DNA of 64,000 nt from an uncultured Prevotellaceae bacterium (GCA_946415705.1 CAMKTN010000008.1:1-64000); one strand, 5' to 3'. Shown: positions 1 to 64,000, counted from the first letter of the stretch. Numbers and translations: made by a program. The notes: generated from the letters alone by a model not told the origin.

Positions 1-871
1 TTACGGGAATAATCTCCACGTTCGTCTTACCCTTGATTTCTTGGTTATATTCCCCTATGGTTTCAACACTATTGGGAATGGTTATGGAGGTCAATTTACA
101 TCCAGAAAAGGCTGAGCCACCAATCGCAGTAACGTCCTCTGGGATAATAGTATTTATACATCCTGCTATTAGAACATTATCATATTTTGTAATTATTGCG
201 TTACATCCATTACGAGAATCATATACTGTATTACCTTCTTTCACAACGATGGAAGTTAAGCTGCTGCAACCCCGAAAGGCTCGTTCATCGATGCATGTTA
301 CACTCTGTGGAATGGTAATGGATGTTAAACCTCTGCAATAGCAGAAAGCATCATATGCGATCCTCTTAACACCTTCTGGTATAGTAATATTAGTTAGGCT
401 CCCACATTCGGAAAATGCTTCATCACCTATGCAGGTCACACTCTCGGGTATTTTTGTATTCTTGCATCCTACAACGAGTGTATTGGAAGCTGTCTTTATG
501 ATGGCATTACAACTCTCACGAGAATCAAATATAGGATTGCCATCTTCCACTACTATAGTCGTTAAACTATTACAGCCCTCAAATGCCCACCTGCCGACAG
601 TGGTTAAACTCTTGGGGATAACAATACTTGTCATTTCGTCACAATCTTTGAAAGCCATATTGTATATGCGTGTAACTTCATAGGTGACGCCATCGTAAGT
701 AACACTGGACGGAACCGTAATATCACCTGAATATTTATTATTTCCAGAAGTGACAATTGCGGTGTTCTCTGAGAAGTTGTAATAAATGCCATCTATCTCA
801 GCGTCATAAGCCATCACTGAGGCACTGACGATTTGCGCGAGGAGCGCGAGGAGAAAAAGTTTTCGTTTCAT
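1..871 (-). CDS. BspA-like leucine-rich-repeat surface protein (C-terminus beyond left edge)
   Basis: Not in the ORF track because it is open at the window edge. Minus-strand ATG at 871; reads MKRKLFLLALLAQIVSASVMAYDAEIDGIYYNF... then repeated units such as GDEAFSECGSLTNITIPEGVKRIAYDAFCYCRGLTSITIPQSVTCIDERAFRGCSSLTSIVV, typical of BspA/TpLRR repeats; signal peptide. Confidence 0.9.
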   Translation of the reverse strand, partial: MKRKLFLLALLAQIVSASVMAYDAEIDGIYYNFSENTAIVTSGNNKYSGDITVPSSVTYDGVTYEVTRIYNMAFKDCDEMTSIVIPKSLTTVGRWAFEGCNSLTTIVVEDGNPIFDSRESCNAIIKTASNTLVVGCKNTKIPESVTCIGDEAFSECGSLTNITIPEGVKRIAYDAFCYCRGLTSITIPQSVTCIDERAFRGCSSLTSIVVKEGNTVYDSRNGCNAIITKYDNVLIAGCINTIIPEDVTAIGGSAFSGCKLTSITIPNSVETIGEYNQEIKGKTNVEIIPV

Positions 872-952
872 AGGATTATAGTGTTAAGTTGATAATTGTA
901 TGTCTGTTCAAAAACGTACAAAAAGAAAACGTGGACTACTTACTTCGTCTAC

Positions 953-1073
953 GCTTTCAGAGGTATCGCCAAACACCATGCAACCATATCCGAGTAAAAG
1001 CCCACGCCATCGGCGTGAGCATCCATGCTTTTACTCTTAGTTGCTTCTTAAATTTGGCGAATTTTCTGAAAGC
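953..1073. repeat. Long imperfect inverted repeat (about 120 bp) with internal stem-loops
   Basis: Paired arms: GCTTTCAGA/TCTGAAAGC, TCGCCAAA/TTTGGCGA, GCAAC/GTTGC, GAGTAAAAGC/GCTTTTACTC, inner CACGCC-atc-GGCGTG. Confidence 0.8.
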
Positions 1074-1074
1074 A

Positions 1075-1097
1075 AGAATCTAAGCGGACGCTTCTGT
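1075..1097. repeat. 23-bp direct repeat, copy 1 (AGAATCTAAGCGGACGCTTCTGT)
   Basis: Identical to 2999..3021; contains mini-hairpin AAGCG-GA-CGCTT. Confidence 0.9.
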
Positions 1098-1159
1098 CTG
1101 TATGTCTATCTATTATGGTTTATTTCATAGGCAGTTTAAGGGTTTAAAGGTTTAAGAGT

Positions 1160-1660
1160 TTATATACCTTCTATCTCTTCGCGAGCTAGGCCAGTGATTT
1201 TGCAAATCTCATTGACATCATAACCGCGCTGCTTCATTCGGCGAGCGGTCTGAATCAGATTCTTATGGACAGCAGATTCAACGATTACCACTTCGTTCTT
1301 TTCCCACTCATCCCAATCTGTCTCAGCTATATAACGTGCGACTTGTTCTCGCAAAGGGCGCAGGTCTTCTTGAACGACCTTCCATACTTCATTGAGTCGG
1401 ATCTTGTAGTAGTCGTGAACAAGGATATTACGCATACGCATCACGGCTTCCCACGGTGTCCCCGGATGTGCATTTCGAAATGCATGGGTTAGGTGGTATG
1501 CGGCTTCACCGATAATCTCGACATTCTTCACCGTAGCGTAAAAGAGCATCGTATTATCGTTCAGTTCCTGAATGGTCTTTCCCTCGGTGTATTGGAAAAT
1601 GTGGTTAATGGCCTCCAGAATATGTTCTAATCGAATTCGGTCTTTAAGCGGTTCTCTCAT
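1160..1660 (-). CDS. HepT-like HEPN-domain toxin (DUF86) with C-terminal extension
   Basis: Motif RNILVHDYY (RX4HXY of HEPN/HepT); overlaps an MntA-like nucleotidyltransferase gene by 17 bp. Confidence 0.85.
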   Translation of the reverse strand: MREPLKDRIRLEHILEAINHIFQYTEGKTIQELNDNTMLFYATVKNVEIIGEAAYHLTHAFRNAHPGTPWEAVMRMRNILVHDYYKIRLNEVWKVVQEDLRPLREQVARYIAETDWDEWEKNEVVIVESAVHKNLIQTARRMKQRGYDVNEICKITGLAREEIEGI

Positions 1661-1940
1661 ATATTAGTTTTTTGTCACGGTTCGCACTGTCAACGGCAAA
1701 GGGGAGTAGAGTTCCTTCTTCAATCAGATCCACAGGTCTATCAAGGATTTTCTCCAAGTCGCAAATCATCGCGCAGTGTTTTAGTAAACTAATGCCATCC
1801 TCAGGGTATTGCACGAGCAAATCAACATCGCTCAAGGGAGTCTCTTCACCACGTGCGAAGGAACCAAAGAGCCATGCTTTCAAGACGGGTTGAGTCTTGA
1901 AATATTCGGCAATGGATTTGGTCATGGCTTGCGTACTCAT
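1644..1940 (-). CDS. MntA-like minimal nucleotidyltransferase antitoxin
   Basis: GSFARGEE...SDVDLLV nucleotidyltransferase signature; overlaps HepT. Confidence 0.88.
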   Translation of the reverse strand: MSTQAMTKSIAEYFKTQPVLKAWLFGSFARGEETPLSDVDLLVQYPEDGISLLKHCAMICDLEKILDRPVDLIEEGTLLPFAVDSANRDKKLIYERTA

Positions 1941-1966
1941 GATGTCATAATAGCTGTTTCACGCCA

Positions 1967-1974
1967 CAAAAGTA
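1967..1974 (-). promoter_or_regulatory. Bacteroidales -7 motif (TACTTTTG) upstream of mntA/hepT
   Basis: TAnnTTTG on the minus strand, 27 bp upstream of the ATG. Confidence 0.5.
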
Positions 1975-2151
1975 GCGATTAATATGATTCGGGCAAAGGA
2001 TTTTGCACGGAAATTCGCGGAATGGTACGGAAATACGCAGAAAAGTTTGCTGCAAGGATGAAAAAGCAGCATTAAAATTTGGCGGAATCGCAGAAAATGC
2101 GTTCCTTTGCAATAGAATACAAGCAACGCCATTCTTTCTTGAATGGATATG

Positions 2152-2174
2152 GCCGTCTTCGGGCGGCTTTTTTT
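2152..2174 (+). terminator. Intrinsic-terminator-like hairpin GCCGTC-TTCG-GGCGGC followed by T7
   Basis: 6-bp stem (one G-T), UUCG tetraloop, seven T residues ending directly at an ATG. Confidence 0.6.
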
Positions 2175-2840
2175 ATGACTATGGCACAAAGAGTTACATT
2201 CTACATTGATGGGTTTAATTTCTACTATGGTCTTCGACGTACCAGAAAAGTTGAGCCATGGTGGGGAAACTATTATTGGATAGATATAGTTAAGCTCTGT
2301 GAGAGTTTCTTGGGAGATGGACAAGATCTTACTAAAGTGGTTTATTTCACGGCTTCGCCTTTAAACCCTGAGAAGAGCAGCCGACAAAGTGCCTTTCTCA
2401 ATGCCAATAGCCTTATCAATGGTGATAGGTTCGAAGTCGTGCGTGGCAAATATTTAGAGAAACATCTTTCATGTCCAAACTGTCACTATTCCATATCACG
2501 GCCAGAGGAGAAGAAAACGGATGTTAATATTTCCGTTAGAATGATTGGGGATTGTGTGTTGGATAAAACAGATTGTATTGTATTGGTAAGCGCTGACAGT
2601 GACCTCGTACCGCCTCTGGAATTTATACAGCAACATTATCCCGAGAAACGGATAAAGGTCTATTTTCCTCCTTCGAATTACAGTAATGATTTGAAAGATA
2701 ATCTTATTCACCATAGCAGCAAGCCTGTCTTGATGTATAAGAACGAGCATCGCTTTCATGATGCAATAATGCCTGATATCGTTACCAATGGAGTAACAAG
2801 CTATACCAAACCAGAGAAGTGGCAACATTTCAACGAGTAA
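2175..2840 (+). CDS. NYN-domain (LabA/DUF88-like PIN-fold) RNase family protein
   Basis: YIDGFNFYYGLRR, CPNCHYSISRPEEKKTDVNIS, VSADSDLVP motifs; start set at ATG 2175 (ORF open from 2079). Confidence 0.82.
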   Translation: MTMAQRVTFYIDGFNFYYGLRRTRKVEPWWGNYYWIDIVKLCESFLGDGQDLTKVVYFTASPLNPEKSSRQSAFLNANSLINGDRFEVVRGKYLEKHLSCPNCHYSISRPEEKKTDVNISVRMIGDCVLDKTDCIVLVSADSDLVPPLEFIQQHYPEKRIKVYFPPSNYSNDLKDNLIHHSSKPVLMYKNEHRFHDAIMPDIVTNGVTSYTKPEKWQHFNE

Positions 2841-2960
2841 AAGCTCACTTCAATGGTTCTTCTATACTTGTAAGATAAGCTCCAAATTCAGTACCTAACT
2901 GCGGATATACAAGATAGATGCGCCGATATAATCGCAAACTACGAGGCTCAAGATGTGACA

Positions 2961-2986
2961 CAAAAACGCCTTCCCGAGGGAAGGCG
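2961..2986 (-). terminator. Rho-independent terminator of hipBA
   Basis: Perfect 9-bp stem CGCCTTCCC-(GA/TC)-GGGAAGGCG followed on the minus strand by TTTTTG. Confidence 0.75.
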
Positions 2987-2998
2987 GAAAGGCGATAT

Positions 2999-3021
2999 AG
3001 AATCTAAGCGGACGCTTCTGT
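2999..3021. repeat. 23-bp direct repeat, copy 2
   Basis: Identical to 1075..1097; abuts the hipA stop codon. Confidence 0.9.
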
Positions 3022-4523
3022 TATAGTTTGTCCAGCAGGAGGCGGGTGATGAGGGTTGACTTTGTTTCAGGTAACAGGTGGGAGAGACCCGTCTGGGTCA
3101 GAGCGTCATGCTCTACGGTGCCTTTGCGGATAATGTATCTCATGCGGCGGCCGTCGATGGTGGCTTGCAGGAGGTAGTTGCCCTTGAATTGCTGTTCCAG
3201 ATGGAAGTTGCTCACGGCGTGGCCGTTGACGCTCCATTCCGTCGCCTCGGCATCGCTCTCTAGCAGGCCCCAGGATTGCAGATTCTGGCAGAGCGTGTCC
3301 TCGACAGCGGCAATCCAACGTTCGGAGACTTCATAATGCGAAGCAATCTTGCGGAAGTCTTGGATGGCGGTTGCCACTTCATGGATGATTTTTTCGGCCG
3401 GACGTATGCCGTTCTCTTTCGCGAGTTCCAGGACATCCTCCAATGAGACGCCTGTCAACTTCCCACGAATCATCATGCAATGGTAGGTCTCGGGCAGGAA
3501 GCCTCCGGTGTTGAAGATATAGGTCATGTCATAGGCTGGCGATAACAACCATGATCCTTGCTCATCCATCAGGAATGAGAAGTTCTTGTTGTGGTCATCG
3601 GTGTTGTTGGCCAGGATGTTGAAGACCATGCGCCGGAACACCTCTTCGCTGTCGCGCTCGGAAAGGCGCATCTTCCGGCAGACCCATAGCAGCCGTTCAT
3701 AGCTGTCGGCCCCAGGGTATAGGGCTGCCAGCGTCTGCATGTGGAGCTTGTGGCCGTCAACTCTGTCAAAGCGTTGGGTCACAAAATGTTTCTCTCCCTC
3801 AACATCTATCAGCCAGCATGGCATCATACGGATGCCGGCCTTCGTGGCCATCTCATAATAGGCCATCTCCAGCTCTGCCGTGGAGCGCTCGCGGATCCCG
3901 AATTTCAGGATGCAATAGTCGTAGCCCTCCAGTTCACCCACTTGCCCACTGCGTATCTCGCCTGTTTCACGGTTGATGGCGATGATGGCTTTAGGCTGGC
4001 GGCCGCCTGCGGAGGTGCCCACAGCCAGTAGCGCCTGTAAAGTCAGTGACTGCGAAGCATCGATACGAGCGTTTTCGCGTTGCGTATAGATCTGGTTGGC
4101 CAAATCAATCAAGGCTCGAAGGTTGATATTCTCCGTTGACTGGAAACGCGATATCTCGGGTAGGAATTCCAGTGCTCCCATGCCTCGCCGCCCGATGAAA
4201 GCAAGTTTGTCCAATGGCGTGATCTCCCCCAGCTTAATGCCCTGCTGCTGTCGCCATTGTTCGAACAGCTCATTGCCCCATGCGTCGGGTAGGGAATCTG
4301 CGAGAAACGGCGGAAGCTTCTGGTAAATCTTTTCCGAAGCCCCGAAGATGGGCCGAAGGATTAGCGGCTGCTTGATGGAGGCATCCAATGGCGAGATATC
4401 GAACCCCGTCTCAACCCACTCGCGGTTGAACTCAAAATAGGGTAGCTTGCGACGGGTGTCAATGCTGAGGCGGCCCACTTCGCGCCCCCAGAGCAGAACC
4501 TTTAATATTCTCGTTGTGGTCAT
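3021..4523 (-). CDS. hipA: HipA-family serine/threonine kinase toxin
   Basis: GTSAGGRQPKAII and FNILANNTDDHNKNFSFL motifs; overlaps the HTH antitoxin gene by 4 bp. Confidence 0.92.
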   Translation of the reverse strand: MTTTRILKVLLWGREVGRLSIDTRRKLPYFEFNREWVETGFDISPLDASIKQPLILRPIFGASEKIYQKLPPFLADSLPDAWGNELFEQWRQQQGIKLGEITPLDKLAFIGRRGMGALEFLPEISRFQSTENINLRALIDLANQIYTQRENARIDASQSLTLQALLAVGTSAGGRQPKAIIAINRETGEIRSGQVGELEGYDYCILKFGIRERSTAELEMAYYEMATKAGIRMMPCWLIDVEGEKHFVTQRFDRVDGHKLHMQTLAALYPGADSYERLLWVCRKMRLSERDSEEVFRRMVFNILANNTDDHNKNFSFLMDEQGSWLLSPAYDMTYIFNTGGFLPETYHCMMIRGKLTGVSLEDVLELAKENGIRPAEKIIHEVATAIQDFRKIASHYEVSERWIAAVEDTLCQNLQSWGLLESDAEATEWSVNGHAVSNFHLEQQFKGNYLLQATIDGRRMRYIIRKGTVEHDALTQTGLSHLLPETKSTLITRLLLDKL

Positions 4524-4828
4524 GTATGTCTGATGCGTTGGGCTTTCTTGCCGTTATTCTTGATGAGGTACAGGGACTCCGGCAGTTCCGGCAACAGCTC
4601 ATCGAGCCCTTCAATGCAGCCGATGGCTTTCAGCAACCGCAGGAATGTGCTGATTGAGAGGTTGGGCACAGTTCCGTTTTCGAACTTATGGATGGTATTG
4701 ACGGTCACGCCCGCCCGCTCCGCCACCTCCTTTTGTGTGAGGTTGCTGCGCATGCGGTAGTCCTTGAAGCGACCGCCCAGCATCTGCACCAGTTCTGGAA
4801 TGGAATATTCGTAGTAGTCAGTACCCAT
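4520..4828 (-). CDS. hipB: HipB-like XRE-family HTH antitoxin
   Basis: RSNLTQKEVAERAGVTVNTIHKFENG HTH_3; directly upstream of hipA. Confidence 0.88.
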   Translation of the reverse strand: MGTDYYEYSIPELVQMLGGRFKDYRMRSNLTQKEVAERAGVTVNTIHKFENGTVPNLSISTFLRLLKAIGCIEGLDELLPELPESLYLIKNNGKKAQRIRHT

Positions 4829-4858
4829 ATCTTATCTTTATTTTTAAATTGCACAATC

Positions 4859-4881
4859 CGATAAATTATCTTAGATTATCG
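4859..4881. promoter_or_regulatory. Candidate HipB operator
   Basis: Inverted repeat CGATAA-N11-TTATCG between hipB and its -7 motif. Confidence 0.35.
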
Positions 4882-4914
4882 CGCCTAATTCATCCAATCG
4901 TTGTATTTATGCCG

Positions 4915-4922
4915 CAAACATA
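4915..4922 (-). promoter_or_regulatory. -7 motif TATGTTTG upstream of hipB
   Basis: TAnnTTTG on the minus strand. Confidence 0.45.
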
Positions 4923-4926
4923 CAAC

Positions 4927-4959
4927 AAAAATCTCATGCGACTGTCATGTCGCATGAGA
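4927..4959 (-). terminator. Rho-independent terminator of the DPP-IV gene
   Basis: TCTCATGCGAC-TGTCAT-GTCGCATGAGA perfect 11-bp arms; minus strand continues TTTTTG. Confidence 0.7.
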
Positions 4960-5020
4960 AATCTTCGCTCGGAACTATATTTTTAACAGTTGCTAGCAAA
5001 TGGCAGCGTGTGCTCCGGAT

Positions 5021-7231
5021 TCACTTCAGATGGTCCTCGAACCAGCGGGTGATGCTGCTGTAGAGGTGATGGCGGGTGTTGCCGCCCTGGATGAAGTGGT
5101 TGCGGTTGGTATAGACGAGCTGCATGAAGGGGATGTCGGCCTGAACGAGGGCTTCGGTGAACTCGGCGGTATTGCGGTAGTGCACGTTGTCATCGGCTGT
5201 GCCGTGGCAGATGAGGAGGGCTCCGTGGAGCTTTTTGGCGCGGGTCATCGGGTTGCGGTCGTAGCCGGTGGGGTTTTCCTTGGGCGTGCGCATATAACGC
5301 TCGGTATAGACGCTGTCGTAGAAGCGGTAGTTGGTGACGGGCGCCACAGCCACACCGGCGGCGAAGACACCGCGGCCCTCGGTCATGGACATCAGCGTGT
5401 TGAAGCCGCCGTAGCTCCAGCCCCAGATGCCGATGCGGTCCTTATCGACATAGGGTAGCGAGGCGAGATAGAGGGCGGTCTCCACCTGGTCCTTGGCTTC
5501 GAGCAGACCGAGGTTCTGATAGGTCTGCTTCTCGAACTGGGCACCACGGCCGCCTGTGCCGCGACCATCCACGCAGACGCAGATATAGCCCTGCTGGGCG
5601 AGGTAGTGCTCATAGAGGCAGCCGCCCATGTTGCCAACCCACCAGGAGTCGAGGACCTGCTGCGAGCCGGGGCCGCTGTACTGGTACATGACAACGGGAA
5701 GACCCACCCCCGTGCCCCTCCCGTCAGGGAGGGGAGTTGAGGGCTTGATGATATAGCCATTGAGCTCTACGCCCTCGCTGGTCTTGAACGAAAAGAATTC
5801 GGGCTTAGGCAAGTTGAGCGTTGAGAGTTTAGAGTTGAGAGACGCATTGTCCTCCAGCGTCGCCAACACCTTACCCTTGGCGTCGTTGAGGGTGGTCACG
5901 GGCGGGGTGGTGATGTTGGAATAGACATTCATGAAGTACTTGAAGGTCTTGGCGAAGGTGGCGCCGTTGGTGCCTCGCTGCTGGCTGAGGCAGGTGACGT
6001 TGCCCTTGGCATCGGCGCGATAGACGGCCTGATACTGAGGCCCTTCGGGGTTGGCAGCGTAGTAGCAGTCGCCCGTCTGCGGGTTGTAGCCGTAGAAGGC
6101 TTTGACCACGAAGTCGCCCTTGGTGAGCTGGCGCTGCAGGGTGCCGTTGAGGTCGTAGAGATAGAGATGGTTATATCCGCTGCGCTCGCTGGTGAGCACG
6201 AAGCCGCCGGGGAATACCTGCAGGTTCTTGAAGGGTTCCTCGGTGATGTACTTGTCCACTTGGTCGCGCACGATGAGCTTGCACTCCGTGGAGCGGGGAT
6301 TGGCGGCGTAGATATCGAGGCGGTCCTGATGGCGGTTGAGGGTGAGCACGAGGAGCTTCTCGGGGTCGCTGGTGAAGCGGATGCGGGGCACATAGCCGTC
6401 GGCATCGAGGGGCAGCTTCATCTGTTGGATGCGGTGGCTCTTGATGTCGTAGCTATGCACGGTGACCTTCGCGTTCTGCTCACCGGCGATGGGGTATTTG
6501 TAGGTGTAGGCCCCCGGGTAGTCGGCATATTCCTCCAGGGCAGGGTTCGCACCTTTGTAGAGGGGGAAGGAGAACTGCTTCACGGCGCTCTCGTCGTAGC
6601 GAATCCACGCCAGCATCGTACCGTCGGCGTTGAAGTCGAAGGCGCGTGCGAAGGAGAACTCCTCCTCGTTGACCCAGTCGGGTTTGCCGTTGATGATCTT
6701 GTTGAACTCGCCGTCCTTCGTCACCTGGCTCTCGGCATTGTCGAAGAGTAGCTTCACCAGGAAGAGGTTGTTGTCGCGCACGAAAGCCACCATCGTGCCG
6801 TCGGGCGAGAAGGCGGGCACCTCTTGCGGGCCGCCGTCGCTGAGGCGTGCCAGCGTTTGGTTGCGTACATTATATATATAGTACACGGCCGTGAAGCTGT
6901 GACGATAGATGCGCTTCGTCTCGGTCTGGATGAGGATGGTCTGCTCATCGGGGCTCATGATGTAACCGTCGATGCTGTTGAGGCGCACACCGCGGGCGGT
7001 GGCCACGTCGAAGAGCACCGCTGTCTGTTCGCCCGTGCGGAAAGAGCGCGCGATGATCTGTCGCGAGTCCGCCGACAGCTGGCTGTAGCGCTCGCCGTCG
7101 TTGAGGGGTCGCACACCGTAGATGCCCTTGGCACTGTAGGCGCCAGCTGTGAGGTCCTTGAGGGTCAGCTCGCCAGCCAGTGCAGGCAGCAGACATACAC
7201 AGAGGGTCAGGAGGAAGAAGATTCTTTTCAT
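5021..7231 (-). CDS. Dipeptidyl peptidase IV-type S9 family peptidase
   Basis: Signal peptide; beta-propeller; GWSYGGFNTLMSM nucleophile motif; HGTADDNVH. Confidence 0.93.
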   Translation of the reverse strand: MKRIFFLLTLCVCLLPALAGELTLKDLTAGAYSAKGIYGVRPLNDGERYSQLSADSRQIIARSFRTGEQTAVLFDVATARGVRLNSIDGYIMSPDEQTILIQTETKRIYRHSFTAVYYIYNVRNQTLARLSDGGPQEVPAFSPDGTMVAFVRDNNLFLVKLLFDNAESQVTKDGEFNKIINGKPDWVNEEEFSFARAFDFNADGTMLAWIRYDESAVKQFSFPLYKGANPALEEYADYPGAYTYKYPIAGEQNAKVTVHSYDIKSHRIQQMKLPLDADGYVPRIRFTSDPEKLLVLTLNRHQDRLDIYAANPRSTECKLIVRDQVDKYITEEPFKNLQVFPGGFVLTSERSGYNHLYLYDLNGTLQRQLTKGDFVVKAFYGYNPQTGDCYYAANPEGPQYQAVYRADAKGNVTCLSQQRGTNGATFAKTFKYFMNVYSNITTPPVTTLNDAKGKVLATLEDNASLNSKLSTLNLPKPEFFSFKTSEGVELNGYIIKPSTPLPDGRGTGVGLPVVMYQYSGPGSQQVLDSWWVGNMGGCLYEHYLAQQGYICVCVDGRGTGGRGAQFEKQTYQNLGLLEAKDQVETALYLASLPYVDKDRIGIWGWSYGGFNTLMSMTEGRGVFAAGVAVAPVTNYRFYDSVYTERYMRTPKENPTGYDRNPMTRAKKLHGALLICHGTADDNVHYRNTAEFTEALVQADIPFMQLVYTNRNHFIQGGNTRHHLYSSITRWFEDHLK
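5715..5734. repeat. G/C-rich palindromic element (CCCCTCCC-GTCA-GGGAGGGG) inside DPP coding sequence
   Basis: 8-bp perfect arms; encodes STPLPDGRGTGVG on the minus strand. Confidence 0.8.
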
Positions 7232-7292
7232 GATTATGGTTGAGGGTTTATGGATTATCGTTTATGGTTGTGGGTTTATGGCTTTTCGTAGG

Positions 7293-7300
7293 CAAAGGTA
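7293..7300 (-). promoter_or_regulatory. -7 motif TACCTTTG upstream of the DPP-IV gene
   Basis: CAAAGGTA on the plus strand. Confidence 0.55.
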
Positions 7301-7395
7301 GTGATTATTTGCGATTCTACGATTTACTATATACTATTTCTTTGCTCCAACGGCGCTTTTTCTCCTTTTTTCTTTGTCGGTTCAGCAGAAAGAGG

Positions 7396-7403
7396 TAATT
7401 TTG
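7396..7403 (+). promoter_or_regulatory. -7 motif TAATTTTG upstream of gdhA
   Basis: TAnnTTTG about 52 bp upstream of the ATG. Confidence 0.55.
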
Positions 7404-7454
7404 TCGTGCTAATGACAGACTTATCACTAAAAAACCTATAAACCTAACTGACTT

Positions 7455-8792
7455 ATGAAGATTGAAACCATCATGGCCAATCTGGAGGCCAAACATCCAG
7501 GCGAGAAGGAGTACCTGCAAGCCGTGCGCGAGGTGCTCATGAGCATCGAAGAAGTCTATAACCAGCACCCCGAGTTCGAGCGCGCCAAGCTCATCGAGCG
7601 CCTCGTGGAACCCGAGCGCATCATCACGTTCCGCGTGCCCTGGGTCGATGACAAGGGCGAGGTGCAGGTGAACCTCGGCTACCGCGTGCAGTTCAACAGC
7701 GCCATCGGCCCCTACAAGGGCGGCCTCCGCTTCCACGCCAGCGTGAACCTCAGCATCCTGAAGTTCCTGGGCTTCGAGCAGACCTTCAAGAACGCTCTCA
7801 CCACGCTGCCCATGGGTGGCGGCAAGGGCGGCTCCGACTTCAGCATCCGCGGCAAGAGCGATGCCGAGGTCATGCGCTTCTGCCAGGCCTTCATGAGCGA
7901 ACTCTACCGCTATATCGGTCCTGAAATCGACGTCCCCGCAGGCGACATCGGCGTCGGCGCCCGCGAAATCGGCTACCTCTTCGGACAGTACAAGAAGCTC
8001 ACACGCGACTGGAGCGGCGTGCTCACCGGCAAGGGTCTGGAGTACGGCGGCTCGCTCATCCGTCCCGAGGCCACGGGCTTCGGCGGCCTCTACTTCGTCA
8101 ATGAGATGCTCAACACCCACGGCCTCGACATCAAGGGTAAGACCGTGGCCATCAGTGGCTTCGGCAACGTTGCATGGGGTGCTGCCACCAAGGCCACGCA
8201 GCTCGGCGCCAAGGTCATCACCATCAGTGGCCCCGACGGCTACATCTACGACCCCGCCGGCATCAGCGGCGAGAAAATCGACTACATGCTCGAGCTCCGT
8301 GCCAGCGGCAATGACATCTGCGAGCCCTATGCCGACGAGTTCCCCGGCTCCAAGTTCGTTGCCGGCAAGCGTCCGTGGGAGGTTAAGTGCGACATCGCGC
8401 TGCCCTGTGCCACGCAGAACGAGCTCAACGGCGACGATGCCCGTCAGCTCATCGCCAACGGTGTGCAGTGTGTGGGTGAGATCTCCAACATGGGTTGCAC
8501 GCCCGAGGCCATCGACGCCTTCATCGAGGCCAAGATGATCTTCGCTCCCGGCAAGGCCGTCAACGCAGGCGGCGTGGCCACCAGCGGTCTGGAGATGAGC
8601 CAGAACGCTATGCACATCAGTTGGAGTGCCGACGAAGTCGATAAGCGCCTCCACGGTATTATGCATGCCATCCACGCCCAGTGCGTCAAGTACGGCACCG
8701 AGCCCGACGGCTACGTCAACTACGTGAAAGGCGCCAATATCGCCGGCTTCATGAAGGTCGCCAAAGCGATGATGGCACAAGGCATCGTCTGA
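7455..8792 (+). CDS. gdhA: NADP-specific glutamate dehydrogenase
   Basis: PMGGGKGGSDFSIRGKSDAEVMRFCQAFMSELYRYIGPEIDVPAGDIGVGAREIGYLFGQYKKL; 445 aa. Confidence 0.97.
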   Translation: MKIETIMANLEAKHPGEKEYLQAVREVLMSIEEVYNQHPEFERAKLIERLVEPERIITFRVPWVDDKGEVQVNLGYRVQFNSAIGPYKGGLRFHASVNLSILKFLGFEQTFKNALTTLPMGGGKGGSDFSIRGKSDAEVMRFCQAFMSELYRYIGPEIDVPAGDIGVGAREIGYLFGQYKKLTRDWSGVLTGKGLEYGGSLIRPEATGFGGLYFVNEMLNTHGLDIKGKTVAISGFGNVAWGAATKATQLGAKVITISGPDGYIYDPAGISGEKIDYMLELRASGNDICEPYADEFPGSKFVAGKRPWEVKCDIALPCATQNELNGDDARQLIANGVQCVGEISNMGCTPEAIDAFIEAKMIFAPGKAVNAGGVATSGLEMSQNAMHISWSADEVDKRLHGIMHAIHAQCVKYGTEPDGYVNYVKGANIAGFMKVAKAMMAQGIV

Positions 8793-8798
8793 AGACGT

Positions 8799-9374
8799 TC
8801 AACGATAGTAACCTTTGGCCTTGATCTCCGCCCAGACGCGGGGATTGAGGCCAAAGCCGTTGTAGGCGGGGTCGTGGGCAATGGCCTCGCGAATCTGTGT
8901 GGAGGAGATGTCGAAGAGAGGGGTGTGGACGAGGGTGACGCCCGTGGGGAGGGAGGCTTCATCAATGGGGAAGCCAGATCGGGGGTAGATGAGGATGCGA
9001 TGGTGGCGGAGGATCTCGTCGGACTGGTACCACTGCGGGAAGCGATGCCAGTTGTCGGCACCGATGACAAGGACGAAGTCGCGGCCTGGGTAGGCGGTGC
9101 GGAGGGCTTCCAGCGTATGGACCATGAAGGAGGGACGGGGCAGGCGGAACTCGAAGTCGCTGACGCGCAGATGGCGCTTGCGACCTACGGCAAGCTGGGC
9201 GAGGTGGAGGCGGGCGTCATCATCGAGGAGGCCTGCGGCGGGCTTCAGCGGGTTCTGCGGCGACACCAGAAACCATAGCTCATCCACGAGGGCGTGGCTG
9301 ACAAGCCAACGTCCCAGGGAGAGGTGCCCTTCGTGGATGGGATTGAAGCTGCCGCCGTAGAGACCGACTGTCAT
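8799..9374 (-). CDS. nadD: Nicotinate-nucleotide adenylyltransferase
   Basis: GLYGGSFNPIHEGHLSLG and SSTQIREAI motifs. Confidence 0.95.
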   Translation of the reverse strand: MTVGLYGGSFNPIHEGHLSLGRWLVSHALVDELWFLVSPQNPLKPAAGLLDDDARLHLAQLAVGRKRHLRVSDFEFRLPRPSFMVHTLEALRTAYPGRDFVLVIGADNWHRFPQWYQSDEILRHHRILIYPRSGFPIDEASLPTGVTLVHTPLFDISSTQIREAIAHDPAYNGFGLNPRVWAEIKAKGYYR

Positions 9375-9429
9375 GGGGAGTAAAGTTTAAGGTTTAAGGT
9401 TTAAAGTTTAAGGATGAGTCCTCTGGAGC

Positions 9430-10002
9430 TTATAGGGGCTCCGAAAGGAAATCGCGAATCGCCTTGTAGGCTTCGGCCTTGGCGGCTTCGAGGTCGTCGT
9501 TGATGACGATGCGGTCGAAGTGGGGGGCAAAGGAGAGCTCGTACTCGGCGCGGTCGAGGCGCTGCTGGATGACCTCGGGGCTGTCCGTGCCGCGGCCTTC
9601 GAGGCGCTGGCGCAGGACGTCGATGCTGGGAGGCTGTATGAAGAGGCTGAGGGCCCGGCTGCCGAAGCACTCCTTGAGGCGCAGGCCACCGTGGACATCG
9701 ACATCGAAGACGACGTTCTGTCCCTCGGCCAGCTGATTGTCAACCTGTGAGCGGAGGGTGCCGTAGAAGCGGTCGGTATAGACCTCCTCGTACTCGATGA
9801 AATCGTTGGCATCGATGTGCTTGCGGAACTCCTTGGGCGTCATAAAGAGGTATTCCACGCCGTTACGCTCGTCGCCACGCGGCGGACGTGTGGTGGCAGA
9901 GACGGAGAAGAAGAGGTTCAGTTCCTTGCGGGGCATAAGGCTGCCGATGATGGTGCTTTTTCCGCTGCCGCTGGGGGCGCAGAAGATAATAATTTTTCCC
10001 AT
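9430..10002 (-). CDS. gmk: Guanylate kinase
   Basis: IIIFCAPSGSGKSTI, SATTRPPRGDERNGVEYLF. Confidence 0.96.
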   Translation of the reverse strand: MGKIIIFCAPSGSGKSTIIGSLMPRKELNLFFSVSATTRPPRGDERNGVEYLFMTPKEFRKHIDANDFIEYEEVYTDRFYGTLRSQVDNQLAEGQNVVFDVDVHGGLRLKECFGSRALSLFIQPPSIDVLRQRLEGRGTDSPEVIQQRLDRAEYELSFAPHFDRIVINDDLEAAKAEAYKAIRDFLSEPL

Positions 10003-10005
10003 TCC

Positions 10006-10884
10006 TTACATTACATTTAAGACTTGTTCTTTAATCTGTTCCAGCTCGTCCTTCATCTTCACGACGATGTTCTGCATCTCGGCGATGTTGGACTTGCTGC
10101 CGGTGGTGTTGATCTCACGACCCATCTCCTGCGCGATGAAACCGAGCTTTTTGCCCTGTCCGTGGCCGTTCTGCATGGTCTCGGTGAAGTAGCGGAGGTG
10201 GTTGGCGAGGCGTTGTTTCTCCTCGTTGATGTCGAGTTTCTCGATGTAGTAGATCATCTCCTGTTCGAGGCGATTGCGATCCACCTGCACCTCGGGGATG
10301 GCGTTGAGGCCTTCTACGATGCGGCTGCGGATTTTCTCCACGCGGGCCGTCTCGAAGGGCTCAATCTGCGCAAGCAGTGAGGTGATATTAGCGATTTTCT
10401 CCTCGAACTTACGCTGCAGGGCGGCACCTTCCTGACGACGGAAGGCCATGAGGGCATCGATAGCTGCTTCGGCGACGCCACGTGCTACGTCCCATTCGTC
10501 CTCGGCGAGCTCCACGGCTTCGGTCTTGGAGAGGACATCGGGCAGTCGCAAGAGGGTCGGCATCCATTGCTCCTCGGGCTCGTCGAGGTCATAATCTTTG
10601 ACGATATCACGAATCTGATCCACGTAGGATTTCAAGACAGCACGGTTGATGGGCGTGGCGGCGTTGGCGTCATCACGCTCAATGTAGAGGCTGAAATCGA
10701 CTTTGCCGCGCTCCAGCGTGTTGCTGATCATGGCGCGTAGCTCCATCTCCTTCTCGCGGTAGATGGGAGCAATGCGGGTCTGCAGGTCAAGGGCCTTGCT
10801 GTTCACAGATTTGATTTCTGCGGTAATCTTCTTGCCACGGAACTCGGCGGAAGCCTTGCCGTAGCCAGTCATAGACAATATCAT
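10006..10884 (-). CDS. yicC: YicC family endoribonuclease-like protein
   Basis: MILSMTGYGKASAEF N-terminus and GREINTTGSKSNIAEMQ C-terminal motif; start moved to 10884. Confidence 0.93.
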   Translation of the reverse strand: MILSMTGYGKASAEFRGKKITAEIKSVNSKALDLQTRIAPIYREKEMELRAMISNTLERGKVDFSLYIERDDANAATPINRAVLKSYVDQIRDIVKDYDLDEPEEQWMPTLLRLPDVLSKTEAVELAEDEWDVARGVAEAAIDALMAFRRQEGAALQRKFEEKIANITSLLAQIEPFETARVEKIRSRIVEGLNAIPEVQVDRNRLEQEMIYYIEKLDINEEKQRLANHLRYFTETMQNGHGQGKKLGFIAQEMGREINTTGSKSNIAEMQNIVVKMKDELEQIKEQVLNVM

Positions 10885-10911
10885 AATTCTTTTTTCAACG
10901 TTTTTCGGGTG

Positions 10912-10919
10912 CAAAGGTA
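10912..10919 (-). promoter_or_regulatory. -7 motif TACCTTTG upstream of yicC-gmk-nadD
   Basis: CAAAGGTA on the plus strand. Confidence 0.55.
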
Positions 10920-10961
10920 GTAAAAAAACGTAAAACAGAAGTTTTAATCATAAATAATGTG

Positions 10962-10969
10962 TACCTTTG
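10962..10969 (+). promoter_or_regulatory. -7 motif TACCTTTG upstream of the tsaB operon
   Basis: TAnnTTTG 18 bp upstream of the tsaB ATG. Confidence 0.55.
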
Positions 10970-10987
10970 CGGCCTAAAAAGAACAAG

Positions 10988-11680
10988 ATGGCTTGTATTT
11001 TACATATTGAGACCAGCACAAAGGTGTGCTCCGTGGCTGTCACGGAGGATGCCCACGTCATCTTCGAGCAGACGGATGCCGAGGGACCGAACCATGCCAC
11101 CAAGTGCGGTGTGTTCGTGGAGGAAGCGCTGAGCTTTGCCGAGAGCCACGCGATTCCGCTGGATGCCGTGGCCGTGAGCCAAGGCCCCGGCAGCTATACG
11201 GGTCTGCGCATCGGCGTGTCGATGGCCAAGGGTGTAGCCTACGGTCGCGGCGTGCCACTCGTGGCGGTGCCTACGCTGGAGCTGCTGTGTGTGCCGGTGC
11301 TCCTTTATCGCGAGGACATCCCCGACGAGGCCCTCTTCGTACCGATGATCGACGCACGCCGCATGGAGGTCTATGCCGCCGTCTATGACCGTGCGCTGCA
11401 CCCCCTTCGCGCTGTGCAGGCCGACATCGTGGAGGCTGACACCTACAAGGAATGGCTGGACCGCGGCCCCGTCTATTTCTTCGGCGACGGCGCCGCCAAG
11501 TGCAAGGCCGTCCTGACCCACCCCAACGCCCACTTCTTGGACAATATCCAGCCGCTGGCCAAGCACATGTACCCGCTGGCGGCGCGCGCGCTGTCGAGGG
11601 GAGAGACCGTCGATGTCGCCTACTTCGAGCCCTTCTATCTGAAGGACTTCATTGCCACTAAACCAAAGGATCTGTTATGA
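10988..11680 (+). CDS. tsaB: tRNA threonylcarbamoyladenosine biosynthesis protein TsaB
   Basis: ILHIETSTKVCSVAV, SQGPGSYTGLRIGVSMAKG. Confidence 0.94.
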   Translation: MACILHIETSTKVCSVAVTEDAHVIFEQTDAEGPNHATKCGVFVEEALSFAESHAIPLDAVAVSQGPGSYTGLRIGVSMAKGVAYGRGVPLVAVPTLELLCVPVLLYREDIPDEALFVPMIDARRMEVYAAVYDRALHPLRAVQADIVEADTYKEWLDRGPVYFFGDGAAKCKAVLTHPNAHFLDNIQPLAKHMYPLAARALSRGETVDVAYFEPFYLKDFIATKPKDLL

Positions 11681-12267
11681 CATACAACACTCAACGCGAG
11701 AAACTCGTTCTTCCCGAATACGGTCGCACGATTCAGGAGATGGTAGATATCTGCATGAGCATCGAGGACCGCGCACAGCGCCAGCAGTGCGCCGAGAGCA
11801 TCGTAGCCATTATGGCCACCATGAACCACAATGCCAAGCAACAGCCCGATTATGAGCGCAAGCTATGGGACCAGCTGGCCATCATCTCCGGCTACCAGCT
11901 GGACATCGACTACCCCTTCGAGGTGGTGAAGGCCGAGGAAATCGCCGCGCGCCCCAGACCCCTGAGATACCCGATGCAACGCATCCGCTACCGCCACTAC
12001 GGCCATCTCACCGAGGCCTTCATGAAGGAGCTCAAGGACATGCCCGAGGGCGAGAACCGCGAACGCCTGACCAGTATGATGGCGAATTTCATGAAGCGCA
12101 GCCTCTACAACTGGAACCGCGACGCGATGGACGAGCGCAAGGTGGCTGGCGACCTCGAACGCTACACCGACGGCCAGGCCACGCTGCCCGAGAACTTCCA
12201 CTTCGCATCCGTCAGCAACGGCTATCTGCCCGGCAGCAACGCTAGCAAGAAGAAAAGAAGACGCTAA
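11677..12267 (+). CDS. DUF4290 domain-containing protein
   Basis: Sequence and synteny (tsaB-DUF4290-murA) as in other Bacteroidota; overlaps the tsaB stop by 4 bp. Confidence 0.82.
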   Translation: MTYNTQREKLVLPEYGRTIQEMVDICMSIEDRAQRQQCAESIVAIMATMNHNAKQQPDYERKLWDQLAIISGYQLDIDYPFEVVKAEEIAARPRPLRYPMQRIRYRHYGHLTEAFMKELKDMPEGENRERLTSMMANFMKRSLYNWNRDAMDERKVAGDLERYTDGQATLPENFHFASVSNGYLPGSNASKKKRRR

Positions 12268-12295
12268 ACGCTCTTAAACCCTTAAACTCTTACAC

Positions 12296-13603
12296 ATGGG
12301 TTCATTCCAAATCGAAGGCGGCCATCGCCTCTCAGGAGTCATCACACCACAAGGCGCCAAGAACGAGGCGCTGCAAGTGCTGTGTGCCACGCTGCTCACC
12401 GACGAGCCCGTGCACATCCAGAACATCTCTGATATCGCCGATGTCAACAACCAGATTCAGCTGTTGCGCGATATCGGCGTGAAGGTCACGGAGAACGCCA
12501 AGGGCGACTACACGTTCGTGGCCGATGCCGTGAACCTCGACTATCTCGCCAGCGATGAGTTCTTGGAGCGTTCGGCACGCCTGCGGGGCAGCATTATGCT
12601 CGTGGGCCCGTTGCTCACGCGCTTCGGCCGCGCACTGGTGTCGAAGCCCGGTGGCGATAAGATTGGGCGTCGCCGCGTCGATACCCATTTTCTGGGCATG
12701 GAGAAACTCGGCGCACGCTTTAGCTACGACGCCGATCGCGGCCTCTTCGAGATTACGGCCGACAAACTGAAGGGGGCGTATATGCTGCTCGACGAGGCTT
12801 CCGTGACGGGTACGGCCAACATCATTATGGCTGCCGTGCTGGCCGAGGGTACGACCACCATCTACAATGCCGCCTGCGAACCCTATATTCAACAGCTCTG
12901 CAAGATGCTGAACGCTATGGGCGCGCGTATCGAGGGTATCGCCTCGAACCTGCTCACCATCCACGGCGTAGGCACGCTCCACGGCACCAGCCACCGTATC
13001 CTGCCCGATATGATTGAGGTGGGCTCGTTCATCGGCATGGCTGCCATGTGCGGCGACGGCATCCGCATCAAGGATGTCAGCTACGACGACCTTGGTATCA
13101 TCCCCTACACCTTCCGCCGACTGGGCATCAACGTACAGCGCCAGGGCGATGACATCTACGTACCCTGCCACGACCACTACGAGATAGAGTCCTTCATCGA
13201 CGGCTCCTTCATGACCTTCAGCGATGCCCCCTGGCCGGGCCTCACGCCCGACTTGCTGAGCGTGTTGCTCGTCGTGGCCACGCAGGCCAAGGGTTCGGTG
13301 CTCATCCACCAGAAGATGTTCGAGAGCCGCCTGTTCTTCGTCGATAAGCTCATCGATATGGGCGCACAGATCATCTTGTGCGACCCGCACCGCGCCGTCG
13401 TCGTGGGCCATGACCATCAACTGCACCTACGTGCCTCGCGCATGACATCGCCCGATATCCGTGCCGGTATCGCCCTGCTCATCGCGGCCATGAGCGCCGA
13501 GGGCACCAGCACCATCAGCAATATCCAACAGATCGACCGTGGCTATGAGGACATCGAGGGTCGCTTGAATGCCCTCGGCGCAGCCATCAAGAGAATTGAA
13601 TAA
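12296..13603 (+). CDS. murA: UDP-N-acetylglucosamine 1-carboxyvinyltransferase
   Basis: GVITPQGAKNEALQVLCATLLTDEP; EPSP-synthase fold family motifs. Confidence 0.96.
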   Translation: MGSFQIEGGHRLSGVITPQGAKNEALQVLCATLLTDEPVHIQNISDIADVNNQIQLLRDIGVKVTENAKGDYTFVADAVNLDYLASDEFLERSARLRGSIMLVGPLLTRFGRALVSKPGGDKIGRRRVDTHFLGMEKLGARFSYDADRGLFEITADKLKGAYMLLDEASVTGTANIIMAAVLAEGTTTIYNAACEPYIQQLCKMLNAMGARIEGIASNLLTIHGVGTLHGTSHRILPDMIEVGSFIGMAAMCGDGIRIKDVSYDDLGIIPYTFRRLGINVQRQGDDIYVPCHDHYEIESFIDGSFMTFSDAPWPGLTPDLLSVLLVVATQAKGSVLIHQKMFESRLFFVDKLIDMGAQIILCDPHRAVVVGHDHQLHLRASRMTSPDIRAGIALLIAAMSAEGTSTISNIQQIDRGYEDIEGRLNALGAAIKRIE

Positions 13604-13607
13604 ACCC

Positions 13608-14162
13608 ATGATCTCCGACAACGAGGTTTATAAAATAGGAATACTTACGCGCACGCATGGCGTGCGCGGAGAGGTCGCCTTCCAGTTCACCGACGATGTC
13701 TGGGACCGCGTGGAGGCCGACTATCTGTTCCTGCGGCTGGACGGCCTGCTCGTGCCTTTCTTCATGGAGGAATGGCGCTTCCGCTCGGACACCACAGCCC
13801 TCGTGAAGTTCGAGGACATCGACGATGTCAACGCCGCCACACGCCTCGTCGGTGCTGAAGTCTTCTTCCCCAAGGAGCTGACGCCCACGGAGCTCGATGA
13901 CGAGAACCTGACCTGGCAAATGTTCACGGGCTTCGAGGTCGTCATCGTTCCCTCGGGTTCTCCCGAGGGCTCACCCGATGCCCCCCTCGGCACCGTCACC
14001 GCCGTCTATGACCAGACCGCCAACATCCTTTTGGAAGTCACCACGCCCGACGGCCGCAGTATCTTAATCCCCGCCCATGAGGACTTCATCCTGCGCGCCG
14101 ACCACCACGAGCGCCGCCTCTATGTCGATGTACCCGAAGAACTACTGACATTAAACAGTTAA
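13608..14162 (+). CDS. rimM: Ribosome maturation factor RimM
   Basis: IGILTRTHGVRGEVAF N-terminus; ILIPAHEDFI C-terminal PRC barrel; start set at 13608. Confidence 0.93.
   Translation: MISDNEVYKIGILTRTHGVRGEVAFQFTDDVWDRVEADYLFLRLDGLLVPFFMEEWRFRSDTTALVKFEDIDDVNAATRLVGAEVFFPKELTPTELDDENLTWQMFTGFEVVIVPSGSPEGSPDAPLGTVTAVYDQTANILLEVTTPDGRSILIPAHEDFILRADHHERRLYVDVPEELLTLNS
13950..13969. repeat. Palindrome CCCTCGGG-TTCT-CCCGAGGG inside rimM
   Basis: 8-bp perfect arms, encodes PSGSPEG. Confidence 0.8.
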
Positions 14163-14200
14163 GTATGTTGCTGTGACACAGCAATAAACCGGACCAATAT

Positions 14201-15367
14201 ATGCAACAAGAACAACGCCCCAAACAAATCGCCATCCTCGGTTCCACCGGCAGCATCGGCACACAGGCCCTGCAAGTCATCGCCGAGCACCCTGACCGTT
14301 TCGAAGCCCGCGTGCTCACGGCCAACAATCGCTGGGAGCTGCTTGTCGAGCAGGCACGGACCTTCAAGCCCGCTGCCGTGGTGATCGCCAACGACACCTA
14401 CTACCCCGCCGTGCGTGACGCCCTTGCCGACCTTCCTATCGCCGTCTATGCAGGTGCCGAGGCGCTCTGCCAGGTGGTAGAGGGCACCGAGGTTGATATG
14501 GTGCTCACGGCGATGGTGGGTTTTGCCGGTTTGCCGCCCACGATTGCTGCCATTCGCGCTGGCAAGCCCATTGCGCTGGCCAACAAGGAGACGATGGTCG
14601 TGGCCGGTGAGCTCATCAATGGCCTCTGCCGACAGTATCAGGTGCCCATTCTGCCCGTCGATAGCGAGCATAGCGCCATCTTCCAAAGTATTATGGGCGA
14701 GGTGTCTCCGATAGAGAAGATCATCCTGACGGCCTCCGGAGGTCCCTTCCGTACATTCACGCGCGAACAACTGGAGACCGTAACCCCTGCTATGGCGCTG
14801 AAGCATCCCAACTGGGACATGGGCGCCAAGATCACCATCGACTCCGCGTCCATGATGAATAAAGGCTTCGAGGTCATCGAGGCCAAGTGGCTCTTCGGCG
14901 TGGAGCCCGATAGGATCCAAGTCGTCGTGCATCCGCAGAGCGTCGTGCACAGCGCCGTGCAGTTTGCCGACGGTGCCGTGAAGGCGCAGCTCGGCGTGCC
15001 CGATATGCGCGTGCCCATTCAGCTGGCCTTCTCGTTCCCCGAACGTCTGCAGAGTAGCTTCGACCGTCTAGACTGGTACGCCATGCACGACCTGACCTTC
15101 GAGCGTCCCGACACCGAGCGCTTCCGCTGCCTCGCCCTCGCCTATGAGAGCCTGCGCCAAGGTGGCAATATGCCGTGTATCGTGAATGCCGCCAACGAGA
15201 TTGTCAACCGCGCCTTCCTCGACGGCCGCTGCCGCTTCCTGGAAATGCCCGATATCATCGAACAGACCATGCAGCGCACGCCCTTCATCAAGGCCCCGTC
15301 CTACGAGGACTACCTCGCCACCGATGCCGAAGCCAGACGCATTGCAGCATCACTTCTTGGGTCGTAA
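14201..15367 (+). CDS. dxr: 1-deoxy-D-xylulose-5-phosphate reductoisomerase
   Basis: IAILGSTGSIGTQALQVI; ALANKETMVVAGELI; DSEHSAIFQ. Confidence 0.97.
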   Translation: MQQEQRPKQIAILGSTGSIGTQALQVIAEHPDRFEARVLTANNRWELLVEQARTFKPAAVVIANDTYYPAVRDALADLPIAVYAGAEALCQVVEGTEVDMVLTAMVGFAGLPPTIAAIRAGKPIALANKETMVVAGELINGLCRQYQVPILPVDSEHSAIFQSIMGEVSPIEKIILTASGGPFRTFTREQLETVTPAMALKHPNWDMGAKITIDSASMMNKGFEVIEAKWLFGVEPDRIQVVVHPQSVVHSAVQFADGAVKAQLGVPDMRVPIQLAFSFPERLQSSFDRLDWYAMHDLTFERPDTERFRCLALAYESLRQGGNMPCIVNAANEIVNRAFLDGRCRFLEMPDIIEQTMQRTPFIKAPSYEDYLATDAEARRIAASLLGS

Positions 15368-15420
15368 TAACGAAATAACGTTATAACGTAATAACGAATA
15401 AAGTCTTTAATGAAAAATAT

Positions 15421-16827
15421 ATGAGCATCTTCTGGATTAAAACCTTTCAATTGATTCTCTGTTTTGCCATCCTCATCGTCCTGCATGAGGGCGGCCACTT
15501 CTTCTTCGCCAAGCTCTTCGGAGTCAAGGTGGAGAAGTTCTATATGTTTTTTGACTGGAAGTTCCATCTCTTCTCCACGAAGGACAAATGGATCACACGC
15601 CTCTTCCCAAAGCTCAAGGACAACGTGACCGAGTACGGCATCGGCTGGATTCCCCTTGGCGGCTATGTCAAGATTGCAGGTATGGTGGACGAGAGCCTGG
15701 ACATGGAACAGATGAAGCAGCCCGTGCAACCCGATGAGTTCCGTGCCAAGCCCGTGTGGCAGCGCTTCTTTATCATGGTCGGCGGCGTGCTCGTCAACTT
15801 CGTGTTGGCGCTCTTCATCTACGCCATGATCCTGTTTGCCTGGGGCAGCGACACACTGCCCATGCAGCACATCCGTCACGGCTTCGCCTACAACGAGATG
15901 GCCCAGGATCTGGGCTTCCGCGACGGCGACATCCCCGTGAAGGTCGATGGCGAGGTCATCGAAGCATGGGACGGCAGCGTCTATCGCGCCATCTCCGAGG
16001 CCCAGACGGTCACCGTCCTACGCAACGGCGCTGAGGTGCTGATTACGATGCCCGCCGAGGGCGTGAACCTGCTGGAGATGATTGAGCAGGACCCGCGCTT
16101 CCTCACCATCCGCGTGCCGGCTCGTGTGGATAGTGTTCTGGCCGACTCGCCCGCCGCGCTGGCTGGCATGAAGACCGGTGCTCGTCTGCTGGCTGTCGAT
16201 GGCAAGGACATCGAATGGTGGCACGAGTTTGATGCCGTCATGGCCCGCAAGGCTGATGTGCTGGCAGCCGGTTGCAGCCATGAGGACAGCGTACGTCTGC
16301 GTACACTCCCCATCGTCTTCGCCAACGAGAACGCAGCCCCCGACACCGCCGTCATTCAGCTCACCGAGCAGTATATGCTGGGCATCGTCAAATCCTTCTA
16401 CCCCATCTATTACAAGGACGAGTATGTCCATCGCGACTACGGCTTCTGGGAAAGCATCCCCGCCGGCATCGCTTACGGTTGGGAGACACTGAAGGGTTAC
16501 GTGAGCGACCTGAAGTACCTCTTCAGCAAGAAAGGCGCGCAGAGCGTAGGCTCCTTCGGCACCATCGGCAACCTCTTCCCTGCAGTCTGGGACTGGCAGT
16601 CATTCTGGAGCATCACCGCCTTCATCTCCATCATCTTGGCCGTGATGAACATCCTGCCCATCCCCGGCCTCGACGGCGGCCACATCTTCTTCCTCCTTGT
16701 GGAAGCCATCACGCGCCGACCGCCCTCCGACAAGTTCATGGAGCGTGCCCAGTACGTTGGCATGGCACTCCTCTTTGCTCTCATGGCCCTCGCGCTCTTC
16801 AACGATGCCGTGAAGTTCCTGTTCTGA
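15421..16827 (+). CDS. rseP: RIP metalloprotease RseP (site-2 protease)
   Basis: VLHEGGHFFFAKLFG zinc motif; NILPIPGLDGGH; PDZ region. Confidence 0.95.
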   Translation: MSIFWIKTFQLILCFAILIVLHEGGHFFFAKLFGVKVEKFYMFFDWKFHLFSTKDKWITRLFPKLKDNVTEYGIGWIPLGGYVKIAGMVDESLDMEQMKQPVQPDEFRAKPVWQRFFIMVGGVLVNFVLALFIYAMILFAWGSDTLPMQHIRHGFAYNEMAQDLGFRDGDIPVKVDGEVIEAWDGSVYRAISEAQTVTVLRNGAEVLITMPAEGVNLLEMIEQDPRFLTIRVPARVDSVLADSPAALAGMKTGARLLAVDGKDIEWWHEFDAVMARKADVLAAGCSHEDSVRLRTLPIVFANENAAPDTAVIQLTEQYMLGIVKSFYPIYYKDEYVHRDYGFWESIPAGIAYGWETLKGYVSDLKYLFSKKGAQSVGSFGTIGNLFPAVWDWQSFWSITAFISIILAVMNILPIPGLDGGHIFFLLVEAITRRPPSDKFMERAQYVGMALLFALMALALFNDAVKFLF

Positions 16828-16874
16828 ACATAACGAAAGAAGCGAGCCCCGCGGCCCGCTTCTTTCATTTTTCC

Positions 16875-17327
16875 TTAGTTCGCTTGCTTGTCGATGTCTA
16901 TCTTGCGCAGGAAGAATTTCACCTTGGCGCAGAGCTCGTCGTAGCGCTGGTCCATGGCCATCACGAGGCGCTGCTGCTCGTAATAGGCATCGTTGGTCTT
17001 GCCGTTGAGGCGCGGCGGCATCTGATGGAAGGCGTCGCGGGCGGCGTTCAGCTGCGGCTCGTAGGCCGCCACGCTGTCACGGGCCTCCAAAAGCTCCACG
17101 CTGTCCAGCGTGAGGATGGCGGCACGGCGCACCTCCAGCGCCTGGGGATAACGCTGGCGCAGACTCAGAATGGTGTCGCGAGCGGCGCTATAGTCTTTCT
17201 GTTCCAATAATGTGCGGGCCTCCGACAGCATGGCAGCTGCAGGGGCATCGGCAGGTTCGTCCTTTGCCGTGCAGGAGAACATCGCAGCCACGGCCAAGAG
17301 AAGATATAAACGTGCATTCTTTTTCAT
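16875..17327 (-). CDS. Small lipoprotein, function unknown (TPR/coiled-coil-like)
   Basis: MKKNARLYLLLAVAAMFSCTAKDEPADA lipobox; helical EARTLLEQKDYSAARDTILSLRQRYP. Confidence 0.7.
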   Translation of the reverse strand: MKKNARLYLLLAVAAMFSCTAKDEPADAPAAAMLSEARTLLEQKDYSAARDTILSLRQRYPQALEVRRAAILTLDSVELLEARDSVAAYEPQLNAARDAFHQMPPRLNGKTNDAYYEQQRLVMAMDQRYDELCAKVKFFLRKIDIDKQAN

Positions 17328-17335
17328 AGCAACTG

Positions 17336-17343
17336 CAAAAGTA
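17336..17343 (-). promoter_or_regulatory. -7 motif TACTTTTG upstream of the lipoprotein gene
   Basis: CAAAAGTA on the plus strand. Confidence 0.5.
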
Positions 17344-17397
17344 AGCCTTTTCTTCAAAAAAACAATCATTCAGACCTGCTGGCTCAACCTTTTTTAT

Positions 17398-17405
17398 TAC
17401 TTTTG
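17398..17405 (+). promoter_or_regulatory. -7 motif TACTTTTG upstream of cca
   Basis: TAnnTTTG about 50 bp upstream of the ATG. Confidence 0.5.
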
Positions 17406-17454
17406 CCGCTGTTTTAACAACCTTCAACTCTACAAAGGCCCTTTTTTAGCACAC

Positions 17455-18906
17455 ATGAGACATCTCGACCGCGAACAACTCGCTACCATACTGGACCGTC
17501 CCGTTTTCCATACCATCGGCCAAGTTGCCGATGAAATGGGTGTGGAGTGTTATGTCGTGGGCGGTTATGTGCGCGACCTGTTCCTGGAGCGCCCGTCGAA
17601 AGATATCGACGTCGTGTGTGTGGGCAGCGGTATCGAGCTGGCCAAGGCCGTGGCGAAGCGACTGGGCAAGGGCGCTCACGTGAGCATCTTCAAGAACTTC
17701 GGCACGGCACAGGTGAAGAGCGGGCATATGGAATTAGAGTTCGTCGGCGCACGCCGCGAGAGCTATAGCCACGATTCGCGTAAGCCCATCGTGGAGGACG
17801 GCACGCTGGAGGATGATCAGCAGCGCCGCGATTTCACCATCAACGCGATGGCCATCTGCCTGAATACGGAGCGCTTCGGCGAGCTCGTGGATCCCTTCGA
17901 TGGCGTCTGGGACCTCGAGGACCGCATCATCGCCACACCTCTGGACCCCGATATTACGTTCTCCGATGATCCACTCCGAATGATGCGTTGCATCCGTTTT
18001 GCCACGCAGCTGAACTTCGAGATAGAGCCTGAGACCTTCGAGGCCTTGGAGCGCAACCGCGAACGCATAAAGATTATCTCCGGCGAGCGTATCATTGAGG
18101 AGCTGCAGAAAATCATGGCCTCCGACAGCCCTGCCCGCGGCTTCGAGCTGCTCTTCCAGTGCGGCTTGCTGGAACTTATCTTCCCTGAGCTCTATGCCCT
18201 CCACGGTGTGGAAACCGTGAATGGCCGTGCCCACAAGGACAACCTATGGCACACGCTGGAGGTGTTGACAAATGTGGTTCGTTCTCTCCGCGCTGACAGC
18301 ACGGAGAGAACGGACAACGGGCTCTGGCTCCGCTGGGCTGCCCTCCTGCATGACATCGGTAAGCCCAAGTCCAAGCGCTGGGATGCGCAGCTGGGGTGGA
18401 CGTTCCATAACCATAATTATATAGGTGAGAAGATGGTGCCGCAGATCTTCCGACGCCTGAAGCTGCCGTTGGACGAACGAATGAAATACGTGCAGAAGCT
18501 CGTGTCGCTTCACATGCGCCCCATCGCTATCGCCGACGACGAGGTTACGGACAGCGCCGTGCGCCGTCTGCTCTTCGAGGCGGGCGATGACATCGACGAC
18601 CTGATGCTGTTGTGCGAGGCCGACATCACCAGCAAGAACGAGCAGCGTAAGCAGCGCTTCCTGGACAACTTCAAGCTCGTGCGCCAGAAGCTCGTGGACT
18701 TGGAGGAGCGAGACCGCATCCGTAACTTCCAGCCACCCGTCAGCGGCGAGGAAATCATGGAACGCTTCCATCTGCAGCCCTGCCGCGAAGTAGGCGTGCT
18801 AAAGTCTGCCGTGAAGGACGCCATCCTCGACGGCGTCATCCCCAACGAACACGATGCCGCCCTTGCCTTCGTCATCGAGAAGGCGAAGAAGATGGGACTC
18901 GCTTAG
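17455..18906 (+). CDS. cca: CCA tRNA nucleotidyltransferase / poly(A) polymerase with HD domain
   Basis: CYVVGGYVRDLFLERPSKDIDVVC; RRDFTINAMAI; LLHDIGKP HD motif; start set at 17455. Confidence 0.95.
   Translation: MRHLDREQLATILDRPVFHTIGQVADEMGVECYVVGGYVRDLFLERPSKDIDVVCVGSGIELAKAVAKRLGKGAHVSIFKNFGTAQVKSGHMELEFVGARRESYSHDSRKPIVEDGTLEDDQQRRDFTINAMAICLNTERFGELVDPFDGVWDLEDRIIATPLDPDITFSDDPLRMMRCIRFATQLNFEIEPETFEALERNRERIKIISGERIIEELQKIMASDSPARGFELLFQCGLLELIFPELYALHGVETVNGRAHKDNLWHTLEVLTNVVRSLRADSTERTDNGLWLRWAALLHDIGKPKSKRWDAQLGWTFHNHNYIGEKMVPQIFRRLKLPLDERMKYVQKLVSLHMRPIAIADDEVTDSAVRRLLFEAGDDIDDLMLLCEADITSKNEQRKQRFLDNFKLVRQKLVDLEERDRIRNFQPPVSGEEIMERFHLQPCREVGVLKSAVKDAILDGVIPNEHDAALAFVIEKAKKMGLA
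18280..18312. repeat. Palindrome CGTTCTCTCCG-N11-CGGAGAGAACG inside cca
   Basis: 11-bp perfect arms; encodes RSLRADSTERTD. Confidence 0.8.
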
Positions 18907-18934
18907 TTCCCCTAAAAATCCAAGACAGACATTC

Positions 18935-21448
18935 TTAGAACGGATAGCCCACGGCGATGTGGAAGCCGAGGCTGTCCCAGAAGCGGCGCATATTGTAGTA
19001 GCCGCTGCGGCCCGTGTCATAAGGTGCATGGATGCCAACACCGATATCAAAGCGCAGGACGAGGAAGTCCAGGTCATAGCGCAAACCGACACCCGTGCCC
19101 AAGGCAACCTCCTTGAAGAAACGCTTGGCATCGATATCGCCGCCGGGGCGCGCCGGATCAGCTTTCATCAGCCATACATTGCCGGCATCCACGAACAAGG
19201 CACCGCCCAAGCCGCCAAAGATGGGGAAACGATACTCCACGTTGGCCTCGAACTTCAGGTTGCCGACCTGATCCACATAGCTCCACTTGCCATTGGAGGG
19301 GTGGTAGCTACCGGGACCTATGCTGCGGATGGCGAAGGCGCGAATGCTGTTGGCACCGCCGACGCTGAAGAGGTCGGCATAGGGGGCCATCGTGCTGTTA
19401 TGATAGCTCCAAACGGCTCCCGCGAATGCGCGCACGGCGATACAGCTCTTGGGAGTGAGGGGGAAAGTCTCGCGCCACTCTCCCGTGAGCTTGAGGAACT
19501 GTGCGAAGGGCACGCCCAGCAGGTGCTTGTCGCGTTCCTTGATGGCACGCCCGGCCAGCGCATAGATACCGTTGATGATATGGCCGGCCTCCTTGGCGCC
19601 CAGGAAGATGGTGCGTTGGTGGCCGTTGCGCCAACGGCGCGTGTAGGAGACGTTGTACCCGATGGACGGCACCAGTTGGTCACGCATGGAGACATAGATG
19701 GCCTGGTTGGCGTCCATGATGGAGTCGAAACGGGCCGACGTGTGGGAGAGCATCGTGTAATCCACACGCAGGGGTGTCAGCTCATGCTTCCAACGGCGCA
19801 CACGCTGGTAGGTGTAGGTCATTCGCACGCCGAAGTTAATCATCCTGAAGTAGCCGGCACGGTTCATCCACGTGACATCTACCTTGTAGTTCGTGGAAGC
19901 CTCGGCGCGGCGGTTAAGCTTGCGGGTAAGCCCGAAGAATTGCAGACGCGGATAGGTCAGCGTCAGCGAGCTTCCCAACTCGAAGGAGTTCAGGAAGCCG
20001 CGGCTCTCATCGGATTCCACGACGGTGGCACCCGTCTGCCACTCATAGCTGCCATAGACCTTGAAGTGGAGACTCTCGGCCCCGCGGAAGGCGTTGCGCT
20101 TGGTCATGCCCCAGGCCACACCCGGCCCGAGCAGGCCGTTGCTCTTATTCGTCACCTTGGCCTCGAACTCGCTGTCCCACGGTTTATCGAGGATGGCGAA
20201 GATGTTCACATCGAGCGTGTCGCAGGTGGCGCTGGTATCACGGGCCGCATAGTTCATCTGGACATTGGAGAATACGCCCATGCCCGAAATCTTGTTCTGG
20301 ATGAGCTCGTGCAGGCGCTGGCGGTAGATGGAGCCGCGCTCATAATAGAGGTTATGAACGATGGCCCCGAGTCGGATGGGCGGTTTCTTCGAACCCTCCT
20401 CGCTCGCCCAGCGATAGGTGAAATTGCGGCCACGGATGCTGTCCGTAATCTGGCGTGTGCCATAGGGCAGCACGGTGACTGTCGTGCGACCCATATAGAA
20501 GCAGTTCTTGGCTTGCTCCGGCATATCGGGCTTCGGACGGACCTGCAGGTGTACGGTGTAAGGTGTCTGCAGCGTGTCGGCACGGAAGGTGATGTATTCG
20601 GGACGATAGTAATAGAAGCCGTTGTTGCGGAAGAGGTCGCTGAGGCGTTTGCGTTCGGCATCCAGGTTGACCACGCTGAAGGCATCGCCCGTGTGTAGGT
20701 TGGAGCTCCGCATCGTTCGCCGCACGATGCTGTCGGTGAGGCCTGTGAAGCGCTGGTATTCTATCGTCCCCAATGTGAACAGCGGGCCGGGATAGACGGA
20801 ATAGGCGACCTTCGCCTTCAGCGAGTCGCGCGGATCGGTTTGCACCTCGTAGCCGGCCGAGCCGTGGAAGAAGCCGTAGTTGCGCAGTGTCTGTCGCGCC
20901 ACCTGTACGCGCAGCTGTGGATTCGCCATGCTGATGGTTCGCGGCTGGGAGCCGATGGTGTTTAGCATCCAGCGCCCGAAGCGGCTCTCGGAGTCGGCAT
21001 AGGCGTTAAAGACCCACAAGCCGATGGGCAGCGGCCAGCGCCGCTTGGAGCTGCCGAAGATGGCGTTGTTGGGAGCATAGGCCAAGGCTGCATTCACTTC
21101 CGTCTTGGCCGTGGCGGTGGCCTCCGTGAGCACCTTTGAGGCCTGCTGCAGGGAGTCGCGCTGCTCGGGGCTCAGGTCTTTGTTCTGCTTGAGCATCGCC
21201 TGCAGGTCCTGTGGCTGGGCATTGCCGCGCAACAGATCCGACACCGTGTTGTAGGCCTTGCCTACGGCGGTGATGACACCCGTGCTGTCCGCCTTTGCCG
21301 TCTTCTTGCCACCCGCCTTATGGCCGTAGGCAATCTCCGAGATTCCAGTGTAAAGCTGCTCGCCCTCCGGCAGATGCTCGGTGGTGGAGCAAGAATGGAT
21401 GAAAATTGATAGCGTGAAAAGTGAAAAATACAAGGCACACCTCCTCAT
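18935..21448 (-). CDS. tamL: TamL-type lipoprotein, BamA/TamA-family outer-membrane barrel
   Basis: MRRCALYFSLFTLSIFIHSCSTTEHLPEGEQLYTG lipobox; POTRA region; C-terminal barrel ending GFHIAVGYPF; precedes/overlaps tamB. ORF is open to 21520. Confidence 0.85.
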   Translation of the reverse strand: MRRCALYFSLFTLSIFIHSCSTTEHLPEGEQLYTGISEIAYGHKAGGKKTAKADSTGVITAVGKAYNTVSDLLRGNAQPQDLQAMLKQNKDLSPEQRDSLQQASKVLTEATATAKTEVNAALAYAPNNAIFGSSKRRWPLPIGLWVFNAYADSESRFGRWMLNTIGSQPRTISMANPQLRVQVARQTLRNYGFFHGSAGYEVQTDPRDSLKAKVAYSVYPGPLFTLGTIEYQRFTGLTDSIVRRTMRSSNLHTGDAFSVVNLDAERKRLSDLFRNNGFYYYRPEYITFRADTLQTPYTVHLQVRPKPDMPEQAKNCFYMGRTTVTVLPYGTRQITDSIRGRNFTYRWASEEGSKKPPIRLGAIVHNLYYERGSIYRQRLHELIQNKISGMGVFSNVQMNYAARDTSATCDTLDVNIFAILDKPWDSEFEAKVTNKSNGLLGPGVAWGMTKRNAFRGAESLHFKVYGSYEWQTGATVVESDESRGFLNSFELGSSLTLTYPRLQFFGLTRKLNRRAEASTNYKVDVTWMNRAGYFRMINFGVRMTYTYQRVRRWKHELTPLRVDYTMLSHTSARFDSIMDANQAIYVSMRDQLVPSIGYNVSYTRRWRNGHQRTIFLGAKEAGHIINGIYALAGRAIKERDKHLLGVPFAQFLKLTGEWRETFPLTPKSCIAVRAFAGAVWSYHNSTMAPYADLFSVGGANSIRAFAIRSIGPGSYHPSNGKWSYVDQVGNLKFEANVEYRFPIFGGLGGALFVDAGNVWLMKADPARPGGDIDAKRFFKEVALGTGVGLRYDLDFLVLRFDIGVGIHAPYDTGRSGYYNMRRFWDSLGFHIAVGYPF

Positions 21449-21509
21449 GCCCCTTTGGAGGGGGAGAGTGCTCACCTTTGGCATGAGCGATAAGATATGA
21501 AGGTAACTC

Positions 21510-24500
21510 TTATTTTTCATTTTTCAATCTTTCATTTTTCACTTCCTTCACTTCTTCACTCTTTCTCTTGAACAGGAACAGCTCGCCCAGGCGCTGGGTC
21601 TTGCGGCGCAGGACGAGGCCGGCACCCATCTCCGTGACCTCGCCATCGAGGATCGATTCATAGTTCTTATTGTAGAACAAATTGACATAGCGCGTAGCCC
21701 CTGCATCCAAGCGGTATTCGACGCTGACATTGTCAATGATGCTCTCGCCCGTATTCACGGCATTCTCGCCCGTACTGACCTTACCACCCACGATGACGCT
21801 GATGCGGTTGCCCCAGAAGCGCTTGGCGAAGCGGAAACTGTAGTCGGTCGTCGTGCCGCCCGTGGAACTCGTACCCTGCTCAACACCCATGCTCAGGTCG
21901 ATGCTCTTCAGGGCCTTACCCGTGATATTGGAAATCTGGCTTTGCAGGAAGGCGTTCAGCGCGTTCTGCCCCGTCACACCGCCACTCGTGGCGGCGCCGG
22001 CATCGTTGACATACATGCCCGTGGCCAGCATCGTCACAGCCAGACGGCCGCGCTGCTCGGTGCTCATGGTGCTCAGGTCGTGCTGTATCGTCATATCTTC
22101 GGGAGCCTCCAGCGTGAACTCTAAGCCCATGTTCTGCAGCGTCTGCGTGACGTTCAGGCCTACCTCGAAGTTCACGCTGCGTGGCTGGTTGTTCTCGGTC
22201 ACCGTCGTACGCATGCGCTCCGTGGCCGCGAGGTTCAGCGTGGGATTCGTTAGCGGCCCGTGGAACTCGGCATAGCTGCCGCTCTTGATGGTGAACTCCT
22301 TCAGCGGGATGACCATCATTGTGTATTTCAGCGTGCCGCTGTTGATGGTATAGCGGCCGTTCATCTGCAGCTCCTTCTCGGGCGAATAGGTCATCATGAG
22401 CGTACCGCCGCCCTCCAGATCGACATAGCTGGAGCCATCGTTGCTCAGCAGGCAGTGCACCTGCGTGATGTCCTCGATTTCGATGCTCATGGTGACATTC
22501 ATGTGCTTGGGCTTGCGTGCCTCCACCTTTTCCACTGTCAAGGTGTCCGTGAAATCCACGAACTCCACCAGCTCCGCCAGCTGGTCGTCGGCCGTGAGTG
22601 GCGAGTCGGTGAGCAGGTAGGTCACATCGGTCTTGCCCAGCACCTTCAGCTGCCCGAAGATGCGCAGGTTGTCCAGCGTGCCTTTCACGAAGGAGTTGAA
22701 ATCGACATACACCTTGCCGTAGGCCTTGGACAACGGCGTCTTCTTGGCGTTGATGAGCTCGAAGTCGGTGGCCTTCATGGTGGCATCCAGCGCAATCTTG
22801 TCGAGGTCGGCGAAGTTGATGGTGCCGTCCATCGTGAACGGGTTCTTACCCGTGGAGTAGATGGTAATGCGGTCCAGGTTGAGCTGGCTGTTGTGGACGA
22901 CCAACGTGTCGTCAGCCACGCGCAGTCGCAGGTTATAGGGGGCTGACACGATCTTAAGCCCCGACGTCATCAGACTGCCATCCACCTGGGGCTTCGAACT
23001 GCTGCCTCCCACATGGATATCGCCCAGCGCTACGCCCTCCAGCCGTGCCACCTCGTCGGGCAGAAAACCATTGGCCAACGAGAACGGCAACCTATCCAGC
23101 TGCACATCAATATCTAAATAATCCTTCGTCCCCTTGGCTGCTTCTCCTGCCTCCGTTCCCTCGGCATCAGCCGAGGGTTTATATGTCCCCGTGAACGCCG
23201 CCACCGGCATCCCCATGTGCAGCAAACTGCCATCCACGAAGTGGCTGCCGTCGCTATTGGGCAGATATACCGCCTGCAGGCCGATAGCCCCCAGCGACAC
23301 GCCCTCATAGTGCAGGTCATCGACCTCCATATCTGTAGAGACATTCAGGTGCTCATCTAGTATTAGGTGAGCGTCGCCATGCAGGTAACCGCCCAGCTTG
23401 GGCAGATAGGGCATCACGCTCGACAGCTCGCCGAGGTTCAGGTGGTTGATGCTCACGGACAGGTCCTGCAACGCCTCGGCATTGGGCGTGGAATATATCT
23501 TCAGGCCCGTGCCGTCGTCGGCGATGAGATCCACATTGGCATCGACATGGTTTTTCTTGGTGAGCTGTATATAGTTGTCGGCGTTGATGTGTATGGTGCG
23601 ATAGGCGATGACGGGATCCAGCGGGCTGAGATGCACCTGCAATGTGTCGGCCGTAATCTTCGCCTGCAAGCCCAGGTCCACGCCCTTTTGTCCGTGGTTG
23701 TCGAAGTACTGAAGCTGTGCGCCTGCCGTGCCGTCGCGCATGAGCTGGGCATTCAGGCGGGCATCGAAGGTCACCTGAGGGTTCTGGCGGTTGTTGCGGA
23801 CATGGGCGTCCATGCGCACGCTGGTGCTGTCCTGGTAGATATGTGCCCGAATAGTGTCCAGCACCACGGCACCCGTGTTGAGGCTATAGATATGTCCGCC
23901 GCCGTTGATGCCGATGAGCGGATCCAAGTTGATGCCGAAGCGTAGGTCTGAGAAATCGTAGCCCATCGCCGCCATGATATCGTGCAGCGGGTTGTGCTGC
24001 CCCGACGAGAGCCGAAAATCAACCTGCGGCAGGCGGCGCGACAACGCATCCTCATCGATATGGCGTTCCGCCAGCTGACGGTTCAGCTCATCGGTGAAAT
24101 GGCCCAATTGTCCCAGCAAGCGGTCGTAGCCCGTATGCCCTCGCATGCGCAGGCTCAGGTCGCCGCTGCTCACGAAGGCGTAGGTGGTGTCGGGTTCCAG
24201 CAGCGCCTCCAGCGTCACGTCTTCAGGACGGAAGATCGAGTCCAGCGGCATGAGGATGATATCGTTAATATTGCCGCTTAGGCTGTGGTGACGCTTAAGG
24301 TCCGTCGTGCCATCGATATGCGCGCACATCGACATCTTGAACGGGTGATCCACAAGGCCCAACGCCTGCAGGTCCGCATGGCTCAGGTCCAGGGAGAAGG
24401 TGAGGTCTGTATTTTTCGCCAGCAGCGCATCCACATCGGCCTGCAGCGCCAGGTACGGGTTGTTCGTGATGAGGCGTGCATGACCGCGCCCACGAGCCAG

Positions 24501-25925
24501 CTGCGCCTGTAGCGTGCTGCCGCTGAGGTCATAGCGGTCGTAGGTCAGCTGTGTGCAGCGCACATCGGCGTCCAGTCGCGCCGACGGCCGCAGGAGGTCG
24601 GTCCCCGTGCCGCGCACGGTGGCGGTAGCCGTCAGCGGTCCCAAAGGCAGCGACGGCAGGAAATGGCGCAGCTGCAGGCGTGTGGTCTTCACGTCGGCCG
24701 CATAGCGCAGGGGCTTGCTCACATCGATGTCACCCTTGAGGGCCACGAGGCCATGACCCTCGCTGAGCAACGCATTCGCGGAGTAGCGCGTGCCGGTAGC
24801 CCGGGCCGTGCCGTTGAGTTGCATGGGCGGCATCTGAATGCCGTCCAGTGCGCCGCCGGCAAGACCGCGCACCCAATTGATATTCTTGGTTTGCAGGTTG
24901 AAATCCACCGCTCCAGCCATGGCCGTCGAATCCAGCAGATGGCCGACATTGCCACGCGCTTCCAGCGAGAAGCTGCCCGGTAGCGTGGCCTCCACACGCG
25001 TGAGCGACAGGCTGTCGATATTGCCCGCTGCCGCGAGGTTCATGCGCAACGGCACATCGGGGTAGGCCTTCGCAAAGTTCTTCGGCAGCATCTCGCCGCC
25101 CAGTTCCAGCAAGTCGTTCTTCGTGAAGCTCAATCCCACGCCGCCCTCGAAATGTCCGCCTGCACCGGGCGTGAAGGCGTTGAAGTCCATGTCCGTCCAG
25201 GCATCTATGTGTGACTGCGGCGTCAGCAGCTGCGCCTGCGGCACGTGCAGATGCTCGCGTTCCAAATCCACGATGATGCTATCGGCTTGCAAGCCCAGCG
25301 AGTCCATGTCCAGCAGCACCGTCATCGATGCCACGGAGTCGCGATGCTCCCGCAGCAGGCGCACATGCACATCGCTCAGCGTGGCCTGCCCGATGGCAAA
25401 TACCCAGCCCAGCGGCTCGCTCTTCGTGGTATCTACCACCGTTGTGTCCAGCAGCGCCACCTCCACGTCAGCCCCGTGGGCCGCCAGGTCAGCGACCGCC
25501 ACGCGTTGCGCCGTCAAGTCGATGTCATCGTTGAGGCGCAGCTGGCGCAGGCGACCACGCACTATCGTCGTCGTCACCAGATCCTTCGTGTCCAGCTGTA
25601 CATCGTCTAACTGCAATGCCTCCACTCGCACCCGCTTGTGCCGGACCTCGCACATATCAAGGTCCACCACCACACGCCTGGCTGCCACCAGCGTATCACC
25701 CATACTGTCTGCCACACTCACGCCGCGCACATCCAAGTCCAGCAGCCATGTCAGCCGCAGGCGCTCCACAGAAATCCGCATCCCCGTCTGCTCGGACGCG
25801 TACGTCGCCACCTTCTGCACAGCATAGTCCTGCACGGGCGGAAGATACACGAGCACAATCAGCAGCGCCACCACCACAAACGGCAGTGCCACCGCCACGG
25901 CCAGCCACTTGAAGAATCGCTTCAT
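21510..25925 (-). CDS. tamB: TamB-like translocation/assembly module (DUF490)
   Basis: N-terminal TM anchor, long beta-helical AsmA-like repeats, C-terminal DUF490 region (GGTLMMTYSPEKELQMNGRYTINSGTLKYT...). Confidence 0.88.
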   Translation of the reverse strand: MKRFFKWLAVAVALPFVVVALLIVLVYLPPVQDYAVQKVATYASEQTGMRISVERLRLTWLLDLDVRGVSVADSMGDTLVAARRVVVDLDMCEVRHKRVRVEALQLDDVQLDTKDLVTTTIVRGRLRQLRLNDDIDLTAQRVAVADLAAHGADVEVALLDTTVVDTTKSEPLGWVFAIGQATLSDVHVRLLREHRDSVASMTVLLDMDSLGLQADSIIVDLEREHLHVPQAQLLTPQSHIDAWTDMDFNAFTPGAGGHFEGGVGLSFTKNDLLELGGEMLPKNFAKAYPDVPLRMNLAAAGNIDSLSLTRVEATLPGSFSLEARGNVGHLLDSTAMAGAVDFNLQTKNINWVRGLAGGALDGIQMPPMQLNGTARATGTRYSANALLSEGHGLVALKGDIDVSKPLRYAADVKTTRLQLRHFLPSLPLGPLTATATVRGTGTDLLRPSARLDADVRCTQLTYDRYDLSGSTLQAQLARGRGHARLITNNPYLALQADVDALLAKNTDLTFSLDLSHADLQALGLVDHPFKMSMCAHIDGTTDLKRHHSLSGNINDIILMPLDSIFRPEDVTLEALLEPDTTYAFVSSGDLSLRMRGHTGYDRLLGQLGHFTDELNRQLAERHIDEDALSRRLPQVDFRLSSGQHNPLHDIMAAMGYDFSDLRFGINLDPLIGINGGGHIYSLNTGAVVLDTIRAHIYQDSTSVRMDAHVRNNRQNPQVTFDARLNAQLMRDGTAGAQLQYFDNHGQKGVDLGLQAKITADTLQVHLSPLDPVIAYRTIHINADNYIQLTKKNHVDANVDLIADDGTGLKIYSTPNAEALQDLSVSINHLNLGELSSVMPYLPKLGGYLHGDAHLILDEHLNVSTDMEVDDLHYEGVSLGAIGLQAVYLPNSDGSHFVDGSLLHMGMPVAAFTGTYKPSADAEGTEAGEAAKGTKDYLDIDVQLDRLPFSLANGFLPDEVARLEGVALGDIHVGGSSSKPQVDGSLMTSGLKIVSAPYNLRLRVADDTLVVHNSQLNLDRITIYSTGKNPFTMDGTINFADLDKIALDATMKATDFELINAKKTPLSKAYGKVYVDFNSFVKGTLDNLRIFGQLKVLGKTDVTYLLTDSPLTADDQLAELVEFVDFTDTLTVEKVEARKPKHMNVTMSIEIEDITQVHCLLSNDGSSYVDLEGGGTLMMTYSPEKELQMNGRYTINSGTLKYTMMVIPLKEFTIKSGSYAEFHGPLTNPTLNLAATERMRTTVTENNQPRSVNFEVGLNVTQTLQNMGLEFTLEAPEDMTIQHDLSTMSTEQRGRLAVTMLATGMYVNDAGAATSGGVTGQNALNAFLQSQISNITGKALKSIDLSMGVEQGTSSTGGTTTDYSFRFAKRFWGNRISVIVGGKVSTGENAVNTGESIIDNVSVEYRLDAGATRYVNLFYNKNYESILDGEVTEMGAGLVLRRKTQRLGELFLFKRKSEEVKEVKNERLKNEK
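23158..23177. repeat. Palindrome CCCTCGGC-ATCA-GCCGAGGG inside tamB
   Basis: 8-bp perfect arms; encodes PSADAEG. Confidence 0.8.
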
Positions 25926-25941
25926 TCTGTGAGCTTATACG

Positions 25942-26547
25942 TTAACGGATGAAGTTGGTGGAAACGCGGCGCTCCTGTTCGGGGCGGCCCTTCAGTTGCT
26001 TGATCATCCACGACATATTGCGGGCAAGGGTGCGCATGGTCTGCATACCCTCTTCATCCTGTGCCACCTGTCCGGGCGTTTGGCCATAGGCCATATTCCA
26101 ATATTGGGAGCTGACGACGGGCATGTTCAGGATGGTGAAGTACTTGTTCAGACGGTCGAAGGCGGCCGAGGCTCCACCGCGACGGCATACGACAACGCTG
26201 GCACCGGGCTTGTACTGGAGGTCGGGGCCCAAGGAGTAAAAGACGCGGTCGAGTAGGGCACAGAGGGAGCCGTTGGGGCCGCCATAATAGACGGGCGAAC
26301 CGATGATGAGGCCGTCGATGCCGTCCTTCACGCTACGCATCACCTGATAGTAGAGGTCGTCGTGGTACGTGCACCGTCCTGTGCGACCGCACCAACCGCA
26401 GGCGATGCAGCCCTGCACGGCTTTCTTGCCGAGATGGATGATTTCGGTATCGATACCTTCGGCGTTCAAAGTCTTGGCCACCTCGCTGAGGGCCGTGAAT
26501 GTATTCCCGTTCTCGCGGGGGCTTCCATTGATGAGTAAAACTTTCAT
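25942..26547 (-). CDS. Flavodoxin-fold NAD(P)H-dependent FMN reductase family protein
   Basis: MKVLLINGSPRENGNTFTAL; CIACGWCGRTGRC; GSPVYYGGPNG. Confidence 0.9.
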   Translation of the reverse strand: MKVLLINGSPRENGNTFTALSEVAKTLNAEGIDTEIIHLGKKAVQGCIACGWCGRTGRCTYHDDLYYQVMRSVKDGIDGLIIGSPVYYGGPNGSLCALLDRVFYSLGPDLQYKPGASVVVCRRGGASAAFDRLNKYFTILNMPVVSSQYWNMAYGQTPGQVAQDEEGMQTMRTLARNMSWMIKQLKGRPEQERRVSTNFIR

Positions 26548-26587
26548 TATCGTACGTGTTAATAAGGTCCATACGCGACTACGGGGA

Positions 26588-26595
26588 CAAAGGTA
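26588..26595 (-). promoter_or_regulatory. -7 motif TACCTTTG upstream of the flavodoxin-family gene
   Basis: CAAAGGTA on the plus strand. Confidence 0.5.
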
Positions 26596-26659
26596 GCACA
26601 TTTTTCAGTAAATCTTTAAGTTTTTTAGCATTTTGTTTGGTTCGTAAACAAGTTTTCAC

Positions 26660-26667
26660 TATCTTTG
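26660..26667 (+). promoter_or_regulatory. -7 motif TATCTTTG upstream of the gldB-like gene
   Basis: TAnnTTTG 29 bp upstream of the ATG. Confidence 0.5.
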
Positions 26668-26695
26668 TGCCGAATTTTAACAAAGATAAAGATTC

Positions 26696-27316
26696 ATGAA
26701 GCGTCATTTCCCCCTTTTCATCCTGTTGATACTCCTCTGCGCCATCGGTGTGTGGAGTTGGACAGCACAGCCTTGGAAAGACTGGAAAAAGGGGGAACCA
26801 GACGAGAACGCGGTGGTGCTGGACCGCTATGACCGCGTGCTTGATGAATACGTCTCGCTGGGCAGCTACACGGCACTACACCGCATGAACACGCAGTACC
26901 CCATGCAGACAAAGCTCCTGATCGAGGATGTCCTGAAGCTGGGTGTCGTGAACGAGCCCGACGTGGAGCAGCGGCTGCGCCATTATTACCTCGACTCCAC
27001 GGTGCAGGTGCTGCTCGACGAGGTACACCGCCAGTACAGCGACATGAGCGATATCGAGGCAGACCTCAACCGTGCCTTCGAGGAACTGAAGAAGAAGGAC
27101 CCCAACTTCAAGATGCCGCACATCTACACGCAGGTGTCCTGCCTCAACCAGAGCATTGTCGTGAGCGATACGCTCATCGGCATCAGCCTCGACAAATACC
27201 TCGGCGAGGACTTCCCGCTGTACGCTGAATACTACACCGCCGAACAACGGGCCCAGATGACGCGCGATGCCATCGTCCGCGATGCCGTCAATGCCTATCA
27301 GCAATATTCCCGATGA
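26696..27316 (+). CDS. GldB-like protein
   Basis: LRHYYLDSTVQVLLDEVHRQYSD...ISLDKYLGEDFPLY resembles GldB family. Confidence 0.6.
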   Translation: MKRHFPLFILLILLCAIGVWSWTAQPWKDWKKGEPDENAVVLDRYDRVLDEYVSLGSYTALHRMNTQYPMQTKLLIEDVLKLGVVNEPDVEQRLRHYYLDSTVQVLLDEVHRQYSDMSDIEADLNRAFEELKKKDPNFKMPHIYTQVSCLNQSIVVSDTLIGISLDKYLGEDFPLYAEYYTAEQRAQMTRDAIVRDAVNAYQQYSR

Positions 27317-28023
27317 GTCCCTCCCTCTTTCTCATTCCCGTGGAGTTGGGCGACACACCACAAGAGCGTGTGTTGCCTGCCTATAACCGTGAGGTAATAC
27401 TCCAAATCCGCCATTTCATCGTGGAAGAGGTGCGTTCTGCACGCCGCTTCCTCAAGCGCGTGGATCGCGACATCAATATCGACGAGCTCACGTTCTACCC
27501 CATGGGCAAGCACGCCGATGCAGCACTGTTTGCCAAATACCTGAAGCCGCTGGAGGCGGGCGAGAGCGTGGGCGTCATCTCTGAAGCCGGCTGCCCCGCC
27601 GTGGCCGACCCGGGTGCCGACGTAGTGGCCATCGCCCAACGCAAAGGGTTTAAGGTTGTCCCGCTTGTGGGACCCTCATCCATGATTATGGCGGTGATGG
27701 CCTCGGGGCTCAACGGTCAGAGCTTCGCCTTCCACGGTTATCTGCCCATCGACCCTGCCGACCGCATAAAACGCCTGAAGCAGCTGGAGGAGCGCGCCGT
27801 GCGCGAACACCAGACACAGCTCTTCATTGAGACACCCTACCGCAACGCCAAGCTCTTCGCCACGCTCTGCCAAACGCTCCGTCCGCAGACGCGCCTCTGC
27901 ATCGCCGCCGGCATCACCACTGACGATGAATGGATTTGCACGCGCACCGTGGCTGACTGGCGCCGCTCCACCCTCCCTGACCTCTCCAAAATCCCAGCCA
28001 TCTTCCTCTTTGGAGGAAATTGA
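27313..28023 (+). CDS. RsmI-like SAM-dependent methyltransferase (tetrapyrrole methylase fold)
   Basis: EAGCPAVADPGADVVAIAQRKGFKVVPLVGPSSMIMAVMASGLNGQ. Confidence 0.88.
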   Translation: MSPSLFLIPVELGDTPQERVLPAYNREVILQIRHFIVEEVRSARRFLKRVDRDINIDELTFYPMGKHADAALFAKYLKPLEAGESVGVISEAGCPAVADPGADVVAIAQRKGFKVVPLVGPSSMIMAVMASGLNGQSFAFHGYLPIDPADRIKRLKQLEERAVREHQTQLFIETPYRNAKLFATLCQTLRPQTRLCIAAGITTDDEWICTRTVADWRRSTLPDLSKIPAIFLFGGN

Positions 28024-28033
28024 AAATTGAAAA

Positions 28034-28864
28034 TTGAGAATTGAGCTTTCCTCCCTCCATCACCCCGGCGTGGCAGTCTTCGCCTCGCTCACCGAGGCCC
28101 AGCTGCGCAATCGGCTGGAGCCCGAAAAGGGTGTATTCATCGTGGAAAGTCCTAAGGTGATTCGCGTGGCATTGGACGCGGGCTACGAGCCGTTGTCGCT
28201 CCTCTGCGAGCAACGCCATATCGAGGGGGATGCCAAAGATATCGTCGCGCGCGTGGGCGACATCCCTATTTATACAGGTGAGCGCGAGCTGCTGGCTGAG
28301 CTGACGGGCTATATGCTGACACGCGGCGTGCTCTGCGCCATGCGTCGCCCTCAACCGCGTCCCTTGGAGGAAATCTGCCGCGGTGCCCGCCGCATCGTAG
28401 TCATCGACGGCGTGGTAGATACCACGAACATCGGTGCCATCTTCCGTTCGGCAGCAGCCTTGGGCATCGATGCGGTGCTGCTGACGACCAACTCGTGCGA
28501 CCCGCTGAACAGGCGAGCCGTGAGGGTGTCGATGGGGAGCGTGTTCCTGGTGCCTTGGGGATGGATTGAGGCGAACGACGCTGACGCAACGGGCACTGCA
28601 ACCCTCCAAGAGCAGCTGCATGCCTTGGGCTTCAAGACGGCCGCTATGGCGCTGACGGACGACTCCGTGAGCCTCGATGACCCGCGACTCGCGGCCGAGG
28701 AACGCCTTGCGCTGATCATGGGCACCGAGGGCGACGGCCTTCCCCACGCCACAATCAAGGCCGCCGACTATGTCGTCCGCATCCCCATGGCCCATGGCGT
28801 GGACAGCCTCAACGTGGCAGCCGCTTCCGCCGTCGCGTTCTGGGAGCTGCGCGTGCGAGGATAG
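28034..28864 (+). CDS. TrmH/SpoU-family RNA methyltransferase
   Basis: VVDTTNIGAIFRSAAALGIDAVLLT; IMGTEGDGLP; IPMAHGVDSLNVAAASAVAFWEL; start (TTG) uncertain. Confidence 0.9.
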   Translation: MRIELSSLHHPGVAVFASLTEAQLRNRLEPEKGVFIVESPKVIRVALDAGYEPLSLLCEQRHIEGDAKDIVARVGDIPIYTGERELLAELTGYMLTRGVLCAMRRPQPRPLEEICRGARRIVVIDGVVDTTNIGAIFRSAAALGIDAVLLTTNSCDPLNRRAVRVSMGSVFLVPWGWIEANDADATGTATLQEQLHALGFKTAAMALTDDSVSLDDPRLAAEERLALIMGTEGDGLPHATIKAADYVVRIPMAHGVDSLNVAAASAVAFWELRVRG

Positions 28865-28918
28865 CGGTTGCGAAAAATTATTTTCCGCGAAAAAGAGCTA
28901 CATTTCATTTCTTTTTCG

Positions 28919-28926
28919 TACCTTTG
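28919..28926 (+). promoter_or_regulatory. -7 motif TACCTTTG upstream of rmuC
   Basis: TAnnTTTG 23 bp upstream of the ATG. Confidence 0.55.
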
Positions 28927-28948
28927 TCAGCAAATAATCGATTTCACC

Positions 28949-30241
28949 ATGGAAATAATCATTGGAATTGCCATTGGCGCCGTCGTGGGCGCCCTCGTCG
29001 CGTGGTATCTCATGCGTAACCGTCTGCAGATGGCTGAGGCGATGTCCCAGCTCAAAGAAGAGGCCGTGCGCCAGCAACTGGCCGAAGCCGAGAAGCACCA
29101 CCAGGAGACGCAGGCCGCACAAGAACAGCGCCACGCAGATGCCCTCAACGCACAGCAGGCCCGCTTCGACGAGACCATCGCCAAGGTGACCGCACAGCTG
29201 CGCGATGCCACGAATGTCATGCTGCGCGAGCGCCAGAAGGAGTTTCAGGAGGCATCAGCAGGCAGCATCGGCCAGATTGTCACGCCCCTGCGCGAGACCA
29301 TCGACAAGATGCAGAAGGCGATGTCCGAGACTCAGGTCAAGCAGAGCGCCGACAGCGGAGCCCTGAAGACCATCATCGAGCAGATGATGCAACAGAGCGA
29401 AGCCACCCGCAAGAGCACCGACGAGCTGACGCGCGTCTTCCGCCACAGCAACACCGTGCAGGGCAACTGGGGCGAGGCGGTCCTCGACGAGCTGCTCGAG
29501 GCTCAAGGCTTGACACGCGGCGTGCACTACGACACACAAGCCACCATCCGCGATGCCTCCGGCACAGCCGTCGTGAGCGACGACGGTGCGCGCCTGCGAC
29601 CCGATGTCATCCTGCATCTCGACCAGCGCCGCGAGGTCATCATCGACGCCAAGGTGTCGCTGGCAGCCTACATGGACTATGTCAACGCCGACACCGAAGC
29701 CGACCGCCAGCGCTATCTCGCAGCCCACGTGGCCAGCCTCAAGGAGCAGGTAAACCGTCTGGCGCACAAGGACTACAGCGCCTACATACAGCCGCCAAAG
29801 GTGAAGATGGACTATGTCATCATGTTCGTGCCCAACACCGGCGCCCTATGGACAGCCCTCAACGCGCAACCCGACCTGTGGCGTCGCTCCATGGAACGCG
29901 GCGTATATATCGCCGACGAGCAGACGCTCTTCGCCGCCCTCCGCATCATCAGCCTCACCTGGACACAGATCGCGCAGGCACAGAACCACGAGAAAGTCTA
30001 TGCCCTCGCCAACGAGATGATGGACCGCGTGGGGCAGTTCATGAAGAAATACCAGGCCATCGGCGCCTCCCTGCAGAAAGCCCAGCAAGCCTACGACGAC
30101 GGCGAGCGCAAGCTCCAGCCCACCGGCCAAAGCATCCTTCAGACCTGCGGCAAGCTCCAGAAACTCGGTGCCAAGCAGAGCGACAAGAACCCCCTTCCCC
30201 CTCTCACCGACCTCGACGACATCCCCGCCCTCGAAGAATAA
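28949..30241 (+). CDS. rmuC: DNA recombination protein RmuC
   Basis: N-terminal TM, coiled coil, NTVQGNWGEAVLDELLEAQGL, RPDVILHL...IIDAKVSL nuclease-like motifs. Confidence 0.93.
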   Translation: MEIIIGIAIGAVVGALVAWYLMRNRLQMAEAMSQLKEEAVRQQLAEAEKHHQETQAAQEQRHADALNAQQARFDETIAKVTAQLRDATNVMLRERQKEFQEASAGSIGQIVTPLRETIDKMQKAMSETQVKQSADSGALKTIIEQMMQQSEATRKSTDELTRVFRHSNTVQGNWGEAVLDELLEAQGLTRGVHYDTQATIRDASGTAVVSDDGARLRPDVILHLDQRREVIIDAKVSLAAYMDYVNADTEADRQRYLAAHVASLKEQVNRLAHKDYSAYIQPPKVKMDYVIMFVPNTGALWTALNAQPDLWRRSMERGVYIADEQTLFAALRIISLTWTQIAQAQNHEKVYALANEMMDRVGQFMKKYQAIGASLQKAQQAYDDGERKLQPTGQSILQTCGKLQKLGAKQSDKNPLPPLTDLDDIPALEE

Positions 30242-30269
30242 AAGCCATCCTATAAACATTCACTTCCGA

Positions 30270-31229
30270 ATGATGGACTCAAATCTCTTCTTTATCATAG
30301 TCAGCAGCAGCATTTGCATTGTAGGTTCATTCCTTATGTATGCAAAATCGAAAGCTGAAGAACGGAGAAAACTGAGGGAGAGTGAGGGCGTATTTAATCA
30401 GCCCAAGCCTCAGGAGAATCAAAGCAGTCCGAAGGAAGAACATGTTCCAGAGGAGGTCAAGGTAGAAGAGATCTCTGAAAGTACAGAGAAAAAAGAAGTA
30501 TCAGAGGAAACTGACGAGGAAATCGTAGAAGCCGTACACGAAGGCAACAGCTATAGAAGTGTTGCAATCGCATTGTTCAGTATCGGCTTACTTATCATTG
30601 CTTGGCTCGTTCCAACGATTCTCATCGAAAACCGAAAGGGAAAAGAGGAAAGGCAAAAAAGAGAAGAACTCCAACGCCAATTTTGGGAACAGCAGGCTAA
30701 AGAGCAGCTAAGAACCATCGAGGAAAACAAGCGTAGAGCCCCCAAAGCATGGGATAACACGCCAGAAGAAATCAAGGAGAAAAAAGGCCGACAAATCCAA
30801 GAACGACACGTTAAGAAAATGCAAGATGCAGGCTACACCTATCTGCAGAAAACACTTCAGGAGGTGGAGTCGAAACGTGGGCAATATACGATTCTTCCCC
30901 ATTATAAGAAGTCCGAGAGGCGTTTGGGGAATGTCGTACATGAGCTGGATCAAGAACTATGGAGCTGCAACTTCCTTTATTGCGGAGAATTTGGAAAGCA
31001 CTATGAGGGTAATGGGCATTTGAGATGGAATGAGGTGGATTTCATAGATGGTACGTTCCAGGATGGATGGATAGAACAAGGTGTAGGATCGGTACATCTT
31101 GTCGGGAATCGACACTACGAAGGCCAATTCATGAATGGCTATGCACAGGGCTTCGGCCGCATGACCTATGCGGACTGTCATGTTGAAGAAGGCGTCTTTT
31201 CCCAAGGACAATACAGCGGAAAATACTGA
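30270..31229 (+). CDS. Membrane protein with C-terminal MORN repeats, function unknown
   Basis: Two hydrophobic segments; Glu-rich linker; C-terminus HYEGNGHLRWNEVDFIDGTFQDGWIEQGVGSVHLVGNRHYEGQFMNGYAQGFGRMTY. Confidence 0.72.
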   Translation: MMDSNLFFIIVSSSICIVGSFLMYAKSKAEERRKLRESEGVFNQPKPQENQSSPKEEHVPEEVKVEEISESTEKKEVSEETDEEIVEAVHEGNSYRSVAIALFSIGLLIIAWLVPTILIENRKGKEERQKREELQRQFWEQQAKEQLRTIEENKRRAPKAWDNTPEEIKEKKGRQIQERHVKKMQDAGYTYLQKTLQEVESKRGQYTILPHYKKSERRLGNVVHELDQELWSCNFLYCGEFGKHYEGNGHLRWNEVDFIDGTFQDGWIEQGVGSVHLVGNRHYEGQFMNGYAQGFGRMTYADCHVEEGVFSQGQYSGKY

Positions 31230-31284
31230 CACGTCCTAGTGCGGGGGGATGCCTGAGCGCTACATTTTTCACCGAAATAGCTTA

Positions 31285-31521
31285 AAACCTTACACCTCGC
31301 GCAAAATGGATGCAATTAGTTGCTATACAGTGGATTGCAGCGCGCGCAACCCTACGCAACCCTACGCAACCCTACGCAACCTCGCGCAAGGTCGCGCAAA
31401 CTAGAGGGGCGGCTGCGTGTAGGGTTGCGTGAGGTTGCGCGAGGTTGCGTAGGGGTTTGCACGGGGTTAATAGGCTGACTTCCATGGGAGTTATGAGGGT
31501 TTTGCGCGAGGTGCGAGGTTT
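31285..31521. repeat. Large nested inverted-repeat region with 10-bp units (CCTACGCAAC / GTTGCGTAGG)
   Basis: Outer arms AAACCTtaCACCTCGCGCAAAA (31285-31306) and TTTTGCGCGAGGTGcgAGGTTT (31500-31521); three direct CCTACGCAAC units (31351-31380) and three reverse-oriented GGTTGCGYRA/G units near 31423-31453. Confidence 0.85.
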
Positions 31522-31582
31522 CCATTCATTTCATGTTTTTTTGTCATGAGCGATCAGGAGAAGGAGGAAGTGGGAAAAAGAA

Positions 31583-31620
31583 GAAGGCCTTGGTCTTACA
31601 GCCGTAAGACCAAGGCCTTC
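31583..31620. terminator. Bidirectional terminator-like hairpin, 17-bp perfect stem
   Basis: GAAGGCCTTGGTCTTAC-AGCC-GTAAGACCAAGGCCTTC; T-rich TTCTTTTTCCC follows on the minus strand. Confidence 0.8.
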
Positions 31621-31624
31621 TGGG

Positions 31625-31644
31625 TGGATCACCATGGTGATCCA
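31625..31644. repeat. Perfect 20-bp palindrome TGGATCACCATGGTGATCCA
   Basis: Self-complementary, in the 3' region of the GH105-DUF4861 transcript. Confidence 0.7.
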
Positions 31645-31704
31645 GTCAACGCACTTAGGCGCGAAGGCGGATGCAGTAAGGTGTGCAGCCGCTTGTGTCT
31701 ATAG

Positions 31705-34251
31705 TTAGTGCTCTACGAGTTGGAGGCCGTTGGTGAGGATGCGCTGTTCGTGGCGCAGGGTCTCCTGCCAGATGGCATGGGTGGGGACATCGTAGAGGCT
31801 CCAGGCCGTGCCGGTGTAATAGACGAAGGGCTGGCCCGGGGTGTAGGTAGTCTGGATGAGGGCGTGGCCGATGCCGCCGGCGCGTTTTTCCTTTAACGGG
31901 AGATATTGGGTCTTCACAGCATTCTTCTGGGGTACTGTGAAGATGCCAATATAATGCTCGCCGTTCATGCGCTTGTCGGCGTTGTCGAGGGGCTCGGCAT
32001 AGGTGACGAAGCCTTCTTTCTTGTTGAGGACGGAGGCCTTGGGGGCGCTGTCGTGGACGACGATGCCGGCGCAGACGGGCGTGGGCTTCATGAGGCCTTC
32101 ATAGGTGACCTCCACGCGGGCGAAATGGCTGCCGCAGTCCTGGGTGATGAGGCGGGTCTCACGGATGGAGTCGGCGGACGCACCGCCGACAGCAGTAGCG
32201 GGACGGGCGGGCATGGTCATGCGGACGGTGAAGCGGAGGGGACCATTATCGAGGATTTCGGCTTTCTCATAATATAAAGGATAGATGAGGGAACCGTCGG
32301 TGGCTATGAGGGCGGGGGCACCGGCACCGAGGGTGGGGCCGACGGTGTAGGCATCCATGCCGGCACCGTGGTTGCGGTGGTAGGTGTAGCCGCGGTGGAC
32401 TTCGTTCCAGTCGAGGGATGTCTTATCGCGTTTCATGCGCTCATGGACGCCGTAGGAGGTGAGCTCGTTATGGTAGAGCTGGTCCTGAATGGGGTGCACG
32501 GTATTCTTGACGAAGGTGTCGAAACCGTAGGCCTGGTTCTTCATGTTCTTATGGGCACCAGGGCCGTAGAAGCGCCAAGCGCAGCGGTCGTTCTCCCACA
32601 CGAGGTCATCCCAGCGGTTGGGGTAGATGCGGCCGTTGCAGGTGAGCTCATAGTCCTGCGGCTGGCCCTTGATCATGAAGAGGGAGATGCTGCTCTCGGG
32701 ACGTACGCTGCAGAAGACGAGGACACGGCCGTCGTGGGTAATCTGATAGGGAACCTCGTTGTTGTCGTTGTCCAGGATGATGAACTCGCGGGCAACAGCG
32801 CAGTTGCCTTTCTTCAGGTCTTCCATCTTAGCAATCTCGATGACCTGAGCGATGTTCTCCTTGGTGGGGTTCTTGACCTCGCTGAACCAGAAGGCCTCGT
32901 GGCCTCTGTCGATGGGGCGTGCGGCACGGGCACCGCCGGTGTAGCCTGCTGCACCGCCGTTAATGGGACCGGAGACGGTGGGGGTGCCGGGGGTGTGGTG
33001 ATATACTGAGTTGAGGGCGGGGAGTTGAGTGTTGAGAGCGGGGATGAGGGGATCGGCATTGATGTAGCGGACCATCTCGCAGGCGGCGAGGAGCCAGGCG
33101 CCTGTGCCGAAGGGGGCTTGGGAGTGGGCATCGACAGTCTTGGTGGGGTCGGGCTTCTCGCCGATGGGCTGCACGAAGCCGATGCTGCCGTCGGGCTGCA
33201 GGGCGGTCTCGGAGAGGTACTTCCAAGCCTTCTCGATGACGGGGGCGTAGGTGGCTTTGTCGAGGTAGCCGTTGTTGACACCCCAGAGCATGCCGTAGGT
33301 GAAGAAAGCGGTGCCGGAGGTCTCGGGGCCGGGGGCATCGTCCTCGCAGAGCATGGAGCGGCTCCAGTAGCCGTCGGGGCGCTGCACGCGGGCTACGCCC
33401 TCGGCGAGCTCACGGAAACGCTGCACGAAGATGTCGCGGTTCTTGTAGTCGTGGGGCATATCGGCCAGCACCTTGGCGAGGCCGGCGAGAACCCAGCCGT
33501 CGCCGCGGGCCCAGAAGCTCTTGCCCTCGTTGCAGGCGGTCTTGACCTTCGGGTAGATGTACTTGGCATCGCGGTAGTAGAGCTGCTCGTCCTTGTCGTA
33601 CATGAGGCTGTCGCTCCACAGGAAGTTGTCGTAGAGCTTGTCCAAATACTTGATTTCACCGGTAAGTTTGTACATCTTCGTCATGACGGGCATCACCATG
33701 TAGAGGGCATCGGCCCACCACCAGAAATGGGTGTCGGTCATGGAGCACTCGTGGCTCATCACCTCAATGGCGCGAGCTACTTTGTAGGGGGCGGGGACGA
33801 GGTTATACATGTCGATATAGGTCTGGAAGCAGATCTGCCAGTCGCCGAAGAGGACGAAGTCGTGGCCTTCGCCGTAGGTCTTGTACTTCCAGTTGGCGCG
33901 GTCGTCGCTCTTGGCACCCTTCCACTCGTTGTGGCGGCACCATTTGTCGGTGTAGGCATACCAGTCGGCACGGCCCGTGAGGCGGTAGGCCTCCATGTTG
34001 CCGGTGTGGTAGGCGGCATGGTCCCAGAAGGCGCGCACGTAGGGTGTGTTGTGCGCCTGCCAGTAGTCGTTGACCTTGATGATCTGGTCGAGAACAGCGC
34101 CGGAATGCTGGGTTGCTTCGGTGTAGGGGAAGGCCTCCGCTGAAGCGGTAGGCACAGCTGCCATGAGGAGTTGCTGTGACACAGCAACAAACAGGACAAG
34201 AAGGGAGAGTAGCTTTTTCATAGTTATATTGTTCATGTTATTATTTTTCAC
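31705..34251 (-). CDS. Glycoside hydrolase family 88/105 fused to DUF4861 domain
   Basis: N-terminal (alpha/alpha)6 YesR-like (WWWADALYMVMPVMTKMYKLTG, FWARGDGWVLAGLAKVL); C-terminal DUF4861-like region (GAGMDAYTVGPTLGAGAPAL). Start may be 34218 (MKKLL). Confidence 0.82.
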   Translation of the reverse strand: MKNNNMNNITMKKLLSLLVLFVAVSQQLLMAAVPTASAEAFPYTEATQHSGAVLDQIIKVNDYWQAHNTPYVRAFWDHAAYHTGNMEAYRLTGRADWYAYTDKWCRHNEWKGAKSDDRANWKYKTYGEGHDFVLFGDWQICFQTYIDMYNLVPAPYKVARAIEVMSHECSMTDTHFWWWADALYMVMPVMTKMYKLTGEIKYLDKLYDNFLWSDSLMYDKDEQLYYRDAKYIYPKVKTACNEGKSFWARGDGWVLAGLAKVLADMPHDYKNRDIFVQRFRELAEGVARVQRPDGYWSRSMLCEDDAPGPETSGTAFFTYGMLWGVNNGYLDKATYAPVIEKAWKYLSETALQPDGSIGFVQPIGEKPDPTKTVDAHSQAPFGTGAWLLAACEMVRYINADPLIPALNTQLPALNSVYHHTPGTPTVSGPINGGAAGYTGGARAARPIDRGHEAFWFSEVKNPTKENIAQVIEIAKMEDLKKGNCAVAREFIILDNDNNEVPYQITHDGRVLVFCSVRPESSISLFMIKGQPQDYELTCNGRIYPNRWDDLVWENDRCAWRFYGPGAHKNMKNQAYGFDTFVKNTVHPIQDQLYHNELTSYGVHERMKRDKTSLDWNEVHRGYTYHRNHGAGMDAYTVGPTLGAGAPALIATDGSLIYPLYYEKAEILDNGPLRFTVRMTMPARPATAVGGASADSIRETRLITQDCGSHFARVEVTYEGLMKPTPVCAGIVVHDSAPKASVLNKKEGFVTYAEPLDNADKRMNGEHYIGIFTVPQKNAVKTQYLPLKEKRAGGIGHALIQTTYTPGQPFVYYTGTAWSLYDVPTHAIWQETLRHEQRILTNGLQLVEH
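32170..32190. repeat. Palindrome GTCGGCGG-ACGCA-CCGCCGAC in coding sequence
   Basis: 8-bp arms, ACGNA loop. Confidence 0.75.
34170..34188. repeat. Palindrome GTTGCTGTGACACAGCAAC in signal-peptide coding region
   Basis: Core TTGCTGTGACACAGCAA also at 14168..14184. Confidence 0.75.
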
Positions 34252-34269
34252 TTTTCATTCTTTCACTTT

Positions 34270-35319
34270 TCATTCTGCTTTTAGCAGCGGCATGTATTTC
34301 TGCACGGCTTTCTTGACGAGGGCGAGGGCGTCGTCCATGGTGCCCCAGACTTCGCCGCCAGCGGCATTCTTGTGGCCACCGCCGCCGAAGAACTCGGCAG
34401 CCATCTCGTTGCAGGGGAAGTCATCGACGCTGCGGAGGCTGACGCGGATGCAGGGATGCTCGGTGTCCTCGCGAAGGAAGACGGAGAGCTTCATGCCGAG
34501 GATCTGCAGGGGCATATTGACGAAGCCTTCCGTGTCGCCATTGAGTGCGCCGAAGCGACGGCGCTCGGCATTGGTGAAGGTCATCACAGAGGTATGGGCC
34601 TTCTTCCATACATCGAGCTTCACATAGAGCAGGTAGCCCATGAGTTTCATGCGGTTGGGGCTGTAGGTGAAGAAGATGTTGCGGTAGATCTTATCCTTGT
34701 CGATGCCGCAGGAGAGGAGGATGCTGATGAGTTCGAAGATCTCGGGGCGGTTGCTGGCATAGGTGAAGGCCCCGGTGTCGGTCATCATGCCGGTGTAGAG
34801 GGAGGTGGCTTCGGAGCGTGTGATGTTGGAGTCTAACTCCAACATTACACGCAACAGCACCTCGCAAGTGGAGGAGAGTTCGGGGTGGGAGATGACGAGG
34901 TCGGCGATGTCGGGCTCGGGATCGAGATGGTGGTCGATCATGATGCGGGGCGTGGGGTGGTCGCGGACGATATCACCGAGGGTCCACATGCGTTTGAGCT
35001 CGCCATGGTCACACATGATGACGAGGTCGGCGGCCTCCACGATTGGGCGCACCTCGTCCTCATGCCCCTCGTAGATGAGGATGTCTTCGGCCCCAGGGAT
35101 CCACTTGAGGAAATCGGGGAAGATGTTGGGTGCGACGATGTGGATGTCTGCCTCGGGGTGGTGGCGGCGCAGCCAGGAGGCCAGCGCCGTGGCGGAGCCG
35201 ACGGCATCGCCGTCAGGACCGCGGTGGCAGGTGATGACGATAGCCCCCTCCCGACCTCCCCCAAGGGGGAGGAGCTGGTGCCAGAGGGCGCGTTGTTGTT
35301 CGGTTAATATGGGGGTCAT
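34270..35319 (-). CDS. DHH-family phosphoesterase / NrnA-like oligoribonuclease
   Basis: TCHRGPDGDAVGSATAL; MIDHHLDP; LYTGMMTDTGAFTY; GGGGHKNAAGG. Start set at MTPILTEQQ. Confidence 0.92.
   Translation of the reverse strand: MTPILTEQQRALWHQLLPLGGGREGAIVITCHRGPDGDAVGSATALASWLRRHHPEADIHIVAPNIFPDFLKWIPGAEDILIYEGHEDEVRPIVEAADLVIMCDHGELKRMWTLGDIVRDHPTPRIMIDHHLDPEPDIADLVISHPELSSTCEVLLRVMLELDSNITRSEATSLYTGMMTDTGAFTYASNRPEIFELISILLSCGIDKDKIYRNIFFTYSPNRMKLMGYLLYVKLDVWKKAHTSVMTFTNAERRRFGALNGDTEGFVNMPLQILGMKLSVFLREDTEHPCIRVSLRSVDDFPCNEMAAEFFGGGGHKNAAGGEVWGTMDDALALVKKAVQKYMPLLKAE
35243..35275. repeat. G/C-rich palindromic element inside the nrnA-like coding sequence
   Basis: CCTCCCCCAAGGGGGAGG core; encodes PLGGGREGA. 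Confidence 0.75.
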
Positions 35320-35351
35320 GGGACTTATGGGGCCTATAAGGCCAATAGGGC

Positions 35352-37685
35352 TTATTGGGTTTTTACTTCGCTCCACGCGGGTGGATCGATGCCGAGGAGG
35401 TTCTTGACGAAGAAGTCAAAGCGCTTGTGCTCACCATAGGCTTCGCCTACGGTGTGGTGGGCGCCGGGGACGACGACGAGTTCGAAGGGCTTGTTGGCCT
35501 TGATGAGGGCATCGGCGACTTGCATGGTGCTGGCGGGATCGACATTGTCATCGAGTTCGCCGACGACGAGCATCAGCGGGCGCTCGAGGCGGTAGGCGTT
35601 CTCGACATTGGAGCAGGCGACATACGAGGAGTCCACGGGGTAGCCCATCCATTGCTCGTTCCACCAGATCTTATCCATGCGGTTGTCATGGCAGCCGCAG
35701 GCGCTGTAGGCGGCCTTGTAGAAGTCGCCGTGGAAGAGGACGGCCGCGGTGCTCTCCTGACCGCCGGCGGAGCAGCCGTAGATGCCTACGCGGTCGATGT
35801 CCATATAGGGATACTTGGCAGCGGCGGCCTTAATCCATGCAATGCGGTCGGGGAAGCCGGCATCCTTGAGGTTCTTATAGCATACCTCCTCGAATTTCTT
35901 GCCGCGGTTGCTGGTGCCCATGGCATCGAGCTGCACGACGATGAAACCGAGCTCGGCGAGGAGGGTGGTGTAGAAGTTATAGGGTTGGAAGGATTTGGGC
36001 ACGTAGCTGTCGCCCGGACCTGCGTAGATGTACTCGATGATGGGGTACTTGCGGCTTGGGTCGAAGTGGGTGGGGCGTTGGATGATGCCCCACATGGGGG
36101 TGACGCCGTCGCGGCCGGGGGCCACAAAGACCTCGGGGGCTGTCCAGCCGTCGGCGAGGAGGGGGGTAATTTCGGCGGTGGAGAGGACTTTCTCGGCGGG
36201 AGAAGGGCCGAGGGCGGGCGCAGCGGGAGAAACCGCAGCGGACGAACCGCTGCGAACGGGGTGGCTATTGGGGGTGGATGGGGGGGCGGCGATGGTGCGG
36301 ACGACGGTCACGGGGGCGGTATCGACGGTGGAGTAGGTGTCGATGAAGGCAGTGTAGTCGGCGTTGAAGCGGGCGTTGTGGTTGGCGGGCTCGGGGGTGA
36401 GGTCGGTGAGGCCGCTGCCATCGAGGTTCACGCGGTAGTAATGAATATGGTAGGGGTCCTCGTCTTTGTTGCGGCCGTTGGCGGTGAAGAAGATGACATC
36501 CTTCTCTTCATCTACATGAAGGACTTTGCGAACACACCAAGGCCCCTTTGTAATTTGGAAGAGTGAAGCAGAATGATGTTTGCTGCCTTTCTTTCTCCCC
36601 TCGCCCTTTGGAGAGGGGTCGGGGGTGAGGCCATACAGATGTGGATAGCCATCTCTTTCGGAGAGCCAGAGGATGAGGCTGTCGCCGTGGAGGTCGCGGC
36701 GGAAATAGTTGGAGTAGCGGACATATTTCTCTTCGCGCTCTTCGATGAGGGTGCGGAGGGGAGCGGTCTCGGCGGCAGAAGCGCCGAGTGCACTGGCTTC
36801 AGGGATCTGCATCTCGTAGATGCGGTAGAGCTTGTGGCCGCGTTGGTTGTATTCGAAGCGGATGCCGCGTGAGTCCTTGCGCCAGGAGGGGCCGCTGAGG
36901 CTGTACTGGTTGGCGATGAGGGCAGGGTCGGGCGTCAGGGAGCGGCCTGTGGCGACCTCGAAGATGTAAGGGGTCTTCTGCGCCAGCTCATCGCCGGGTT
37001 TGGCATATTCCTGCTTGTGGAGAACGGGCTGGAGCTGGTCGGCGGGGCTGCTCTCCACGTAATAGACGTAACGCTTCTCAATGGGGCGGATGCGGTTGAC
37101 GGCTACGTAGCGGCTGTCAGGACTCCATTGGATATAGCTGCTGAAATAGTGGCTGATGGTGCCTTCGGTGCTGAGGGCGCGGGCCTGGCTGCCGTCGGGC
37201 TTGGCGACATAGACGTTGTCGTTGCGGATGAAGGCCACGAGGGAGGAGTCGGGGGCGAGGACGGGGTCGCCGCCGCGCTCGTCGTCGGTCTCCATCCAAT
37301 GGCGCTGCTGCGGGCGCTTGGAGGGGTTGGCGATGAAGCGGATGCCCGCGGCGGACGTACCGCCGCGAACGGGGCCGTGGCGGCGGTCATGGCGGGGGGA
37401 TTCTTCGATGGGGCGGGTGGCTGTGGTGTCGGCGAGGGTGATGGTGCCGTCGGCGTTGACTTGGCCGAAATGCCATGCGCCGTGGGTGCCGTCGGTGAGG
37501 TGGTACTGGAAACGGCCGTCGGAGAGCCAGCGGGCATCATCGACGTGGTTCAACACCTTGTTCCAGGTGAAGGTGCGCCGTAGGGCATAGGCGCGGTTGT
37601 AGTCGTCCACGGTGCCCTGAGCGGACAGGGAAATGATAAATGATAAATGATAAATAATAAATGATAAATATCGCTTCATTGTCAT
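35352..37685 (-). CDS. S9 family peptidase (DPP-IV-like)
   Basis: GIYGCSAGGQESTAAVL nucleophile region; VVPGAHHTVGE; signal peptide. Confidence 0.9.
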   Translation of the reverse strand: MTMKRYLSFIIYHLSFIISLSAQGTVDDYNRAYALRRTFTWNKVLNHVDDARWLSDGRFQYHLTDGTHGAWHFGQVNADGTITLADTTATRPIEESPRHDRRHGPVRGGTSAAGIRFIANPSKRPQQRHWMETDDERGGDPVLAPDSSLVAFIRNDNVYVAKPDGSQARALSTEGTISHYFSSYIQWSPDSRYVAVNRIRPIEKRYVYYVESSPADQLQPVLHKQEYAKPGDELAQKTPYIFEVATGRSLTPDPALIANQYSLSGPSWRKDSRGIRFEYNQRGHKLYRIYEMQIPEASALGASAAETAPLRTLIEEREEKYVRYSNYFRRDLHGDSLILWLSERDGYPHLYGLTPDPSPKGEGRKKGSKHHSASLFQITKGPWCVRKVLHVDEEKDVIFFTANGRNKDEDPYHIHYYRVNLDGSGLTDLTPEPANHNARFNADYTAFIDTYSTVDTAPVTVVRTIAAPPSTPNSHPVRSGSSAAVSPAAPALGPSPAEKVLSTAEITPLLADGWTAPEVFVAPGRDGVTPMWGIIQRPTHFDPSRKYPIIEYIYAGPGDSYVPKSFQPYNFYTTLLAELGFIVVQLDAMGTSNRGKKFEEVCYKNLKDAGFPDRIAWIKAAAAKYPYMDIDRVGIYGCSAGGQESTAAVLFHGDFYKAAYSACGCHDNRMDKIWWNEQWMGYPVDSSYVACSNVENAYRLERPLMLVVGELDDNVDPASTMQVADALIKANKPFELVVVPGAHHTVGEAYGEHKRFDFFVKNLLGIDPPAWSEVKTQ
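36234..36254. repeat. Palindrome CGCAGCGG-ACGAA-CCGCTGCG in S9 peptidase coding sequence
   Basis: 8-bp arms, ACGNA loop; encodes PVRSGSSAAV. Confidence 0.78.
36597..36632. repeat. G/C-rich palindromic element in S9 peptidase coding sequence
   Basis: CCCCTCGCCCTTTGGAGAGGGGTCGGGGGTGAGGCC; encodes LTPDPSPKGEG. Confidence 0.78.
37347..37367. repeat. Palindrome CGCGGCGG-ACGTA-CCGCCGCG in S9 peptidase coding sequence
   Basis: 8-bp arms, ACGNA loop; encodes PVRGGTSAAG. Confidence 0.78.
37634..37668. repeat. Heptanucleotide repeat (TGATAAA)x5 in signal-peptide coding region
   Basis: Four exact TGATAAA and one TAATAAA unit. Confidence 0.85.
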
Positions 37686-39433
37686 TTCGGGGCTTTGGGT
37701 GAGGCAGCGGTGTGGCCGTCGATGGTTTGATCGGCGATGCGGAGCTGTGCAGGGGTGGCATCGTGCTTGATGACCTTGGCGAACTCCTGAGGGGTGATAG
37801 TGACGGGGCCTGAGAGGAATTCGGGGATATTATAGCTGCGCATGAACTGGCGATGGTACTGCGGGTTGTCCTGCGGCAACTCGAAGGGGCGCGAGAAATG
37901 GCCCTTTCCATCATGGTGAGCGATGAAGGGACGGGTGAAGTTTCCATCGTCGCGGCGGCTGGAGAAGATGACCCAGGCTCCATTGCTGGACCAACAGTGC
38001 CAGCTCTCCACATCGTTGGAGTTGAGTTCCTTGATGTTACGGATGGCAGCGGGTAAGGGGTGCTGACGCCCTGCGGCCTCGTTGAGGCTGTCGATGGCGG
38101 CATCGCGTTCGATGTTGTTGGTGATGCGGGCCAGAATCTCATCGGGCAGGTTGTCAGCGGTGTAGCGTACGACGGGCGTGGGCTCCACGGGGGAGGCCTG
38201 TGTGAGATCCATGAGGAAAAGGTCGGCATCGTTGTGCCAGATGTGGAAGATGCCAAACTGTCCCTCGGTGAACATCAGCCATCGGCCGTCGGGCGAAACG
38301 CGGGGGAGGGTAACGCTGCGGTTGCGGGCCACGGCATCGTAGATGAGCTGCCGCGGACCGAAGGAGCGTGTCTGCTCATCGAACGGCTTGCGGTAGAGGT
38401 TGTACTGCACGTCCTTGTAGTTCTTGATGAGCTCGAAGTCCATCTGCACGGTGTCGCGTTTCTCCCAGTGGCAGCTGACGTAGTAGATATATTTGCCGTC
38501 GGGGCTCCAGAAGGGGAAGCAGTCGAAGTCTGTGGTGTCGCGCGTGATGGGCGTGACGGTGTTCGCTTCGAGGTCGTAGAAGATGAGGTTCGACTTGGTG
38601 TCCTGCACCTCAATCTTCTGCACGTCGCGCGTGTGGAAGCTCTGACCTGTGTTGTTAGTGGAATAGACAATCCAGGGCTTTGTGGGATGCCAGGTGGGAT
38701 AGACACCGGCGGAGATGGTGCTGTCGGTCTTGAGGTTGATTTTCTCTACCTTACCATCGTAGGCGATGACGGTGCCGCCGAGGTACTGGCGCACATGGAA
38801 CTGTATGCGGTTGGGGTTGTACCATTGTGCGTGGTGGCAGTTGATGCACTGCCCGTTCTTCTCATCGCTGTTGATCATGTTGCCATAGATGAGGCGCTCG
38901 TCGAAGTTCTCCAGACAACGCTGGTTGAGGGTGAGGTCTTCGTAGGTGACGTAGGAGGGCGAGATGAGGCGGTAGGAGATGTAGGGGTCGATGCTGTCTG
39001 CCGAGACCGTAATGTCAAAGGGCTTCTGGCGTTGCCACTGTCCGTTGTCCTTGATGAAGACCTCGATGCTGATGGTGCCGTCAGATGCAAGCGCCACCTC
39101 TTTCATGGCGCTCCATTTGTCGAGACCTGGGCGCACATCCTCGCCGCCCACAACCCATTCTTCATCGCCTGCTGTAAAGCGGGTAACGAAGTCGGTGGCT
39201 TCCGCACCGTGGTCGATGTGAAAGTGAAGAGGAGCAATGTTCACGGGCACGGTGACACCGATGTAATCGGGGTAAATGGTGGGGGATGCGTCAGCCTCAA
39301 CGAATTGCTCGGGGACGGAGGGGGAGGAGCAGGCGCAAAGAATAAAGACCCACCCCCAAACCCCTCCATTGAGGGAGAGGAGAAGCTGGTGCGATGGTAT
39401 GAAAGCACGCAAAAAAGAATGAATATTAATCAT
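37682..39433 (-). CDS. TolB-like/PD40 beta-propeller protein with a CxxCH motif
   Basis: NGQCINCHHAQWYNP; PDGKYIYYVS, SPDGRWLMFT WD40/PD40 motifs; N-terminal lipobox-like CACSS. Confidence 0.75.
   Translation of the reverse strand: MINIHSFLRAFIPSHQLLLSLNGGVWGWVFILCACSSPSVPEQFVEADASPTIYPDYIGVTVPVNIAPLHFHIDHGAEATDFVTRFTAGDEEWVVGGEDVRPGLDKWSAMKEVALASDGTISIEVFIKDNGQWQRQKPFDITVSADSIDPYISYRLISPSYVTYEDLTLNQRCLENFDERLIYGNMINSDEKNGQCINCHHAQWYNPNRIQFHVRQYLGGTVIAYDGKVEKINLKTDSTISAGVYPTWHPTKPWIVYSTNNTGQSFHTRDVQKIEVQDTKSNLIFYDLEANTVTPITRDTTDFDCFPFWSPDGKYIYYVSCHWEKRDTVQMDFELIKNYKDVQYNLYRKPFDEQTRSFGPRQLIYDAVARNRSVTLPRVSPDGRWLMFTEGQFGIFHIWHNDADLFLMDLTQASPVEPTPVVRYTADNLPDEILARITNNIERDAAIDSLNEAAGRQHPLPAAIRNIKELNSNDVESWHCWSSNGAWVIFSSRRDDGNFTRPFIAHHDGKGHFSRPFELPQDNPQYHRQFMRSYNIPEFLSGPVTITPQEFAKVIKHDATPAQLRIADQTIDGHTAASPKAPK
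39361..39380. repeat. G/C-rich palindromic element at N-terminal coding region
   Basis: CCCCTCCATTGAGGGAGAGG; encodes LSLNGGVWGW. Confidence 0.65.
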
Positions 39434-39461
39434 ATAATGCTAGAGATTACTAGAGGACTAA

Positions 39462-39498
39462 CTCCCCTCCCTAACGGGAGGGGGACGGGGGTGGGTCC
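39462..39498. repeat. G/C-rich palindromic element, intergenic
   Basis: CTCCCCTCCCTAACGGGAGGGGGACGGGGGTGGGTCC. Confidence 0.8.
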
Positions 39499-41490
39499 TT
39501 AATTGGTCTTTTGATTTCTGACTAAGAAATAGAAGTAGTAGAAGGTGTTGCCGAACTGGGGATAGAAGGCGACGGCTTTCTGCTCCTCGGTCATGGGGCC
39601 GCATTGCTCATTGAAGCGCATGAAACGCTCGTAGGTGTCGCGGATCTCGGGGTCGAAGGGCATACGGCTGATGTCCACCTTGTCCTCCAGATGGCCGTAG
39701 AGGTAGGCGGCCTCCTGGTAGTGGCGTGGCATGTGGCGCTCAGGATTCATGGTGGCGAACTTCATGAAGCGGGGCCAGAAGAGGTCGATGTCCTTCATGA
39801 TGAGTGCGCAGATGAGTGTCATCTCCTGGAAGAGTGGGTCGTCGCCGTTGCCTTTGGCGAAGGTCTGCAGGAGGTACATCTCCACGAGCGTGTTGTCACC
39901 GTCGAGGCGGTCGGGGTAGGTCATCATGTGGAGGATGGGCGCGAACTCCTTCATGCTTTGTTCGTCGAGGAGGGGCTTTCCTGCCTTGGCGGAGGCTTCC
40001 AGCTTGTCAAGGTCAAAGGCTTCCGGGGAGTCGAGCAAGCGCTCATACCGCTCTGCCCACTCGCGGTGGAAGGTGGTCTTCTTCAGCAGGTCGAGGTACT
40101 TGCGGGCTACGGCCCATTCGTGGTTGAGCATGGAGGTGCGGGCCATGAATTTCAGCGTCTCGGCCTTCCAGCCGAACTCCACACCGTCCTCCATACACCA
40201 GCGGTAGCAGAAGTTCTCCTTGCCGTAGTGGTAGTAGATGGGTTTGCCACCGACCTGCGTGATGCGCACTTTCCACGGCGCGTTCTGGGGTGTGGCCCCC
40301 TCGGGGTAGAAGAACATCTCGTCGCCGGCACGTCCGAGGCGGAAGAGAGCCAGGTTCTTGTACAAAATCATCTGGCGCGTGGGCTTCACGTCGCTGCTGC
40401 CATCGCGGGCGATGGTGAGGACGCGCTCCCAGTCCAGTTCTTCTACGGCGCGATTCATGGCCAGCTCCTTGTGGAAGTTGGCATCGCGGTACCAGACATG
40501 GCTGACGCCGAAGATGGCAAGGGCGATAAGTAAAATGAGAGCCCCTTCCCTGACCCCTCCCCTGTTAGGGAGGGGAACTTTAAAGAAACGTACACCCTTT
40601 TCTGTTAGGAAGCTCACGAGCCATAGAATCAGGAAGGCGACGATGATGGCGTAGTAGGGGAGACGGTACTGCTCGAAGCTTTCGGCGCTGTAGCGGAAGG
40701 AGGGCATGGCAGCGACATAAAGGAAGGAGCGCTCGGTCATCTCAAAGACATGCTGGTAGTAGAGTTGAGGGACAGCGGCGATGAGGATGATCGCCACAAC
40801 CATCTCCGTCCATTTGGGCCGAGAGGTGTGTGCTGCCACCAGTCCCGTGGATCCTAATGCCCAGGCACCGAAAAAGGGGTAACCGGCGATGCAGACGAGA
40901 GCAATCCAGGCGAGGCGTGCCCAGCGGGCTGCCTTTTCGGGGAGGTGGTCGGTGAGCAAACGCTGCACGGCAAGGCAGAGGGTGGCGAAGAGGACGCCGA
41001 CGGTGGGCACGAAGAGGTGGCCGGGAAGCTTCTGGTAATAGATCCAGTAGCCCGTCTGTACGAAGCACGCCATGAGGGCCAGCGGCACGAGGGCTGTGAG
41101 GGCCACCCACGTTCCCTTCAAGCGGTAGCTCCATGCCAACAGCGCACAGATGAGCATCCAGAGGCCGCAGAGGATGCTGACCCCCACCCAAGGATGATAG
41201 AAGAATTGGGTCAGGTAGGTGGCACACCACGAGGCGGCACCACCCGGGTATTGCATCAGCGTCTTCCAATAGAGCCCTGTAGGGAGCCATAGGTTCAACT
41301 CTTGGGCGCGCAGGAGCATCTCGCCCTCCAAGCTTACGAGTCGGAAGGCGAAGATAGCAATGAGGAGGGCAATAATAATAAAGGCCACGGCCCCTCCCCC
41401 GACCCCTCCCCTGTTAGGGAGGGGAGATTTTAGGGAGATTGGAGCGGATGCTGTTGAACTATTGGATTGCTTTTGTTTTGTTCCTTTCAT
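39499..41490 (-). CDS. DUF6057-like multi-pass membrane protein
   Basis: N-terminal half with multiple hydrophobic segments, C-terminal soluble helical region; position next to the PD40/CxxCH gene. Confidence 0.62.
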   Translation of the reverse strand: MKGTKQKQSNSSTASAPISLKSPLPNRGGVGGGAVAFIIIALLIAIFAFRLVSLEGEMLLRAQELNLWLPTGLYWKTLMQYPGGAASWCATYLTQFFYHPWVGVSILCGLWMLICALLAWSYRLKGTWVALTALVPLALMACFVQTGYWIYYQKLPGHLFVPTVGVLFATLCLAVQRLLTDHLPEKAARWARLAWIALVCIAGYPFFGAWALGSTGLVAAHTSRPKWTEMVVAIILIAAVPQLYYQHVFEMTERSFLYVAAMPSFRYSAESFEQYRLPYYAIIVAFLILWLVSFLTEKGVRFFKVPLPNRGGVREGALILLIALAIFGVSHVWYRDANFHKELAMNRAVEELDWERVLTIARDGSSDVKPTRQMILYKNLALFRLGRAGDEMFFYPEGATPQNAPWKVRITQVGGKPIYYHYGKENFCYRWCMEDGVEFGWKAETLKFMARTSMLNHEWAVARKYLDLLKKTTFHREWAERYERLLDSPEAFDLDKLEASAKAGKPLLDEQSMKEFAPILHMMTYPDRLDGDNTLVEMYLLQTFAKGNGDDPLFQEMTLICALIMKDIDLFWPRFMKFATMNPERHMPRHYQEAAYLYGHLEDKVDISRMPFDPEIRDTYERFMRFNEQCGPMTEEQKAVAFYPQFGNTFYYFYFLVRNQKTN
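40541..40577. repeat. G/C-rich palindromic element in coding sequence
   Basis: GCCCCTTCCCTGACCCCTCCCCTGTTAGGGAGGGGAA; encodes VPLPNRGGVREGA. Confidence 0.82.
41390..41427. repeat. G/C-rich palindromic element in coding sequence
   Basis: GCCCCTCCCCCGACCCCTCCCCTGTTAGGGAGGGGAGA; encodes SPLPNRGGVGGGA. Confidence 0.82.
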
Positions 41491-41507
41491 TGTTTGATTG
41501 GTAAAGA

Positions 41508-41546
41508 CTCCCCTCCCTAACAGGGGAGGGGTTGGGGGAGAGGCCT
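41508..41546. repeat. G/C-rich palindromic element, intergenic, inverted relative to 41390..41427
   Basis: CTCCCCTCCCTAACAGGGGAGGGGTTGGGGGAGAGGCCT. Confidence 0.82.
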
Positions 41547-41547
41547 T

Positions 41548-44772
<3,225 letters not shown>

Positions 44773-44852
44773 TTAGTCAAATGATGGTGCGAAGATACGG
44801 AAAAATCATCATTCGCGCCAAACTCTTTGTCCTAAAAAAACTGAAAAAAGAA

Positions 44853-44890
44853 GGAATCGGCTGTCTGGGCGATTCCAGACAGCCGATTCC
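44853..44890 (-). terminator. Rho-independent terminator of the SusCD/fasciclin operon
   Basis: GGAATCGGCTGTCTGG-GCGATT-CCAGACAGCCGATTCC; minus strand continues TTCTTTTTTC. Confidence 0.85.
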
Positions 44891-44926
44891 TATCTATTAT
44901 GAGGCTTTCTCAGCGAGAGAATGCGT

Positions 44927-47290
44927 CTATTTATTGGGAAGTTTGAAGTACCAGTTGTCGCTGTTCTGCAGATGGCTATACAGGGAACTGTTGGTGGTGC
45001 CGCTGCGCTCGGAAATCATCTTAGCGACGCGATCCACACCCTTCTGACCACCAATCATACGGCTGTAGCAGAGGAGGTCGAAGAAGCGGTTACCTTCGAA
45101 GGCGGTCTCCAGACCCATCTCCTCCAGGATGAGGGAGGCGATGGCTTCCTGCACCTTGCGCTTGTTGGCGGGGTCGTAGATCTCCTTTTCGCTTAAATCC
45201 GTGGTGGCGCCCTCATAGCGCTTCCTCATGCGGTTGATCTGTTCCACATAATTGTAGTGGGTGCCATAGGTGCCATCCTCATATTCACCGTAATTCACTT
45301 CTTCCAACTTGAGGAGACCGCAGCCACGGGCATGGATACCCATGGTCACCGCACCGGAGTTGGGATTCGGATCCTCGCGAGCTTGGTAAATATTGTACTC
45401 GGTCACGCCTGTGTAGTACGTAAATTCCTTATTGCTGTCATCACCTTGCAGGTAGTTCGTCTGGAAGTTCAGGAAGGGAACACCGCTGGCGGCCTCTGCC
45501 TCTTTCTGGCCGATGTACTTGCAGATGATGCCGGTCTTAGCCTGTAGCTCACGTGTGGTGGTTTCTGCGACCATGTGCAATCCGACATAGGCCATGGTGT
45601 CTGCGTGGGTCGTCAGGGGTTCCAGACCCGGATGAAGCATGTCATCGAAGAACTGCTTGTAGTCGGTATAGATGACGGGATCGGTATCCGTGGTTGCGGT
45701 GGTCGGGTCGTAGAACGTGAAGGCTACGGAAGGATCGTTGGGGTTCACGACCACAATGGGCGCACCGGTATCGTCCTGATCAGTCGGGTCGTAGTACACA
45801 AAGCTGACGAATTTGTAAGAGTCTGCATCCTTGGGAACCCAACCGTCGGAACCTACCAAGCCGTGACGGAGGATGGCGAAGGCATAGCCTGGGAAGCCAG
45901 CTCCGTTAAGTGCCTCCGCAAAGCGCAACCAGATGTTGGCTTTGCGGTAGATGATGGGATAAACGCTGGAGAACTGTCTCCAGGTTCCTCCTAAGATGTT
46001 TTGCTTAACGACGAAACTGATTTCATCAGCGCTGCCCGTCTTGCTGTCAGCGTCGGTGTCCGTGGTCATGCGATAACGGACATCACCGGCATTCAGATAG
46101 GTGTTACATCTCGGTGTAGTTCCAACATAGACTTCGTGGTCCTGCAGCTTGTTCAGGTTGGTGTATGCCTTGGAGGCATCCAGCTGGTGCTGGTAGTTGC
46201 GCTCAAGGTCGATGGTACCCGTACCAACACTGTCACCCGTCACGGAGAGCACCTGGTCAAAACCGAAGAGCTCGTTCATGGCACGGAATACGATACCGTT
46301 CAGCTTGTTCTTGGAGGAGGGAATGACGGTCACCACCTCATTGGACATACTGGGTTTGGCTATCGAGTAGAAAATCTGCTCCCATGAGGATTGAATCACA
46401 TAGTATTGCTCCGTGCTTTGGTTCTTATTGAAGCGGGCATAATAGCGATTCGGATAGAGCGGTCCGCCGCGTTCGGAGTTCAGGTAGTTGTAGTAGTACT
46501 GTGCAGCCTGTCGGTAGTCGGCTTCAGAGCCCTCGCCTTGTGCGCGGAGGAGCCAGATGTCACCCAACACCAAATCTTGCGGGAAGATGCACTGCGAAGC
46601 GTAGGCGATAATGTTGCTGCCGCCATAAGATCCGTAGTCGGGGTAGGCGATGACATCAGAGGGATCATCGGCGAAGAGGGATGGGATGTGACGCAGCTCA
46701 TCCAGCATCTTCACGGCATTGGAGGTCGCAAGGGTGTTTGCATCTACATATTGTGTAGATTCGCGGAACTCCTCCATGTCAGCCGTGGAGAGCATAGGTT
46801 TCTCGAAGTACGGTACACGACCGTAGGTGAGGACCAACTGTAGGTAGGCCCACGCACGGATGGCCACCACCTGAGCGTACTCATTCCTCATGATGGGCTT
46901 GTTGAGGCCCGAGAGGGTGGTGATGTCAGCCTGGTTGATGTAGGCATTACAGGAGTTGACGATGTGGTAGAAGTCCGCAGCCTTCAAGAAACGGTTGGAG
47001 CCGTCGGCGGTATTACCGCTCATGCCGAAGTTGAGGATGGCGCTGATGGAGTCGCTCACATATTCTGTGCCGCTCACCATGTCACCACGACATTCGCCGA
47101 GGATGACATAGCGCTCTGCCACCTGCTGCACGCTCTTGTAGATACCCCAATAGCTGTACAGCGTATCCGAAGCCACTTCTTCAATGCCGACATTGCGGTC
47201 CATGTCGCCTGTCAGCATATCCTCGCAGGAGGTGATTCCAACGGTCGTCAGTGCGAGGAGTGTCAATGCAAAGATATTCTTTTTCATCAT
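44927..47290 (-). CDS. RagB/SusD family nutrient-uptake outer-membrane lipoprotein
   Basis: MMKKNIFALTLLALTTVGITSCEDMLTGD lipobox; SusD-like helical repeats; directly downstream of SusC. Confidence 0.88.
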   Translation of the reverse strand: MMKKNIFALTLLALTTVGITSCEDMLTGDMDRNVGIEEVASDTLYSYWGIYKSVQQVAERYVILGECRGDMVSGTEYVSDSISAILNFGMSGNTADGSNRFLKAADFYHIVNSCNAYINQADITTLSGLNKPIMRNEYAQVVAIRAWAYLQLVLTYGRVPYFEKPMLSTADMEEFRESTQYVDANTLATSNAVKMLDELRHIPSLFADDPSDVIAYPDYGSYGGSNIIAYASQCIFPQDLVLGDIWLLRAQGEGSEADYRQAAQYYYNYLNSERGGPLYPNRYYARFNKNQSTEQYYVIQSSWEQIFYSIAKPSMSNEVVTVIPSSKNKLNGIVFRAMNELFGFDQVLSVTGDSVGTGTIDLERNYQHQLDASKAYTNLNKLQDHEVYVGTTPRCNTYLNAGDVRYRMTTDTDADSKTGSADEISFVVKQNILGGTWRQFSSVYPIIYRKANIWLRFAEALNGAGFPGYAFAILRHGLVGSDGWVPKDADSYKFVSFVYYDPTDQDDTGAPIVVVNPNDPSVAFTFYDPTTATTDTDPVIYTDYKQFFDDMLHPGLEPLTTHADTMAYVGLHMVAETTTRELQAKTGIICKYIGQKEAEAASGVPFLNFQTNYLQGDDSNKEFTYYTGVTEYNIYQAREDPNPNSGAVTMGIHARGCGLLKLEEVNYGEYEDGTYGTHYNYVEQINRMRKRYEGATTDLSEKEIYDPANKRKVQEAIASLILEEMGLETAFEGNRFFDLLCYSRMIGGQKGVDRVAKMISERSGTTNSSLYSHLQNSDNWYFKLPNK

Positions 47291-47299
47291 GATGTCATG

Positions 47300-50200
47300 T
47301 TAGAGGTTAATGGATACGCCTACGTTGAAGCTACGACCGGAGGGCAGGAGGCCCGTGTCGATGCCTTGGTAGAGGCTATGGTTACGGGCACTCATCTCGG
47401 GATCGGTGCCCAGGTACTTCGTCAGCGTGAACAGGTTGTTGCCTTCAGCCCATACCTTCAGTCCCTGGATGTAGTCGTTGCGCAATGGGATGACGTAGGT
47501 GAGGCGTACGTTCTTCAGCTTCAGGTAGCTGCCGTCCTCAATCCAGCGGTCGGACATACGCTCGTTGTTGCGCCAGTCGTCGCAGTCAGGATAGCACACC
47601 TTGGGGATATCGGTCTGCTGGCCTTCATACGTCCAGCGCTTCATCAGAGCTGTCGTCTGGTTGTAGGTGGTGTTGCCGCCTTCGAGGATGCTGCGCTGGT
47701 AGTTGTAGATGTCGTTGCCCAAGGAATACTTGAAGATAACGTCCAGACGCAGGTTCTTCCATGATAGTGCGGTGAAGATGTTACCGAAGATATCAGGGTT
47801 GGGGTTGCCGATGACCACGCGGTCGTTGTCATCGATGACACCGTCGTTGTTCTGGTCCACGAAGCGGACGTCACCAGCCTGGAAGGCGTCGTAGGGACGG
47901 TTCTCGATGCCGGTGGGGTATCTCAGGTAGCCATACTTGCCAGCGTTACTGGCTTCTTGGTCGCTGGCGAGGACACCGTCCGTCTCCCATCCGAAGAAGC
48001 TGCCGGCAGCATAGCCTTCAGCGGTAAGGATGTTGTTCACGCCATAGATGCTGTTGGTGATACCGTTGACGGGTTCTCCACCTATGGTGAGACCGTTGTT
48101 ATAGGTAGGCAACTTGGTAATCTCGTTGGTGTAGTGACCAACGCTCAGACCCAGTTCCCACTTCCAGTCCTTCTCATTGATGATAGCACCATTGGCGTGT
48201 ACCTCAAAGCCTCGGTTCTTCAACTGGCCGTCGTTGGTCCAATAGCGTCCGAGACCGGAGATGTAGTCAATGTCACTAAGTGTCAGAAGGTTGTCAGTGG
48301 TGTGCATGAAGAAATCAACACCTGCGTTCAAACGGTTCTTGATGAAAGAGCCTTCCAACGCTACGTTGAAGCGTGTGGTGGTTTCCCATTGGATGCTGGT
48401 GTTCTCGATGTTGTTCAGCACCAGACCGACGGTGTTGGCCGTGACGCGCTGGCTCTCCCAGTAGGTGCGGGAAGCGTAGTAGTCAATGCCGTCGTTACCG
48501 CTTTGGTCGAAGCCGGCGGTCAGCTTCAAGTAGTTGATACCCTTGCCCGGCTTGAACCATTTCTCGTTGGAGATGATCCAACCCAGCTGCAGGCTCGGGA
48601 AGATACCCCAGCTCACACCGCCGATGTGGAGGCCGTCCTTCGTCTTTTTACCGAAGCGGCTGCTGGCCTGTGTGGAGAGGGTGAACTCTGCGAAGTACTT
48701 GTTCTGGAAGTTGTAGGCTGCATTGAGATAATAGGACATGTCAATCCAGTTGTCCTTCGTGCCACCGTAGTTGACGTATGCCATGCTCTTGGAGATGTTG
48801 GGCAGTTTGTCGTTCTCGTTGTTGTAACCACGGATGAAGGAGTAGCTGTAGTTGTAGTTGTTGTAGCGCCATCCAGCGAAAACCTTGATGTCATGTGCGC
48901 CATAGGTGTTGGCCCATTCCAAACGCAGGTCGTTGTTGATGGTCGTTTCCTTGGTGAACTGCGACTTCAGCACGGAGGAGATGGTTCCCAGGTCCTTCAA
49001 CTGGTACAGGGTCGTACCATTGATGGGGAGGAAGTATTTCTCGTTGTTGCGGTTCAGGGTGTAGCAGAAGCGGTCGCTGATGGCAAACTGCTTGGTGATC
49101 TGGTACTTCGGGAAGAAGTTGATGCTGATTTGCGTCAGCTCTGCGTAGTTCTTGTTCTTGCCCTTGCCGTTCTCCAGAATCCAATAGGGGTTGCGGAGGC
49201 TCTCGTTGATGTCGGGATCCAACTCATTGGCGAACTGGAAGGGGTTCTGTACCCACTGACCTAACAAGGCTGTGGAGGCATACTTACCGGCGTAGGAGTC
49301 GGAGAGTGCCAGTGCGCCGGTGCCGTCGCTCTGGTAGTAGGCGTAGGGCGACAGGAACGGAGCTTGCAGGAGACCCAGCACGTTCGTAGAACCGATATTC
49401 TGCATGGTGTAGTCTTCACTGAAACCCGTGTCCAGCACATTGAAGCTGGTCTGGTTGTAGGCGATGTCCAGTCCGGCACGCAGCTTTGAGAAGATCTGGA
49501 TGTCGGTGTTGAAGCGCAGGTTCAGACGGCTGAAGTCATTGCCCTTGAGGGTGGATTTGCCGTCGGCATAGCCGAGTGACAGGGCATACATACCGATATC
49601 ATCACCACCTTCCACGCTCACCTTATAGTTCTGTACGAAGGTGTTGCGATAGAGGTCTTCCTGCCAGTCTGTGTTGTTGTGGAAGATCTTGTAGTAGTAG
49701 TTACTGCTTTCGGGTGCGTCGTTCAGGAAGGTGTATTTGCTGAGGCTGCTGGTGGCAGACTCGCGTACTTCCTTCACCGTACCTGCCAGTTCGCTGACGT
49801 AGTTGCGGTAGGCGGCTCCGTCCATCATCTTGATCTTGCTGGGCACCAGCTCTGTGCCGCCATAGACGCGGACGTTGATCTTGGTGGCCATGCTGTGACC
49901 GCGCTTGGTGTTGATGATGATTACACCGTTGGCACCTTTGGCACCATAGAGGGCGGTACCGTTCTTCAGCACTTGGATGCTCTCCACGTTTTCCGGATCC
50001 AGGCCTGCGAGCAGGTTGTTGTAGAAGCCTTCGTGGAGGCTGGTACGGTCTTCTTCGAGATCGACCATATTCCCGTCGATGATGAATAACGGCTGTGCAT
50101 TGGCGTTCAAGGAGTTGACACCGCGGATGGTCATGTAGGCTCCTTGTCCGAGCAGGCCGCTGCGGTTGACGGAGTGGATATCACCGGCCAGCAGGTTCTG

Positions 50201-50737
50201 GATGTCGGTCTCGATGCTGACGGAGCTGGTCTCGTTCAGCTTGACTTCCTTTTGTGCCAGAATCGTGGTACCATCGGTGTAGTAGGTCTTGAACTTACTG
50301 CTCAGCAGGCGGGCATCTTGGTCTTTTTCGCCTTTGATAGCCATTTGCAGGATGTTGTACTCGGGCGCTTCCACGATGAGGGCATGGCAGAACTCCGGCA
50401 CTTGCAGCTGGTAGGTGCCATCTTCTTCGGTCAGCGTGGAATACTTCGGCAGTTGCAGGGCCTGTACGCGAACGCCACTCATGGGCTCTCCCGTGGCATC
50501 GTCCACGATGCGTCCGGCAACCGCTTTCATGGGATACTCCTTGTCTGCTTTCTTGGCCGAGCGTCGTTTCGCCAGGGCGATGCTGTCTGCCTCGGCGCTA
50601 TTGTCAACGAAGTTCTCGTCGAACATATCCTGTGCCATCACGGTCGTCCCGCTTCCGCCAATGGCGAAGAGCAGGCATAGTCCCAAGCGGATGGCCGTAT
50701 CATTGAAATGTGTGAAATAGGATTTCATACGTGTCAT
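47300..50737 (-). CDS. SusC/RagA family TonB-linked outer-membrane transporter
   Basis: Carboxypeptidase-like domain; plug ...TIRGVNSLNANAQPLFIIDGNMVD...VLKNGTALYGAKGANGVIIINTKRG; C-terminal LPSGRSFNVGVSINL. Confidence 0.94.
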   Translation of the reverse strand: MTRMKSYFTHFNDTAIRLGLCLLFAIGGSGTTVMAQDMFDENFVDNSAEADSIALAKRRSAKKADKEYPMKAVAGRIVDDATGEPMSGVRVQALQLPKYSTLTEEDGTYQLQVPEFCHALIVEAPEYNILQMAIKGEKDQDARLLSSKFKTYYTDGTTILAQKEVKLNETSSVSIETDIQNLLAGDIHSVNRSGLLGQGAYMTIRGVNSLNANAQPLFIIDGNMVDLEEDRTSLHEGFYNNLLAGLDPENVESIQVLKNGTALYGAKGANGVIIINTKRGHSMATKINVRVYGGTELVPSKIKMMDGAAYRNYVSELAGTVKEVRESATSSLSKYTFLNDAPESSNYYYKIFHNNTDWQEDLYRNTFVQNYKVSVEGGDDIGMYALSLGYADGKSTLKGNDFSRLNLRFNTDIQIFSKLRAGLDIAYNQTSFNVLDTGFSEDYTMQNIGSTNVLGLLQAPFLSPYAYYQSDGTGALALSDSYAGKYASTALLGQWVQNPFQFANELDPDINESLRNPYWILENGKGKNKNYAELTQISINFFPKYQITKQFAISDRFCYTLNRNNEKYFLPINGTTLYQLKDLGTISSVLKSQFTKETTINNDLRLEWANTYGAHDIKVFAGWRYNNYNYSYSFIRGYNNENDKLPNISKSMAYVNYGGTKDNWIDMSYYLNAAYNFQNKYFAEFTLSTQASSRFGKKTKDGLHIGGVSWGIFPSLQLGWIISNEKWFKPGKGINYLKLTAGFDQSGNDGIDYYASRTYWESQRVTANTVGLVLNNIENTSIQWETTTRFNVALEGSFIKNRLNAGVDFFMHTTDNLLTLSDIDYISGLGRYWTNDGQLKNRGFEVHANGAIINEKDWKWELGLSVGHYTNEITKLPTYNNGLTIGGEPVNGITNSIYGVNNILTAEGYAAGSFFGWETDGVLASDQEASNAGKYGYLRYPTGIENRPYDAFQAGDVRFVDQNNDGVIDDNDRVVIGNPNPDIFGNIFTALSWKNLRLDVIFKYSLGNDIYNYQRSILEGGNTTYNQTTALMKRWTYEGQQTDIPKVCYPDCDDWRNNERMSDRWIEDGSYLKLKNVRLTYVIPLRNDYIQGLKVWAEGNNLFTLTKYLGTDPEMSARNHSLYQGIDTGLLPSGRSFNVGVSINL

Positions 50738-50760
50738 ATCAGAAGGTTTAAATACTCACG

Positions 50761-52719
50761 TTATTCTTCATTACTCTGCTTGGGGCGCAGGATGATGCGG
50801 TCCACGTTAAAGCGGGTCTGATACCCTTGCTTCTGCAGAGAAGACGTAATGCGGTTCGACGCAATCTTGATGGTAGGATAAGCCTTGGGCAGATTACGGT
50901 AGGAGTAGGGGAAGGTGAGGATGTCATCCATCCAGAGCGTATCCACTTTCTGTCCTTGATAATCAATATAGGAGGTCGTACTCATCGTCTCAGGATTGGT
51001 CCATTTGAGATTGGCCGTTGTCTTTTCCTTGATCGGATCGTCATTTTCGATGTATGTGACGGTGACCGTCAGGCGATTCTTCTTGATGGCATCGGGATCC
51101 TCTTCCGGATCTTGGCTGTTCCGATAGAAGTCGGGTACGAGCACGATGCCGATCTCATAGGGGGTACCGCTGAGAATCTGGTGATCCTCGTCGCTGCCTC
51201 TCAACTTGAATGCAACTTGTGGCTCACCGCTGGCGCGATAGAAGGACATGAAGGAACCGTCCTTGCTCACTATACCATATTTCTTTGCCAAGTCGCTGCT
51301 GTTGTTGATACCCGGGTGCTCATAGTGAGACATATACTGGTAGTGCTCCGTGTCCTTGATCTCGGCATCTGTGAGGTTATATCGGACATGCTGGAAGATG
51401 GCATAGGGGGTCACCTTGACCTCTACGTTGAGGGCGTTGTAGGTGAGGGGATAGTTCCAATGCTCCACCGGGTAGATCAAACCATTGCTGACTTGGATCG
51501 GCTGTTTGTCTTCAAAGAGGAGCTTGCGCACATCCTCTGAACCCTCCTTGTCAATCATGAAGGTGTCAGTACGTGTGTCGAAGAGCTTGGGCATCGGGTT
51601 CTTCAGGAAGGTCTCGACGGTCCAGAAGTCCGGTTGTTCCTTGGTTCGGCGTTGCATGCGGACATTGAAGACGAGGGGTGATACGATGTCCATGGCGATG
51701 GCATCTTCCTGCCGCACATCCGAGACATTCAAAATCATGGTAGATTTGGATGTGGCGTTGTCTTTCGGCATATCATCCACTTTTGACATATCGTAGTACG
51801 CTTTTGCATAGTTGTACCAAGGCCTCATCTTCGTGGCAGCCTCTTCCCATGCTGCATCTGTGGGGAGCACCATGGCCCAGATACTGTCTTCCTGCTCGAT
51901 GTTGGCTGCGATGCCCTTGTGTGGCATGGCCCATTCCACGGAGTTGGGCTGATAGGAATAGTAGTAGAGGGAGTTGAAGCGGGTATAGACGCTATCTACG
52001 TAAATAGGCTCACCCGTCTCCGGGTCTGTGCCTGCCACCGCGCTGAGGTCGGCATCGAAGTAGAGCGTATCGTGACGGCTGATCCAGTCGTTCAGAAGCG
52101 TATAGCCCTTGTTGGCACGGATGTATTCGTAGATGTTGTACGAGAAAGGTATGGGCTGCGCCACAATGTGCATGACACCATTCACCGCACTGATATTGGT
52201 CTTGGTCAAGGGGATATCCTTGATGGTCTTGGCCTGACGGTCGAAGTGCGCTTTCTTGTTGTTGATGAACAACACGCGTTCGGGTTTGCCCTGCGGATTG
52301 AGACCGGATGCCACATAGCGGTTGCGGCTGATGTGGTTGCCGACCAGGCGGAGGTATGCATCGTAGGGGTTGCTCTGCAGCAGGGCCTCATATTCCTGCA
52401 CGTCTGCTTGCGTGAAGGTCGTGTTGTCGGGCGCAAACAGCGTCAGGACATTGTTGCCGTCAAGGACGTTCTTGAAGGTGTAGTCCGCAATCATGTGCTT
52501 CTCGTCTTTAAAGTACGGTGTCTTCTCCACGATGCGTGCGAAGTTGGATAGCTCAGGATTGCTGGACAGCAGCGACCACAGCGTTTCTGTGGCGACACCG
52601 CCGGAGCCGCTTTCTTCGGGGATATCGAAATGGTCATCGGTGCAGGAGGTGAAGGCTGCCGGCAGGACGAGGCTCCAGACTCCTAAGAGAATGACTTTGG
52701 TTAAATTGGTTCGTATCAT
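50761..52719 (-). CDS. Fasciclin (FAS1)-domain lipoprotein
   Basis: Lipobox VLPAAFTSCTDD; FAS1 pattern NVLTLFAPDNTTFTQADVQEY...TNISAVNGVMHIV. Confidence 0.85.
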   Translation of the reverse strand: MIRTNLTKVILLGVWSLVLPAAFTSCTDDHFDIPEESGSGGVATETLWSLLSSNPELSNFARIVEKTPYFKDEKHMIADYTFKNVLDGNNVLTLFAPDNTTFTQADVQEYEALLQSNPYDAYLRLVGNHISRNRYVASGLNPQGKPERVLFINNKKAHFDRQAKTIKDIPLTKTNISAVNGVMHIVAQPIPFSYNIYEYIRANKGYTLLNDWISRHDTLYFDADLSAVAGTDPETGEPIYVDSVYTRFNSLYYYSYQPNSVEWAMPHKGIAANIEQEDSIWAMVLPTDAAWEEAATKMRPWYNYAKAYYDMSKVDDMPKDNATSKSTMILNVSDVRQEDAIAMDIVSPLVFNVRMQRRTKEQPDFWTVETFLKNPMPKLFDTRTDTFMIDKEGSEDVRKLLFEDKQPIQVSNGLIYPVEHWNYPLTYNALNVEVKVTPYAIFQHVRYNLTDAEIKDTEHYQYMSHYEHPGINNSSDLAKKYGIVSKDGSFMSFYRASGEPQVAFKLRGSDEDHQILSGTPYEIGIVLVPDFYRNSQDPEEDPDAIKKNRLTVTVTYIENDDPIKEKTTANLKWTNPETMSTTSYIDYQGQKVDTLWMDDILTFPYSYRNLPKAYPTIKIASNRITSSLQKQGYQTRFNVDRIILRPKQSNEE

Positions 52720-52740
52720 ATGCTTTCGATCGTTTTTAGG

Positions 52741-55044
52741 TTACCAAATGTCTTCAGGCTCTACAGGGTTGTCATAGACATCCTTGGCGACGAATTCGAA
52801 GTAGTCCATGAAGAACTGCAGCTCCTCGTCGTCGAGCACGCTCTTGAAGCGGATGTAATAGGTCTCATCGGGATCCAGGTCTTTGCTCACCATGATGCGT
52901 CGTGTGACGTTCTCTCTCACGATGCCCAAGTCTGCTGAAGTGGAGGATCCGCAATGGTAATACTTGGGGCCTTTCATGAAGCCGCGTGCACGCAGGCCTT
53001 TGGTGACCTCATCCTGTTCTTCCGTGCTGAGTTTCTCTTCTGCCTTGTAGCCAGCCTCGTTTGTGTAGCCGAAGGTAGAGGTCTGGTTGCCGTTCTTGAA
53101 GCGGTGATATACAAAGCCAATGCGGAGGTCCATGGGGATGTCCTGGGCGGGCAGGTAGTTGGGGTCAGAACCGAAATAAACCTGACACATACTACGCTTT
53201 GACGAACCAGAGCTGACACCAAAGCGAATCTCATAATGGCCGCGCTTGGGCACAGGGGGCAGCTTCATGGTGAACTCGTACTTACCGATGATGTTGAACT
53301 CATCACCCTGGTAGTTATGCCAGCCGCGGCTGTAGCCGGAGAGGTAGTAGAAACCGGTACCGTCACGCATCGTCACATCGGCGAGGTATGGATATTCTAC
53401 GGGGAATCCTACGGTGCCGCCGGTCTTGTGACCTGCTGGTGAGAACTTGTATTTGCCCATCGGACGGCGCAGGTCGTTGTTAATCATCTCGGGGAACATG
53501 GCGGCCATGTTGATGCGGATGCGCTCGCCGGCGAGGCGGTTCTGTATGTTCTCGGTATATACCAACAGTCGCTCAATAGGATAGATGCAGCTGTTCAACA
53601 GTTTCTTGTGCTTGGCTGCATCCTCGGCTTGGAACCTGACGCGAACGCCACGGTTCTCGTCTGCTTTGTGATAGCAGAAGGCGCTACCGGGCTCCTTGAA
53701 CAGTCCGCTCTCATGGTAGTCGTTGTTGGTGGGGTTGCTCTCATCGCTGAACTGACCACGTCCGTTCCTGAGGATGGGGAAGCGGTTGAGGTAGATGCCG
53801 GCATTGCCGTCGCTGAGCTCGGGGTCTTCCAGTGCACTCTCCTTGCTTTGGTAGATCTTCAGGAGTCGGCGCTTACCCATCGTCGTATAGTACTCATAGA
53901 CAGGGATGGTATATTGTCCTGCAGTCTGACTGAAATAGTATCCATTCTCATTGTAATGGATGACGATATTTTCGGGAGTCAGCTTCTCCGGCAGGACGTG
54001 GTAGGTGACGAACTGGTTGACGATGTTGTTTTCATTCGTGTAGTCGTCATCCTGACGTGCATCGGGATAGAGTTGGTTGTCAATCAAGAATTGTTTGATG
54101 TCACCCACCTCAATCTGATTGTAGGTCTTGCCTGGCAGTAGTTCTTCCCAGTAGGCATCCGGCTCCGCAAAGATGGTGAATCCGTACTTGCGGTGGTCGG
54201 GGATGGGACCGGTACCTTCCGCATCTGAATGTAGGGGAAGATCTTTCACGGCCTTGGTCTTGTAAAGTTTTTCCCAAACGTCATCCTGTGTCTTGCTGAG
54301 GGTGTCGTCCAGGCCACAGGCAAGGATGAGCTTGGCCATTACGATGAAGCCTTTCTCGCCTTCCGCAATCATTTGTCGCAGCATATCGCTCATCGTGTCG
54401 TTGCTGGGTGCGATGACGGCGTGCACCTCATGCACGCGGCCGTTGAGGGTCTTCACGTCGCGGTTCTTCAGGTCAATGAGCGAGACACCGTTGATGAAGA
54501 CGGAGTCCGTCTGGTCGATATGTGTCTTGTAAAGCTTGCGGTCGTTGAGGTTGGGAAGGGTGAATTCGTCCTCGTCGTTCTGCGAGTTGATGTCGCCCAT
54601 TTCCAAAACCTGATCGATATTGCTGCCGTCGAGCACGCTGTTATAGACGATGACCTTGCGGACGGAGTCCAGCGTGGCCTCGGAACGGAAACCGTCCCAG
54701 GTGGGCTCGGTGATAATCCCTTTCTTATACAGGGAGTCCAGGTAGTCGTAGATGGCTTTGTTGTTGGGCGCGAAGCAGGTGTAGGCGCCGCGCGTCGAAA
54801 GCAGCTGTGCCACCGTGGAATTGGACTGGTCACTGATGGGAACCTGGTAGAGCAGACTGACATATTCGGTATAGTTGGGGGCTTCGTCGCTATACTCCAG
54901 ATAGCTCATGACGGTATAGTCCGTGGCCGTGAATCGGTCCTCGGTGTTGATTTCCTCGGTACACGATATCATATAGACCGTCAGGACTCCCGCCAGGATG
55001 CCCCCTATGATTCTACGTATGCTTGTCATATCTTTCATAATCAT
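52741..55044 (-). CDS. Fasciclin (FAS1)-domain protein with C-terminal beta-rich domain
   Basis: Lipobox LTVYMISCTEE; FAS1 pattern GAYTCFAPNNKAIYDYLDSLYKKG...LNGRVHEVHAVIAP. Confidence 0.82.
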   Translation of the reverse strand: MIMKDMTSIRRIIGGILAGVLTVYMISCTEEINTEDRFTATDYTVMSYLEYSDEAPNYTEYVSLLYQVPISDQSNSTVAQLLSTRGAYTCFAPNNKAIYDYLDSLYKKGIITEPTWDGFRSEATLDSVRKVIVYNSVLDGSNIDQVLEMGDINSQNDEDEFTLPNLNDRKLYKTHIDQTDSVFINGVSLIDLKNRDVKTLNGRVHEVHAVIAPSNDTMSDMLRQMIAEGEKGFIVMAKLILACGLDDTLSKTQDDVWEKLYKTKAVKDLPLHSDAEGTGPIPDHRKYGFTIFAEPDAYWEELLPGKTYNQIEVGDIKQFLIDNQLYPDARQDDDYTNENNIVNQFVTYHVLPEKLTPENIVIHYNENGYYFSQTAGQYTIPVYEYYTTMGKRRLLKIYQSKESALEDPELSDGNAGIYLNRFPILRNGRGQFSDESNPTNNDYHESGLFKEPGSAFCYHKADENRGVRVRFQAEDAAKHKKLLNSCIYPIERLLVYTENIQNRLAGERIRINMAAMFPEMINNDLRRPMGKYKFSPAGHKTGGTVGFPVEYPYLADVTMRDGTGFYYLSGYSRGWHNYQGDEFNIIGKYEFTMKLPPVPKRGHYEIRFGVSSGSSKRSMCQVYFGSDPNYLPAQDIPMDLRIGFVYHRFKNGNQTSTFGYTNEAGYKAEEKLSTEEQDEVTKGLRARGFMKGPKYYHCGSSTSADLGIVRENVTRRIMVSKDLDPDETYYIRFKSVLDDEELQFFMDYFEFVAKDVYDNPVEPEDIW

Positions 55045-55065
55045 AAGTATTTCAAGTTAGACAGC

Positions 55066-56886
55066 TTATTTAGGGATATCTGTGACCTTCTCACGGCTCC
55101 AGACGGGATTCTGGGGAATGAGATAGTGGTTAGCACTCCGTTCACGGTAGTAGATGGGACAATACAGACCGTAACGGTTCTGGATACGGCTGATGAGGGT
55201 GGTATATAACTGACTGTAGTAGCCATTCTTCATGAACGTCTCAATCATGTCCTTGACACCCTCCGCGCAATCCTTGTATTGCGGCTCACGCGGGTCGTCG
55301 TTGTAACCGCCACCGATACGCTCTGCATAGCGTACGAGGTCGAACCAACGCTTGCCTTCGCCGAGCAGTTCGACAAGGCGCTCGTTCATGACCAGAATGA
55401 TGCAGGCTCTCTTGTTGTTATCGGTTGTCTTATTGCTGAGGCCTGTCGTCTGATCCAGCATGGAACGCTTTTGAATGGCATCCACGATATTGCGGCACTT
55501 CTCGTATTCGCCGGTGATAGCATAGGCTTCGGCCATCATCAGCATCACATCGGTCATGCGGTAGAAAATCCAGTTGGCGGTACTATTCGATGTGCCCACA
55601 GCGCTGATGACATTCGTACACAGATTCGAGGTTGACTTGTCAAAACTTGCACTCAACCATTTTGCGCAGTAGTACAACTGTCCTTGGGTCTTGATTTCCC
55701 TGGTGGCGGTAAAGAGATATTTCTCATCCACGCAGCTGTACCAGGGGCGGCAGTCCTTGTCCAGGAGGTCGGAACCCACGGCATGTCTGACAGCCTCGAT
55801 GCTGGTAGCTATTTGGAAGTTAAAACTGGCGTTATAGCCCCAGAGGGTGCGCATAAAGTTGCTGTAACGACTGTCTGTTGTGGAGTATTGCAGTTCAAAC
55901 ATGCTCTCCTCGCTGTTACCAGTCTTGAAGATGGAGCTATAGCTGTTGACGGTGATGCTGCTGCTGTTACCGTTGTACAGGTTCTGCATGTCATCGTTCT
56001 TGATGAGCATCGCATTGGTGAGTCCGCTGCCAAAGTCGTCCTTCTTATTGACATTTCGGTCGAAGGTGCTTTGGGTAATCTGCTCGTTCTGCTTGGCCAG
56101 CGCATCCAGGGATTTCTGCCCGTATTCAATCACCTTGTTGGCATCTTCCAGAATATCAGACTCGGGGTAGTTGCGACCTTCGCGCAGGGCTCCACGCCAC
56201 AAGTGCATCTCAGCCAGCAGGGCGTAGAGGGTGGTGTTGGTAATCAAACCCTTGGTGTCTTTCTCACTGGGGAAGCGGCTCTTAGCCAGGCCTGCTACGG
56301 GGGTGACATCGTTGATGAGCCAATCTAAGACTTCCATCTGTGAGGTGAGCGTGTAGTCGTGTACGTCCTCATCGGAGTTGATGACGGTGGTGGTGAAGGG
56401 GATGTCCTTGAAGGAACGGATGAGGTAGAAATAGTTCAGCGCGCGAAGGCCGGTCATCTCTGCTTTCATCTGTTGCCATTCGGTGGGCGTGAACTGCGGG
56501 TCTTTGCTCAGCACTTCCTCGCCGTGAGACAGCACCTTGTTACAATAGTTGATGGTTGTATAGACACCACCCCAGTCGAAGATACTCATGGTGGAGTCGG
56601 GGTTGCCCAACATGATTTCCTTGTAGTCGTTGCTATTGGGATTGTGTGAGTTCCAATGATAGGCATCGGAACGGAGGTCACCCCATACAGCGAGGTTGAG
56701 AAGCGTGTTGGACATCTGCATATAGGCTCCGTAGCGGACACCTTCCAAGTCGTTCTTGTCTTCCCAGAAGTTCTCCTCCACCACACGGTCCTGTGGGTAA
56801 AGGGTGAGGAAGTCGTTGCAGGACAGCATACTGAGACAGACGAGTCCCAGGAATGTGATGCTGGAAATGTATGTGATTCGTTTCAT
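55066..56886 (-). CDS. RagB/SusD family nutrient-uptake outer-membrane lipoprotein
   Basis: LSCNDFLTLYPQDRVVEENFWEDKNDLEGVRYGAYMQM; TDVMLMMAEAYAITGEYEKCRNIVDAIQKR. Confidence 0.95.
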   Translation of the reverse strand: MKRITYISSITFLGLVCLSMLSCNDFLTLYPQDRVVEENFWEDKNDLEGVRYGAYMQMSNTLLNLAVWGDLRSDAYHWNSHNPNSNDYKEIMLGNPDSTMSIFDWGGVYTTINYCNKVLSHGEEVLSKDPQFTPTEWQQMKAEMTGLRALNYFYLIRSFKDIPFTTTVINSDEDVHDYTLTSQMEVLDWLINDVTPVAGLAKSRFPSEKDTKGLITNTTLYALLAEMHLWRGALREGRNYPESDILEDANKVIEYGQKSLDALAKQNEQITQSTFDRNVNKKDDFGSGLTNAMLIKNDDMQNLYNGNSSSITVNSYSSIFKTGNSEESMFELQYSTTDSRYSNFMRTLWGYNASFNFQIATSIEAVRHAVGSDLLDKDCRPWYSCVDEKYLFTATREIKTQGQLYYCAKWLSASFDKSTSNLCTNVISAVGTSNSTANWIFYRMTDVMLMMAEAYAITGEYEKCRNIVDAIQKRSMLDQTTGLSNKTTDNNKRACIILVMNERLVELLGEGKRWFDLVRYAERIGGGYNDDPREPQYKDCAEGVKDMIETFMKNGYYSQLYTTLISRIQNRYGLYCPIYYRERSANHYLIPQNPVWSREKVTDIPK

Positions 56887-56898
56887 ATCGCTGTACTT

Positions 56899-59800
56899 TT
56901 AGAATCCCAAGTTGATACTGGCTGTGAAATAGCGCGCACGGGGTGTGCGATTGGAGTCGAGGGAGATCTTGGACCATCCGTTCGGTGCCACCTCGGGGTC
57001 GGTGCCGGTATATTTGCTCCATACCCACAGGTTGTTGGCCGAGAGGAAGAGCTTGAGGGAGCGGATTCCTGCTTTCTTCAAGATCTTCGGATCAAAGTCG
57101 TAGCTGAGCTGGATGTACTGCAAGCGCAGGTAGTCGCCGTCTTCCACGTAGCGGTCGGTGGGCAACGCATTGTAGCTGGCGTAGTCGGCCGTATTCAGCG
57201 CGCGGGGAATCTCGGTGATATCACCGTTCTTACGCCAGCGCCATGTGGTGGCAAAGCTCTGGTTGTCGTTGGCTCGCATGCTTTCTGCATTGTGGCGTGC
57301 CCAGTTGACAATCTGGTAGCCCATGCGGTAGTTGAAGCCGGTGTTCAGTTGCAGGCGGTCCCACTTCAGTGTGAATCCGAAACCACCGTTACAGGAGGGG
57401 TTGGAGTTGCCGAGATAGACGACATCCAAGCGGTCAATCTGTCCGTCGTTGTTGATATCCTCGTAGATGACATCACCGCCCTGGAATTCCTTGCGTGAGG
57501 AACGATTGTAGCAGTAGTACATTTTCAAGGGGTCACCATTTTGGTCGGTGAGCATATTGCCATTGGCATCGTAGGCGACGGGGCAGGTAGCGTTCTCGCC
57601 ACGACGTGCGGCCGCGGAGGCGGTGTTGACGGCATAGTCATGTACCCAAGAGCCATCAGAGGTCTGCTTCCAGTGCCAGCCATCGCCCATTGCCTGTGCT
57701 TCAGCGGGATTTTCACTGTTGCGGTAGCCGCCTTTGCCGTCGGGAACACTCTCAACGTAACCGTATTGATAATGGGAACTTTGTGTATAGCCGTTATGCT
57801 CGTAGTCGTAGCGATATACACCTTTATATTTCAGGCCGTAGATGGAACCGAAGGCGTTGTTCACCTGGATGAAGCGCAGGGCATCGTAATCCAGGTTGCT
57901 GGGCTCTGTGTTCTCGTTGGGGTTCAGACCTTCCAGAATCAGGGGGTCCATCTCCTCAATCTCGTTAATATTCTGTGCGATGTTACCACGCACTTTCATG
58001 GAGAACTTACCCACCTTGGCAAACCAGCCTGTGGAGAGGTTCAATTCCCAACCCTTGTTGCGCATAACGCCACCGTTGACCTTGGCCAAGGAGGAGAAAC
58101 CATTGGCAGAAGCAATACGCTGGTTGTGCATAATCAGGTCGGAGACCTTGTTGTCGTAGAGGTCGAGTTCTAAGTTGATGAGGTCATCGAAAAGGCCTAC
58201 GTTGAAACCGAGGTTCAGCTTGCGGGTCTTCTCCCAACGGATAGAACTCAGTGACAGGTTCTCAGGAATGATGATACTGTGGCCGTTATAGAAAGTGCCG
58301 GCCTGATAGTATCTGTTGTATTGGCTGAAGCCGCCACCGCCGGTGTTACCCGTGATACCCCATGTGGGACGTACGGAGAGCATGGAGAGCCATTTCTTGG
58401 ACCATTTCATCCAGGGCTCGTCGATGATGTTCCAGCGGAGACCCACGAAGGGGAAGGTGCCGAACTTATTGCCTTTACCGAAGGAGGTGGAGCCGTCCCA
58501 ACGAACGCTCACGTCCACGTTGTACTTACTCTTATAGGAAGCGTGTGCACGTACGAAGAAGCTGGTCTCGCGCCATTCGCCGTTCGAGGCACCTGCGCCA
58601 TTCAGCAGGGCTACCACCGTCGGGTCGGTGACACCTGTAGGCACGTTCCATAGATCTGTGCTCTGTGTGCTGGAGGAACCGCTCTTCAACTCCCAACGGG
58701 CCAGGGCGCTGGCGCTCCAGTCCTCATTCTTGAAGTGGGGGTAGAAAGCCAGGTCATGACGTGTGGTGAACTCCAAGCTTTTGTACTCAGAGTTACCCAC
58801 CACGTTGCGGTTATTGTTGAGTTTTCCCTTACCATGTGAGTAGGAGTTGTCGCCACCGTACATCCAGTCCATCGTGATGAGGTCAGCGGGGAGGTATTTG
58901 TCGTTGGACGTGTTGTAGATGTTCAACTGCACATCACCCATATAGTTGAGTTGGGTGTGGTCGTTGTCCTTGCCCAAGAGCTTGTATTCGATGGCGAACT
59001 GCGGTGTGAGGTTGTACTGTTTTTCCTTGTTCCAACCGCCGTAGGCATACGCCACAGGGTTACCATTCTTGAACATGTCATAGAGGTTATAACTGGTGTA
59101 GTTGTAACCATATTGGGCATCGTTGTCCGTTGTCAGCTTCACGGGGCTGAGGGGGAGCATGTTGAAATAACGGCCTGTGGGGACGTAGGTCAACTGGCCA
59201 TCCACCATTTGTGCGGACATCTCGTCGATGCTCATGTTCGGCATGGCCTTGTAGGCGCGACTGAGGATGTCGTTCGGGTTGTTCTTGTGGTTGGTGGTGA
59301 AGGTCAAGCTGATGTTGGAGGTGAACTTGATGCGGTCGCTGACCCAGTAGTCCAAGGCGGTCTGTGTGGTGAAGCGGTCGAGCTTCTGTCCGATGATGGA
59401 GCCTTTGGACTTATCGTAGCCGGCAGACACGCGGAAGGTAGCCTTCTCGCCACCACCGGAGAGGGTGATATACCATTTGTGCTCCTGACCGAACTGGCGG
59501 ACAGCGTCAATCCAATCGGTGTTATTGCTGTAGTGGGGGTAGATGTTCGGACGTGTCTGGTCGTAGTTCAGCTCCGGCATATTGGTCTGTTGCTGCTGCG
59601 GGTTGAAGTACGACTCCTTCAACATCATGGTGTAACCGTCACCGTCGAGCATCTTGTAACCGTCGGGCTGCCAGGTTCCGTTGAACTTATAGGAGAAGGT
59701 GACGTTGGTCTTACCGCGATGACCACGACGCAGTTTAATCTCGATGACACCGTTGGCACCACGGGAACCCCATTTTGCCGTGGAGGCATCCTTCAGCACT

Positions 59801-60501
59801 TCGATGCTTTGGATATCTTCGGGGTTTACGTTGAGGAGGGTAGAGAACTGTTCCTCGTTGTCGAGGTCGCCAAAATCAATGTCCTTGGTGGCATCCTCAG
59901 GAAGTTCGAAGATGTGGTCGTTGACGACAATCAGCGGCTGTGCGTTACCGTTAATGGTGGTGGTACCGCGCAAGCGCATCGTCGTACCGGAACCGAGGTT
60001 ACCGGAGTTCTGGACGATGTCGAGACCGGCAATCTGACCTTGCAGCGCCTGATCGACAGACTCGAAGGCCATACCTTCCATCTCGTCCATGCTGAACGTC
60101 TGGGAGGCACCTGCCAACTCGCGGACAGGGATGGCCAGACCGCCGCTCTGCTGCGTCTTCTTGGCCTTGACCACCACCTCAGTCATCTGTTTGGTGTTGT
60201 CGGCCAACTTTATTTTAAATACGGTACGCGTACCTATCTTCTGCGCCCAAGGTTTCAGGCCCATGAAGGTGATGGAGAGCGTATTATTGGGGTCTTTGAT
60301 GGCGAGGGTGAAGTTACCGTTCATGTCGGTGACGGTAGCACTGACGATACGGTTGTTCTTATCGCGCTCAACCACGTTGGCACCTGGCACGACATCGAAG
60401 TCATCCGATACTGTACCGGAGATACGACGCTGTTGTGCACTGGCCGTGACGGCCGTGAAGCACATCGTGCATAGCAGAATCAGTTTGAGGATCTTATTCA
60501 T
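56899..60501 (-). CDS. SusC/RagA family TonB-linked outer-membrane transporter
   Basis: RRISGTVSDDFDVVPGANVV; RLRGTTTINGNAQPLIVVNDHIFE; IEVLKDASTAKWGSRGANGVIEIKLRRG. Confidence 0.96.
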   Translation of the reverse strand: MNKILKLILLCTMCFTAVTASAQQRRISGTVSDDFDVVPGANVVERDKNNRIVSATVTDMNGNFTLAIKDPNNTLSITFMGLKPWAQKIGTRTVFKIKLADNTKQMTEVVVKAKKTQQSGGLAIPVRELAGASQTFSMDEMEGMAFESVDQALQGQIAGLDIVQNSGNLGSGTTMRLRGTTTINGNAQPLIVVNDHIFELPEDATKDIDFGDLDNEEQFSTLLNVNPEDIQSIEVLKDASTAKWGSRGANGVIEIKLRRGHRGKTNVTFSYKFNGTWQPDGYKMLDGDGYTMMLKESYFNPQQQQTNMPELNYDQTRPNIYPHYSNNTDWIDAVRQFGQEHKWYITLSGGGEKATFRVSAGYDKSKGSIIGQKLDRFTTQTALDYWVSDRIKFTSNISLTFTTNHKNNPNDILSRAYKAMPNMSIDEMSAQMVDGQLTYVPTGRYFNMLPLSPVKLTTDNDAQYGYNYTSYNLYDMFKNGNPVAYAYGGWNKEKQYNLTPQFAIEYKLLGKDNDHTQLNYMGDVQLNIYNTSNDKYLPADLITMDWMYGGDNSYSHGKGKLNNNRNVVGNSEYKSLEFTTRHDLAFYPHFKNEDWSASALARWELKSGSSSTQSTDLWNVPTGVTDPTVVALLNGAGASNGEWRETSFFVRAHASYKSKYNVDVSVRWDGSTSFGKGNKFGTFPFVGLRWNIIDEPWMKWSKKWLSMLSVRPTWGITGNTGGGGFSQYNRYYQAGTFYNGHSIIIPENLSLSSIRWEKTRKLNLGFNVGLFDDLINLELDLYDNKVSDLIMHNQRIASANGFSSLAKVNGGVMRNKGWELNLSTGWFAKVGKFSMKVRGNIAQNINEIEEMDPLILEGLNPNENTEPSNLDYDALRFIQVNNAFGSIYGLKYKGVYRYDYEHNGYTQSSHYQYGYVESVPDGKGGYRNSENPAEAQAMGDGWHWKQTSDGSWVHDYAVNTASAAARRGENATCPVAYDANGNMLTDQNGDPLKMYYCYNRSSRKEFQGGDVIYEDINNDGQIDRLDVVYLGNSNPSCNGGFGFTLKWDRLQLNTGFNYRMGYQIVNWARHNAESMRANDNQSFATTWRWRKNGDITEIPRALNTADYASYNALPTDRYVEDGDYLRLQYIQLSYDFDPKILKKAGIRSLKLFLSANNLWVWSKYTGTDPEVAPNGWSKISLDSNRTPRARYFTASINLGF

Positions 60502-63500
60502 GGCGCTTCATTTTTTTGATGCTGGTGGGGGAAGGGATAGAGAATCTCTTGAGGTAGTTGCGGCAGGCTTTCGCATTCGCCCAGTCGCCGTCGTAGCGGC
60601 CTGAGGGCGTGAGTTCTTTGTGGTTGAGTACACCGTCGATCTGGTGCACGACAGCCGAGCTGGAACTTTGGAGAACGATGTAGTTCATCTCATCCTTTTT
60701 TGTAGGCGTTGTTTTGGGACCTGACATGTTACCTTCCTTATCGTAGATACAGGTCATGTCACGGGTCATGATGTTGCGCAAGTTACCGGTGGTGGTGTGC
60801 GTGGAACCTCCCGCATTGTCATGTACCAAAATGCGTGAGCCGTCACCTGACTTCGTGCGGCCCATATAGGCTTTCACGAAGACGCCGTTGACCTGGTCGT
60901 AGCTGGAGGTGGTGAATTCCTTCTCTGTATGCGCTGTCTTGTCCTCGAAGAAGCTGTTGTCGAGGAAGTGGCAGCGGATGAAGTTGTTCAAGTAGGTAAT
61001 CATGGTGGCGACGCGGAGACTGTCCGTACTTTCCACTTCGGGCAGACCCGTTGCGGGGTCAATTCTGTGCTTCCACACCACTTTGCCTTCAATTTTCTTG
61101 GGCTCGAGTTCTTCTCCCCCTTCAGGAATTTCCCACTCGATACCTTCATTGTAAGCTTCGCGGATGGTTTCCCATGTGGGCAGGCCGTTGGCTTCCGCTG
61201 CTGCGATGGCTTCGTTGGAAGGTACCAGGACGGTGAAGTTATAGTTGCTGAGGAATTTCACATTGGCGTCAATGGCACCGGCGGCCTGACCCACTGCCCA
61301 GATGGCGAGGTTGTCAAGCTTCAGGCCGCAGTCTTTGATGATATCGCTGTTTCCCTCCATGTCTGTGAGTTCATAGAAGGCTTGACAGTCTGATTCAAAT
61401 TCCTTGGTCAAGATGTAGTAGATACTCCTGCTGGCGGGGATGATGGGGCACTCGTCGATGACGAAGGTGTGGCCATTGGCTTTCTCCATGGCATTCTTCT
61501 CCTCGATGTTAATCTCTAAGGTACCAGGGGCTTCGGTGCTGCTGGCATAGCCGGAACGCTCGTTCTCCAACTGGAAACCGCCCTGTACTTTTTTGATGAC
61601 GTATTTACCGGTTGCAGGATCCAACTCCTTGGTGACCTTCAGGCCGACACCGTTCTTGGCGATGTAGTACTCATCCTCGTTGTCGATGGGATTGTCGCCG
61701 GTGTGCACAATCGTGTGGCTCTCCAGTATATCGCGGAGACGGTTCAAGAGCTCGACTTCGGTCAGCTGGTCCAAAGTGAAGGGATCATTAGCAATCGTAC
61801 CGTTTTCTCGGTCATATTTATAAAGGATTTTACCGACTTTAAGAGGTGGATTGCCTCGGCCGTTATCGGTCATCTCAATACGGATGACACGCGGATGGTT
61901 GCTAGTGAAGCTGATTGGGTCGTAGTAGCGCTTGAGGGCTTCATCGCTGGGCAGGAAGAAAGAGAAGCGGGAGCGCATGGCCATCAGGTAGGCGTAGTAG
62001 TTCATGTGCATCTTGTCTGCTGTCGGATCGCTACCGTTGTTGATGGCCCATTGCATGATCTTATTGGTTCTGCGGATGTTCGCCGGACCTGCTACTGATT
62101 CGTATTTAGCGGGACCATAAACCTTGTTCATCAGATAGATGACGCCATTGTTGGCGAGCAGGCAAGATTCAATGTGATCGATATCATCCTTCTCGAACAT
62201 CTCTATCTGCGAGTCATGGTCGCGCAGCGTTACCATCTTACTGGGAACGGAGCCGACAAAGCTGTTGAACATGATGACGTTCAGCAGGGATGACAGGGTG
62301 TTCAGCGGGATGCAGTCGATGTTCCTGTACAGCGTCTCCAGGTCGTTGATGTCGAATGTCTTCGCTGTCTGGTCGAGCGAATATTCCTCCACGAGCTGTG
62401 AGCCGCTACCGCCGATGGAGAAGTATTTCACCAACGTCTCGTCGCTGGGGACGAAGATGGCGGCCATGTCTTTGCGCTCGTTGCCTGCAGAGAGGGTGAA
62501 CTCGCTCCATGCGGGATCCAAGTACAGGTATGCGCCATCAGGCATCTCCTTGTTGTTGGGACCTTTCTTCAGCGTTGTTTTATCTGCATTGGTGAGGGAG
62601 AAATAACGCTTGGTGTAGATAGTTCCATTGAATTCGGGATGCAAGTTCTTGTAGGCTTCCGTGATGGAGGTGTTGGGGAATGGCGCAGAGAAGCGGTCGA
62701 TCATGTGGCAGAAGATCTTGGTTTTGCCATTGGTGCGGATGACCTCTGCCATGCTTCCCTTGGGAACGGGCAGCTTGTCCGTGATATTCACATAACCGTT
62801 TTCTGCCACGCGGTCTTTCTCCACGATGCGGGCATTATAGATGTGTACGTCGTCGGCTGTGCGGGGCTCGCCCATGATAATCTCAAAGTCTGAGTCCTCG
62901 ATGCGAACGTCTGCGCGTCCCATGTGCTCACGGGTAAAGTGAATCATCATGTTCCGGCTATCGTCTGCCACGATGTAACAGCCCTTATTGTCCTTTCGGA
63001 ACTCCTCCCAGAAGTCATAGCCGTTTGCGATGTCCTGTTCATTGTAGGTGAAGGGCACCTGGTCTGCGGGGAGATAGGTGATGGAGTCGAGGACGCTGAC
63101 CGTGGTGTAGCGGCGCATGTACTGTCCGGGTTCCGGAGCGTTGCTTCCCGAGGCCTCAGAGGCAGAGAGGTTTTCCATCACGATGGCGTTCTCGAGCATA
63201 CTCGTGTGGACCAATAGGTTCTTCTGCGCCGGTGAGAGGTTGGCATAGCTGGTGGCGGTGTGCCAAGGATCGGTAGCGGGAAGCTGGGCGTTCTTCTGGA
63301 AGAACTGTTCCCATGCGGCATCATTGGCCATGAAAACGGTGTTGGAACCTGTCTTGCTGAGGATCTCCTTCAGGTTGCGGGCTCCCTCGGTGTTGATGGC
63401 GGGGTCTTCCAGCAACTTGATATAGTAGCTGAATCCTTCGTTTTCCAAGATGGAGTAAATGTTCTCTGACAGCCATTCCGGCTTCTCGTCATCGAGGGTG

Positions 63501-63595
63501 TACTCATCTTTACAAGCCCAAGTCGTTCCGCAAAGAGCCATTATGCACAGCGCGCGCAACGCATGCGTGCCGAACGAGCTAAAACGGTTTTTCAT
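60494..63595 (-). CDS. Large multi-FAS1 fasciclin-domain lipoprotein
   Basis: Lipobox MALCGTTWACKDEY; repeated FAS1 patterns (NTVFMANDAAWEQFFQKN, FSFFLPSDEALKRYYDP, FTVLVPSNEAIAAAEANG); stop overlaps the SusC start (ATGAATAA). Confidence 0.85.
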   Translation of the reverse strand: MKNRFSSFGTHALRALCIMALCGTTWACKDEYTLDDEKPEWLSENIYSILENEGFSYYIKLLEDPAINTEGARNLKEILSKTGSNTVFMANDAAWEQFFQKNAQLPATDPWHTATSYANLSPAQKNLLVHTSMLENAIVMENLSASEASGSNAPEPGQYMRRYTTVSVLDSITYLPADQVPFTYNEQDIANGYDFWEEFRKDNKGCYIVADDSRNMMIHFTREHMGRADVRIEDSDFEIIMGEPRTADDVHIYNARIVEKDRVAENGYVNITDKLPVPKGSMAEVIRTNGKTKIFCHMIDRFSAPFPNTSITEAYKNLHPEFNGTIYTKRYFSLTNADKTTLKKGPNNKEMPDGAYLYLDPAWSEFTLSAGNERKDMAAIFVPSDETLVKYFSIGGSGSQLVEEYSLDQTAKTFDINDLETLYRNIDCIPLNTLSSLLNVIMFNSFVGSVPSKMVTLRDHDSQIEMFEKDDIDHIESCLLANNGVIYLMNKVYGPAKYESVAGPANIRRTNKIMQWAINNGSDPTADKMHMNYYAYLMAMRSRFSFFLPSDEALKRYYDPISFTSNHPRVIRIEMTDNGRGNPPLKVGKILYKYDRENGTIANDPFTLDQLTEVELLNRLRDILESHTIVHTGDNPIDNEDEYYIAKNGVGLKVTKELDPATGKYVIKKVQGGFQLENERSGYASSTEAPGTLEINIEEKNAMEKANGHTFVIDECPIIPASRSIYYILTKEFESDCQAFYELTDMEGNSDIIKDCGLKLDNLAIWAVGQAAGAIDANVKFLSNYNFTVLVPSNEAIAAAEANGLPTWETIREAYNEGIEWEIPEGGEELEPKKIEGKVVWKHRIDPATGLPEVESTDSLRVATMITYLNNFIRCHFLDNSFFEDKTAHTEKEFTTSSYDQVNGVFVKAYMGRTKSGDGSRILVHDNAGGSTHTTTGNLRNIMTRDMTCIYDKEGNMSGPKTTPTKKDEMNYIVLQSSSSAVVHQIDGVLNHKELTPSGRYDGDWANAKACRNYLKRFSIPSPTSIKKMKRHE

Positions 63596-63701
63596 ACACT
63601 TGAAATTGATTTTTATTAGTTGATTGATTTTATTCTAGTTAGTTAGTCCACAACACACCCTTTACAAGGCATACTGTAGCTTTTGTTGCATTACAAGCGC
63701 T

Positions 63702-63709
63702 CAAAATTA
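63702..63709 (-). promoter_or_regulatory. Candidate -7 motif TAATTTTG for the fasciclin/SusCD operon
   Basis: TAnnTTTG on the minus strand, about 107 bp upstream of the first ATG. Confidence 0.4.
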
Positions 63710-63806
63710 AGGCTTTTTTCAATTACGATTGTCAATAATCTATGGGAAAATGGCTTTCTTAACGTTTTTTAAGAGAGGAAGTGTGTAAATATGTCACATT
63801 GAAAAA

Positions 63807-63830
63807 GGCCTGGCATAATTATGCCAGGCC
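63807..63830 (-). terminator. Terminator hairpin GGCCTGGCATAATTATGCCAGGCC
   Basis: Perfect 24-bp palindrome followed by TTTTTC on the minus strand, 10 bp after the stop of the next gene. Confidence 0.8.
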
Positions 63831-63840
63831 CTTTTCTAAT

Positions 63841-64000
63841 TTACTTGTTGGGGAAAGCCTTGAGGAGGCGCTTGAGCTCCTTGTCTGTGATGGCAATGAC
63901 GGTGCCGTGGCGCGGTGTGAAAGCCCCTTCGGTTTTGGTGTCCTGCACGCGGTGGAAGGTGCGAAGACCGTCGGTGCTCTTGCAGAACTGGTAGTGGCCG
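63841..64000 (-). CDS. C-terminal fragment of a secreted enzyme, possibly a GH43-like arabinosidase/xylosidase (N-terminus beyond right edge)
   Basis: Not in the ORF track (open at edge). Reads ...GHYQFCKSTDGLRTFHRVQDTKTEGAFTPRHGTVIAITDKELKRLLKAFPNK*; the PRHGTVI...ITDKEL tail resembles the ends of some GH43-type proteins. Confidence 0.5.
   Translation of the reverse strand, partial: GHYQFCKSTDGLRTFHRVQDTKTEGAFTPRHGTVIAITDKELKRLLKAFPNK

Follow-up and report, generated by a model that had tools for sequence, protein, structure and literature searches.

Palindromic repeats within and between genes of a rumen bacterium are probably the arms of a small mobile element whose full-length form carries a DUF559 nuclease gene

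The window, the whole 64-kb stretch of DNA that we analyzed, belongs to the 2.5-Mb MAG of a rumen bacterium (the own genome below). It carries copies of a G/C-rich palindromic arm in peptidase, phosphoesterase, lipoprotein, and membrane protein genes and upstream of two of these genes (Table 1). A preliminary description of the window had listed nine copies. Seven of these scored strongly with our covariance model R1 (39.6 to 62 bits), the one at 35243 scored weakly, and the one at 21450 (R1 6.1 bits, E=10) proved to be a chance match and not a family member. A covariance scan and an ORF check confirmed that the element is dispersed and palindromic, that it lies both between genes and in frame within proteins, that the ORFs remain open, and that the peptides quoted earlier are correct. 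The claim that only two copies are intergenic was right as a count, but each of these two, at 39460 and 41506, is the upstream arm of an inverted pair whose second arm is coding. An Rfam search of the window gave zero matches.

Table 1. Arms in the 64-kb window, with R1 scores and gene context
Feature	Coordinates	Strand	R1 score	Context and peptide
Solo arm	5698-5738	-	49.0 bits	In frame in DPP IV-like peptidase ORF 5021-7231(-); peptide STPLPDGRGTGVG
Weak arm, possibly decayed	35240-35276	-	16.5 bits, E=0.0044	In frame close to N-terminus of DHH phosphoesterase ORF 34270-35376(-); peptide PLGGGREG
Arm	36593-36634	+	50.5 bits	In frame in DPP IV-like peptidase ORF 35352-37685(-); peptide LTPDPSPKGEG
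Coding arm of start-straddling pair 39344-39500	39344-39384	-	39.6 bits	Encodes part of predicted lipoprotein signal peptide (LLLSLNGGVWGWVFILCAC) of ORF 37682-39433(-)
Upstream non-coding arm of pair 39344-39500	39460-39500	+	54.7 bits	Start codon 39433 between arms
Solo arm	40538-40579	-	50.1 bits	In frame in DUF6057 membrane protein ORF 39499-41490(-); peptide VPLPNRGGVREG
Coding arm of start-straddling pair 41387-41547	41387-41428	-	61.2 bits	N-terminal extension SPLPNRGGVGGG of DUF6057 protein
Upstream non-coding arm of pair 41387-41547	41506-41547	+	61.9 bits	Start codon 41490 between arms

The preliminary description had also proposed aligning the host proteins with their orthologues, and we found that the inserts are absent from most of them. 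The arm at 5698 is missing from all 29 other aligned DPP IV orthologues, which have a short ordinary loop in its place, and the arm at 40538 is missing from the aligned DUF6057 orthologues. At the loop of the 36593 arm, the related species G065 has a complete inverted in-frame pair, and the remaining orthologues have varied non-element loops. The G065 orthologue of ORF 37682-39433(-) lacks arms, and its signal peptide is ordinary. Being in frame and absent from most orthologues, the inserts do behave like Rickettsia palindromic elements, as had been suggested.

The window contains other repeats as well. A tandem octamer array (CGTAATAA/CGAAATAA) lies at 15363-15410, and its octamer reappears in several units, in the leader from the upstream arm to the start codon. 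A separate GCAACC/GGTTGC complex of direct and inverted repeats occupies 31270-31535, between two ORFs whose ends are at 31229 and 31705.

Each arm consists of a G/C hairpin and a one-sided G-rich tail, with the consensus nnCTCCCCTCCC-loop-GGGAGGGG-nn-GGGGGTGGGTCCTT. We built R1, which spans 42 nt of hairpin and tail, from 23 copies (alignment A1). The stem pairing has some covariation support, chiefly from one C-G pair that changes to U-A. Position counts around 287 copies showed that (T/A)ACT precedes the hairpin and that the outer end carries GG(G/A)TCT/GGCC, and they revealed no GTAG/CGTC tetranucleotide tag by the palindrome. We rejected a G-quadruplex as a defining feature because the four-tract motif occurs in just 169 of the 287 copies.

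Simple peptides in variable loops could be nothing more than ordinary P/G-rich loops written in G/C-rich codons. The counts contradict this reading. We found 10 matches in the window to the pattern CCCCTCCC-N6-GGGAGGGG (up to 3 mismatches), compared with 0.48 expected from shuffles, and 86 per strand genome-wide, compared with 1 for the reversed control pattern; the copies exceed compositional chance, a point on which the preliminary description had staked its claim. In addition, identical arm DNA is used on either strand and in multiple frames. We consider a chance origin extremely improbable. The profile search that had been proposed gave at least 150 R1 matches in the own genome and from 0 to more than 100 copies in 60 other species of the genus; R1 was trained on own-genome copies and so undercounts in distant genomes, and the MAGs are incomplete. 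We found no open-access paper with the arm peptides or repeat sequences that we searched for.

The element had been described as a single palindrome. It is palindromic, but the actual unit comprises two arms in inverted orientation. We analyzed the stretches around the copies in the own genome and in G065, about 390 kb in each, and found that 79 of the 82 neighboring copies no more than 250 nt apart are inverted ('-+'), with tails pointing outward and a spacing of 19 to 165 nt. The two arms of a pair are more similar than arms that have been re-paired, both in the own genome (0.839 versus 0.760±0.008) and in G065 (0.765 versus 0.713±0.010). The arrangement was replicated in loci from named genomes, the majority of them rumen Prevotella and Bacteroidaceae, where 40 of 45 close neighbors are '-+'. 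Target duplications, which had been suggested as something to look for, did not appear: there is no excess of 2- to 8-nt duplications at the 79 pairs. We also rejected a REPIN with a conserved spacer, as the spacers are mostly locus-specific and some pairs enclose host sequence, for instance in DapF-like and GltB-like genes. Host sequence that lies between the arms in the DapF-like and GltB-like genes and at the DUF6057 start is not explained by simple insertion of a whole unit.

Some units stand apart. The spacer of the unit at L239:1501-1662 is 100% identical to that at L289:1501-1662, one in the own species and the other in G065, and the genes that we compared between these species are about 80% identical; this spacer was possibly transferred recently. 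At L227:12755-13223, a standard arm is paired with a diverged arm (GTCTCCCCTCACGGGGAGATTTAGAGGGGTC type), and such heterotypic pairs, found also at L242, L247, and L260, recall BIME mosaics.

We assigned gene context with a simple codon-usage caller. By this measure, 128 of the 287 copies (about 45%) lie deep inside ORFs, 65 lie no more than 40 codons from an N-terminus, and 28 are wholly intergenic. Frame use strongly favors a small set of polar, stop-free peptides (SPLPNRGGVGGGA, LPSLTGGVGGGS, RPTPDPSREGGE, and LTPDPSPKGEGS). Empty sites, which had also been proposed as something to look for, were found: among 40 own-genome units with an orthologous site located in G065, 23 are empty there.

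The pairs are also placed nonrandomly with respect to start codons. In the own genome and G065, a start codon lies between the arms in 41 of 79 pairs, compared with about 6 expected by random placement, and it is usually 25 to 35 nt ahead of the downstream arm. Consistently with this, the other genomes have a start codon between the arms in 13 of 40 pairs, compared with 2.4 expected. The native start has been lost in a TrpS-like gene, a native MNT has been replaced in an S4-domain protein, and MISI has been replaced in a DHFR-like gene, these gene names being our reading of the sequences. The open frames and the lost native starts support translation of the inserts in vivo. A mobile promoter in the spacers was rejected, since the motif TAnnTTTG is upstream of the start in 0 of 41. 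In several species, the DUF6057 start is bordered by inverted arms that differ in sequence around the same host N-terminus yet remain complementary. The arms thus turn over together, and the host sequence stays.

Such placement raises the possibility that the pairs are long hairpins selected as cis-regulators of translation or mRNA stability at start codons, with the peptides as by-products. The start straddling and its replication fit this idea, as does complementarity that is kept while the arm sequence varies by species at one locus. Both window units fold strongly as RNA, placing the start codon in the loop (z=-9.7 for the entire unit 39344-39500; z=-10.7 for the entire unit 41387-41547, whose arms pair around the start codon). 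However, the copies deep inside ORFs are not accounted for, nor is a copy number that varies so widely within one genus, with many sites empty in relatives. We regard cis-regulation as an improbable explanation for the family, although the pairs could have a secondary regulatory role.

The preliminary description gave the mobilization route as unknown, and it had overlooked that the arms form inverted pairs, that these pairs often straddle start codons, and that in other parts of the genome a nuclease gene is enclosed by such arms. With that gene, a probable candidate can be named. At 35 of 50 loci in the genus, R1 arms lie on both sides of DUF559 in '-+' orientation. A model-free test in the genus found inverted repeats flanking DUF559 (PF04480) at 48 of 49 loci, compared with 3 of 49 loci for RAYT-like genes, and elsewhere in the phylum they flank DUF559 at 19 of 26 loci. 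The arms of one DUF559 element match each other (0.851 versus 0.705±0.010 when re-paired). In the analyzed stretches, all three '-+' pairs spaced 419 to 434 nt apart hold DUF559, and five wider pairs do not. The arms of the DUF559 element at G000:C3:75179 are 98 to 100% identical to short-unit arms of its own host genome; at C10:49879 in the own genome, one DUF559 flank has no close short-unit relatives. Across 61 genomes, the numbers of DUF559 genes and arms are correlated (rho 0.64; partial correlation given genome size and relatedness 0.47, p=0.0004; distant genomes 0.65), with relatedness corrected only crudely in these copy-number correlations and species not independent. Two element-rich genomes, G018 (105 copies) and G026 (22 copies), yielded no DUF559, and both are incomplete MAGs.

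We found that residues E15, D42, H59, and D68 of the EDxHD motif are invariant across 48 DUF559 sequences. DUF559 folds like I-Bth0305I, an EDxHD homing endonuclease, and like Vsr (TM 0.73 to 0.79). The DUF559 profile matches I-Bth0305I (E=5e-9), a member of the EDxHD homing endonuclease family (PMC3943268), and a PADLOC homing endonuclease model matches DUF559 (E=3e-7). VsrA, a DUF559 protein of Caulobacter, has been linked to DNA damage in vivo (PMC12907096). DUF559 occurs in frame inside LeuS, MetH, HsdR, and HsdM and in fusions in which it follows IspG (GcpE) or iPGM or precedes Gmk or UvrA. The UvrA frame at L236:13817-17260 (G000:C1) has DUF559 at its N-terminus and about ten in-frame arms; REPs are also reported within uvrA genes of other bacteria (PMC3733652). 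Neither intron RNA (Rfam, 20 DUF559 loci) nor an intein domain (19 DUF559 ORFs) was detected. The titles and abstracts of open-access DUF559 papers did not link this family to palindromic repeats.

A search for RAYT-like transposases, also proposed earlier, showed that RAYT-like HUH proteins are present and that element arms do not flank them. They form a multi-copy family (G000:C9:33094-34305 [L176] and further loci L177 to L225) that scores under the Pfam and NCBIfam cutoffs; in the own genome, PF01797 gives just one HUH match, a subthreshold one. The modeled protein is predicted to combine an HUH domain like those of ISDra2, IS608, and RAYT with a C-terminal DprA/ShosA-like domain. These transposases might move a REPIN/BIME-type family in which DUF559 is cargo or a passenger. 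Tailed hairpins, inverted pairs, and the lack of target-site duplication are REPIN-like (PMC3116915), and RAYT-like genes occur in 22 of the 23 genomes that have 20 or more arm copies, compared with 13 of the 38 others. Their number is correlated with arm number overall (rho 0.61, partial 0.41). In the distant genomes, however, this correlation is weak and not significant (rho 0.24), and arms or inverted repeats flank only 3 of 49 RAYT-like loci and bracket DUF559 instead. We consider mobilization by the HUH family unlikely; the HUH protein may help, as a weaker candidate than DUF559.

The architecture, the pairing, the bias in frame and start codon, the presence and absence among relatives, and the DUF559 genes with matched arms are all observed in the sequences. 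Taken together, they suggest that the palindromes are probably the arms at the ends of a small mobile element, with DUF559 in the full-length form and with short units and solo arms derived from it. The gene most likely to be responsible for mobilization is DUF559, an EDxHD/Vsr-like nuclease related to I-Bth0305I, and this nuclease probably spreads the element. According to this model, the full-length form of about 500 to 550 bp would consist of arm(-), one short DUF559 ORF, and arm(+), with tails outward, and the arm-spacer-arm units of about 100 to 250 bp and the solo arms would be non-autonomous derivatives or remnants. DUF559 would nick or cut DNA at target sites or at structured arms, and break repair or template switching would then copy the unit or its arms into the cut, as in homing but at non-allelic sites. 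Within genes, only stop-free, in-frame copies would survive. The surviving inserts would become P/G/charged linkers or, where the unit contains the start codon, N-terminal extensions, and a full-length element in frame would yield a nuclease-host fusion protein.

We also lean, with less confidence, toward regarding this as a new class of bacterial mobile element, in which palindromic arms surround an EDxHD nuclease with no transposase, insertions are in frame without splicing, arm-only derivatives arise, and start codons and N-termini have been replaced repeatedly across Bacteroidota. If true, this would give a role to DUF559, a common family of functionally uncharacterized proteins, and a transposase-free mobilization route to palindromic repeats. 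It would describe a mobile element that persists because it is translated, supplying host genes with linkers, N-termini, and start codons, and it would account for the unusual P/G-rich peptides in annotated enzymes of Bacteroidota and for their fusions to DUF559.

Among known systems, REP/REPIN/BIME-RAYT families (PMC3116915; PMC3733652) likewise consist of short, tailed palindromes in many copies, with inverted doublets, variable spacers, and no target-site duplication, and some REPs also lie within ORFs. In contrast, the arms here bracket a DUF559 nuclease and not a RAYT, they straddle start codons, and they are not predominantly extragenic, with close to half of the copies falling within ORFs; in P. 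fluorescens SBW25, just 14 of the 16-mers overlapped genes (PMC3116915). The GTAG/CGTC REPs (PMC3733652) differ in their conserved tag, which is not seen in our consensus. Rickettsia palindromic elements (summarized in PMC3733652) are likewise palindromes in frame in unrelated proteins and translated through. They differ from the inverted two-arm unit, the longer nuclease-gene form, and the host phylum described here, and their sequence is probably unrelated to that of the arms. EDxHD homing endonucleases of the I-Bth0305I type (PMC3943268) share the nuclease fold and the E-D-x-H-D residues, as does Vsr, and, like DUF559, their genes are lodged in conserved host genes. However, palindromic arms flank DUF559 in place of an intron or intein, there are many non-allelic sites per genome and arm-only derivatives, and DUF559 has no long DNA-binding tail. 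Unlike MITEs and their autonomous DDE transposons, the units have no target-site duplication and no DDE transposase between arms; what they share with MITEs is the occurrence of non-autonomous inverted-arm units beside a longer, enzyme-coding form.
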